A stretch of 33,349 nucleotides of DNA from a virus: positions 1 to 33,349 of IMG/VR virus record IMGVR_UViG_3300012936_002435; one strand, given 5' to 3'. A program made the translations under genes and the position numbers. This document shows positions 1-33,349 of this stretch, piece after piece (the first letter of the stretch is position 1; each line of letters starts with the position of its first letter). The notes under the pieces were generated by a model. That model made no database searches, was not told the origin of the DNA, and saw nothing but the letters and a program-made list of their open reading frames with translations.

Positions 1-1266
1 AAAACAGTTATAGTAGGTTTCACAGCAGAAGGACTGAACAGCATCATTGCTACTCCAAACGGAGAACAGTATGCACATCTACTTCATGCCACTGCATTGC
101 AAACTATTATAAATGGTGACACAATAGTTCGTTATGATTATGCAACATTTGTAGAGTGGGCAGTAGCAAGTTTATTAGGACTTATTATTATCTTAATGGC
201 GATTAAAATGCCGTATTGGTTGATAGGTGCAGTATTAGTTGTAGTACCTGCGGGTGCTGTGTACGGTGCTTATACAGCATTTACTGGGCATTTACTACTA
301 TGGGATTGGAGTTGGCCTGTGTTTGTAAGTTCAATAGTAGGCTTCCATGCAGTGTTCAATAGATTTGTAAGTGAGTACTTACAAAAACAAGCAATTAAAA
401 AACAGTTCGCAGGATATGCAAGTCCAACAGTAGTTAGACTATTACAAGAGAATCCAGCACTTATTAAAGAAGGTATGAAAAAAGAAGTTTCAATACTATT
501 CTCAGACTTACGTGGCTTTACGCCTTTAGGCGAATCATTCGGTGATGATGTTAAAGGCCTAACAAAAATTATGAATGGCTATATGGATGCAATTACACAA
601 CCTATACTTGATAGCGATGGTATGGTTATTAAGTATATAGGTGACGCAAGTATGCACGTACATAATGCACCAATAGACGATCCAGAACATCCTAAGACAG
701 CAGTAAGGACTGGATTAGATATGCTGAAAGCAGTGGAGAAATTCAATGACAAAATTACAGCAGAAGGAAGACCGCCAGTCGGAATGGGGGCTGGTATCAA
801 CACAGGCCTTGGATATCTTGGTGAAATGGGTTCTACAAAACGACACTCATATGACGTTCTTGGAGACTCTGTATCAACAGCCGCAAGAATTGAAAGCAAA
901 TGTAAAGAATACGGATGCTTGTTACTTGTCGGAGAAAACACATACGAACGAACAAAAGAAGACTTCTTCTACTTAAAAATAGATGACTTGGCTGTGAAGG
1001 GCAAAACAATTGGTATTAAAATATATACCGTGTTAGATCTATCTGGAACACAGCATGAGAAAAGCAAAGAAATGCACAATGAAATGCATGATGCTTACAA
1101 ATCACAAGACTTTGATAAAGCAATATGGATATGTGAAAAATTACATAAACATTTCAACGGACAAATGTCTAAGTATTATGATATGTGGATAGAACGTTGT
1201 GAGTATATGAAGACTCAAGAACTTCCTAAAGATTGGAATGGCGTATTCATAGCCACTACAAAATAG
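1..1266 (+). CDS. CHASE2-domain class III adenylate cyclase (5' end outside window)
   Basis: The frame is open from base 1, so the start lies outside the window; the TTG at 97 is probably internal. The first ~45 codons look like the end of a CHASE2 sensor domain (VIVGFTAEGL, IATPNGEQYAHLLHA). About three membrane segments follow, then a class III cyclase domain. Counting from the first codon in the window, metal-binding Asp169 (FSDLRGFT) and Asp215 (GDAS) are present. Lys211 and Asp285 sit where adenine-selecting residues are expected, and Arg296 matches the transition-state Arg; the usual Asn before it is Ser292. The C-terminal tail (KDWNGVF) is typical of alphaproteobacterial cyclases. It probably makes cAMP from ATP at the inner membrane in response to a periplasmic cue. 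It is one of only three plus-strand genes and converges on 1267-1575. A cyclase of this type is unusual in a phage. Confidence 0.88.
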   Translation, partial: KTVIVGFTAEGLNSIIATPNGEQYAHLLHATALQTIINGDTIVRYDYATFVEWAVASLLGLIIILMAIKMPYWLIGAVLVVVPAGAVYGAYTAFTGHLLLWDWSWPVFVSSIVGFHAVFNRFVSEYLQKQAIKKQFAGYASPTVVRLLQENPALIKEGMKKEVSILFSDLRGFTPLGESFGDDVKGLTKIMNGYMDAITQPILDSDGMVIKYIGDASMHVHNAPIDDPEHPKTAVRTGLDMLKAVEKFNDKITAEGRPPVGMGAGINTGLGYLGEMGSTKRHSYDVLGDSVSTAARIESKCKEYGCLLLVGENTYERTKEDFFYLKIDDLAVKGKTIGIKIYTVLDLSGTQHEKSKEMHNEMHDAYKSQDFDKAIWICEKLHKHFNGQMSKYYDMWIERCEYMKTQELPKDWNGVFIATTK

Positions 1267-1575
1267 TTATTTTTTAAGTTTCTTACTGATCGTTTTAGGC
1301 AACTTTTCAAAGTTTAATTTTTCGCCAGTTGCTTTTTCGTATTCGTCTTTGAATTCTAAGACAGTGTTAAGTTTCTGATTAAGTCTAATTAAATCGTTGT
1401 CTAACATACGCACACGATCAATCAAAGCGATAAGAGTTTTATTTGCTTCACCAATGACAGGTTTGATCTCTGTAGTTACCCACTTCCATACGTAGTAGAC
1501 AAAATACCCAAGACCCATTGCCGCAACAATTGGAAAACCAAAATCTTTAATTGCTACGGCTAATTCTGCTGTCAT
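1267..1575 (-). CDS. Small membrane protein with coiled coil, GFPI type
   Basis: A 102-residue protein with one N-terminal membrane segment (about residues 8-33, starting at FGFPIVAAMGLGYFV), then a charged, heptad-like region and a Lys-rich tail. It is a paralogue of the 92-residue protein at 1792-2070: same GFPI start to the membrane helix and same LDNDL/MNNDL region. The design resembles small phage holin-like or YvrJ-like proteins, but no specific function can be assigned. It ends directly against the end of the cyclase gene. Confidence 0.72.
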   Translation of the reverse strand: MTAELAVAIKDFGFPIVAAMGLGYFVYYVWKWVTTEIKPVIGEANKTLIALIDRVRMLDNDLIRLNQKLNTVLEFKDEYEKATGEKLNFEKLPKTISKKLKK

Positions 1576-1578
1576 GTT

Positions 1579-1776
1579 TTAATTACTCTCTTTTACCTCT
1601 CTTGGAACATTTACTAACCAACCACCTTCGTTGACAATAAATCTATCGCCAGGTTTATATAGGTAATGATCTTTATCACTTCCATCTTTACCTTTTCCCA
1701 TTACTTCGCCGTCCCAATCGCCTTTAATTCTAAAATGTTTACCTACTTGTTCTACTGTGTAGTCTACCCAGATCAT
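1579..1776 (-). CDS. Small hypothetical protein
   Basis: A 65-residue soluble protein rich in Gly, Asp and Lys, with no membrane segment. I do not recognise the family. The run of short beta-like stretches (HFRIKGDWDGEVMG, DRFIVNEGGWLVNV) suggests a small beta barrel. It lies between the two paralogous GFPI membrane proteins with spacings of 3 and 15 bases, so the three are probably co-transcribed. Confidence 0.6.
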   Translation of the reverse strand: MIWVDYTVEQVGKHFRIKGDWDGEVMGKGKDGSDKDHYLYKPGDRFIVNEGGWLVNVPREVKESN

Positions 1777-1791
1777 TTTTGACTTCCTTCT

Positions 1792-2070
1792 CTAATCTCT
1801 TCTTGCGTCCTCTTTACCTTCATTGGCCGCAATTCTATCAATGTTAGGTTTAACATTGAGTACGTAACTCATTAAGGCATCAATCTTAACAAGGTCGTTA
1901 TTCATTGTCTGCACTCTATTATCAAGTCCAGTTATGATTCCTTTCAGCCCCAGTATACTTGAAGTCACTGTTGCTAAAATAAATTTAAGTGTAGTAAAAA
2001 CAAAAAAGCCAGCCGCAAGTGCTCCTGCGATCGGAAATCCTACTTCCCCTACGAATGTTAAAAAATCCAT
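1792..2070 (-). CDS. Small membrane protein with coiled coil, GFPI type (paralogue)
   Basis: A 92-residue protein with an N-terminal hydrophobic helix (about residues 5-40, beginning at VGFPIAGALAAGFFVF), then a short helical part (LDNRVQTMNNDLVKID) and a charged tail. It pairs with the protein at 1267-1575. A perfect T4 late-type box on the minus strand at 2110-2117 sits about 40 bases before the start codon, so late expression is likely. A holin-like or virion-associated membrane role is possible but unproven. Confidence 0.7.
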   Translation of the reverse strand: MDFLTFVGEVGFPIAGALAAGFFVFTTLKFILATVTSSILGLKGIITGLDNRVQTMNNDLVKIDALMSYVLNVKPNIDRIAANEGKEDARRD

Positions 2071-2109
2071 TTTTTCCCTCTGATGAATCGCCCTAATTCA
2101 TTATATAAG

Positions 2110-2117
2110 TATTTATA
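2110..2117 (-). promoter_or_regulatory. T4 late-type promoter box TATAAATA
   Basis: The minus strand reads TATAAATA exactly, the T4 late (gp55) consensus. It is about 40 bases upstream of the gene starting at 2070 and touches an opposite-strand box at 2118-2124. Confidence 0.7.
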
Positions 2118-2124
2118 ATAAATA
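2118..2124 (+). promoter_or_regulatory. T4 late-type promoter box ATAAATA
   Basis: The plus strand reads ATAAATA only 5 bases before the ATG at 2130. It directly abuts the minus-strand box at 2110-2117, making a back-to-back divergent pair. A transcript from here would be almost leaderless at 2130 unless a later start codon is used. Confidence 0.55.
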
Positions 2125-2129
2125 CGAGT

Positions 2130-2489
2130 ATGGAAGCACTTTTCTTGCTTGTAATCAAACACTGTATTATCGATCTTATGTGGCAACCGCTATCATATCC
2201 AAAAGGTCGAAGCAAGTTCAATTACCTTGGATTGAACGCACATTTACAACATTACGTACCACACGGATTAGGGACTGTATTAGTACTATCCTTGTTTACA
2301 GACCCTTGTACGGCGCTCTTAGGCGGTTTAATAGACTATATTTTGCACTGGCATATAGACTTTGCAAAGACTCATACCAGAGCATATTTTGGTTGGACTA
2401 ATAATGATAGGCAGTTTTGGATTCTAAATGCTTTTGATCAATTGCTACACTTTAGCACTTACTACTTAATTTTGGTATATTTGGTTTAG
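2130..2489 (+). CDS. DUF3307-like integral membrane protein
   Basis: A 119-residue hydrophobic protein. The N-terminus (FLLVIKHCIIDLMWQ), central DYILHWHIDFAK and C-terminal FDQLLHFSTYYL match the spaced His/Asp pattern of DUF3307-type membrane proteins. Function is unknown; conserved His and Asp residues within membrane helices are the notable feature. It has no clear ribosome binding site, and a late-type box lies 5 bases before the ATG. Its last 4 bases overlap the convergent gene at 2486-3844. Confidence 0.7.
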   Translation: MEALFLLVIKHCIIDLMWQPLSYPKGRSKFNYLGLNAHLQHYVPHGLGTVLVLSLFTDPCTALLGGLIDYILHWHIDFAKTHTRAYFGWTNNDRQFWILNAFDQLLHFSTYYLILVYLV

Positions 2490-3844
2490 TAGTTACCACG
2501 TACTTTAGTAAGTACTTTCAGTAAACTACCTTTTTCAATATAGTTACGTACATAACCTGTATCGTCCATGTACATTCTAATTTGGAATAGTTTCTGTTTA
2601 GTTTTCTTTTTTTCTAACTTGTTGTAAATTACAAGAGTTGGTTTGCCAACACCTTTATCTCTTTTACTGTATTCTACTCTTGCACCTAAATCAATGTCTG
2701 CGTTTAGATATAATTTAGATAGTCTTTTGAAATCTAAAACATAGTAACCTTTGTCTGAAAAGTCTACAAGTCTTATTCTATCGTCACCTAATGTTCCAAA
2801 GAATTTAAGTCCTGTAATTAATTGTCTTAGTACCTCAGACTCTTTTTGTAAGTTTGCGCCTTTTAATTTTTTGTCAAGTGCATCGGCGGCATATGCGTAT
2901 GCTTCTTTGTATGCAGATACAATATCATTCTTTTTGACAAACGTATCTTTGACTCCTGAAATATCTAATCCAAATTTATTATACATATCTTGCATTAAAT
3001 CAAATCTTTCATCAAGACTTGCTGTTCCTTTTCCTCCGCCCTTTTGTCCAAACTGACCAACATCTCCAGTTTTAACACTAAGGTCAAAATGTTTTACAAC
3101 TCTCTTACCTTTAGCATCTGTGTAAATCATTTGTACATCTGTTTTAGATCCTACTTCGTTGCTTACACCGTCACTGACAACTTCAACTTTATCTGATCTT
3201 CCGTTCTCAAGGAAAAACTTACTATATCTTCTTACGGCATCGTTCACATAAGCCGTTACTGCATTTACTCTTAGAGCCATATGTTTACGTAACTTATCAG
3301 GTTGCATAAAGTCTTGATATGCCCGTTCTTTTAAAGAAATGCTTAATTCAAATAAATCTGTAATTCTATTGTTTTTTAAATCTTGTGCTTTTTCACTTAA
3401 TGTGCCTTGAACTTTGCCATGTTTCATTTTTCCGATAGTGGCATATACTTCTTCCGAAGTAATTTCTGCTCCTTTAGATAATCTTGCGTGAGTTGCGGCA
3501 CCAAGTATTCCTTCTACAACTTCGCCTTTATTTTCAATTTTATCTACTTCACCTGTATCATCTACTTCTTGACCTTTAACTCCTGCCTTCATAGCAGGTG
3601 TTTTCCAAACGTGCATTACTTTAACATTAGTAACATCTTCACCATCAACTTTACCGTAGATAGGATCGTCTCTGTTTGTTACTTTTTGACCTTTGTTTGG
3701 AATTAAAACTTTATCTCCGGATTTGCCTATTCTAATAGGTTCAGGGGCTTTGTCTAACATCTGTTGTACAAACGGCACATACTTTACGTCATCCGTCTTA
3801 GACAATGCGGCCATTTCGGTGATTTTAAAGTCAGTATATCTCAT
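2486..3844 (-). CDS. Predicted PD-(D/E)XK-like nuclease with capsid-targeting-like leader
   Basis: A 452-residue protein starting MRYTDFKITE; the ITE at residues 8-10 fits the (I/L)xE site cut by T4 prohead protease gp21 in internal proteins. In the middle, Glu230, Asp236 (GSKTDVQ) and Lys258 (DLSVKTG), followed by QFGQ, look like the degenerate E/D...SxK active site of restriction-endonuclease-like folds. The C-terminal ~170 residues are basic and beta-rich. It is the last gene of the Hsp20-ClpS-HO-bilin reductase run, but has its own late-type box only 8 bases before the ATG. A virion-packaged, injected nuclease is an inference; a structural role is the alternative. Confidence 0.6.
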   Translation of the reverse strand: MRYTDFKITEMAALSKTDDVKYVPFVQQMLDKAPEPIRIGKSGDKVLIPNKGQKVTNRDDPIYGKVDGEDVTNVKVMHVWKTPAMKAGVKGQEVDDTGEVDKIENKGEVVEGILGAATHARLSKGAEITSEEVYATIGKMKHGKVQGTLSEKAQDLKNNRITDLFELSISLKERAYQDFMQPDKLRKHMALRVNAVTAYVNDAVRRYSKFFLENGRSDKVEVVSDGVSNEVGSKTDVQMIYTDAKGKRVVKHFDLSVKTGDVGQFGQKGGGKGTASLDERFDLMQDMYNKFGLDISGVKDTFVKKNDIVSAYKEAYAYAADALDKKLKGANLQKESEVLRQLITGLKFFGTLGDDRIRLVDFSDKGYYVLDFKRLSKLYLNADIDLGARVEYSKRDKGVGKPTLVIYNKLEKKKTKQKLFQIRMYMDDTGYVRNYIEKGSLLKVLTKVRGNY

Positions 3845-3852
3845 AACAACAG

Positions 3853-3859
3853 TATTTAT
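3853..3859 (-). promoter_or_regulatory. Late-type box ATAAATA before the nuclease-like gene
   Basis: The minus strand reads AATAAATACTG, with the box ending 8 bases before the ATG at 3844. It overlaps the end of the bilin reductase gene, so the last gene of the run may be separately transcribed late. Confidence 0.5.
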
Positions 3860-4548
3860 TAAAGTTTTGGGAAGAGCATATCAGTACAAAAACGTTCAAC
3901 ATCTGCTTCATTCAAGCCTAATGTTTTCATAACACGTGGTGTATGTGGGTTTTGTTGCTGATTATGGCAGTAATAGTTTTGTGCGCCAGCAGTAAGATCT
4001 GTGGTTGCACAACCTGTATATTCAGGTACACTTTCAAACCACACTTTTAAATTTTCAGTTGCTATATCTATGATAGTTTGTGCTTCTTCATCTGTGCGTA
4101 CATTACCTGCCGCGATCATGCTTGGCGTAAAAATATTTGTTGCCCACTCAGGAAGTTCACGTTGTCTTGTTGGTACAAAGTCTTTTACTTTATCTTGATA
4201 CCATTCTACAAGTGGGTGATCTTCACCTCCACTACTTGCACTAAAATCATGGAACGCACCAGTCATTTTGTTTTTGCCTGCAATAACATCAAAGCCATAT
4301 ATTGGTGCATCGTTTGTTAGCACAGGAAAACAACATACGTGCATCATCCAAAGACCTTTTGTTTCACGTGCATCAACAACATCTATATGGGCTCTACGTA
4401 CATGGTCATTTGCCCATACTCTATTAATCCAACCATTCTCGGGTTGATTAAAATAATCAAGTCCAGGCTCTGCTATTTCTTTTGCATTCTCGTCAAAGAT
4501 ATTTAAAATTTCATCTTTGCAATCTATAAGTTTATCCCATATAGCCAT
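3859..4548 (-). CDS. Ferredoxin-dependent bilin reductase, PebS/PcyX-like
   Basis: A 229-residue protein with clear FDBR signatures: RRAHIDVVDAR (51-61), GLWMMHVCCFP (65-75), APIYGFDVIAGKNKMTG (81-97), FHDFS (99-103) and a C-terminal YYCHNQQQNPHTPRV (192-206). His70 and Asp87 appear to align with the catalytic His88 and Asp105 of PcyA (from memory, not aligned). The family reduces biliverdin with electrons from ferredoxin. Phage members PebS and PcyX carry out a four-electron reduction to phycoerythrobilin, which is the likely reaction here. Heme oxygenase, which makes biliverdin, is encoded just upstream. The exact product cannot be decided from sequence. An oceanic phage PcyX-like identity fits the non-cyanobacterial context. 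Confidence 0.92.
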   Translation of the reverse strand: MAIWDKLIDCKDEILNIFDENAKEIAEPGLDYFNQPENGWINRVWANDHVRRAHIDVVDARETKGLWMMHVCCFPVLTNDAPIYGFDVIAGKNKMTGAFHDFSASSGGEDHPLVEWYQDKVKDFVPTRQRELPEWATNIFTPSMIAAGNVRTDEEAQTIIDIATENLKVWFESVPEYTGCATTDLTAGAQNYYCHNQQQNPHTPRVMKTLGLNEADVERFCTDMLFPKL

Positions 4549-4549
4549 A

Positions 4550-4705
4550 TTACTTCTTTCCCATTAGGAGAGAACTTATAAGCAATTTAATTTCCTTAAT
4601 TTGCTTTTCTATTCTATCCAGTTGTTGTTTAGTTGATTCTTCTTCTTGGATTTGGTCTTGTGCGTCTTTTTGAGCTCTGAACTCAGGAATTTGACTCAGT
4701 TTCAT
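4550..4705 (-). CDS. Small coiled-coil protein, 51 residues
   Basis: This ORF starts at an ATG inside the end of the heme oxygenase gene (overlap 23 bases) and fills the gap to the bilin reductase start. AGGAG lies 7 bases before the ATG. The protein starts MKLSQIPEF, has a Gln/Glu-rich helical stretch with heptad spacing (about residues 11-42, including LDRIEKQIKEIKLL) and ends LLMGKK. Position between the two bilin enzymes and good spacing argue for a real gene. Function is unknown; a coupling or dimerising role is speculation. Confidence 0.68.
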   Translation of the reverse strand: MKLSQIPEFRAQKDAQDQIQEEESTKQQLDRIEKQIKEIKLLISSLLMGKK

Positions 4706-5240
4706 CCATCATCTCCTGGAACAGTTTTGTTGCAAACTCAAAACAAATTTTTGCTTCGTCTGCCATGTTATCATTTAACTTTTCTCTGATCGCAGTTTTT
4801 AATGCACTTGGATCTTCAAAGTCAAACATTTTGCCTGCCCCCGGAACTTTCTTACGGATCATTTGTCCTCCACTAAGGTCACCCATGTGCCTTGTGTAAA
4901 CATGAGCCATAAGTTTTTCAGGATCGGTTGATATGCTCATAATATGATCAGCATATTCTCTACTGCTTGGAGTTGTCTTTGGTGGTTCCTTGTCTGGTGC
5001 ACCTTCACCCCAAAGTTCTTGAAAGTCTTCTAATATTCTTGGTGCTCGTCTAATGTCAGGAAGTCCATTAAGAACGCCTTGAGCCATTGCACAAGTTTCA
5101 AGTATATTGTAATTAACATATTGATTATATAAGAATGTTGCGTAAAGTTTTGGATCAATAGATCCACTCATTAAAACTTTTACAAATTTTTGCCTTTCAG
5201 CATTTCTATGATGTTCGTACGTTAATTCTTTTAAACTCAT
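4683..5240 (-). CDS. Heme oxygenase, biliverdin-producing
   Basis: A 185-residue soluble all-helical protein. His11 in EHHRNAE fits the HxxAE proximal haem ligand, and GDLSGGQ (120-126) is the distal-helix signature of HO-1/HmuO-type enzymes. It opens haem to biliverdin IX-alpha with release of Fe2+ and CO, using ferredoxin or another reductant. Its start overlaps the ClpS stop (ATGA at 5237-5240), so the two are translationally coupled. With the downstream bilin reductase it forms a two-step haem-to-bilin route. Iron release from host haem is another possible benefit. Confidence 0.94.
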   Translation of the reverse strand: MSLKELTYEHHRNAERQKFVKVLMSGSIDPKLYATFLYNQYVNYNILETCAMAQGVLNGLPDIRRAPRILEDFQELWGEGAPDKEPPKTTPSSREYADHIMSISTDPEKLMAHVYTRHMGDLSGGQMIRKKVPGAGKMFDFEDPSALKTAIREKLNDNMADEAKICFEFATKLFQEMMDETESNS

Positions 5241-5536
5241 TCTTTCTCAACTCTGATCTGCAAAGGAAATCCTGTTGCTCTTGCCATTGTTGTTGCTTCA
5301 ATACTTTTTTGCTCTGCAAGTTCGTATGTATATACTCCAACAATCGCACTGCCCTCTGTATGAATTTGTAATGTTAAATTTTTTGCAGTATCTTGAGAAT
5401 GTTTAAAAACACCAACAAGCACTTCAATTACAAAATCCATAGGAGTAACATCATCGTTTAGAAAGACTACTTTAAATTGATCTGGTGTAGTAACAATTTG
5501 TTCAATTTTTTCGTCAATTAAAACTTCTGTGTTCAT
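5237..5536 (-). CDS. clpS: ClpS adaptor (N-degron recognition for ClpAP)
   Basis: A 99-residue protein matching the ClpS core: FKVVFLNDDVTPMDFV (21-36), then a C-terminal GVYTYELAEQK and GFPLQIRVE. The Asn27-Asp28-Asp29 group and His59 are the residues that bind the N-terminal amino group of N-end-rule substrates. ClpS hands such proteins to ClpAP and blocks other ClpA substrates. AGGAG lies upstream, with a late-type box at 5551-5557. It couples to heme oxygenase through an ATGA overlap. A phage ClpS could redirect host ClpAP; that is inference. Confidence 0.92.
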   Translation of the reverse strand: MNTEVLIDEKIEQIVTTPDQFKVVFLNDDVTPMDFVIEVLVGVFKHSQDTAKNLTLQIHTEGSAIVGVYTYELAEQKSIEATTMARATGFPLQIRVEKE

Positions 5537-5550
5537 CTTTTCTCCTACTG

Positions 5551-5557
5551 TATTTAG
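5551..5557 (-). promoter_or_regulatory. Late-type box CTAAATA before clpS
   Basis: The minus strand reads ACTAAATACAGTAGGAG: the box ends 14 bases before the ATG at 5536, with the AGGAG ribosome site in between. Confidence 0.5.
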
Positions 5558-5566
5558 TGAAGTGTG

Positions 5567-5595
5567 TTTGCAGTCGACACAAAGCCGACTGCAAA
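5567..5595. terminator. Perfect 10-bp hairpin between hsp20 and clpS
   Basis: TTTGCAGTCG (5567-5576) pairs perfectly with CGACTGCAAA (5586-5595) across a 9-base loop. There is no U tract, so it may be a weak terminator, an mRNA 3'-end stabiliser or a processing site that sets different levels of Hsp20 and ClpS. Confidence 0.45.
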
Positions 5596-5603
5596 TCCAT
5601 TGT

Positions 5604-6047
5604 TTATTTTACGTCGATAGTTCTTGCTTTTTTAGCCTCTGGAATAATTCTTTCCATGCTAATTTTAAGCAAACCATCTTTCAACTCAGCGCCATTTACT
5701 TGTACATCATCTGCAATAGTAAAAGATTTTGTAAAGTGTCTTTTGCTAATGCCTCTGTACTGAACGCCATCCTTTTCGTCCTGTTCATCTGTTTTGTGTA
5801 CAGATTTTACAGTCACCACGCCATCTTCGTATTGCACGTCGATGTCTTTTTTACCGAAGCCTGCAAGTGCAAGTTCGATATCGTAAGTGTAATCACCTGT
5901 TCTTACAATATTGTAAGGTGGGTAATTTGTTGTTGGAACTGAAAAGAACTCGTCATTCATCATAGATTCGAATCTATCAAAAATAGGATCGAAACCTACT
6001 GTTACGGGTCTTAGTTGATTAAAAATTGATAGGGATTTGTTTGTCAT
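5604..6047 (-). CDS. Small heat-shock protein Hsp20 (IbpA-like)
   Basis: A 147-residue protein with the alpha-crystallin domain at about residues 42-140 (PPYNIVRTGDYTYDIELALAG, then GISKRHFTKSFTI) and a short IPE-type C-terminal region. It is an ATP-independent holdase that keeps unfolding proteins soluble. Hsp20 is common in T4-like marine phages. A very strong site (AAAGGAGGAC) precedes the ATG. Both a sigma70-like promoter (6129-6157) and a late-type box (6110-6116) lie upstream, so it may be made throughout infection. Confidence 0.93.
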   Translation of the reverse strand: MTNKSLSIFNQLRPVTVGFDPIFDRFESMMNDEFFSVPTTNYPPYNIVRTGDYTYDIELALAGFGKKDIDVQYEDGVVTVKSVHKTDEQDEKDGVQYRGISKRHFTKSFTIADDVQVNGAELKDGLLKISMERIIPEAKKARTIDVK

Positions 6048-6109
6048 TGTCTTGTCCTCCTTTATTAAGCAAGTTTATGTTGTAAGACCTATCAAGCATC
6101 TTACACATT

Positions 6110-6116
6110 TATTTAT
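6110..6116 (-). promoter_or_regulatory. Late-type box ATAAATA before hsp20
   Basis: The minus strand reads GATAAATAAATG here, about 63 bases before the hsp20 start and downstream of the sigma70-like promoter. Confidence 0.5.
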
Positions 6117-6128
6117 CTTCATAATACT

Positions 6129-6157
6129 AATATAAGCATTTTCTGAAGAAAAATCAA
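6129..6157 (-). promoter_or_regulatory. Sigma70-like promoter for hsp20 and following genes
   Basis: Minus strand: -35 TTGATT at 6152-6157, 17-base spacer, -10 TATATT at 6129-6134. It points into hsp20. Confidence 0.65.
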
Positions 6158-6173
6158 GTGTTTTGTTTACCAT

Positions 6174-7316
6174 TTATGCGTAAACGGAATTAAATTGTTG
6201 ACTAACCTGAATAAACGTAGCACATTTACTCAATTGTTTAAGACCTGGTGCACCAACATAAGTGCAAGTAGATCGTAGTCCGCCCAACAGATCTTGAACA
6301 GTATGATTTACGTTACCTCTATATGGTACTTCTACAGTTCTACCTTCACTTGAACGATAGTCCTTTAAACCACCAAAATGTTTTTCATTTGCAGTATCTG
6401 AACTCATACCATAAAATTGCACAAATTGACGTTTTTCATAGTGAGGCAAATAGTTTCCATTATCTAATAAAGTTGCTTCACCATTAGCAAAATGTTTAGT
6501 AATAATATCTCCTCCACCCTGATCGTGTCCTGCTAACATTCCGCCAAGCATTACAAAGTCAGCACCACCGGCAAATGCTTTAGCAACATCGCCAGGACAA
6601 GTACAACCGCCATCAGCGATAACGTGTCCACCAAGGCCATGTGCCGCGTCGGCGCATTCGATGACCGCGGATAATTGAGGATATCCAACACCAGTCTGTA
6701 TGCGAGTAGTGCAAACACTACCAGGGCCAATGCCCACTTTAACAATATCTGCTCCATTTAATATTAACTCCTGTGTTTGGTCTCCAGTTACAACATTGCC
6801 TGCAATGATAATGATATCAGGAAATTCTGCTCTTAATTTTGCAATGTATTCTGCAAAAAACTTTGTATATCCGTTAGCAACATCTACACACAAATACTTT
6901 AAATCTGCATCACCTGTGTTATCATATACATCTTTAAACTTTTTATAGTCTGCTTCAGTAATACCAATGCTCATAGCAACACATTCAGAACGTAGTCCTG
7001 CAGGTACTTGAGGCTCTTCTTTGTAGTAATCTCTAAAGTATGCAATTAATTGTTCTGCACTATAAGTTTTCACAAGGCAAGTAAACATTGATTGTTCTGC
7101 AAGTGTGTCTGCCATTTCAAATGTACCAACACCGTCCATATTAGCCGCCATAATAGGAACGCCAATATAATCATCATGGTCTGGTAGTTTGCTTTTATAG
7201 TTTCTAAAATTAAAAGTTCTACGTACTGAAACATCTTTACGACTTCCCAGGGTTGAACGCTTTGGGCGTAGTAATACATTAGAGTAGTCAAGTTTAAGAT
7301 CCGGTTCAATTCGCAT
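6174..7316 (-). CDS. guaC: GMP reductase
   Basis: 380 residues, IMPDH/GMPR TIM-barrel family. The start at 7316 is preferred: the protein then opens MRIEPDLKL like E. coli GuaC, and GGAG lies 10 bases upstream, whereas the ATG at 7331 has no ribosome site. [11 protein letters not shown] holds the catalytic Cys (residue 202). The [18 protein letters not shown] and [10 protein letters not shown] motifs are GuaC-like, and there is no CBS insert. It converts GMP to IMP and ammonia with NADPH, letting guanine nucleotides from degraded host nucleic acid be redistributed. It overlaps the upstream oxygenase gene by 11 bases and fits the nucleotide-recycling theme with NrdA/B. Confidence 0.93.
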
Positions 7317-7896
7317 CTGATATTGCTCCATAATTAAAACTAAGGCTTATTCTATCTTGGCTTGCCTTGTTTGTTTTTACTGCATGGGGTAGCCAACCCG
7401 GAAACACTAATACATCTCTTGTATCAGGATTGATAATTTTACGTGTACCAATTACACTATTGTATTCTGCATCAACAGGCACATAATAATCTGCATCATC
7501 ATCTCTTACAAACTCTATACCGCCACTTTCTTTGTCTGGAACTTGCAAATACAAATTGCCTACTAACAATGCGTTTCTATGTTTGTGCAAATTATTATAA
7601 CCACCATGTGGATTAATGTTAAGCCAATAATTAAGTAAACTTACTTGTGGTAAACCTAATTCTCTTGATATGTTTGTCATCATATCATCTAAAAACTGCT
7701 GGATCTTCAACCCTTTAGGGATCGGAAAAGCAAATTTCATTTGGTGTTCTTGATCAAAACTCTGCCAGCCATTACAATCGTTTAAAGGATTGTCTGCTTT
7801 TAATTCATAGGCAAGATTTATAAGCCACTCAATGTCAAAGTCTTGTGGAATCTTGTCATGCCATATGGGCGTAGTAAATAGATCTATTTGTTTCAT
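7306..7896 (-). CDS. 2OG-Fe(II) oxygenase family protein (TIGR02466-like)
   Basis: A 196-residue double-stranded beta-helix protein. [19 protein letters not shown] carries the HxH-type iron-binding pair, the distal His is in FPGWLPHAV, and an Arg in DRISLSFNY would bind 2-oxoglutarate. This matches the putative 2OG-Fe(II) oxygenase family common in T4-like marine phages, substrate unknown. It is a paralogue of the next gene upstream (7893-8528), sharing the order GWQS, LPQ...N(Y/L)W, H.H, FP.WL.H and SLSFNYG, and is coupled to it by an ATGA overlap. Confidence 0.82.
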
Positions 7897-8528
7897 TTAA
7901 TACCGTTACTGCCAAATATGTTATCTGGTTTGCCTACACCGTAGTTAAAACTTAGACTGTATCGTTCTTTGTCTTTGCACATATTACTATTAACACTATG
8001 CTTCAACCAACTTGGAAAGAGCAATAACAAACCTTCTTTAGGTCCGTAGGATCCTTTTTGACTTGTAAAGTGATTGTATCTATCTAATGGAGGTAAAAAG
8101 TGTATCGCACTATCTTCTCTATGAAATTCTATATTACCCATTAGGTCTGGTTCATCAACACTTGTATAAAGTACACCACTAATTAAACTGCCTTGATGAT
8201 CATGTAACAAGTTATGATCTTTGTATCCGTTAATGTTGAACCAAAGATTGTTCATGTGTAGTTGAGGAAGTCCTGCTTGTCTTGCCGCTTCTGCAACTGC
8301 ACTGTCAAGTTGCTTTTGTAGTGCTAACATTTCTGGCGGTGAAGTTACTTCATTAAAAAACTGCCATTCAATACTTCTACTTTGCCAACCACCACTGTTG
8401 CTAATCTTAGCACCTTCTTCGTCTGCTTGGCGCATTTGATCTGCATATTGTTTCAACCACTTCGTTTGAAATGTTATTTCGTCTGTCGCCCAGATAATGC
8501 TGGGGAACCATAAATCTGCTTTAAGCAT
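7893..8528 (-). CDS. 2OG-Fe(II) oxygenase family protein (paralogue)
   Basis: A 211-residue paralogue of the downstream gene. LLHDHQGSLISGVLY gives the metal-binding His pair, FPSWLKHSV the distal His and ERYSLSFNYG the co-substrate Arg. The tandem arrangement and shared motif order suggest duplication followed by divergence. Its ATG overlaps the bS21 stop (TAATG). Substrate unknown; protein, nucleic acid or small-molecule hydroxylation are all possible. Confidence 0.82.
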   Translation of the reverse strand: MLKADLWFPSIIWATDEITFQTKWLKQYADQMRQADEEGAKISNSGGWQSRSIEWQFFNEVTSPPEMLALQKQLDSAVAEAARQAGLPQLHMNNLWFNINGYKDHNLLHDHQGSLISGVLYTSVDEPDLMGNIEFHREDSAIHFLPPLDRYNHFTSQKGSYGPKEGLLLLFPSWLKHSVNSNMCKDKERYSLSFNYGVGKPDNIFGSNGIK

Positions 8529-8767
8529 TAATATCCAAACTCTTCCTTACGGCGAGCCTCCTTTTTACGCCAACGTGCCTTTCCTGCGGCTTTGGCTCTT
8601 TTCTTTTTTTCACTTGGCTTTTCATAAAATTCTTTTTGTTTTAACGTTTGTAAAATGCCATCTTCGTTAATCTTGCGTTTGAACTTACGCAACGCACCAT
8701 TAACATCATTGTTGCGGACTTCAACGCAAAGTCCTTTCTTCGTCCTTGCCGTCCATTCCTTTTTCAA
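8528..8767 (-). CDS. rpsU: Ribosomal protein bS21 homologue
   Basis: 79 residues. VEVRNNDVNGALRKFKRKI, then FYEKPSEKKKRAKAAGKAR with a very basic tail, is the bS21 pattern. bS21 sits near the mRNA exit of the 30S subunit and helps initiation. Phage bS21 genes are known in pelagiphages and other aquatic phages and are thought to swap into host ribosomes. The ATG at 8767 lies 47 bases inside the upstream gene. No shorter start removes the overlap without losing the conserved VEVRNND strand. It is coupled to the oxygenase pair downstream. Confidence 0.92.
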   Translation of the reverse strand: MKKEWTARTKKGLCVEVRNNDVNGALRKFKRKINEDGILQTLKQKEFYEKPSEKKKRAKAAGKARWRKKEARRKEEFGY

Positions 8768-9152
8768 AGTACTGTACTCCTTCTGCTACTTGAGAAATGT
8801 CATACACCTTATTCACGTTAAGTTTATTATAAGGCATATGGTCTGTAGTTGTCAAGTAAAAAGTTTTACTAAAACCTAACAACCAGCCAATTAGCCATTC
8901 AATTTTTTTCGAACGGTCTATATTGATAAAGATATTATCTACAGTTGGCACAACGTCCATGAGCCATAATGTAGGACAACTTGTATCTGTTTCTTCAAAC
9001 AAATATAAGTTAATAGATTGATTTAGTCTTCCTGCTACTTTGTTGAAACTATCTTTGTCTACATCACTTGGATTGATTAGTAAGATACTCTTATTGTCAT
9101 TATTCAAAGTATCAGGCGGTGTGATCAGCGTCATTTTAATTTGTTCTGTCAT
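8721..9152 (-). CDS. Conserved hypothetical protein
   Basis: A 143-residue protein with alternating hydrophobic strands and acidic turns (SILLINPSDV, LWLMDVVPTVDNIFINID, IEWLIGWLLGF), suggesting an alpha/beta Rossmann-like fold. I do not recognise the family. Its end overlaps bS21 by 47 bases, which may couple their translation. The probable true stop of the upstream coiled-coil gene is 8 bases before its start. Confidence 0.65.
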   Translation of the reverse strand: MTEQIKMTLITPPDTLNNDNKSILLINPSDVDKDSFNKVAGRLNQSINLYLFEETDTSCPTLWLMDVVPTVDNIFINIDRSKKIEWLIGWLLGFSKTFYLTTTDHMPYNKLNVNKVYDISQVAEGVQYFEKGMDGKDEERTLR

Positions 9153-9160
9153 CTATATAC

Positions 9161-9322
9161 TTATTTGCGTGTTTTAAGGACTTCTTTGAAAAGTGAACTA
9201 TTGTTTTGTTCACCATTTTGTGTGTAAGGTTCTATTACTTCTGTGTAGTAGGATCTTGAGTTTTCAGCCTGATCTGCTTGTTGCTCACTTTCGTTATGTA
9301 ACTTTTGGACTCTGCTTGTCTT
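9161..9322 (-). CDS. Probable -1-frame C-terminal extension of the coiled-coil membrane protein
   Basis: From the A9 tract at 9321-9329 a -1 frame stays open for 53 residues (including QQADQAENSRSYYTE and SSLFKEVLKTRK) and stops at 9161-9163. That is 8 bases before the next start at 9152. Frame 0 instead ends early at 9235 with an unconvincing tail (KQIRLKTQDPTTQK). The -1 reading has no start codon of its own in a sensible place, so it would be made by frameshifting on A AAA AAA. Alternatively the tract has the wrong number of A residues (10 or 7 would restore one frame). Confidence 0.6.
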   Translation of the reverse strand, partial: KTSRVQKLHNESEQQADQAENSRSYYTEVIEPYTQNGEQNNSSLFKEVLKTRK

Positions 9323-10962
9323 TTTTTTTGATCTTCGAGTTCTGTATTATAAAAGATTCTGTTTGCAGTATCTGGGATATCCTTATCTTCTGGATTTTCT
9401 TCTGCTTCTTTGTTTGCGGCTTCAACCCAATTATTCCATTTGTCTAAGTCATCGCCTTCGCCCTTCATTGCTTCTTCTATTTCTTCTGCAACTGTGTCTA
9501 CAGGCTCTTCATACTTTTTGTTAAATTCTTCGTAACCTTCTACTTCACGTGGATCATAACCATCTACTAAAGGCTTAGGTTCTTGCGTGTACATTTCAGC
9601 AAATTCTTCATTTTGTTCTTCTATTGCTCTTTGCTTTTGTTCTTCTTCGAATCCCTCCATTAGCATTTCATGAGTTGTTTTCTCTTTTTCAATCACAGGT
9701 GGAACGTTTTCAGCAATCTTTTTTGCTCGTAATTGCTCTTGCTCTTTACGTTCTTCTTCTACTAACTCTTCTGGGGATACGTCCTCGAACGTGTCTTCTG
9801 GTTCAGGATCTTTGTTTGACTTTCCCGGCTTAGAACCACCTCCGGGACCATTGAGACCTTTATCTTCACGTGACCAATTAAAAGTGTACTGTGATGCAAT
9901 CAGCAATAACACAGCCAGTGGATCAAACACAAATATAATAATTATGATTACCCAACGAACTGCGGCCTCTAATAAATTCTGATCTGCATTTTCACCATAC
10001 ACAAATTCTGCAATGTATTTGATTGGACCTACTTCTGCTTCAAGTTGTCTGTAAGTTTTTTCATTGACAAGTCTTTCTTCTCTAACGTCATCAATTACAT
10101 TTTGCTCTTTGTCTATAAATGCTTCAAGTTCAATAATACGTCCGTCTATGTCTTGTGTTTTATTGTTTGCTTGATTACGTAATTCTTGTATTCTGTCATT
10201 AATAGCAGTAATGTCATCTTTGTATTTTTCGTCAATTTTAGCAAGTGTTTCATTTAGTACACTATTAATATTTCTAATTTCTCTTTGTGCTGAACTGGCA
10301 ACACTTAATTCATTTGCTTTAGCAACTTCAACTGCTTTATCATATTTTGCACCGCCACCTAAACTTCCTTCAAATCTATCTTTGGCCGCTTTAATATCTG
10401 CTTCTTTACGTTCAGCCGCCTGTGTAAGTCTATCATTTTGTAATTGAATCTGCTTGTCAGCATCTGTTCTTGCGGCATCTTTTTCTGCTTTAATTTGTGC
10501 ATATAGTTCTTTTAATGCAACTTGTTCTTTTTCAATTAGACTATCTACTCTAACATCTTCGCCTTTCATTAGGCGATCCATTTCTTCTGTCCAACGATTA
10601 ATTTTTGCTTCTGAACGTGCTTCTTTGTCGTTGAGTGTTTCTATAAGAGCAACTTGCTCTTCAGACATACTTGTTTGTTCGATGTGTGCTTTAGATAGGA
10701 AACCAAAGATACCCATTGATGTAATGAACATCAATACAAATACTGCGATGGAGAGATATGTTTTTAACCACCATTTGGCACGACTCCAATTTTTATGTAG
10801 CCATACAGCCGTTACAAGTTTTCCTACTTCTAAGGAAACACCCATAACAATGATTGGTACAACTGCCGCGGCGAAGATAGCCGCCAAACCAGCGACGGAA
10901 TAGTATATTGCAACTGCCGAAATAGTTAAGGCAGTTAAAAAGGTTAATAAGCCAAAAAACAT
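9235..10962 (-). CDS. Large membrane-anchored coiled-coil protein
   Basis: An in-frame ATG at 10977 lies 2 bases after a late-type box. The ATG at 10962 is preferred because TTAGGA lies 8 bases before it, giving 575 residues in frame 0. Layout from that start: two or three membrane segments in residues ~1-85, a long coiled coil (~90-310, with many RxxEAD/KAAKD heptads), another membrane segment (WVIIIIIFVFDPLAVLLLIA) and a long acidic Glu-rich tail. Similar coiled-coil membrane proteins are common in T4-like cyanophages, function unknown. A role in envelope remodelling or superinfection exclusion is possible. The reading frame probably continues in -1 after the A9 tract at 9321-9329. Confidence 0.75.
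   Translation of the reverse strand: MFFGLLTFLTALTISAVAIYYSVAGLAAIFAAAVVPIIVMGVSLEVGKLVTAVWLHKNWSRAKWWLKTYLSIAVFVLMFITSMGIFGFLSKAHIEQTSMSEEQVALIETLNDKEARSEAKINRWTEEMDRLMKGEDVRVDSLIEKEQVALKELYAQIKAEKDAARTDADKQIQLQNDRLTQAAERKEADIKAAKDRFEGSLGGGAKYDKAVEVAKANELSVASSAQREIRNINSVLNETLAKIDEKYKDDITAINDRIQELRNQANNKTQDIDGRIIELEAFIDKEQNVIDDVREERLVNEKTYRQLEAEVGPIKYIAEFVYGENADQNLLEAAVRWVIIIIIFVFDPLAVLLLIASQYTFNWSREDKGLNGPGGGSKPGKSNKDPEPEDTFEDVSPEELVEEERKEQEQLRAKKIAENVPPVIEKEKTTHEMLMEGFEEEQKQRAIEEQNEEFAEMYTQEPKPLVDGYDPREVEGYEEFNKKYEEPVDTVAEEIEEAMKGEGDDLDKWNNWVEAANKEAEENPEDKDIPDTANRIFYNTELEDQKKRQAESKSYITKVSNKQIRLKTQDPTTQK
9321..9329 (-). promoter_or_regulatory. A9 slippery tract, probable -1 frameshift site 1
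   Basis: The minus strand reads GATCAAAAAAAAAGACAAG. In frame 0 this contains A AAA AAA, which permits tandem -1 slippage. The -1 frame is open for 53 more codons; frame 0 is open for only 28. Confidence 0.5.
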
Positions 10963-10979
10963 ATTTTTTCCTAACATAA

Positions 10980-10986
10980 TATTTAT
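10980..10986 (-). promoter_or_regulatory. Late-type box ATAAATA before the coiled-coil gene
   Basis: The minus strand reads CGATAAATATTATG, in the short gap after the lipoprotein gene at 11017-11454. It supports late transcription and the use of the second Met codon at 10962. Confidence 0.5.
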
Positions 10987-11016
10987 CGTGGCTAACTACC
11001 TCAGAAAAATACTACT

Positions 11017-11454
11017 TTATCTAATGAACGTCCATCCTTCCACTGCACTATTCTTACAGGCAGTTTCTTTGAAATTACGTGTTTTAGATTTGTAGTTTAT
11101 CTGAGAAAATACAACTCTACAATAACCACTACCTTGTGGGTATGTCATTTGTATTGCTACTTTACCACTACTGTTATTATCATCACTGAACCATTCAATG
11201 ACTTGACCTTCGTCAGTATTGTTTAACGCAAAGAATACAGCCTGTTCCTGTTTAATTTGATCTTCATAAGGTAATTTATGCATTTTCCATTGCATAAAAT
11301 TTGTTACAACATTAATGTAACTCTTATTAGGTGAATACGAATTATTAGCACTACTACCTACACTATTGCTATTGACGTATGTAGTTTGTTGTGATGCACA
11401 GGCTCCTAAAAGACTAATGCATAAACTTAGGATTAACAATCTCCCAACCACCAT
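11017..11454 (-). CDS. Lipoprotein, RT0821/Lpp0805-like surface protein
   Basis: 145 residues with a lipoprotein signal peptide: lipobox LLGAC, lipidated Cys at residue 19. The mature part has a Ser/Asn-rich linker, then a domain with spaced G-x-V, YCRVVF and ACKNSAVEGWTF elements. This resembles the two-Cys domain of rickettsial/Legionella surface antigens of the RT0821/Lpp0805 family. The start is uncertain: GGAGG is only 2 bases from the ATG, so the GTG one codon later is possible. It overlaps the upstream lipoprotein gene by 41 bases. Role unknown; outer-membrane modification, superinfection exclusion or a spanin-type lysis role are candidates. Confidence 0.75.
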   Translation of the reverse strand: MVVGRLLILSLCISLLGACASQQTTYVNSNSVGSSANNSYSPNKSYINVVTNFMQWKMHKLPYEDQIKQEQAVFFALNNTDEGQVIEWFSDDNNSSGKVAIQMTYPQGSGYCRVVFSQINYKSKTRNFKETACKNSAVEGWTFIR

Positions 11455-11737
11455 GTCCTCCGTTTACGTTAAGTTTACGGCAAATAAAACCACGTTTGTA
11501 TTTGCCTCCTGCAATGTAATAGTATTCGCGACAAGTGTCAGCGATACCACTCTTTGTTATCATGCTCATATCTACACGATCTGTACACGTAACAACTGTT
11601 TCACTGCTTACATCATTATCTTTATTGACAATGACTTGATCAGTATTACAATACTGTTGTTGATTGTTGACTACCTTTGGTGCAGAACTACAAGCACCTA
11701 ACGTCAGAGCAAGTGTAAGTAACACAAGATACCTCAT
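11414..11737 (-). CDS. Small lipoprotein
   Basis: 107 residues. A hydrophobic signal ends in lipobox TLGAC (Cys16), followed by SSAPK. The mature part has several Cys residues (CNTDQ, VTCTD, DTCREYYYI, FICRKLN) that could form disulfides in the periplasm, and the C-terminal part resembles a short surface-antigen domain. It starts 1 base after the upstream lipoprotein gene ends and overlaps the next by 41 bases. I do not recognise a precise family. Confidence 0.72.
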   Translation of the reverse strand: MRYLVLLTLALTLGACSSAPKVVNNQQQYCNTDQVIVNKDNDVSSETVVTCTDRVDMSMITKSGIADTCREYYYIAGGKYKRGFICRKLNVNGGHGGWEIVNPKFMH

Positions 11738-11738
11738 G

Positions 11739-12227
11739 TTACTGTACCTGTGCGTAACGTGTAATTAACGAATCAAATACTGACTTTTCCATCTTCACTC
11801 TCATAAAAGTATGATAAGTTCCATTCAATACGTATGTGTACCTTTCATCTTCTGTTTGAGTGTTGATTTTAATTTTGTTGATAATATGCTCGACAAATGT
11901 TCTTGTTGTCTTACCTGCATCTTTAATATCAACAGATGTAGATGCTTTTACTCTACTATCTACTCTTTCAGCAATGCCTTTATAAGCAAATGCTTTAGCC
12001 TGTGCAACTGCCGCCTGGTCTGACCAAGACACACCTTTACCACAAGCATACACGTAATCAGTACCAAACCAGAATAAGAAACCTCCTTCTGATCCAATCT
12101 GCTTACACTTTGCATACCACTTTGGTTCTGCATAAGTTTCTCTTTCGGCAACTGTAGTCATTGTACTACAAGCACCAAGCATAGCAATCAAACTAAAGAT
12201 TGCTGTCGACTTTAGTACGCCTTTCAT
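11739..12227 (-). CDS. LPP20-like lipoprotein
   Basis: 162 residues, first of three tandem lipoproteins. The signal peptide ends in lipobox MLGAC (Cys20). The mature domain (AVAQAKAFAYKGIAERVDSR, then a YVLNGTYHTFMRVKM strand) resembles the LPP20/DUF400 type of bacterial outer-membrane lipoprotein. GGAGG precedes the ATG and a near-consensus sigma70 promoter lies at 12266-12294, so the trio is likely expressed early by host polymerase. Early timing suits exclusion or envelope change better than lysis. Confidence 0.75.
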   Translation of the reverse strand: MKGVLKSTAIFSLIAMLGACSTMTTVAERETYAEPKWYAKCKQIGSEGGFLFWFGTDYVYACGKGVSWSDQAAVAQAKAFAYKGIAERVDSRVKASTSVDIKDAGKTTRTFVEHIINKIKINTQTEDERYTYVLNGTYHTFMRVKMEKSVFDSLITRYAQVQ

Positions 12228-12265
12228 TATATAGCCTCCTTGTTTAGCCTATTCATTATGTTTAT

Positions 12266-12294
12266 ACTATACACAAGTCTGGAATAAAAGTCAA
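12266..12294 (-). promoter_or_regulatory. Sigma70-like promoter for the lipoprotein trio
   Basis: Minus strand: -35 TTGACT (12289-12294), 17-base spacer, -10 TATAGT (12266-12271), in the gap between the endolysin and lipoprotein genes. Confidence 0.75.
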
Positions 12295-12297
12295 GCA

Positions 12298-12978
12298 TTA
12301 ATTTGCCAATTTCTTTTCTAAAATTGACTTTACTTTGGCAACTTTTATTTTGACAAGTTTTGTGTATTCTGGATTCGTGCTCCATTCTGATAATAAATCG
12401 ATTTGCTTATCCAAATTAATTACACCAGTTTTGTGTTGATTGGCACGTTCATTTCTATAATCATCATATACATGATATTCATTAATGTTTCTAATCATAT
12501 CTTTTACACTATCGCATTTGGTTCTATATTTCTTCACACCAAATTCAGCATCAGGTAGTTCTTGCGGTTTCATTTGGGGTTCTTTTGGATCCCAAGTTCT
12601 ATAACCAAATAAGTTATTACCTTCTGTTGCGAATCTGCTTTGACCATAACCTGTTTCGAGTACAGCCATTGCTATAATAATTAATTTTGGAACACGTTTT
12701 TCATGTGGAATAGTCATATTCAAAAAGTCTACACAACGACCTACACCTGTAATGAATTCAAAGTTGTTAGTGTATTCAATGCTTGGTTGTTGAAAACCAA
12801 ATGCTTTCCATTCTTTGTTAAAATGTGCTTTTGCGTCTGATACAATATTTGCTACTTTCCATTTGTTAGGGTGGAAACTACCCACGGCATAACTTACTGC
12901 TCCTACTCCAAGTATCACTCCTGTAAGTATTAGAGGCTTACGTATTCTATTCCAATAAGTTCTTAATGTTTTATTCAT
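12298..12978 (-). CDS. Bax-like N-acetylglucosaminidase (endolysin candidate)
   Basis: 226 residues from the ATG at 12978, chosen because it overlaps the upstream stop as TAATG; a longer in-frame start at 13011 would run through the 42-residue gene. An N-terminal membrane helix (about 15-33) could serve as a signal-anchor. The glucosaminidase domain follows, with catalytic Glu108 in LETGYGQSRFATEGNNLFG, the GH73/Bax signature. It would cut the glycan strands of peptidoglycan. Its neighbours are a small membrane protein upstream and three lipoproteins downstream, so it may be part of a lysis module. Confidence 0.87.
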   Translation of the reverse strand: MNKTLRTYWNRIRKPLILTGVILGVGAVSYAVGSFHPNKWKVANIVSDAKAHFNKEWKAFGFQQPSIEYTNNFEFITGVGRCVDFLNMTIPHEKRVPKLIIIAMAVLETGYGQSRFATEGNNLFGYRTWDPKEPQMKPQELPDAEFGVKKYRTKCDSVKDMIRNINEYHVYDDYRNERANQHKTGVINLDKQIDLLSEWSTNPEYTKLVKIKVAKVKSILEKKLAN

Positions 12979-13106
12979 TAATAACTCGCATATATTACAA
13001 ATAAGATACAAGCAATGAACCCTGCTATTAAAACATGATTACCAAGATTCAACCAACTTGTCCCTACTGTGTGTTTATTTTTTGGATCAATAAATTTATT
13101 TTTCAT
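12978..13106 (-). CDS. 42-residue single-span membrane protein
   Basis: The start overlaps the stop of the upstream gene (TAATG at 13104-13108) and the stop overlaps the endolysin start (TAATG at 12976-12980), so it is coupled on both sides. The N-terminal ~22 residues are polar and basic (MKNKFIDPKNKH). A hydrophobic helix, VLIAGFIACILFVIYA, reaches nearly to the C-terminus. The place directly before an endolysin and the shape suggest a small holin or antiholin, but this is inferred only from context. Confidence 0.65.
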   Translation of the reverse strand: MKNKFIDPKNKHTVGTSWLNLGNHVLIAGFIACILFVIYASY

Positions 13107-13570
13107 TAGTTCCTTCTCATTTGTGCATATTCAGTTGCGGCCTTTTGTCCAGTCTTATCATCTTCATCTGCAAACACAGGAACAAGATTGGACTTGTGCA
13201 TCATAGCAATACCAACAAGTTTACGTTCACCAGTATAATGCATTGGCTCTTTCTTTGTTGCTGGAGCGAAACTGCTCTTGGAAACTGCACTTGGAATCTT
13301 ATCTGTATTCCTCTTGAACTCATTACCTGACTGATGCCAAGGAGTGCTTACTACAGTTTCTGGAGTCTTGCGTTTATATCTTCCGTGAATGTAATCGATA
13401 TAATCATCGAGTGTCATTTGCATATGATGACAATTAATCTTACGCATTTGTTTGTTATGCTTTCGCATCTCAACTGTCCACTTCTCAATTTGATTCTTAG
13501 TGAACTTTGTTTTCTTTTTAGGCTTTTTAGTATTAAGAGTAGTCAAGCCCCTGGCCAAATGCATAGTCAT
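13106..13570 (-). CDS. Conserved T4-like marine phage protein
   Basis: A 154-residue basic, low-hydrophobicity protein. The start HLARGLTTLNTKKPKKKT, the middle MTLDDYIDYIHGRYKRK and the later HYTGERKLVGIAMMHKSNLVPVFADE are familiar from conserved hypothetical proteins of T4-like cyanophages and pelagiphages. Function unknown. Its own sigma70-like promoter (13601-13629) lies upstream and it leads a coupled unit with the 42-residue membrane protein and endolysin. Confidence 0.75.
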   Translation of the reverse strand: MTMHLARGLTTLNTKKPKKKTKFTKNQIEKWTVEMRKHNKQMRKINCHHMQMTLDDYIDYIHGRYKRKTPETVVSTPWHQSGNEFKRNTDKIPSAVSKSSFAPATKKEPMHYTGERKLVGIAMMHKSNLVPVFADEDDKTGQKAATEYAQMRRN

Positions 13571-13600
13571 AATAGTACCTTTTCTAAGTTAATAATTATA

Positions 13601-13629
13601 ACTTTAACACAAAATGTCTACGATGTCAA
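13601..13629 (-). promoter_or_regulatory. Sigma70-like promoter for the 13570-12298 unit
   Basis: Minus strand: -35 TTGACA (13624-13629), 17-base spacer, -10 TAAAGT (13601-13606), followed directly by TATAAT, which would need a 23-base spacer. Confidence 0.65.
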
Positions 13630-14183
13630 CGGTTAATGAAGAAGAATTGGTTAAGTGAAAACCTTCCATTTCCTTGGACTTTTTGCACTTGATGTAGTTC
13701 AAAACTTGGAAATAGGATTACAGTATTGTTTTCCATATAAGGACTATAGTCATATTCTGGAAAAAATAGTTTGCCACCTGAGAATGTTTTAGGGTCTTCC
13801 CAAAATGTAGATACTGCACTTATTACTGCATGGTCGGCATGATCTTTATATTCACTGCCATCTGGGTAATAATTTGCCTGTGTAAGATCTTCATTACACA
13901 TATCCAAGTATTTCATAAACTTGTTATCTGCAAACTTATCTGTAATGTCAAAGATTTGTCTATTGTATTGTAGAATGTTACTTTTTGATCTATCGTCTTT
14001 GTAATGCCAGTCTAATTGTAAACCTAACATACCATCAGAACGTGGATCACCTGTTGCTTTTTTGTCTGTCATCACAGGCACTAACGATTGCAACTCTTGT
14101 AATATAAGACTTGACTCACGTGGTGAATAGTAATCGTAGATAATAGTATGCGGGAAAGGCGCATTTAGATTATGTATTCTCAT
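13626..14183 (-). CDS. P4H-like 2OG-Fe(II) oxygenase
   Basis: 185 residues with the prolyl-4-hydroxylase-type beta-helix. YKDHADHAVISAV holds the HxD metal pair, SGGKLFFPEYD follows, LFPSFELHQV has the distal His, and GRFSLNQFFF the Arg for 2-oxoglutarate. It probably hydroxylates a protein or peptide, substrate unknown. It has its own near-perfect sigma70-like promoter, so host polymerase probably reads it early. Third of four such oxygenases in the window. Confidence 0.84.
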   Translation of the reverse strand: MRIHNLNAPFPHTIIYDYYSPRESSLILQELQSLVPVMTDKKATGDPRSDGMLGLQLDWHYKDDRSKSNILQYNRQIFDITDKFADNKFMKYLDMCNEDLTQANYYPDGSEYKDHADHAVISAVSTFWEDPKTFSGGKLFFPEYDYSPYMENNTVILFPSFELHQVQKVQGNGRFSLNQFFFINR

Positions 14184-14218
14184 TCCAAAATCCTCAACTT
14201 TATTTTATTCATCTCTAT

Positions 14219-14247
14219 AGTATATACTAAAGAGTGTACAATGTCAA
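14219..14247 (-). promoter_or_regulatory. Sigma70-like promoter for the P4H-like gene
   Basis: Minus strand: -35 TTGACA (14242-14247), 17-base spacer, -10 TATACT (14219-14224). It lies just after the tRNA 3' end and is one of the best matches in the window. Confidence 0.8.
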
Positions 14248-14256
14248 CCTATAGTT

Positions 14257-14330
14257 TGGCAGGCGAGCAAGGAATCGAACCTCAGTCTGTGGTTTTGGAG
14301 ACCATCGTGTTGCCACTACACCACTCACCC
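14257..14330 (-). tRNA. tRNA-Trp (CCA anticodon), CCA end encoded
   Basis: The body is 14260-14330 (71 bases) plus encoded CCA at 14257-14259. Acceptor GGGTGAG pairs with CTCGCCT (two G-U pairs). The D stem is GTGT/ACAC, the anticodon loop CTCCAAA with anticodon CCA, and the T arm TGAGG-TTCGATT-CCTTG. It begins 5 bases after the stop of the gene at 14336-14752, so it is probably cut from a longer transcript. It may support Trp codons of phage genes. Confidence 0.93.
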
Positions 14331-14335
14331 ATTAA

Positions 14336-14752
14336 CTATTTTGTAAAGTCTAAACTATATGTTCTACCATTGTAAGTAAATTGAACTGTAGAATGAGAAT
14401 AAACCTTTTGTTGACTTTCGTTGAATCTTGTTTCAATTGTACAGAATCTTGCCATTCGTGTTGTTTGGTCTCTATTTTGATTTGCTAAGATGCCTCCAAG
14501 CAATGCTCCAACGGCTCCACCATTTTCAACATTCTTGGTTACATTGTTACCAATGACTCCGCCAATGATAGCACCAGTCAACATATCAACTCCACCATTA
14601 TCTTCTGGTACAGCCTTGTCAGTGCATACCTCAACTTCATATGGTGTCTTTTGAACCACTGTTCTATAGTGATCTTTTACTACGGCTACTTCTGCTTGAG
14701 CATTTGAAGTAACTGCCATAAGAATGGCTCCTGCCAAAATTACTGTTCTCAT
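14336..14752 (-). CDS. Glycine-zipper envelope protein (17-kDa antigen-like)
   Basis: 138 residues. A cleavable signal peptide ends at AQA-EV (about residue 20-21). The middle contains a glycine-zipper hairpin (LTGAIIGGVIGNN, then GGAVGALLGGILANQ) as in rickettsial 17-kDa surface antigens. The C-terminal strand region (HSTVQFTYNGRTYSLDF) resembles the same group. Two Cys could form a disulfide. It likely inserts in or lines the outer membrane. AGAAGG precedes the ATG. It lies between the tmRNA and the tRNA and is probably transcribed with both. Confidence 0.78.
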   Translation of the reverse strand: MRTVILAGAILMAVTSNAQAEVAVVKDHYRTVVQKTPYEVEVCTDKAVPEDNGGVDMLTGAIIGGVIGNNVTKNVENGGAVGALLGGILANQNRDQTTRMARFCTIETRFNESQQKVYSHSTVQFTYNGRTYSLDFTK

Positions 14753-14833
14753 TTGATTTTACCTTCTCTGCCAACGGCGTTGTGAGTGCAACTATTCTGT
14801 TGCCAGGTTAGTTGCCAACCCCGTCAGCCTAAA

Positions 14834-14863
14834 TTAGGCCGCAAGTGCAAAGTTTTCGTTTGC
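14834..14863 (-). other. tmRNA tag reading frame, ANENFALAA
   Basis: GCA AAC GAA AAC TTT GCA CTT GCG GCC TAA encodes a 9-residue tag ending in the ALAA typical of ClpXP/ClpAP degrons. The resume codon is taken as GCA by analogy with other tmRNAs. The tag is shorter than typical alphaproteobacterial tags and closer to the ANDENYALAA of E. coli. Confidence 0.9.
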
Positions 14864-14919
14864 GTTTGTAGTTTTGCTTGATTTACGGTCATCGCCTACC
14901 GGCAACTCCACAGATTCTA

Positions 14920-15051
14920 TTAACTACCAGTCGATCCTATATCAGGCCCAGCATAAACACACCAGTAATGTTTCACGAAATATTCTTTCCATCTTGCGCC
15001 GTAGACTTTGATATAAGCATTTCTTAATTTATCAAATTCTTGCTTGGACAT
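14920..15051 (-). CDS. 43-codon ORF inside the tmRNA intervening segment
   Basis: An ATG at 15051, with GAGG 4 bases upstream, opens a 43-residue frame. It spans the segment between the two tmRNA pieces and ends 30 bases inside the coding piece. The product (starts MSKQEFDKLRNAYIKVYGAR, then aromatic WKEYFVKHYW) looks like an amphipathic, basic small protein and uses codons like those of nearby genes. Processing of the tmRNA precursor would destroy this frame. It may be real, regulatory or chance. Intervening segments of permuted tmRNAs are normally short and noncoding. Confidence 0.45.
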   Translation of the reverse strand: MSKQEFDKLRNAYIKVYGARWKEYFVKHYWCVYAGPDIGSTGS

Positions 15052-15136
15052 AATGCCTCGTGTGTTTATGGTGGACCTGCCCGGTACTGCCCCGGGGTCC
15101 TGTATAGCGTTTGAATTGCTTCAACGTTACAATACT

Positions 15137-15165
15137 ATTTAAGCATCTTTAGGCTGTAAAGTCAA
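15137..15165 (-). promoter_or_regulatory. Sigma70-like promoter for the tmRNA
   Basis: Minus strand: -35 TTGACT (15160-15165), 17-base spacer, -10 TTAAAT (15137-15142). The -35 lies within the end of the 99-residue gene. Transcription would begin about 10 bases before the acceptor-piece region. Confidence 0.65.
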
Positions 15166-15448
15166 CCTCTTTTTTAACTTTTTGCTTTTGTTTTGGTTGC
15201 CTAATTGGTTCTAACCAACTATCAGCAATGTAGGCTTGTGGACTTGGGCCAAGGCTTGTCTTGATATCGTCTGCTTCTATCCACCAGTAGTGATCTGTAA
15301 TGACACATTGGCAAGGCATTCCTCTAAATTGGAATTGTTCATTAGCATTAAACTTACCTATATACTCTTTAACCTTTACAATACGTCCAATGTTCTCGGG
15401 ACGAATAGAAAAGACTATATGAGCAAGGTCACCTTGTTCACATTTCAT
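15149..15448 (-). CDS. Conserved phage hypothetical protein
   Basis: A 99-residue, probably beta-rich protein: GDLAHIVFSIRPENIGRIVKV, EYIG, and HYWWIEADDI are patterns seen in small phage hypothetical proteins with an SH3- or KOW-like barrel. The tail is Lys/Gln-rich. Function unknown. It follows the cold-shock gene by 20 bases, and its end contains the -35 of the tmRNA promoter. Confidence 0.68.
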   Translation of the reverse strand: MKCEQGDLAHIVFSIRPENIGRIVKVKEYIGKFNANEQFQFRGMPCQCVITDHYWWIEADDIKTSLGPSPQAYIADSWLEPIRQPKQKQKVKKEVDFTA

Positions 15449-15468
15449 ATTATTACTTATTGGGAGTG

Positions 15469-15678
15469 TTATGCTTTTTTAATGTTTCCGGCTACTAACT
15501 TACCTCTGAACTCAAGTTCGTCATAAGTCAAAGCCATACCTTCAACAATAGTGTCTTCAGCAATTCCTGCTTTTTTAAATTCTGTTATGTGTACAAATAT
15601 ATCCTTTGTTGCGCCTTCAGGAGTTATAAACCCGAAGCCTTTAACAGGATTGTACCATTTAAGTTTACCGTTTGTCAT
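15469..15678 (-). CDS. Cold-shock domain protein (CspA-like)
   Basis: 69 residues, a complete cold-shock OB fold. GKLKWYNPVKGFGFITPEG contains RNP1 (KGFGFI) and DIFVHITEF is RNP2. It binds single-stranded RNA or DNA and melts mRNA structure, which would aid translation of phage messages. A late-type box lies at 15709-15715. CspA-like genes are rare but known in phages; with bS21, tRNA and tmRNA it fits a translation-support theme. Confidence 0.93.
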   Translation of the reverse strand: MTNGKLKWYNPVKGFGFITPEGATKDIFVHITEFKKAGIAEDTIVEGMALTYDELEFRGKLVAGNIKKA

Positions 15679-15708
15679 TATTAGTGTTACGTACCCTCTA
15701 TCTACATC

Positions 15709-15715
15709 TATTTAG
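15709..15715 (-). promoter_or_regulatory. Late-type box CTAAATA before the cold-shock gene
   Basis: The minus strand reads AACTAAATAGATG, 30 bases upstream of the ATG at 15678. Confidence 0.5.
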
Positions 15716-15735
15716 TTGTTTTTAGGATAAAGAAT

Positions 15736-15767
15736 GAAAAAATAGCACAGTTTTACACTGTGCTATT
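15736..15767 (-). terminator. Rho-independent terminator of the nrdB-to-H1-like unit
   Basis: On the minus strand AATAGCACAG (15758-15767) pairs with CTGTGCTATT (15741-15750) around a 7-base loop, followed by a U run. It lies 13 bases after the stop of the gene at 15780-15959. Confidence 0.85.
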
Positions 15768-15779
15768 CTGTCTATTATA

Positions 15780-15959
15780 TTATAAAGAGTTTTTCTTCTC
15801 TTGGATTTCAGCTCTACGAGACTTCGCAAGTTTAGCCATATTTCCTAAAGCCTTTCTTGCTCTTGCCGCGGCCGCTTTAACATTTTTTGTATCAAATGAT
15901 TCTGCTTCCTTCAAATAGTTCTCGTATTCAGCCATGATTTGTTCATGAATTGTTGACAT
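15780..15959 (-). CDS. Small Lys/Ala-rich histone H1-like protein
   Basis: 59 residues from the ATG at 15959, chosen because AGGAG lies 6 bases upstream; an in-frame start at 16046 would run far into the HAD gene. An acidic N-terminal helix is followed by VKAAAARARKALGNMAKLAKSRR, a basic Ala/Lys helix like those of H1/Hc1-type DNA-binding proteins. It may bind DNA or RNA. The start overlaps the HAD gene by 17 bases, and a strong terminator follows. Confidence 0.72.
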   Translation of the reverse strand: MSTIHEQIMAEYENYLKEAESFDTKNVKAAAARARKALGNMAKLAKSRRAEIQEKKNSL

Positions 15960-16557
15960 ATCTTTCTCCTGTAATGTGTTTATAAACAGTGCTCCAGAAC
16001 TTGCAAACTGGGATGCCATCAGCATAATCGTTCTTATTATACTCATGTTGGATAATAATTGAGTTTAGGCCCATGTTCTTGCCTACTATAGCGTTCTCAA
16101 CTTTATCCTCAACCCACCAGGCCCCTGAGTCTCTGTACTGTTCAAGTGCTTCATTTTTATCTGCACCTGTTGGTAAAAAGACAATATCTGAGATAGTACC
16201 TTCGCCAAACACATCATTAAGATTTAACTTTCTAAGTGCTTGTGCAGGTCTGTCTTTATGCAAAGAAGTAATTGCTTTGAACTCATAGCCTTGTTCTTTT
16301 AAAGCCTTTACTACTTCTACACTATCTCTCAATGGTTCTAAGAAAGCAATCCAAGCAGAACGATTAAAGTATTCAACCATAAATCGTCCTTTCTCTTCAG
16401 TAATTTCTTGTCCATCTAATCCGGACATCCATTTCCAAACATGGTATTGAGTGTCGTCCTTCTCAATAATACCTTCGATAGCCATAAACTGTTTGAAACT
16501 ATTCGCCCAGTCTAATACGGTTCCGTCAATATCGATTAAAATTAATTTGTTGCTCAT
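15943..16557 (-). CDS. HAD-family 5'-nucleotidase-like phosphatase
   Basis: 204 residues. Motif I is DIDGTVLDW (nucleophile Asp9, acid Asp11), motif II is in AITSL, and motif IV is WWVEDKVENA. The cap insertion and length resemble 5'(3')-deoxyribonucleotidases. It probably removes phosphate from (deoxy)nucleoside monophosphates, fitting the adjacent ribonucleotide reductase genes. Other HAD substrates cannot be excluded. It overlaps the upstream gene by ATGA (16554-16557). Confidence 0.85.
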   Translation of the reverse strand: MSNKLILIDIDGTVLDWANSFKQFMAIEGIIEKDDTQYHVWKWMSGLDGQEITEEKGRFMVEYFNRSAWIAFLEPLRDSVEVVKALKEQGYEFKAITSLHKDRPAQALRKLNLNDVFGEGTISDIVFLPTGADKNEALEQYRDSGAWWVEDKVENAIVGKNMGLNSIIIQHEYNKNDYADGIPVCKFWSTVYKHITGERYVNNS

Positions 16558-16844
16558 ACTGTTTTAATCCCTGTTGTTACTTCAATGTATTGTTTTGCCA
16601 TATCCTCTTGTGTTTTAGTCATACAAGTGATACTGGACTTAGGAAGAACAATATTTGATAAAGGATCACCAGTCATCATAAACTGTCCTAATACTAAACC
16701 TTTAGGCCCTTGCATTAGTGTTAATGGTTTATGTATCAGATAAGAGTTGTCTTTGATATCATCTATCCTTGCAACAACTTCTTCACCTGAAATCAATTTA
16801 AAGGAAACTGTGTCTCCTTTTTTGTACGGTGTTTCAATTAGCAT
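16554..16844 (-). CDS. Small Sm-like or SH3-like barrel protein
   Basis: A 96-residue protein. The start KKGDTVSFKLISGEEVVARIDDI, then SYLIHKPLTLM, matches a family of small T4-like phage proteins with an Sm-like five-strand barrel (KLxSGEE-VVA). No RNA-binding residues can be proven. It sits between glutaredoxin (end-to-start with no gap) and the HAD gene (ATGA overlap). Confidence 0.65.
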   Translation of the reverse strand: MLIETPYKKGDTVSFKLISGEEVVARIDDIKDNSYLIHKPLTLMQGPKGLVLGQFMMTGDPLSNIVLPKSSITCMTKTQEDMAKQYIEVTTGIKTV

Positions 16845-17108
16845 TTATTGTTTTGGTCCTTCCATTCCGGTTTCTTCTACATACTTGGCTAATTCTTGAT
16901 AGCCTCCTATATACTTACCGTTCAGGATGATTTGCGGTACCGATCTTGGCTGTGGTAAGCCATTTGCTTCAAATTCTTCTGTCAATTGTTGTACTGTGAT
17001 ATCAGTTCCAACTTGAATTGCTTCATACTCAATATTCAAATTCTTCAATAAATGTTTTGCTTTGTCACAATATGGACACATTGGTTTTGAGTAAACTACT
17101 GTTCTCAT
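16845..17108 (-). CDS. Glutaredoxin
   Basis: 87 residues, thioredoxin fold. The dithiol active site is CPYC (residues 11-14), with the cis-Pro region SVPQIILNG and GGYQEL for glutathione binding. It would pass electrons to the C-terminal Cys pair of the phage NrdA. Its start overlaps the NrdB stop (ATGA), so it is made with the reductase it serves; the T4 counterpart is nrdC. Confidence 0.95.
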   Translation of the reverse strand: MRTVVYSKPMCPYCDKAKHLLKNLNIEYEAIQVGTDITVQQLTEEFEANGLPQPRSVPQIILNGKYIGGYQELAKYVEETGMEGPKQ

Positions 17109-18208
17109 AATTTAAATCCTTTAAATGTATCTTTCTCTACATCTTGTTTGACACCACCAATAATATATGACTCAACTTCAGTCTCTTGGGGAGCAACTTG
17201 CAATCCTGCAGATGACAACCAGTGTTGTGTCCACGGTAGTGGGTTTGTGTTTAATGGACGATCATATAACGTCTTTAATCCAAGTGCTTTCAATCTTTTG
17301 TTAGCAATGAATTCTACATAGGCGTGAAGTAGATTTTCGTTAAGACCAATAATTGATCCATCTTTAAATAGATAGTCTGCCCAACGTTTTTCTTCATCTA
17401 CACAGTTACGCCACATTTCATAAACTTCTTCTTCACACTCTTTTGCAATCTTTACAAAGTCTTTGTCATCATCACCTTTGGCCCAATGCTTTAGAATGTG
17501 TGTTGACAAATTTAAGTGTGTTGCTTCATCACGAGCAATAAGTGAAATAATCTTTGCTGAACCTTCCATAAGTTTAAGTTCACCAAATGCAAATGTACAA
17601 GCAAATGAAACATAAAAACGTAAACCTTCAAGTATGTTTACAGTCATCATTGCTTTGTATAATTGTTTTTTTACTTCATATAGTGTGTGCTTACCTTGAT
17701 TGAAGTGTTCAGTAGCAAGATTATAAAACTTATCATACTCTTTTGTAACACTTTCAGCACGTTCAATAATTTTTTCATCATCTAAGATAGTATCAAATAC
17801 TTCTGCTGGATCTGGATACACGTTTTTAACAATGTGTGTATAAGAACGTGAGTGGATTGTTTCAAAGAAGTCCCATGCAACAATACAACTTTCTAATTCA
17901 GGCAGTGAACAGTAAGGTAAGAAAGCAAGACATGGTCCTCTTCCTTGTACACTATCTAATAGTGTTTGATATTTTAAGTTTGATGTAAAGATATGTTTTT
18001 GTTCTGGACGAAACTCTGCATAGTCACCTCTATCCTTTTGAAGACTTACTTCTTCTGGTCTCCAAAAATATCCTAACATTGTTTGGTTAAGTTTATCATA
18101 CTCTGGAAATTTGAATGTATCATATCTCTGAGTATTTTGGTCCTCACCAAAAAACATCATTTGCTTTGTAAAGTCTACTTTATTCTTATTAAAAACCGTC
18201 TTTGACAT
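17105..18208 (-). CDS. nrdB: Ribonucleoside-diphosphate reductase beta subunit, class Ia
   Basis: 367 residues. Ligands of the di-iron centre and the radical Tyr are in expected places: Asp85 (LLDSVQG), Glu116 and His119 with Tyr123 (FFETIHSRSYTH), the helix EGLRFYVSFACTFAF, and RDEATHLNLSTH with the last Glu and His. It generates the tyrosyl radical needed by NrdA. It has its own sigma70-like promoter in the 60-base gap after nrdA, and starts a coupled unit of five genes ending at the 15736-15767 terminator. Confidence 0.96.
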   Translation of the reverse strand: MSKTVFNKNKVDFTKQMMFFGEDQNTQRYDTFKFPEYDKLNQTMLGYFWRPEEVSLQKDRGDYAEFRPEQKHIFTSNLKYQTLLDSVQGRGPCLAFLPYCSLPELESCIVAWDFFETIHSRSYTHIVKNVYPDPAEVFDTILDDEKIIERAESVTKEYDKFYNLATEHFNQGKHTLYEVKKQLYKAMMTVNILEGLRFYVSFACTFAFGELKLMEGSAKIISLIARDEATHLNLSTHILKHWAKGDDDKDFVKIAKECEEEVYEMWRNCVDEEKRWADYLFKDGSIIGLNENLLHAYVEFIANKRLKALGLKTLYDRPLNTNPLPWTQHWLSSAGLQVAPQETEVESYIIGGVKQDVEKDTFKGFKL

Positions 18209-18236
18209 TTGTACTGTTCCTCACTATCTTACTACT

Positions 18237-18265
18237 ATAATATACTATGTTTATTGACTTGTCAA
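18237..18265 (-). promoter_or_regulatory. Sigma70-like promoter for nrdB
   Basis: Minus strand: -35 TTGACA (18260-18265), 17-base spacer, -10 TATTAT (18237-18242), in the gap between nrdA and nrdB. Confidence 0.8.
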
Positions 18266-18268
18266 GTC

Positions 18269-20587
18269 TTAAATTGCACAACTATCACAAAATTCGTCCT
18301 CAGTTTGCTCAGTTGTCTTTTCTTGGACAAGTGGAGTACTTATCTCTTCTTTCGGTTCTTCTACCTCATCAGCCCCTTTAAAGTCATAAGTGTTCTGATA
18401 GTAAGACGTTTTCCACCCGTATTTGTAAGTGTTAAGTAAATCTTTAAACATAACACTCATTGGTACTTCGTTATCCTCGTATTGTAGAGGATTATATGAC
18501 CAGTTTCCGCTTATTCCCTGGTCAAAGAATTTTTGCATAACTGCTACTACATTTATGTAACCCTCATTACCTGGCATATCCCAAAGTAATGTATAGTTAT
18601 TTTTTAATGTTTGATACTGCGGAACAATCTGCTTAAGAGGCCCTTTTTTGGACTTCTTAACGGACAAGAAACCTCTTGGTGGTTCGATTCCGTTTGTGGC
18701 GTTCGACACAATGGAACTGCTCTCCGAAGGCATCTGTGCGGACAATGTTGAGTGCCGTAGACCGTATTCCCCAATAGACTTGCGTAAACTATCCCAATCA
18801 TATTTTAACTTAATGTTACATACTTCATCAAGATCTTTTTTGTATGTGTCAATTGGTAATATACCATCTGCATACTTGGTTCTTTCAAAGTAATCACATT
18901 TTCCTCTTTCTTTAGCAAGATTATTTGAAGCAGTTAACAAGTAATATTGAAATGCTTCTGTCAACTCATGCACCTTAGTCAGTGCCTTTTTGTCATTGTA
19001 TTTAACTCCATGACGAGCCAAGTAATGTGCTAACCCAATGTAACCAACACCAAGCGAACGTCTTGCTTTTGTAGAAACCTCTGCCGCTTTGACTGGATAC
19101 TTTTGATATTCAATAATTTCATCTAATGCTCTTACTGCCAAGTCACATAGTTCTTCTAAGTCATCAAGTTCTTTTAGTACACCAACATTGATAGCACTTA
19201 ATATACATAATGCAATTTCACCTTCTGCATCATCAATATGTTGTAATGGCTTTGTAGGCAATGTAATTTCTTGACACAGGTTACTCATGTAAACTGTATC
19301 TTTAAATGAACTGTGTGTATTTGCATGATCAACATTCATCAAATACATACGTCCTGTTTCAGCACGTTCTTTCAGCAATGATGAAAAAAGATCCATTGCT
19401 TTGATTGTGCGTTTTCTTATAGTAGTATCTTTTTCATACTTCTTATAAAGTTTTTCAAACTTATCTTGGTCAGCAAAAAAGGCATCATATAATTCTGGCA
19501 CATCATGTGGCGAGAAAAGAGTTATGTCTTGATCCTGCAATAACCTTTCATACATTAATTTATTAAGTTGAATTGAATAATCTAATTTACGTACACGATT
19601 GTCTTCAGTACCTTTGTTATTTTTTAAAACAAGAACGTCTTCAATCTCATAGTGCCAAAGTGGGAAATGGACAGTAGCACTACCACCACGTACACCATTT
19701 TGTGTACAACATCTCACAGTACTTTCAAACTTTTTAAGGAAAGGAATGATTCCTGTGTGTGCTACTTCTCCTCCTCTGATCTTCGAATTAATCGCTCTGA
19801 TTCTACCAGAGTTAATTCCGATACCTGCCCTCTGGGCAGTATAACGTCCAATAGCCATATCACTACTAAAAATGGAATTAAGAGTATCATCACTATCAAC
19901 CAGAACGCAAGAAGCAAACTGACGGATAGGAGTTCTAACCCCAGCCATGACTGGCGTTGGGATATTGATTTTAAAAAGGGAGGTCGCATCGTAATATCTC
20001 CTTACGTAATACATTCTATCTTGTTTAGGATAGTTTGCAAATAATGTTGCCGCAATCATCATATACATATGTTGCGGAGTTTCAAACAACTGTCCTGTAG
20101 AACGATCCTGACACAAATACTTGTCAACAATCTGTCTCAGTCCTGCGTAAGTAAAGTTTTCATCACGGTTGCGTTTAATATATTTGTCAAGTGTAGCAAG
20201 TTCTTCTTCACTATACTTGTCAAGAATTTCAGCATCATAAACACCACGTTCAATATTAAGTTTAATCATGTCATGTAACGTTTTGTTTTCGAAGCCACCA
20301 TAAACATCTTTATATGTTGCGTACAATAAAAGTCTTGCCGCTACATACTGATAGTTTGGATTTTCTAAACTAATTAAGTCGTTTGCAGACTTAACCATAA
20401 TGTCTTGTATTTCTCTTGAAGTCATGCCATCATAAAACTGTATGTGTGAACTCATTTCAACTTGCGACGAACTAACGCCTGGTAAATTTTCACAGGCAAA
20501 TTCTACTACTTTATGGATTTTATTGACGTCTAAAGGTTCGCTTGTACCGTCCCTTTTTACAATGTTGATGTTTGTTCCGTTTGACAT
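18269..20587 (-). CDS. nrdA: Ribonucleoside-diphosphate reductase alpha subunit, class Ia
   Basis: 772 residues. An ATP-cone at about 5-95 provides allosteric control. The active-site set is complete: Cys227 (QFASCVLV), Asn436/Cys438/Glu440 (NLCQE) and Cys461 (ALCILSAIN). The C-terminal CDSC pair (767, 770) shuttles electrons from glutaredoxin. It reduces NDPs to dNDPs for phage DNA synthesis. A late-type CTAAATA box is about 36 bases upstream. Numbering is close to the E. coli enzyme, so the protein appears intact. Confidence 0.97.
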   Translation of the reverse strand: MSNGTNINIVKRDGTSEPLDVNKIHKVVEFACENLPGVSSSQVEMSSHIQFYDGMTSREIQDIMVKSANDLISLENPNYQYVAARLLLYATYKDVYGGFENKTLHDMIKLNIERGVYDAEILDKYSEEELATLDKYIKRNRDENFTYAGLRQIVDKYLCQDRSTGQLFETPQHMYMMIAATLFANYPKQDRMYYVRRYYDATSLFKINIPTPVMAGVRTPIRQFASCVLVDSDDTLNSIFSSDMAIGRYTAQRAGIGINSGRIRAINSKIRGGEVAHTGIIPFLKKFESTVRCCTQNGVRGGSATVHFPLWHYEIEDVLVLKNNKGTEDNRVRKLDYSIQLNKLMYERLLQDQDITLFSPHDVPELYDAFFADQDKFEKLYKKYEKDTTIRKRTIKAMDLFSSLLKERAETGRMYLMNVDHANTHSSFKDTVYMSNLCQEITLPTKPLQHIDDAEGEIALCILSAINVGVLKELDDLEELCDLAVRALDEIIEYQKYPVKAAEVSTKARRSLGVGYIGLAHYLARHGVKYNDKKALTKVHELTEAFQYYLLTASNNLAKERGKCDYFERTKYADGILPIDTYKKDLDEVCNIKLKYDWDSLRKSIGEYGLRHSTLSAQMPSESSSIVSNATNGIEPPRGFLSVKKSKKGPLKQIVPQYQTLKNNYTLLWDMPGNEGYINVVAVMQKFFDQGISGNWSYNPLQYEDNEVPMSVMFKDLLNTYKYGWKTSYYQNTYDFKGADEVEEPKEEISTPLVQEKTTEQTEDEFCDSCAI

Positions 20588-20622
20588 TCTGACTTCCTTC
20601 TAATATGTTGTTACACAAAAAA

Positions 20623-20629
20623 TATTTAG
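20623..20629 (-). promoter_or_regulatory. Late-type box CTAAATA before nrdA
   Basis: The minus strand reads AACTAAATATTTTT, about 36 bases before the ATG at 20587. It overlaps the stop of the 142-residue gene. Confidence 0.45.
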
Positions 20630-21054
20630 TTTAGCACAGGCATCTGATGTATCTTTTGTGACACCCAGTTGCTTGGTACCTCACTGCGACTATAAACACG
20701 GACAGCATATGGTTGTAAAATTTTATCATCTACAGCCAAAAGCATAAAGGTTTCTTTACTTTTGTTATCCGTACTAATATGTATCTCAAATCCACTCTTA
20801 CTAAACCGTTCAGTTAATTGTAAAGTATAGCATAATCCTAATAAAATGCAAGTCTCAGTATAGCCATTTTCTTTAATAAGTTCCCAAGGACCTAACCATG
20901 TCTTAGGATTCCACTTATCCACAGCCTTAGAGTTCCTTACAGGTGCTTTGGTGTACACTTGCATTGCTTCTATAAATGGATTGTCAGAATATTCAAGGCG
21001 CTCTCTGATCTGTCGCCATGCCCTTAATCTATCTTCATATACTTCTGAAAACAT
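20626..21054 (-). CDS. Conserved T4-like marine phage protein
   Basis: A 142-residue soluble protein. WNPKTWLGPWELIKENGYTE, followed by LLGLCYTLQLTERF, is a block I associate with conserved hypothetical proteins of T4-like cyanophages, often near tail genes. Function unknown. It follows the tail-fibre gene by 10 bases and precedes nrdA. Confidence 0.7.
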   Translation of the reverse strand: MFSEVYEDRLRAWRQIRERLEYSDNPFIEAMQVYTKAPVRNSKAVDKWNPKTWLGPWELIKENGYTETCILLGLCYTLQLTERFSKSGFEIHISTDNKSKETFMLLAVDDKILQPYAVRVYSRSEVPSNWVSQKIHQMPVLN

Positions 21055-21064
21055 TTATGCTTCG

Positions 21065-22684
21065 TTAATTTTTAATTGATACTCTGTATGTTAATTTAGC
21101 ATTCTCACTTGATACTGTGTTCTTCATTCTGATACCAACTGTGTCATTGACTGTGTCAGTATTAATATCAAATAATTGTGCTTTAAGTTCCATTGTTGTT
21201 GAGAAACTGCTTTCGCCGTTGTAATCATATGTATCACTGTATGTTACTGTATTAGTATCCTTGTTAATGATACATTCAAATCTACCTTGACGCATTGCAT
21301 TTACTTGATTACTTTTAAATTGATAATCAATTATATAAGTTCTTGTAAAGTCTCCAGGTAAATGGAATATTGTTGTGAATGCATTTTGCTGACCTAATGA
21401 AATGCTATTACTAAAACTGTAGTCGGAATGAATAGGTCCTTCAATTTCTGAAATGTAAGGCGTAGTATTTGTAAAAGCAGTATCCAATGATAGTTCTCTT
21501 GTTCTTTGGAACCAATCACCTGTGCTTATATTGTTGTCTTGTGTGCTTTTAATAATAGTATATGCAACTGCAACACTGGTACCACCATTGTTACCTACAC
21601 CACTAAACTTGTTACATGAACTTTTGTTAAACTGTCCTGTTTGAAATATAATTGCATTTCTATCTATGTCTTCAAAAGTAGAACTTTCAAATACATTTTT
21701 TTGTGGACCTGTCTGTTGTCCTTGTGATCCTATTACAGTGTTTTCACCAAACCATACTCCATAGCCAAGTAAACTAAATCTACAATTATTAAAGACATTG
21801 TTTATAATGTCATCGTCTGCTTTGACACCATGTCCGAAACCTGTAATAGTTACATCTCTAAATGTATTATTAAAACAGCCAACCACTGAACTTAAATTAT
21901 TCATGTTCACAGCAATACTATTTGCAGTTATACCTGTGCCTGAAGTCCAGCCACCTTTGATTATTAAATCTTTAAACAAACTATCTTTACAACTAACAAG
22001 ATTCAATCCATTAAAACCTGTGCCTGTGTGTTCAAGTGTTAAACCTTGCAATGTAATATTCTGTGCTTGGTTCAATGATGTGCTTGATGAGTCATCTGCT
22101 GGATTACCAGGAGTACTAATACTATTCACTGTAGTAAAGATAGGAAAGTCTCCTGTTTGTCTAATAATAGTTTTGCCTTTACCTGCACCAATTAAAGATA
22201 CATATGGTGGCAAATAAATTTGTTGATTAATAACATATGTACCTGCTTCAAGAATAAGTTTAACTCTACTTAAAGTTGTACCTTTAGTTGATGTGTTAAT
22301 ATAAAGTTGATCAATTGCTCTTTGTAAAACTATTGTGTGATCTGATCCATCACCTGTTCCACCAAAAGAACGAATACTTACAGTATCATCAAGTCTATCT
22401 TGTAATGTTCTTTTGATAGGTCCACTTACACTTGCACCTGTTTGAACTGTAGTTCCTGATTCGTATGTGTATTGATCTGCAAGTGTGAATAAGTTATCAT
22501 TTTCTGTAAGAATCTTTGTGTTACCTACAGCAGGAGCACCTTCTGATACAGCACCATTACCTATGAATAGTTCTTGTGCATCAACTGCCCAGCCAAATTC
22601 TCCACCTGCAAGTTGCGGAATACCCGATCCTTGGTTTTTCTGTCCTCTACGAACTTGAATACGTGAAATTTGTACTACAGCCAC
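21065..22684 (-). CDS. Tail fibre or tailspike with pectate-lyase-like beta helix
   Basis: 539 residues from a GTG at 22684 with TTAGGAG upstream and a late-type box at 22710-22716. The N-terminal ~65 residues (ISRIQVRRGQKNQG, LAGGEFGWAVDAQELFIGNG) are the standard virion-attachment part of T4-like marine phage fibres. The linker KRTLQDRLDDTVSIRSFG leads to a right-handed beta helix (~105-360) with many N/G-turn repeats. A beta-sandwich tip of ~150 residues follows. It probably binds or cleaves a host surface glycan. Its tip sets host range, so it should vary most between relatives. Confidence 0.88.
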   Translation of the reverse strand: MAVVQISRIQVRRGQKNQGSGIPQLAGGEFGWAVDAQELFIGNGAVSEGAPAVGNTKILTENDNLFTLADQYTYESGTTVQTGASVSGPIKRTLQDRLDDTVSIRSFGGTGDGSDHTIVLQRAIDQLYINTSTKGTTLSRVKLILEAGTYVINQQIYLPPYVSLIGAGKGKTIIRQTGDFPIFTTVNSISTPGNPADDSSSTSLNQAQNITLQGLTLEHTGTGFNGLNLVSCKDSLFKDLIIKGGWTSGTGITANSIAVNMNNLSSVVGCFNNTFRDVTITGFGHGVKADDDIINNVFNNCRFSLLGYGVWFGENTVIGSQGQQTGPQKNVFESSTFEDIDRNAIIFQTGQFNKSSCNKFSGVGNNGGTSVAVAYTIIKSTQDNNISTGDWFQRTRELSLDTAFTNTTPYISEIEGPIHSDYSFSNSISLGQQNAFTTIFHLPGDFTRTYIIDYQFKSNQVNAMRQGRFECIINKDTNTVTYSDTYDYNGESSFSTTMELKAQLFDINTDTVNDTVGIRMKNTVSSENAKLTYRVSIKN

Positions 22685-22709
22685 TTAATTACTCCTAATT
22701 TGTTAATAG

Positions 22710-22716
22710 TATTTAT
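22710..22716 (-). promoter_or_regulatory. Late-type box ATAAATA before the tail fibre gene
   Basis: The minus strand reads GCATAAATACTATT, about 25 bases upstream of the GTG and overlapping the exonuclease stop. Confidence 0.55.
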
Positions 22717-23393
22717 GCGAACTTATCGTAATACAAGTAGACTCTATCCCACCATTTAGATTCCCAATGCTTAAATTCTTCTGGTGTAAGGTCAAATTGT
22801 TGGTATTGTAAGTCTCTGCTACACATAAAAACATGGCCTTCTTTAATGTCTGTGCCGAACACTTCATTATGTGCTAATGCATAAGCAACCAACTGTAGGT
22901 AGTAATCTTCTACCCATTCTTTCTTCTTAGGTTTGTTAGTTTGTTTAAAGTCCATAATTGCAGGCTGTCCTTTATACTGCCCTACAAGGTCAGTAGTTCC
23001 TGCGTAAATTTTAGGGTGAAATAAGTTTACTTCACTACCCCATATTTCATCTACATCTTTTAGTGCATTTTCTTTTACTTGCGTGGCCATTAGATGTGCC
23101 TGTTTAGCATATGGATTGCCACCAGGTGTAGGCCATTGCCCAAACTCTACATAATCTTCAAGATACTTGTGCATACGTGTTCCAACACTTGCGGCCTCTG
23201 TAACTATTTCCTGTGCCTTTTGTTCTCCAACACGTTTCTTCCAAGCAATAAGATGAGTCTTATCTTTTGTTTTATCAAGGATAGTTGTTACACTTGCGAC
23301 AGCATTGCCGTCAGGACAAGCATACAATCTTTTACCGTCTACATTTTTACGTTTAATTTCTTCGTACTGATATCGTTCTGTTATTAATGACAA
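22713..23393 (-). CDS. PD-(D/E)XK exonuclease (RecB-like)
   Basis: 226 residues. The core shows Glu121, Asp135 (AGTTDLVGQY) and DFK (148-150, AIMDFKQTNK), then YYLQLVAYALA, the usual QxxxY-type helix of RecB-family nucleases. An upstream helix GTRMHKYLEDY carries the His common in MGME1-like enzymes. It would degrade host DNA or process recombination ends. Such genes are standard in T4-like cyanophages. It follows an oxygenase gene by 2 bases. Confidence 0.88.
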   Translation of the reverse strand: MSLITERYQYEEIKRKNVDGKRLYACPDGNAVASVTTILDKTKDKTHLIAWKKRVGEQKAQEIVTEAASVGTRMHKYLEDYVEFGQWPTPGGNPYAKQAHLMATQVKENALKDVDEIWGSEVNLFHPKIYAGTTDLVGQYKGQPAIMDFKQTNKPKKKEWVEDYYLQLVAYALAHNEVFGTDIKEGHVFMCSRDLQYQQFDLTPEEFKHWESKWWDRVYLYYDKFA

Positions 23394-23395
23394 AA

Positions 23396-23953
23396 TTATT
23401 TCCTTTTATATTCTATATCGTAAACGACAGTGCGTCGAATACTATCCGTAGGATATACACCATGCCACACTCTCCCATCAAGACAAACTACTCCGCCTGC
23501 CATACTTGGAAAGTGTTGTGGGTGCTGATATCCATCTGCTTCTGGCATTAATGAAAATAGCATACCGTTAAATTTATTTTTTGTATTATGATATACAGGT
23601 ACATCATCTAAATGTATAACAGCACTAAAAGTATTTTTATTCATATCGCCTTGATGTACATGAAGTCCTTGGTATCCACCTTTTTGGTAATAGATAATCC
23701 AGGACTCAATACATTTGAATTCGGTAATATTTTTAAATGCAAGTTGTTGTTCAAGCCATTCAAAAAAACGTTCTTGAATTTTTTGGTAGTCTTGATTGTC
23801 TTTTGGTATGTAGATTTGTTCGCCATCTACCGTGGTAGTGCCGGTGCTTTCATCATCCGCAATAATCTTATCAAACAATACTTCAAATTCTTTATATTGA
23901 GGATAGTGATTATGCCACGTCCATTGATTAACAACTTCTTTATAATTTTCCAT
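23396..23953 (-). CDS. 2OG-Fe(II) oxygenase-like protein
   Basis: 185 residues. IIYYQKGGYQGLHVHQGDMN contains the HxH-type metal site, TFSAVIHLDD a core strand, RVWHGVYPT the distal His and RRTVVYDIEY the Arg. It fits the double-stranded beta-helix fold of phage oxygenases; substrate unknown. It has a near-perfect sigma70-like promoter and is likely an early gene, with the exonuclease following in the same unit. Confidence 0.78.
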   Translation of the reverse strand: MENYKEVVNQWTWHNHYPQYKEFEVLFDKIIADDESTGTTTVDGEQIYIPKDNQDYQKIQERFFEWLEQQLAFKNITEFKCIESWIIYYQKGGYQGLHVHQGDMNKNTFSAVIHLDDVPVYHNTKNKFNGMLFSLMPEADGYQHPQHFPSMAGGVVCLDGRVWHGVYPTDSIRRTVVYDIEYKRK

Positions 23954-23976
23954 TTCAGACCTTTAATGTAACGTAC

Positions 23977-24005
23977 ATTATATAGTACTTACGTTATAAA
24001 GTCAA
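23977..24005 (-). promoter_or_regulatory. Sigma70-like promoter for the oxygenase-exonuclease unit
   Basis: Minus strand: -35 TTGACT (24000-24005), 17-base spacer, -10 TATAAT (23977-23982). It has the best -10 in the window. Confidence 0.82.
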
Positions 24006-24024
24006 GTATTTTTTTAAGAGTGGT

Positions 24025-24327
24025 TTATTGCATTGCTGTTGCAGTTGCTGACTGTGCCATTTGGTCAACAGTATCATCTGCAGATGCATCTGGTTGTGCA
24101 GGTTGTTCGCCGCCCTTCATGGTAACACCTTCAGGATCAAAACTTGCTACAAGTTCTTTAATTTTTGGATCTTGATCGTATGCGGCTTTGAATGTATCTT
24201 GGGAATACTGTTCAGCACCCATGTTGTCCATGTAGCGATTAAGTTGTTCCCAAGTAATTTTTTCTACTTTGTTTTTTACGAGTAAATTTAAGATCTTCGT
24301 CAGATTGGGCGAGGCAGACTCAATTAC
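24025..24327 (-). CDS. Probable -1-frame C-terminal extension of the structural protein at 24324-25097
   Basis: The -1 frame entered at the A9 tract stays open for 100 residues to a stop at 24025-24027. It contains helical LTKILNLLVKNKVEKITWEQ, then an acidic Gln/Ala-rich tail. The only ATG that could start part of it (24231) has no ribosome site. The upstream gene's AAG and stop codon sit exactly on an A AAA AAG TAA slip site, so the natural reading is a 357-residue frameshift product beside the 257-residue form. A wrong A count in the assembly is the alternative. Confidence 0.65.
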   Translation of the reverse strand, partial: VIESASPNLTKILNLLVKNKVEKITWEQLNRYMDNMGAEQYSQDTFKAAYDQDPKIKELVASFDPEGVTMKGGEQPAQPDASADDTVDQMAQSATATAMQ

Positions 24328-25097
24328 TTTTTTTTTGAGTCACCTAATATTGTGCCTAAGCGTCTTGAGCGTTCAATTGACTCACGTTTTTCTCTGCCGG
24401 CTTCTTCTTCGCCGCCAGTTGCAGGAGCCGCCGCACCAAACTCATCTTCGCCTTCTACAGGGGCTTCTGCCTCTGCGTCTGCGTCAACTGTTGGTTCCAT
24501 TTCTGGCTCTTCTGCTGGAGCCTCGTCACCCATTGTTTCAGGTGCACCTTCGCCTGTAAGAACGGCTACGCCGCCTGTTAGTGCGTCACGTGTTGTTTCA
24601 AGTGTTGTGAATAAACTTTCGAGTGCTGGTTTAACTGCACCGATAAATGCTTCTGATTGTTCTGAGCCCATTTCGTCTCTAATCTTATCGCCTATTTCAA
24701 GCATTGATTCAGTTTGCATTTCTGCTGTGTCTTCCATCCAGCCTGTAACTCTGTCGACCATATCTTTTGCCGCCATAACAAGTGTTGCTTCTTCTTCAGC
24801 ACCTTCTTTGATTGAAGTTGCTTCATCTACATCACTTTCAATGATTGCTGATCTTTCGTCAATTGCCTTATTAATAACTTTTAGGAACATATTAGTTTTT
24901 TGATAAGCGTCATTATTAACAGCATCAAATGACTCGTTAGTTTCAATATCTGCAATTTTTGTTCTTAATTTGTTACGAGCATCTTGTAATTGCTCTGTGC
25001 TGAATGCATCAATGTTAATGCTTTCGCCGAAACGTTTTTCAAGGCTTTCATTTAAACCCTTGGCTGTAATTGGTTTTGTAAATTGACTAACTTTCAT
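24324..25097 (-). CDS. Probable virion or internal protein (T4-like marine phage)
   Basis: A 257-residue acidic, mainly helical protein starting MKVSQFTKPITAKGLNE; the LNE at 15-17 fits an (I/L)xE prohead-protease site. Helical parts (~20-185) are followed by a Pro/Glu/Ala-rich acidic stretch (~190-240) and a basic end (EKRESIERSRRLG). Similar proteins in T4-like cyanophages are described as virion proteins. Two overlapping late-type boxes lie upstream, with AAAGGA before the ATG. It ends exactly at an A AAA AAG stop context (24324-24336), so a longer form is likely. Confidence 0.75.
   Translation of the reverse strand: MKVSQFTKPITAKGLNESLEKRFGESINIDAFSTEQLQDARNKLRTKIADIETNESFDAVNNDAYQKTNMFLKVINKAIDERSAIIESDVDEATSIKEGAEEEATLVMAAKDMVDRVTGWMEDTAEMQTESMLEIGDKIRDEMGSEQSEAFIGAVKPALESLFTTLETTRDALTGGVAVLTGEGAPETMGDEAPAEEPEMEPTVDADAEAEAPVEGEDEFGAAAPATGGEEEAGREKRESIERSRRLGTILGDSKKK
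24327..24336 (-). promoter_or_regulatory. A AAA AAG slippery site followed by stop, -1 frameshift site 2
   Basis: The minus strand reads GACTCAAAAAAAAAGTAATTG. In frame 0 the last codons are AAA AAG TAA, the classic bacterial -1 heptamer placed right before the stop. AGGTGA lies a few bases upstream and could act as an internal Shine-Dalgarno-like stimulator, as in dnaX. Confidence 0.62.
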
Positions 25098-25117
25098 AAT
25101 CTCTGTTCCTTTAACTA

Positions 25118-25128
25118 TATTTATTTAT
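25118..25128 (-). promoter_or_regulatory. Double late-type box before the 257-residue gene
   Basis: Two overlapping ATAAATA boxes (25118-25124 and 25122-25128) on the minus strand, in and before the end of the upstream gene. Confidence 0.55.
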
Positions 25129-25552
25129 CAAATAAGTAGTCTTCGATCTCCGCTTTGATCCGCCAACATTCGTCCATAGCAATATCAAATCTCATTCTCG
25201 CCATCTCTCTACGCATACGATCATCGCTGTTTTCTACCGTATGCTTATGAAATATAGCATCGTTGTAATACTTACTCAGTTTATTATCTAAGTATCTAAT
25301 GTTATTTATCGCATGATGTTGATTACGGGCGGTGCAATGAGCAATGGCTAATGCTGTTGCTTTGCTGTGTGTATAGCCTATATGCGACTTATCAGTAAGA
25401 TCAAACACATGATATCCATGTTTATTCTTGCGAACTACTGTATTTTTGATTCTAATGCTGTTACCCTTAACCACAGGGATAGGATTCTGCCCTAATTCAG
25501 CATCTAATATTTCTTCGAGTATTTTTACAAGTTCAGGGTTGGAATTCTTCAT
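25121..25552 (-). CDS. Conserved T4-like marine phage protein
   Basis: A 143-residue protein: an N-terminal helix ELVKILEEILDAEL, a beta part (IRIKNTVVRKNKHGYHVFDL), then His-rich helices (ALAIAHCTARNQHHAINNI) and a charged C-terminal helix. Recognised as a conserved hypothetical of T4-like cyanophages, function unknown. Its start overlaps the end of the upstream small gene by 20 bases. Confidence 0.68.
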   Translation of the reverse strand: MKNSNPELVKILEEILDAELGQNPIPVVKGNSIRIKNTVVRKNKHGYHVFDLTDKSHIGYTHSKATALAIAHCTARNQHHAINNIRYLDNKLSKYYNDAIFHKHTVENSDDRMRREMARMRFDIAMDECWRIKAEIEDYLFDK

Positions 25553-25748
25553 TTGCCATTACCAAAACATTTCCATTATTCACTACTTTACTTACAACAG
25601 CCTTACGTATAAGGTTCTCAATTACGAATTGTTCCCTATCTGTAAAACTATGCATAGGATAAACCTTAGTCCCCATTCCGTCAAGGACTTTTGCTTCTTC
25701 ATTTGTTAGTGCTATTGTAAATTTGGATATAAGTTCGTTAAGTTTCAT
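25533..25748 (-). CDS. Small winged-helix-like protein
   Basis: A 71-residue protein. NEEAKVLDGM, then FTDREQFVIENLIRKAVVSKV and NVLVMANEE fits a small winged-helix fold, also seen as a conserved small protein in T4-like cyanophages. It may bind DNA or be a virion component; neither is shown by sequence. The ATG lies 1 base after the upstream gene's stop. Confidence 0.62.
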   Translation of the reverse strand: MKLNELISKFTIALTNEEAKVLDGMGTKVYPMHSFTDREQFVIENLIRKAVVSKVVNNGNVLVMANEEFQP

Positions 25749-26261
25749 TTACATACCTGTCGCTAATTGCTTAATGATCGGTTCTAAATCTTTCTTATTG
25801 TGAACTGTTTTGATTGGCTCGCCTGGTTTTGGTTTTGGATTTTTAAGAGTGATCTCGTTACCTTTAACTGCATCAATCTCAAACTCTTGCTCTTTACCTT
25901 TTTGATCTGGCATTGGTAAATTGTTTCCAGGTTTTAATACTTGTTGGGCCATTTTCCCAACTGCTTTGTTTTGTACCTTTTGCATGGCTTTATTGGCAAC
26001 ACCCTTGACAGCGCCTTTGGCAAGTTTACCTGCCCCTTTTGCAACTGCTTTGCCCATTTGTGCTCCAACTCTACCTGCGGCTTTGACTCCTGCTCCTACT
26101 GCCTTGGCTCCAAGTCTGGCGGCACCCATTCCTATTTTGCCTGCCACTGCTCCAAGTGCTGGTAAGATTTCGTCTAATTGGTCTTCAGTGAGATGCGGAT
26201 ATCGTTCTTTGAGTCTTGCTCTCATTTGATCTTCAGTAAGTTGAAACTCGTTGTATCTCAT
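25749..26261 (-). CDS. Ala/Gly/Lys-rich protein with capsid-targeting-like leader
   Basis: 170 residues. The leader MRYNEFQLTE (LTE at 8-10) nearly matches MRYTDFKITE of the nuclease-like gene at 2486-3844, 22 kb away. A short helical part follows, then an Ala/Gly/Lys repeat region (~40-105, GAKAVGAGVKAAGRVGAQMG and similar) like H1 tails or membrane-active peptides. A small C-terminal domain (GNEITLKNPKPKPGEPI) ends it. A packaged DNA-binding or injected membrane-active protein is the likely class; inference only. Confidence 0.65.
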   Translation of the reverse strand: MRYNEFQLTEDQMRARLKERYPHLTEDQLDEILPALGAVAGKIGMGAARLGAKAVGAGVKAAGRVGAQMGKAVAKGAGKLAKGAVKGVANKAMQKVQNKAVGKMAQQVLKPGNNLPMPDQKGKEQEFEIDAVKGNEITLKNPKPKPGEPIKTVHNKKDLEPIIKQLATGM

Positions 26262-26590
26262 TATCTGCTTCTCTTTCTTTTTCTAATCTTAGGTCTAATG
26301 TTTCTAAGATTACGTCTACCTGATTTATTAATTTTAGTTAGACGTTTTGTAAAGCCTCCTGCTCTCTTTGTTCTTTGGGCGGAAATATTCATTGCCGACC
26401 CTCTCTTAGCCTTCGCCTTCTTTATGTTAATACTACTTTTAACTCTCTTAGGTTTGTTACAAGTAGCCGGCGATGCTACAATTCTGCCTTTACGTGAACC
26501 CGATGTACAACGATATTTACGTACAAGTCTATTACCACGTCTACCAACGATCTGTAATGCACCCTCAGTTATTACTTCGTCTAATCTCAT
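26261..26590 (-). CDS. Very basic DNA-binding-like protein (paralogue A)
   Basis: A 109-residue, strongly basic protein. Leader MRLDEVITE (ITE at 7-9), then the core VRKYRCTSGSRKGRIVASPA with a second Cys 15 residues after the first, then Arg/Lys-rich RTKRAGGF and a tail of almost pure Arg/Lys. It shares the core with the next gene upstream. It may condense DNA in the head. Coupled to its paralogue by ATGA. Confidence 0.72.
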   Translation of the reverse strand: MRLDEVITEGALQIVGRRGNRLVRKYRCTSGSRKGRIVASPATCNKPKRVKSSINIKKAKAKRGSAMNISAQRTKRAGGFTKRLTKINKSGRRNLRNIRPKIRKRKRSR

Positions 26591-26895
26591 CTTCCTGTCT
26601 TAATCCTTTTTCTTGTAGTACCTGCTTTATTAAGTTTCTGTACTCTAATACTTGCTGGATTGACTCTTTTAGTTCTTCTTGCCTTACGTGCCATTCTTGA
26701 CCCAAGTCTGGCTCTTGTCTTCTTCATGCGTATCTTTGCTTTTACATTAGGAGCGGCAAAGCATTGGCCAATTCTTGACACAATACGTCCTTTGCGTTGC
26801 CCTGATGTACAACGATACTTTCTAACTACTTTTTTCCCACTTCTTGCCCAAATCTGTTTTTCGACGAGTGGTGCGATAATTTCATCAATTTGCAT
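26587..26895 (-). CDS. Very basic DNA-binding-like protein (paralogue B)
   Basis: A 102-residue paralogue of the downstream gene. Leader MQIDEIIAPLVE (LVE at 10-12), core VRKYRCTSGQRKGRIVSRIG with the paired Cys, then KTRARLGSRMARKARRTKR. Both proteins keep the YRCTSG-RKGRIV block and RTKR. Two Cys alone do not make a standard zinc finger, though a dimer could bind metal. A late-type box ends 8 bases before the ATG. Confidence 0.72.
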   Translation of the reverse strand: MQIDEIIAPLVEKQIWARSGKKVVRKYRCTSGQRKGRIVSRIGQCFAAPNVKAKIRMKKTRARLGSRMARKARRTKRVNPASIRVQKLNKAGTTRKRIKTGR

Positions 26896-26903
26896 AACAC
26901 TTG

Positions 26904-26910
26904 TATTTAG
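26904..26910 (-). promoter_or_regulatory. Late-type box CTAAATA before the basic paralogues
   Basis: The minus strand reads ACTAAATACAAGTGTTATG, so the transcript leader before the ATG at 26895 would be only a few bases. Confidence 0.48.
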
Positions 26911-26921
26911 TGTTTAAATGC

Positions 26922-27158
26922 TTAATTGAAATTAATAAGGATTACAATTATAGTGGATAAGAGTCCAGCAACGATTGTGCCGGAAGCGCCGATAATTACT
27001 TTGATCATGGATTTATTGCCATGAGTAATATCATTATGGATATGCTCTACTTTTTCTTCAATTTTAGAAAGTCTACTTTCTAAAACGTTATATCTTTGAG
27101 CACATAAATCAACGTGTGCTTCTAAGTTTTCTTTTTCAAGTGCAGTGGCTTTTGCCAT
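26922..27158 (-). CDS. Small coiled-coil protein with C-terminal membrane helix
   Basis: A 78-residue protein. An N-terminal helical heptad region (LEKENLEAHVDLC, RLSKIEEKVEHI), then a C-terminal membrane helix (VIIGASGTIVAGLLSTIIVILI). Reverse in layout to the GFPI proteins at 1267-2070. Small tail-anchored phage proteins of this shape are often labelled holin-like, without evidence here. GGAGAG precedes the ATG. Confidence 0.68.
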   Translation of the reverse strand: MAKATALEKENLEAHVDLCAQRYNVLESRLSKIEEKVEHIHNDITHGNKSMIKVIIGASGTIVAGLLSTIIVILINFN

Positions 27159-27283
27159 CTTGTTCTCTCCATTGCTTGATGCTTATGCATCGTTTATCGT
27201 GCAAGGGGCCTATTAATGTACCTGTATTGAGATGTAAAGTTGCCTATTATGTTTTGTTCTTATATAATGTATTTATTAGTATG
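27159..27283 (-). promoter_or_regulatory. Leader with late-type box and small hairpin
   Basis: A late-type box ATAAATA is at 27270-27276 on the minus strand. The ~110-base leader has a GATGC/GCATC hairpin (about 27176-27190) just before the ribosome site of the gene starting at 27158. No gene is seen in this gap. Confidence 0.45.
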
Positions 27284-27694
27284 CTACTCAGCATTATCTG
27301 GTAATATAAAAATTATATTACACTGTTCAGGATCTGTTGTCTTAAACACATTGTTATTTATCTTTATAGTTTCTGTCAAGTTACCAACCATAGGAATAAG
27401 ATCTAAGTCCTCTATAATCATAGCCTTGTTAAACTCTGCTACTGCTGTTTCAATACTAAAATTAAATGTCCATACTTTTTGTTTGCCTTTGTAATCACTG
27501 CCAAAGCCTAAGTCAGTAACGTCCACTGTTTCAACAACAGGTCCTTCATCATAGTAAGGATTGAAACGCATACTCAAACAATTAAAGAAACTCATAAAGT
27601 TTGCTTGTTGTAACACCAACTGTTTTTCTGTGCAGTTGTGTTTATGCTTTTTGGTTTCTGTAATATCCAAAAGTGTTTTGACTGTAATGTTCAT
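27284..27694 (-). CDS. Conserved T4-like marine phage protein
   Basis: A 136-residue protein. The start VKTLLDITETKKHKH, middle QANFMSFFNCLSMRFNPYYD, and GFGSDYKGKQKVWTFNF are familiar from a conserved hypothetical of T4-like cyanophages. An alternating beta pattern suggests a structural protein. Function unknown. The ATG is immediately preceded by GATAAGTATATA, similar to the sequence before the ATG at 9152. Confidence 0.75.
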   Translation of the reverse strand: MNITVKTLLDITETKKHKHNCTEKQLVLQQANFMSFFNCLSMRFNPYYDEGPVVETVDVTDLGFGSDYKGKQKVWTFNFSIETAVAEFNKAMIIEDLDLIPMVGNLTETIKINNNVFKTTDPEQCNIIFILPDNAE

Positions 27695-27713
27695 GTATAT
27701 ACTTATCGGTCAT

Positions 27714-27746
27714 AAAAAAAGGGCCCAGCAAAAACTGAGCCCTTTT
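27714..27746 (-). terminator. Strong rho-independent terminator
   Basis: Minus strand: AAAAGGGCTCAG, a 6-base loop, CTGGGCCC and a U7 run. The stem is GC-rich and placed 26 bases after the stop of the gene at 27772-28095. Confidence 0.92.
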
Positions 27747-27771
27747 AAACTTCGTATTAGTTAAAAACTAA

Positions 27772-28095
27772 TTACGCAGGGTTTTGATCAAAGTCTGCAA
27801 CAATAGCCATTGTTACACCTGTTACACCACGGTAGTCTGAACCTGCTGTAAGTGCACCAGTACCTTGAACTGCTACGTGAGCAACGTTTGCTGATGTATG
27901 ATCTACACCTGCGATTGTTACTGCATCATCAGTACCTGCTGTTCCACCTGCCGCTAATGCAGAAACTGCTGAGTTTAAGTCAGCGATTGCTGTAGTAGTG
28001 ATTGCAGTTTTTGATAAAGAAAGGATTCTTGTTCTTGGACCTAATCCGTTTCCTTCTACGACGTTAATGCCGTTTACTTTTGTTATTCCAGCCAT
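27772..28095 (-). CDS. Small Ala/Thr/Val-rich structural-like protein
   Basis: A 107-residue protein of low charge, rich in Ala, Thr, Val and Gly, with repeated short strands (TAITTTAIADLNSAVSALAAG, VTIAGVDHTSANVAHVAVQG). This composition suits an abundant virion or decoration protein. It has its own late-type box, a strong AGGAG site, a structured leader and its own strong terminator, so it is probably a highly expressed single-gene unit. Family not recognised. Confidence 0.72.
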   Translation of the reverse strand: MAGITKVNGINVVEGNGLGPRTRILSLSKTAITTTAIADLNSAVSALAAGGTAGTDDAVTIAGVDHTSANVAHVAVQGTGALTAGSDYRGVTGVTMAIVADFDQNPA

Positions 28096-28145
28096 TTTAT
28101 TTCTCCTATATTAAAATAGAGATTGTCTTCTCTCTTATGACCCAT

Positions 28146-28163
28146 CTTCATTACTCTATGAAG
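28146..28163 (-). promoter_or_regulatory. 5' leader hairpin of the 107-residue gene
   Basis: CTTCAT and ATGAAG form a 6-bp stem with a 6-base loop in the ~80-base leader between the late-type box (28174-28180) and the ATG. A stabilising leader hairpin is likely. Confidence 0.45.
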
Positions 28164-28173
28164 TTGTTAATAT

Positions 28174-28180
28174 TATTTAG
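28174..28180 (-). promoter_or_regulatory. Late-type box CTAAATA before the 107-residue gene
   Basis: The minus strand reads GACTAAATAATA, about 80 bases upstream of the ATG at 28095. Confidence 0.55.
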
Positions 28181-28195
28181 TCTATTTTGGAATAA

Positions 28196-29071
28196 TTACT
28201 GTTTATGCTGTTGTTTTGCACGTTTTTCGAGTGCTCTAAGCATAGAAATAAAGGCAGGACCGCCTTTTACAATATTATCTATAGTTTTAATTGCAGGCAT
28301 ATATGCACGTACCATTTGTGGAGGTACTGGCTTACCTGCCAATGCAAGATCAATAAATTTCTTTGCAAGTATTAAATTACCTGTGCCAACAAGGTATCTA
28401 TATAACGCAAGGTCTCTACCTTGTGTGCTGATGTCTGGTGTAGATACTGTTGGTTCTGGATCAGTTACTCTTGCTGTTTCAAGATCTCTTACTGCGGCAA
28501 GTTCTTCTACATATGATATTAAATCACTTGAACGCATCTTTGCTCTATAAGCAAATAATAATCTTGTAACAACTTTCTTTTTATCTGCTGTTGCTAAACT
28601 ATTAATGTTAAAGATTTTTCTACGAACATCTTTGTAATCAGTGTTTGCAATACGCAAAGCATTTTCAATACCAACAAATACCTGTTGGTCATTCATTGTT
28701 GAAGCACGACCTGAACCAAGTGCTATCAAGTATCTGTTCATACCCATTACCGGCAATGTAGTTCTTACTCTCATTGCCATAGCACTCTTAGGATCTTTAA
28801 GTTTTTCCATTGCACTTTCGTCTCCAACAACAAAATATGCAAGGTTATATAGATCAGTTGCATACATTCTAAAATGTTTGTAACTATCTCTGTCTGTAGT
28901 TTTTTTGGCGTAGCCATGAGCAACCGGAGCAAACTGTGGATACCTTCTTAGGAGTTCTAATCCTAATAAACTAAGGTATAGGCGCTCACAACAATCAGTG
29001 TAAGTTAATACCCTTTGATTGTTTGAATCGCGAGTCATTCTCGCTTCGTGTAACTCCGCCAAAAATTCCAT
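28196..29071 (-). CDS. Conserved phage protein, probable virion component
   Basis: A 291-residue helical protein starting MEFLAELHEARMTR; LHE at 7-9 fits the prohead-protease pattern. Helical repeats continue (LYLSLLGLELLRRYPQFAP, YNLAYFVVGDES, RLLFAYRAKM) and the tail is basic and Gln-rich. No known enzyme motif. The ATG overlaps the upstream stop as TAATG. Similar proteins occur in T4-like cyanophages without known function. Confidence 0.68.
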   Translation of the reverse strand: MEFLAELHEARMTRDSNNQRVLTYTDCCERLYLSLLGLELLRRYPQFAPVAHGYAKKTTDRDSYKHFRMYATDLYNLAYFVVGDESAMEKLKDPKSAMAMRVRTTLPVMGMNRYLIALGSGRASTMNDQQVFVGIENALRIANTDYKDVRRKIFNINSLATADKKKVVTRLLFAYRAKMRSSDLISYVEELAAVRDLETARVTDPEPTVSTPDISTQGRDLALYRYLVGTGNLILAKKFIDLALAGKPVPPQMVRAYMPAIKTIDNIVKGGPAFISMLRALEKRAKQQHKQ

Positions 29072-29496
29072 TATGCGTAGGCGCTTCTCTCACGTCCCTT
29101 AGGAGAATACTTGTCCATAAACAAGTCTTTCATCTCTTGTGGGTTTTTACCTTTAAGCATCAATTCCATTGTGTCAGATGTTTGTAAGTCTTTTGTAAAC
29201 TGACGTTTTGTATTGATGTCGTAGTTTGCAGTTAAAAACATTTTTAACACTTGTGCCTGTGTAGCATTAATTTTATGTTTCTTCCCGTCATCTGTTACTA
29301 CCATTTCAATTGGGTTTGGATTGCCTCTTGAATCTAATACTTTTCCAAGTTGTACAATCATCGGTTGTTCTTTGAAGTCTGGGTCTAAGTCAGCATTGTC
29401 ATCATCTGCTTTGTCTGGACCACCAAGACCTAAGTCTCTCATATCGTCATCGATTTCGTGCATTTTCACGTCATCTAACATTTCTTTAAGTTTCAT
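29071..29496 (-). CDS. Conserved T4-like marine phage protein with acidic N-terminus
   Basis: 141 residues. MKLKEMLDDVKMHE, then an acidic Asp-rich stretch (DKADDDNADLDPDF), then an alpha/beta part (MIVQLGKVLDSRGNPNPIEM) and helical INATQAQVLKMFLTANYDI. Recognised as conserved in T4-like cyanophages, probably in the virion. It precedes the 291-residue gene with a TAATG overlap and follows the ligase-like gene by 9 bases. Confidence 0.7.
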   Translation of the reverse strand: MKLKEMLDDVKMHEIDDDMRDLGLGGPDKADDDNADLDPDFKEQPMIVQLGKVLDSRGNPNPIEMVVTDDGKKHKINATQAQVLKMFLTANYDINTKRQFTKDLQTSDTMELMLKGKNPQEMKDLFMDKYSPKGRERSAYA

Positions 29497-29505
29497 AGTT
29501 TGCTC

Positions 29506-31194
29506 CTATCTCATTTGTGCTCTGTTAGCCGCACTAAATCCTCTACGGTTAACAAGTTTCATATCGCCCTTAGGATCAGATAGCACAAAACCTTCACCTC
29601 CGGGTTGTCCATTAATTGTTGCAACAACATCACTATCTTGTTGATCAAGTTGTGAAATGATATTGTCCTTAACTTTCATTATGCCATTTAGTACGTCCCA
29701 TATAGCACTGAAAGTATTAATGTTTTCTTTTACATAAGCAGTAATCTTTTCTTGTTTATTTCTGCTTACCTTTGAAGTAGACAGCCACTTTAAAAAGTCT
29801 CTGCCTAAATTATCTAATCCTGTATCTACTTTACTATTTACGTATGTGTAAAGGATGTTGGGAAAGTCAGACACTTGCATAGATTTAAGTTTTTCTTGAT
29901 TAAGGAAACTGTCAATTGAACTTGCGTTTTTGCTTATTAATGCATCTAACTTCCCAACATTTGATTCATCGACCTTAGGGGTCTCTGAAATTGTTACAGG
30001 TGGAATAACAAATAATTCATTACCAACAAACATATCATATTGTTTTAATGGTCCTTCATTACCTTCTTCGTCAACCACCTTGTGTATTACTACACCCACT
30101 GAACTCTTGCCTATCTTTTCACCAATCTTACTGTCAGCCTTTACCATGTACTGTACGATTTGCGGTTTAAACATAAACATATCTTGTTCTCTATTTGGTG
30201 TATTAAAATAGAGCATATCTCCTTTGAAATATCCTCTAAAATTTTCTGGTGTTGCTTTCTCCATTACAGTGAAAGCCTTTTTCATATTAGCCGCCAGTGC
30301 TTCAAATCCTGCTTTCTTTTCAGGAACCTTTGCACCTGGACGATTTAAAAACATTTTTTCTACGTCTTCAGGACTTTTGTTTTTTCCATCATATCCTTTT
30401 GCAACAAATCCTCCTTTGTCGGTAAGCATAAACTTTCCATCTTCATCGCGTCCAAAAATGACTGCGGGAGATCCGTCCCATTTAATAGTAACCTTTTCTT
30501 TTCCGCCACTTGCTAACTCCTTCAGTTGGGCCAGGGCACGTTTTGCTCCTGCACTTCCTTGGAATATTACTAAATCTTCTGCGTGTTGAATTCTTGCATC
30601 CATACCTTCGCTAATTTTGTATTGTAGACTATCGTCTATTCTGCTTCTACCATCTGACTTGTTAAACATATCAATACCAACTTGCATCTTAAGAGGTCTA
30701 ACTGATCTATCATTTGTAGCAGGTACCCACATTTTGCCATTCCATTGATACTGTATGCCAATGTGTTGTCCACTGTTAGAAGTAAAACTTGCTCCAGGTC
30801 TTAACTGGTTAGGTCTTTGAATAGGATCATTAGTTAACTTGGGTGGAGCATCTTGCTTAGGTTTGCTTACTGGTGCTGGATCTTTTTTTTGAAACTTGGT
30901 TCCTGACTTAGGCACTGCTTTAGCACCATCAACTGCTTTACCAACTGCGTCCTTTGCCGCACCAGCAGTATCGCCTACACTTCTTACAAGGTCAGTAAGT
31001 CCACCTGTTGCTTTTTTACCACCTGTACCTAACTTGCCAATCTCTCTACCTTTCTTGAAAGCCGCTTTGGCTTTAGAAAGTAAACCAGGCTCTTTCTCTC
31101 CAGGATTAGTAATCTGTTGAGTAGTAGTCTGATCCTTATACTTTACTGGAGCAGGTTGCTTAGGTGCTTCTACTTTAAAATCTCTAAACTTCAT
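29506..31194 (-). CDS. KWDG nucleotidyltransferase (ligase-like) protein with basic N-terminal arm
   Basis: 562 residues. Leader MKFRDFKVE resembles those of its neighbours, though its last three residues are KVE rather than (I/L)xE. A low-complexity Lys/Ala/Pro arm (~10-130) follows. The core shows VTIKWDGSPAVIFG with Lys238-Trp-Asp-Gly241, matching motif I (KxDG) of the DNA/RNA ligase and capping-enzyme superfamily. YFKGDMLYF (322-330) and VGVVIHKVV (366-374) could be motifs III/IIIa and IV. T4-like cyanophages carry relatives annotated as DUF6267 (from memory). Activity on nucleic acid is inferred. The neighbouring NTase suggests a joint role. Confidence 0.7.
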   Translation of the reverse strand: MKFRDFKVEAPKQPAPVKYKDQTTTQQITNPGEKEPGLLSKAKAAFKKGREIGKLGTGGKKATGGLTDLVRSVGDTAGAAKDAVGKAVDGAKAVPKSGTKFQKKDPAPVSKPKQDAPPKLTNDPIQRPNQLRPGASFTSNSGQHIGIQYQWNGKMWVPATNDRSVRPLKMQVGIDMFNKSDGRSRIDDSLQYKISEGMDARIQHAEDLVIFQGSAGAKRALAQLKELASGGKEKVTIKWDGSPAVIFGRDEDGKFMLTDKGGFVAKGYDGKNKSPEDVEKMFLNRPGAKVPEKKAGFEALAANMKKAFTVMEKATPENFRGYFKGDMLYFNTPNREQDMFMFKPQIVQYMVKADSKIGEKIGKSSVGVVIHKVVDEEGNEGPLKQYDMFVGNELFVIPPVTISETPKVDESNVGKLDALISKNASSIDSFLNQEKLKSMQVSDFPNILYTYVNSKVDTGLDNLGRDFLKWLSTSKVSRNKQEKITAYVKENINTFSAIWDVLNGIMKVKDNIISQLDQQDSDVVATINGQPGGEGFVLSDPKGDMKLVNRRGFSAANRAQMR

Positions 31195-31942
31195 TTAACT
31201 TATCCATTGTTGTCCTAAACCATTCACGTTCTGTTTGTGTTGACTCAGGTAGTTTTAATCCATCTTTCTCAAAGTATTTCATTGCGTCATCGACCATTGC
31301 TTTGTAATTAGGATCGCTTTTAATTTTTGCAACGATAGTTTCTACACTATCAAGATCATCTGCTTTAGCATTATCACCTAACAGATACTGTGCTATTTCT
31401 GTAGGATCTTTTGAAACTGTTTTGTTTGTAATTCTATCTACAAGTCCTGTTTGACTGTTAAACTTGTAACCATGAAACTTTGCAATGCTTGATATAAGAA
31501 CTGCTCTGTGCATTCCTTTGTAAGGAGTATCATCTCCTGAGCCTTTCATTGCAAACTTCATAAACTCTGGCTCACCAAACATTAAATCTAATTGAACAAA
31601 GCCATTCTTAACATCTCCTTTTATAGGAGCCTTGAAATGTACATTAATACCAGACTTTGCAATCCAGGCTCTGTCATCATCGTCTGGTGCGTTCTTGTCT
31701 TTCCATGCTTTTAATTTTGCTACAAGTTGATCCTTTGAAACTTCATCTTTGTTAACTGCAATATCCATATCTCCACTTGTACTTCTAATACCTGTTGATC
31801 CTAATTTATGATTAACAAGATCTATTCCAACAATTTTTTCTGCCCATTGTAAAGTAGGATCTACATCTGCTTGGTTGATACGTTGAGTGACAAGTGTACC
31901 GTCATCATTCTTAAAAACATTTCCGCCTTCTTTAAGAATCAT
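31184..31942 (-). CDS. Pol-beta superfamily nucleotidyltransferase
   Basis: 252 residues from the ATG at 31942, preferred because the protein then begins MILKEGGNVF and overlaps the upstream gene by 11 rather than 65 bases (the longer frame starts GTG at 31996). Gly48-Ser49 (KLGSTG), Asp58 and Asp60 (GDMDIAV) and Asp119 (VQLDLMFG) form the GS...DxD...D catalytic set. It would transfer a nucleotide to RNA, DNA or protein; the target is unknown. It overlaps the start of the ligase-like gene by 11 bases. Confidence 0.78.
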   Translation of the reverse strand: MILKEGGNVFKNDDGTLVTQRINQADVDPTLQWAEKIVGIDLVNHKLGSTGIRSTSGDMDIAVNKDEVSKDQLVAKLKAWKDKNAPDDDDRAWIAKSGINVHFKAPIKGDVKNGFVQLDLMFGEPEFMKFAMKGSGDDTPYKGMHRAVLISSIAKFHGYKFNSQTGLVDRITNKTVSKDPTEIAQYLLGDNAKADDLDSVETIVAKIKSDPNYKAMVDDAMKYFEKDGLKLPESTQTEREWFRTTMDKLNEV

Positions 31943-32192
31943 TGCGTTTACTCTCTTGAACTTTTTGTACGCCACGTCTAAACTTCTTGGCGTCACCAGT
32001 TCTGATGCTGTTTATGAATCTTCTTTCAAGATCCAATGCTTCTTCACCTGGGTATGTTTCGTTTATACGAGCAAGTAAATTTACAGCACTTTCTATAATA
32101 TTAGCGCCTGTAGTAGCAATAAAAGAATCAGTATCTCTATTCCTATGTAAATTATTCAACTCTTCGAGTATTGATCTGGTACGTTTTTTCAT
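31932..32192 (-). CDS. Conserved T4-like marine phage protein
   Basis: An 86-residue helical protein. KKRTRSILEELNNLHRNRDTD, then ALDLERRFINSIRTGD and KKFRRGVQKV are familiar from T4-like cyanophage hypothetical proteins. ILE at 8-10 fits (I/L)xE, but the start is basic and unlike the other leaders. A late-type box is at 32212-32218. Confidence 0.72.
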   Translation of the reverse strand: MKKRTRSILEELNNLHRNRDTDSFIATTGANIIESAVNLLARINETYPGEEALDLERRFINSIRTGDAKKFRRGVQKVQESKRNDS

Positions 32193-32211
32193 ATTACAGT
32201 TTCCTTACTAC

Positions 32212-32218
32212 TATTTAT
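32212..32218 (-). promoter_or_regulatory. Late-type box ATAAATA for the 32192 leftward unit
   Basis: The minus strand reads CATAAATAGTA, 19 bases before the ATG at 32192. It is one of a divergent pair with 32231-32237. Confidence 0.55.
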
Positions 32219-32230
32219 GGCTTTTGAACA

Positions 32231-32237
32231 ATAAATA
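32231..32237 (+). promoter_or_regulatory. Late-type box ATAAATA for the DUF1353 gene
   Basis: The plus strand reads AATAAATACTATCG, 27 bases before the ATG at 32265, with AGGGAG in between. Confidence 0.55.
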
Positions 32238-32264
32238 CTATCGTAATGACAAGGGAGTATTAAC

Positions 32265-32750
32265 ATGGGACAGTATAACGCTAAAATCATGGCAGAATTT
32301 AATCCTCCACGCAAATGGGTTTTGGGTAGAGATTTGTCATACACAACAAAAGATCTTACAGTAGAAGAAATCAAAGCATTAAAAGGTGTGGGTGTCAAAG
32401 TTAAAAGAGAAACTAACAAGACAGAAACTATTACAGTGCCAACAGGATTTGTTACAGATTTAGCATCTGTTCCAAGAGCAATGTGGTGGGCAATAGCACC
32501 ATTTGATGTAGCAAGAGCGGCAATCATACACGATTTATTATATAAAAGTATAAGACAATATCGTTGGAAGATGAAAGATAAGGAAGACAAAGACCTTATC
32601 AAAGCGGCAAAGATTGCTTCCGACAAGGTATTTTTGTTGGGTATGCGAGATGCAGATCCAAAGATTGCTGGTTGGAAAATCTATGCTTCATGGAAAGCAG
32701 TAGACTTGTTTGGTAACGGTTCAATCGTACCTAACAAAAATAATATCTAA
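32265..32750 (+). CDS. DUF1353 family protein
   Basis: 161 residues. VPTGFVTDLASVPRAMWW, then AAIIHDLLYKS, is the DUF1353 signature with conserved Asp and His. The family is found in phages and prophages, often near structural or lysis genes, and has been suggested to act on the cell wall; the reaction is unproven. AGGGAG precedes the ATG. It faces the leftward genes at the right end, with a hairpin between them. Confidence 0.85.
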   Translation: MGQYNAKIMAEFNPPRKWVLGRDLSYTTKDLTVEEIKALKGVGVKVKRETNKTETITVPTGFVTDLASVPRAMWWAIAPFDVARAAIIHDLLYKSIRQYRWKMKDKEDKDLIKAAKIASDKVFLLGMRDADPKIAGWKIYASWKAVDLFGNGSIVPNKNNI

Positions 32751-32755
32751 GTGTG

Positions 32756-32774
32756 TGCGGGAAGTTTACCCGCA
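32756..32774. terminator. Hairpin between convergent genes
   Basis: TGCGGG (32756-32761) pairs with CCCGCA (32769-32774) around a 7-base loop, between two gene ends. There is no good U run, so termination strength is uncertain. Confidence 0.5.
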
Positions 32775-32778
32775 TACA

Positions 32779-32967
32779 TTACCATTGTAAAATAAACCAT
32801 TTATTCTTTTCCCAATGTTCTTTTGAGAAACAAGCAAATGCTTTGTTATCAGGATACCACTGTTCTGCAATAACTCTGCCTTGATCACAGTTGTCAACTT
32901 GTCCTATAAGAACAGGTTGTTCGTAGTTATATCCTAACCATACAATAATCATAAATTTACTTAACAT
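32779..32967 (-). CDS. Small protein with hydrophobic N-terminus
   Basis: 62 residues from the ATG at 32967 (GAGG 7 bases upstream; an in-frame GTG at 32979 is less likely). The start LSKFMIIVWLGYN is hydrophobic, and the rest (CDQGRVIAEQWYPDNKAFAC) has two Cys, as in exported small proteins. Function unknown. It overlaps the upstream gene by 11 bases. Confidence 0.58.
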   Translation of the reverse strand: MLSKFMIIVWLGYNYEQPVLIGQVDNCDQGRVIAEQWYPDNKAFACFSKEHWEKNKWFILQW

Positions 32968-33112
32968 TTGGTACCTCACCTTTCTTTATAGGTTCTGGAG
33001 CAACTATTGTTTGCTCATCTTCAATTGACTCTGTTACCCAATCATGTATTTCTACAAATATATTATAGGCAAGCCAGCCAAACAATATTATTTCAAAACC
33101 ATATGTTCTCAT
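32957..33112 (-). CDS. Small membrane protein
   Basis: 51 residues from the ATG at 33112 (GGGAG 6 bases upstream), coupled to the upstream stop by ATGA. One N-terminal membrane helix (YGFEIILFGWLAYNIFVEI) is followed by an acidic tail. Function unknown. Confidence 0.6.
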   Translation of the reverse strand: MRTYGFEIILFGWLAYNIFVEIHDWVTESIEDEQTIVAPEPIKKGEVPNVK

Positions 33113-33309
33113 AGTAAACTCCCAGGTAGAGGTTCCTTCCATGTTCCGTGCTTATCATATTGCTTTTTGATGTTTCTCATGTTTGCTCCATGATGATTTT
33201 GCATTTCAAAAAACTTTTTGAGCATTTTATTATTAGGATCTAACCTTAGAACTTCACAGGTTAGAACTTCTTGAATATGCCAGTCCATTGCTTGTTTTGT
33301 ACTTTGCAT
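33109..33309 (-). CDS. Small hypothetical protein
   Basis: 66 residues from the ATG at 33309 with AAGGAG 5 bases upstream; the ATG at 33324 lies before that ribosome site and is less likely. A mainly helical, soluble protein (WHIQEVLTCEVLRLDPNN, MRNIKKQYDKHG). No family recognised. First of three coupled small genes at the window's right end. Confidence 0.6.
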   Translation of the reverse strand: MQSTKQAMDWHIQEVLTCEVLRLDPNNKMLKKFFEMQNHHGANMRNIKKQYDKHGTWKEPLPGSLL

Positions 33310-33349
33310 ACCAACTCCTTTCAAAAAAAATGGAGCCTTCCCTAAGGTT

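Follow-up and report, generated by a model that had tools for sequence, protein, structure and literature searches.

The DNA analysed here, referred to below as the window, is a 33,349-base IMG/VR virus record (IMGVR_UViG_3300012936_002435) that represents a fragment from a T4-like marine phage. Its NrdB shares 65–67% identity with the NrdB proteins of T4-like marine phages, among them Pelagibacter and Synechococcus phages. One gene for a guanylate/adenylate cyclase catalytic domain lies on the plus strand (97–1266), and the minus strand carries genes for a heme oxygenase, here on a T4-like phage (4683–5240), ClpS (5237–5536; Pfam 4.4e-29), Hsp20 (5604–6047) and an IMPDH/GMP reductase (6174–7331). 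A tRNA-Trp gene (14257–14330, minus strand) is located near the tmRNA gene which is the subject of this work; in three relatives (L124, L138 and L187) it lies just downstream of the tmRNA.

The tmRNA gene, on the minus strand, is a complete, phage-borne gene of the permuted (two-piece) alpha type. A first-pass annotation, made from the letters alone, had proposed such a gene and named a search with the Rfam alpha_tmRNA covariance model as its check. This search gave a significant match at 15169–14785 (RF01849, 110.8 bits, E 1.2e-29), and the tmRNA_permuted model matched at 15130–14834 (RF04321, 116.5 bits, E 2.4e-22); both matches are full length, without truncation, and far over the gathering scores. 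From the Rfam alignments and the sequence, the acceptor piece occupies 15069..15130 (5′ end approximate) and includes a T arm (CCCGGGGCAGTACCGGG, 15096–15080), the acceptor 3′ strand CAGGTCC (15079–15073) and an encoded CCA (15071–15069). The coding (mRNA-like) piece, 14785..14949 (3′ end approximate), begins with GGGCCTG at the predicted RNase P site. CAGGTCC and GGGCCTG (14949–14943) form an acceptor stem of 7 bp, including one G-U, between the two pieces. The tag frame (14834..14863), GCA AAC GAA AAC TTT GCA CTT GCG GCC TAA, specifies ANENFALAA followed by UAA, with an Ala resume codon and a hydrophobic -ALAA end, and the sequence downstream of the tag is also aligned by the Rfam model. The T arm, CCA and inter-piece stem, the ends at 15069 (CCA) and 14949 (start of the coding piece) and the intact tag frame at 14863–14834 all agree with the earlier annotation.

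That annotation also assigned the gene its own promoter. A sigma70-type sequence, TTGACT-17-TTAAAT, overlaps the 3′ end of the upstream gene (15137..15165, minus strand), 68 nt before the CCA end. Taken alone the window copy is weak (9/12), but its position is kept in most phage tmRNA genes: sites scoring at least 10/12 occur in 254 of 349 unique phage tmRNA loci compared with 3.6% of shuffles, and nearly all of these conserved sites lie 65–75 nt before the CCA end. The assignment is thus upheld by sequence together with conserved position. Since the position is conserved, the transcript probably begins at the acceptor piece, and products encoded further along, between the two pieces, would depend on the tmRNA promoter.

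The window gene was missed by ARAGORN, which was erratic on its relatives, finding some phage tmRNA genes and missing others whether their spacers were short or long; alone, it is unreliable for permuted tmRNA genes of phages. No meaningful close DNA match to the window tmRNA was found in annotated phages; a 31-nt mycobacteriophage match, discarded, amounts to 6% of the query and falls inside an annotated protein gene. Two-piece tmRNAs in phages have already been published: PMC9004378 counts 53, of which 50 are marine or aquatic, so that a permuted tmRNA on a phage is not new by itself. Among them are those of Methylophilales phage Melnitz and Pelagibacter phage Mosig which, as described there, resemble the window in carrying a permuted ssrA gene on a T4-like marine phage, a promoter just upstream and a tag ending in ALAA. 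Their tags differ from that of the window, and the part of PMC9004378 drawn on here describes no protein gene in a spacer. The alphaproteobacterial permuted tmRNAs (RF01849), including those of SAR11, also share the window's architecture, and SAR11 tags are short and end in ALAA. In one related phage (L143, 2771–3155), the same gene position is occupied by a beta-type tmRNA (RF01850, 93 bits) instead of the alpha type.

The earlier interpretation stood as regards the permuted alpha-type phage tmRNA, its promoter and its intact tag; its argument from the tag proved weak and it missed the protein-coding segment described below. It had held that the short, ALAA-ending tag differs from longer alphaproteobacterial tags, so that tagged proteins might be treated differently from those tagged by the host. 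SAR11 host tags, however, are also 9 aa long and end in ALAA or AIAA (ANESYALAA, ANESYAIAA and ANNKVALAA), so that tag length was rejected as a phage-versus-host distinction for SAR11-type hosts. ANENFALAA itself occurs in 0 of 385 alphaproteobacterial genomes and is common to related phages; of the 57 syntenic relatives that were parsed, at least 20 have it. One phage tag (L194, ANESYALAA) is the same as a Pelagibacter host tag (L283), and the spacer of this phage locus contains a sequence resembling a tRNA T arm. Some phage tmRNAs (L089, L045, L204 and L577) have tags of about 24–30 residues, such as ANDNASNVFSFVDFSNARKYVNEDFALAA, far longer than usual. ClpS, encoded elsewhere in the window, is an adaptor which redirects ClpAP and in E. 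coli competes with the degradation of ssrA-tagged proteins. Degradation could be biased by a phage that has a ClpS as well as a tag of its own, and control of ribosome rescue during infection is a plausible role for a phage tmRNA.

The most unusual feature of the locus is the segment separating the two pieces. This spacer, or intervening segment (IVS; 14950..15068, minus strand), is 119 nt long and is bounded by a terminal inverted repeat, TAAACACAC / GTGTGTTTA, which adjoins the acceptor stem. A Shine-Dalgarno-like (SD) GAGG (15056..15059) precedes an ATG at 15051, the start of a nested ORF of 43 codons (14920..15051, minus strand; product MSKQEFDKLRNAYIKVYGARWKEYFVKHYWCVYAGPDIGSTGS) whose core lies in the spacer and whose last residues and stop (14920) lie in the tmRNA coding piece. 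A tblastn search of the phage collection gave no match to this ORF; its relatives were found in IMG/VR with degenerate, back-translated DNA patterns. The same ORF is present in the spacers of three contigs (L204, L205 and L206, the last two with the same spacer), with 86% protein identity. A more distant copy occupies a 98-nt spacer in a tmRNA gene with yet another tag (L371), and a fifth contig (L614) carries a homolog as a free-standing gene of 34 aa whose ATG overlaps the stop of the preceding gene. The stop of this free-standing gene falls exactly where the window ORF meets the predicted cleavage junction. The family is small, with four distinct spacer sequences and one free-standing copy. 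One pattern match (L613) was dismissed as a chance hit, and another candidate (L385), which had joined only through a shared tail, was discounted.

Could this frame have arisen by chance in an otherwise ordinary two-piece phage tmRNA whose spacer serves only as a structural hairpin? Related phages with a tmRNA at the same locus have spacers of 31–39 nt and no ORF, so that the tmRNA can do without the ORF, and a hairpin of the spacer ends is conserved whether or not the spacer is coding, as such a reading would have it. The substitutions argue against it. The window and L205 spacers are 91.6% identical at the nucleotide level although the coding pieces of the two tmRNAs share only 60%; for L204 the values are 89.9% and only 40%, and the tags differ too. 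Between the window and the free-standing homolog, 18 of 29 nucleotide differences fall at codon position 3 (p=0.0014). The pN/pS of the family (family 7) is 0.32, an estimate which included the doubtful member L385. By sequence comparison the spacer ORF of the window is a gene under coding constraint, with predicted translation. With free-standing homologs to be accounted for as well, and in view of the survey below, we regard a chance frame as very improbable.

To place the window among other phages, we parsed permuted tmRNA genes in several scans. A first pattern scan, made without selection on spacer length, yielded 110 phage tmRNAs; 49 of their 110 spacers were at least 90 nt long, and 22 of these 49 contained SD-led ORFs. 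Adding three further scans limited to long spacers gave 454 parsed loci in all, with 347 unique spacers; because spacer length and end sequence were selection criteria in these three, frequencies can be taken only from the first scan. We counted ORFs that are SD-led, start within the first 30 nt of the spacer and span it. Such ORFs are present in 114 of the 256 unique phage spacers of 95–300 nt, where dinucleotide shuffles predict 2.7, and in none of the 256 read on the reverse strand. In the unbiased first scan alone, 19 of 44 spacers have an SD and ORF, against 0.42 expected. The start codons cluster 10–23 nt after the CCA. The ORFs form about 40 families, most of them unrelated to one another, and each of the 22 families with more than one member has a pN/pS below 1 (mostly 0.06–0.5). 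Most loci are on metagenomic contigs, though the four Melnitz isolates agree; ten ORF-bearing phage loci, in addition to that of Melnitz, were confirmed as tmRNA by Rfam.

Several cases connect these spacers to known phages and proteins. In isolate Melnitz a 142-nt spacer contains an SD-led ORF (product MFKWLSKTRLVV...) which is unannotated, hidden under the SsrA feature, and which has homologs in other phage spacers. The protein of another family (FAM1) is found inside spacers in many phages, and in isolate Melnitz its gene is free-standing directly upstream of the tmRNA. The spacer of L572 encodes a PGDYG-domain protein whose relatives are standalone genes in hundreds of phages. The Mosig tmRNA has a short spacer without an ORF. 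Part of the longer spacers are non-coding by the SD-ORF criteria, and some of these are probably structured RNA. That long spacers without an SD-led ORF are structured RNA found no support in general, fold z-scores being alike in coding and non-coding spacers; many 'non-coding' spacers belong to coding families and have weaker SDs. Families of apparently non-coding, probably structured spacers were also noted (L174, L374 and L386; L022 and L426), and the apparently structured spacers matched no Rfam family.

Bacterial tmRNAs provide a comparison. The spacers of 103 bacterial loci have a median length of about 29 nt, and 0 of the 8 that reach at least 60 nt contain an SD-led ORF. In 129 Pelagibacterales genomes the whole tmRNA match measures only 181–191 nt, which leaves spacers of roughly 7–15 nt; these SAR11 host spacers, unlike that of the window, hold no ORF. 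Additional genes in removed parts of a tmRNA precursor do have precedents. Homing endonuclease genes lie in group I introns of tmRNA genes; in PMC11915505, the current tmRNA database paper, with 79 phage sequences, the spacer contents mentioned are one tRNA-Ala, in a permuted tmRNA, and one repeat, with no protein genes. What is carried there is either a homing endonuclease, in a self-splicing intron, or one tRNA, whereas the phage spacers hold many unrelated small proteins and are thought to be excised by tRNA-processing enzymes. We found no account of ORFs in tmRNA spacers in open-licence PMC text.

The spacers also appear to move between tmRNAs. By the criteria applied, we found 250 pairs with near-identical tmRNA bodies and unrelated spacers, a count that includes very short spacers and non-independent pairs. 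One pair has flanks 92–94% identical around spacers of 33 and 80 nt (L155/L163); in another, downstream sequences 99.9% identical accompany spacers of 106 and 164 nt (L176/L187). In the other direction, among 563 pairs whose spacers are similar, the tmRNA bodies match poorly in 268. Given near-identical tmRNAs with unrelated spacers and the reverse, the spacer behaves as an exchangeable cassette. The same mosaic pattern would be expected if the spacer were a selfish or mobile element for which tmRNA genes offer a safe place to insert, an explanation we hold to be improbable: no resemblance to a recombinase or homing endonuclease was seen in any of the ORFs scanned, the families are mostly unrelated to one another, and the mosaicism would be accounted for by homologous exchange at the conserved ends. 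A terminal stem of at least 8 bp occurs in 57 of 61 phage IVSs of the unbiased scan, against 5 expected, and this stem could serve both RNA processing and recombination.

We consider it very likely that the locus is a permuted phage ssrA gene in which the intervening segment also houses a gene for a small protein. The tmRNA, the position of its promoter, the coding constraint on the nested ORF and the exchange of cassettes can be read from comparison of the sequences; the processing, translation and tagging of the window product are predictions from the same data. The sigma70-type promoter would give rise to one precursor containing, in order, the acceptor piece, the spacer ORF and the coding piece. 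Processing at the CCA and at GGGCCTG would free the spacer and leave a two-piece tmRNA, and the spacer, closed by its terminal inverted repeat, would also act as an mRNA. Ribosomes entering at the GAGG just after the CCA would translate either the precursor or the released spacer into the small protein. On the uncut precursor the window ORF would continue into the coding piece and end there after 10 codons. In this family, however, the predicted RNase P cut lies within the reading frame, so that the cleaved message would have no stop codon and its product would become a substrate for tagging by the tmRNA.

The window ORF recalls arfA, whose non-stop, RNase III-cleaved mRNA is controlled by tmRNA (PMC3985003), in that predicted processing would leave it stopless and make its product a tmRNA substrate. 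It differs in being encoded within the tmRNA precursor itself, and none of the searches run indicated a relation to ArfA. The precedent invites a stronger version of our explanation, according to which RNase P cleavage deliberately strips the stop, so that tagging leads to destruction of the small protein as long as tmRNA is active, and the protein builds up only when trans-translation is saturated. The predicted junction lies inside the ORF in 4 of 4 spacer-borne members of the window family, and the free-standing copy stops exactly there. Of the 40 ORF families, 13, about a third, run past the predicted RNase P site, but 17 stop inside the spacer and 10 use the TGA of a conserved tail, TTWTGAT, so that two thirds end within the spacer. 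Moreover, the conserved tail together with the coding piece gives near stops in all frames. Because several families (2, 4, 10, 17 and 19) mix stop-inside and run-past states, stop loss was rejected as a general design, and we judge the deliberate loop unlikely, if less so than insertion by a mobile element.

The small-gene housing proposed for the window may have a wider counterpart, which we put forward tentatively, at somewhat less than even chances: phage permuted tmRNA precursors would be bifunctional, one promoter giving a rescue RNA and an mRNA; the spacer would serve phages generally as a site for cassettes of small protein genes; cleavage would set the balance between the two; and in some families the non-stop message would be policed by the phage's own tmRNA.

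The spacers of permuted tmRNAs have, to our knowledge, so far been treated as discarded RNA. Our comparisons point to hundreds of aquatic phage tmRNA genes with long spacers, many holding different, exchangeable small genes. If phages do house small genes in this way, annotation pipelines overlook a whole set of phage proteins, as in Melnitz, and the spacer rule predicts the location of about 40 small phage protein families. The maturation of a stable RNA and the translation of an mRNA would then compete on one transcript, and the levels of tmRNA and small protein would be linked during infection. The locus would also offer a naturally occurring example, open to testing, of RNA processing that would deprive a message of its stop codon.
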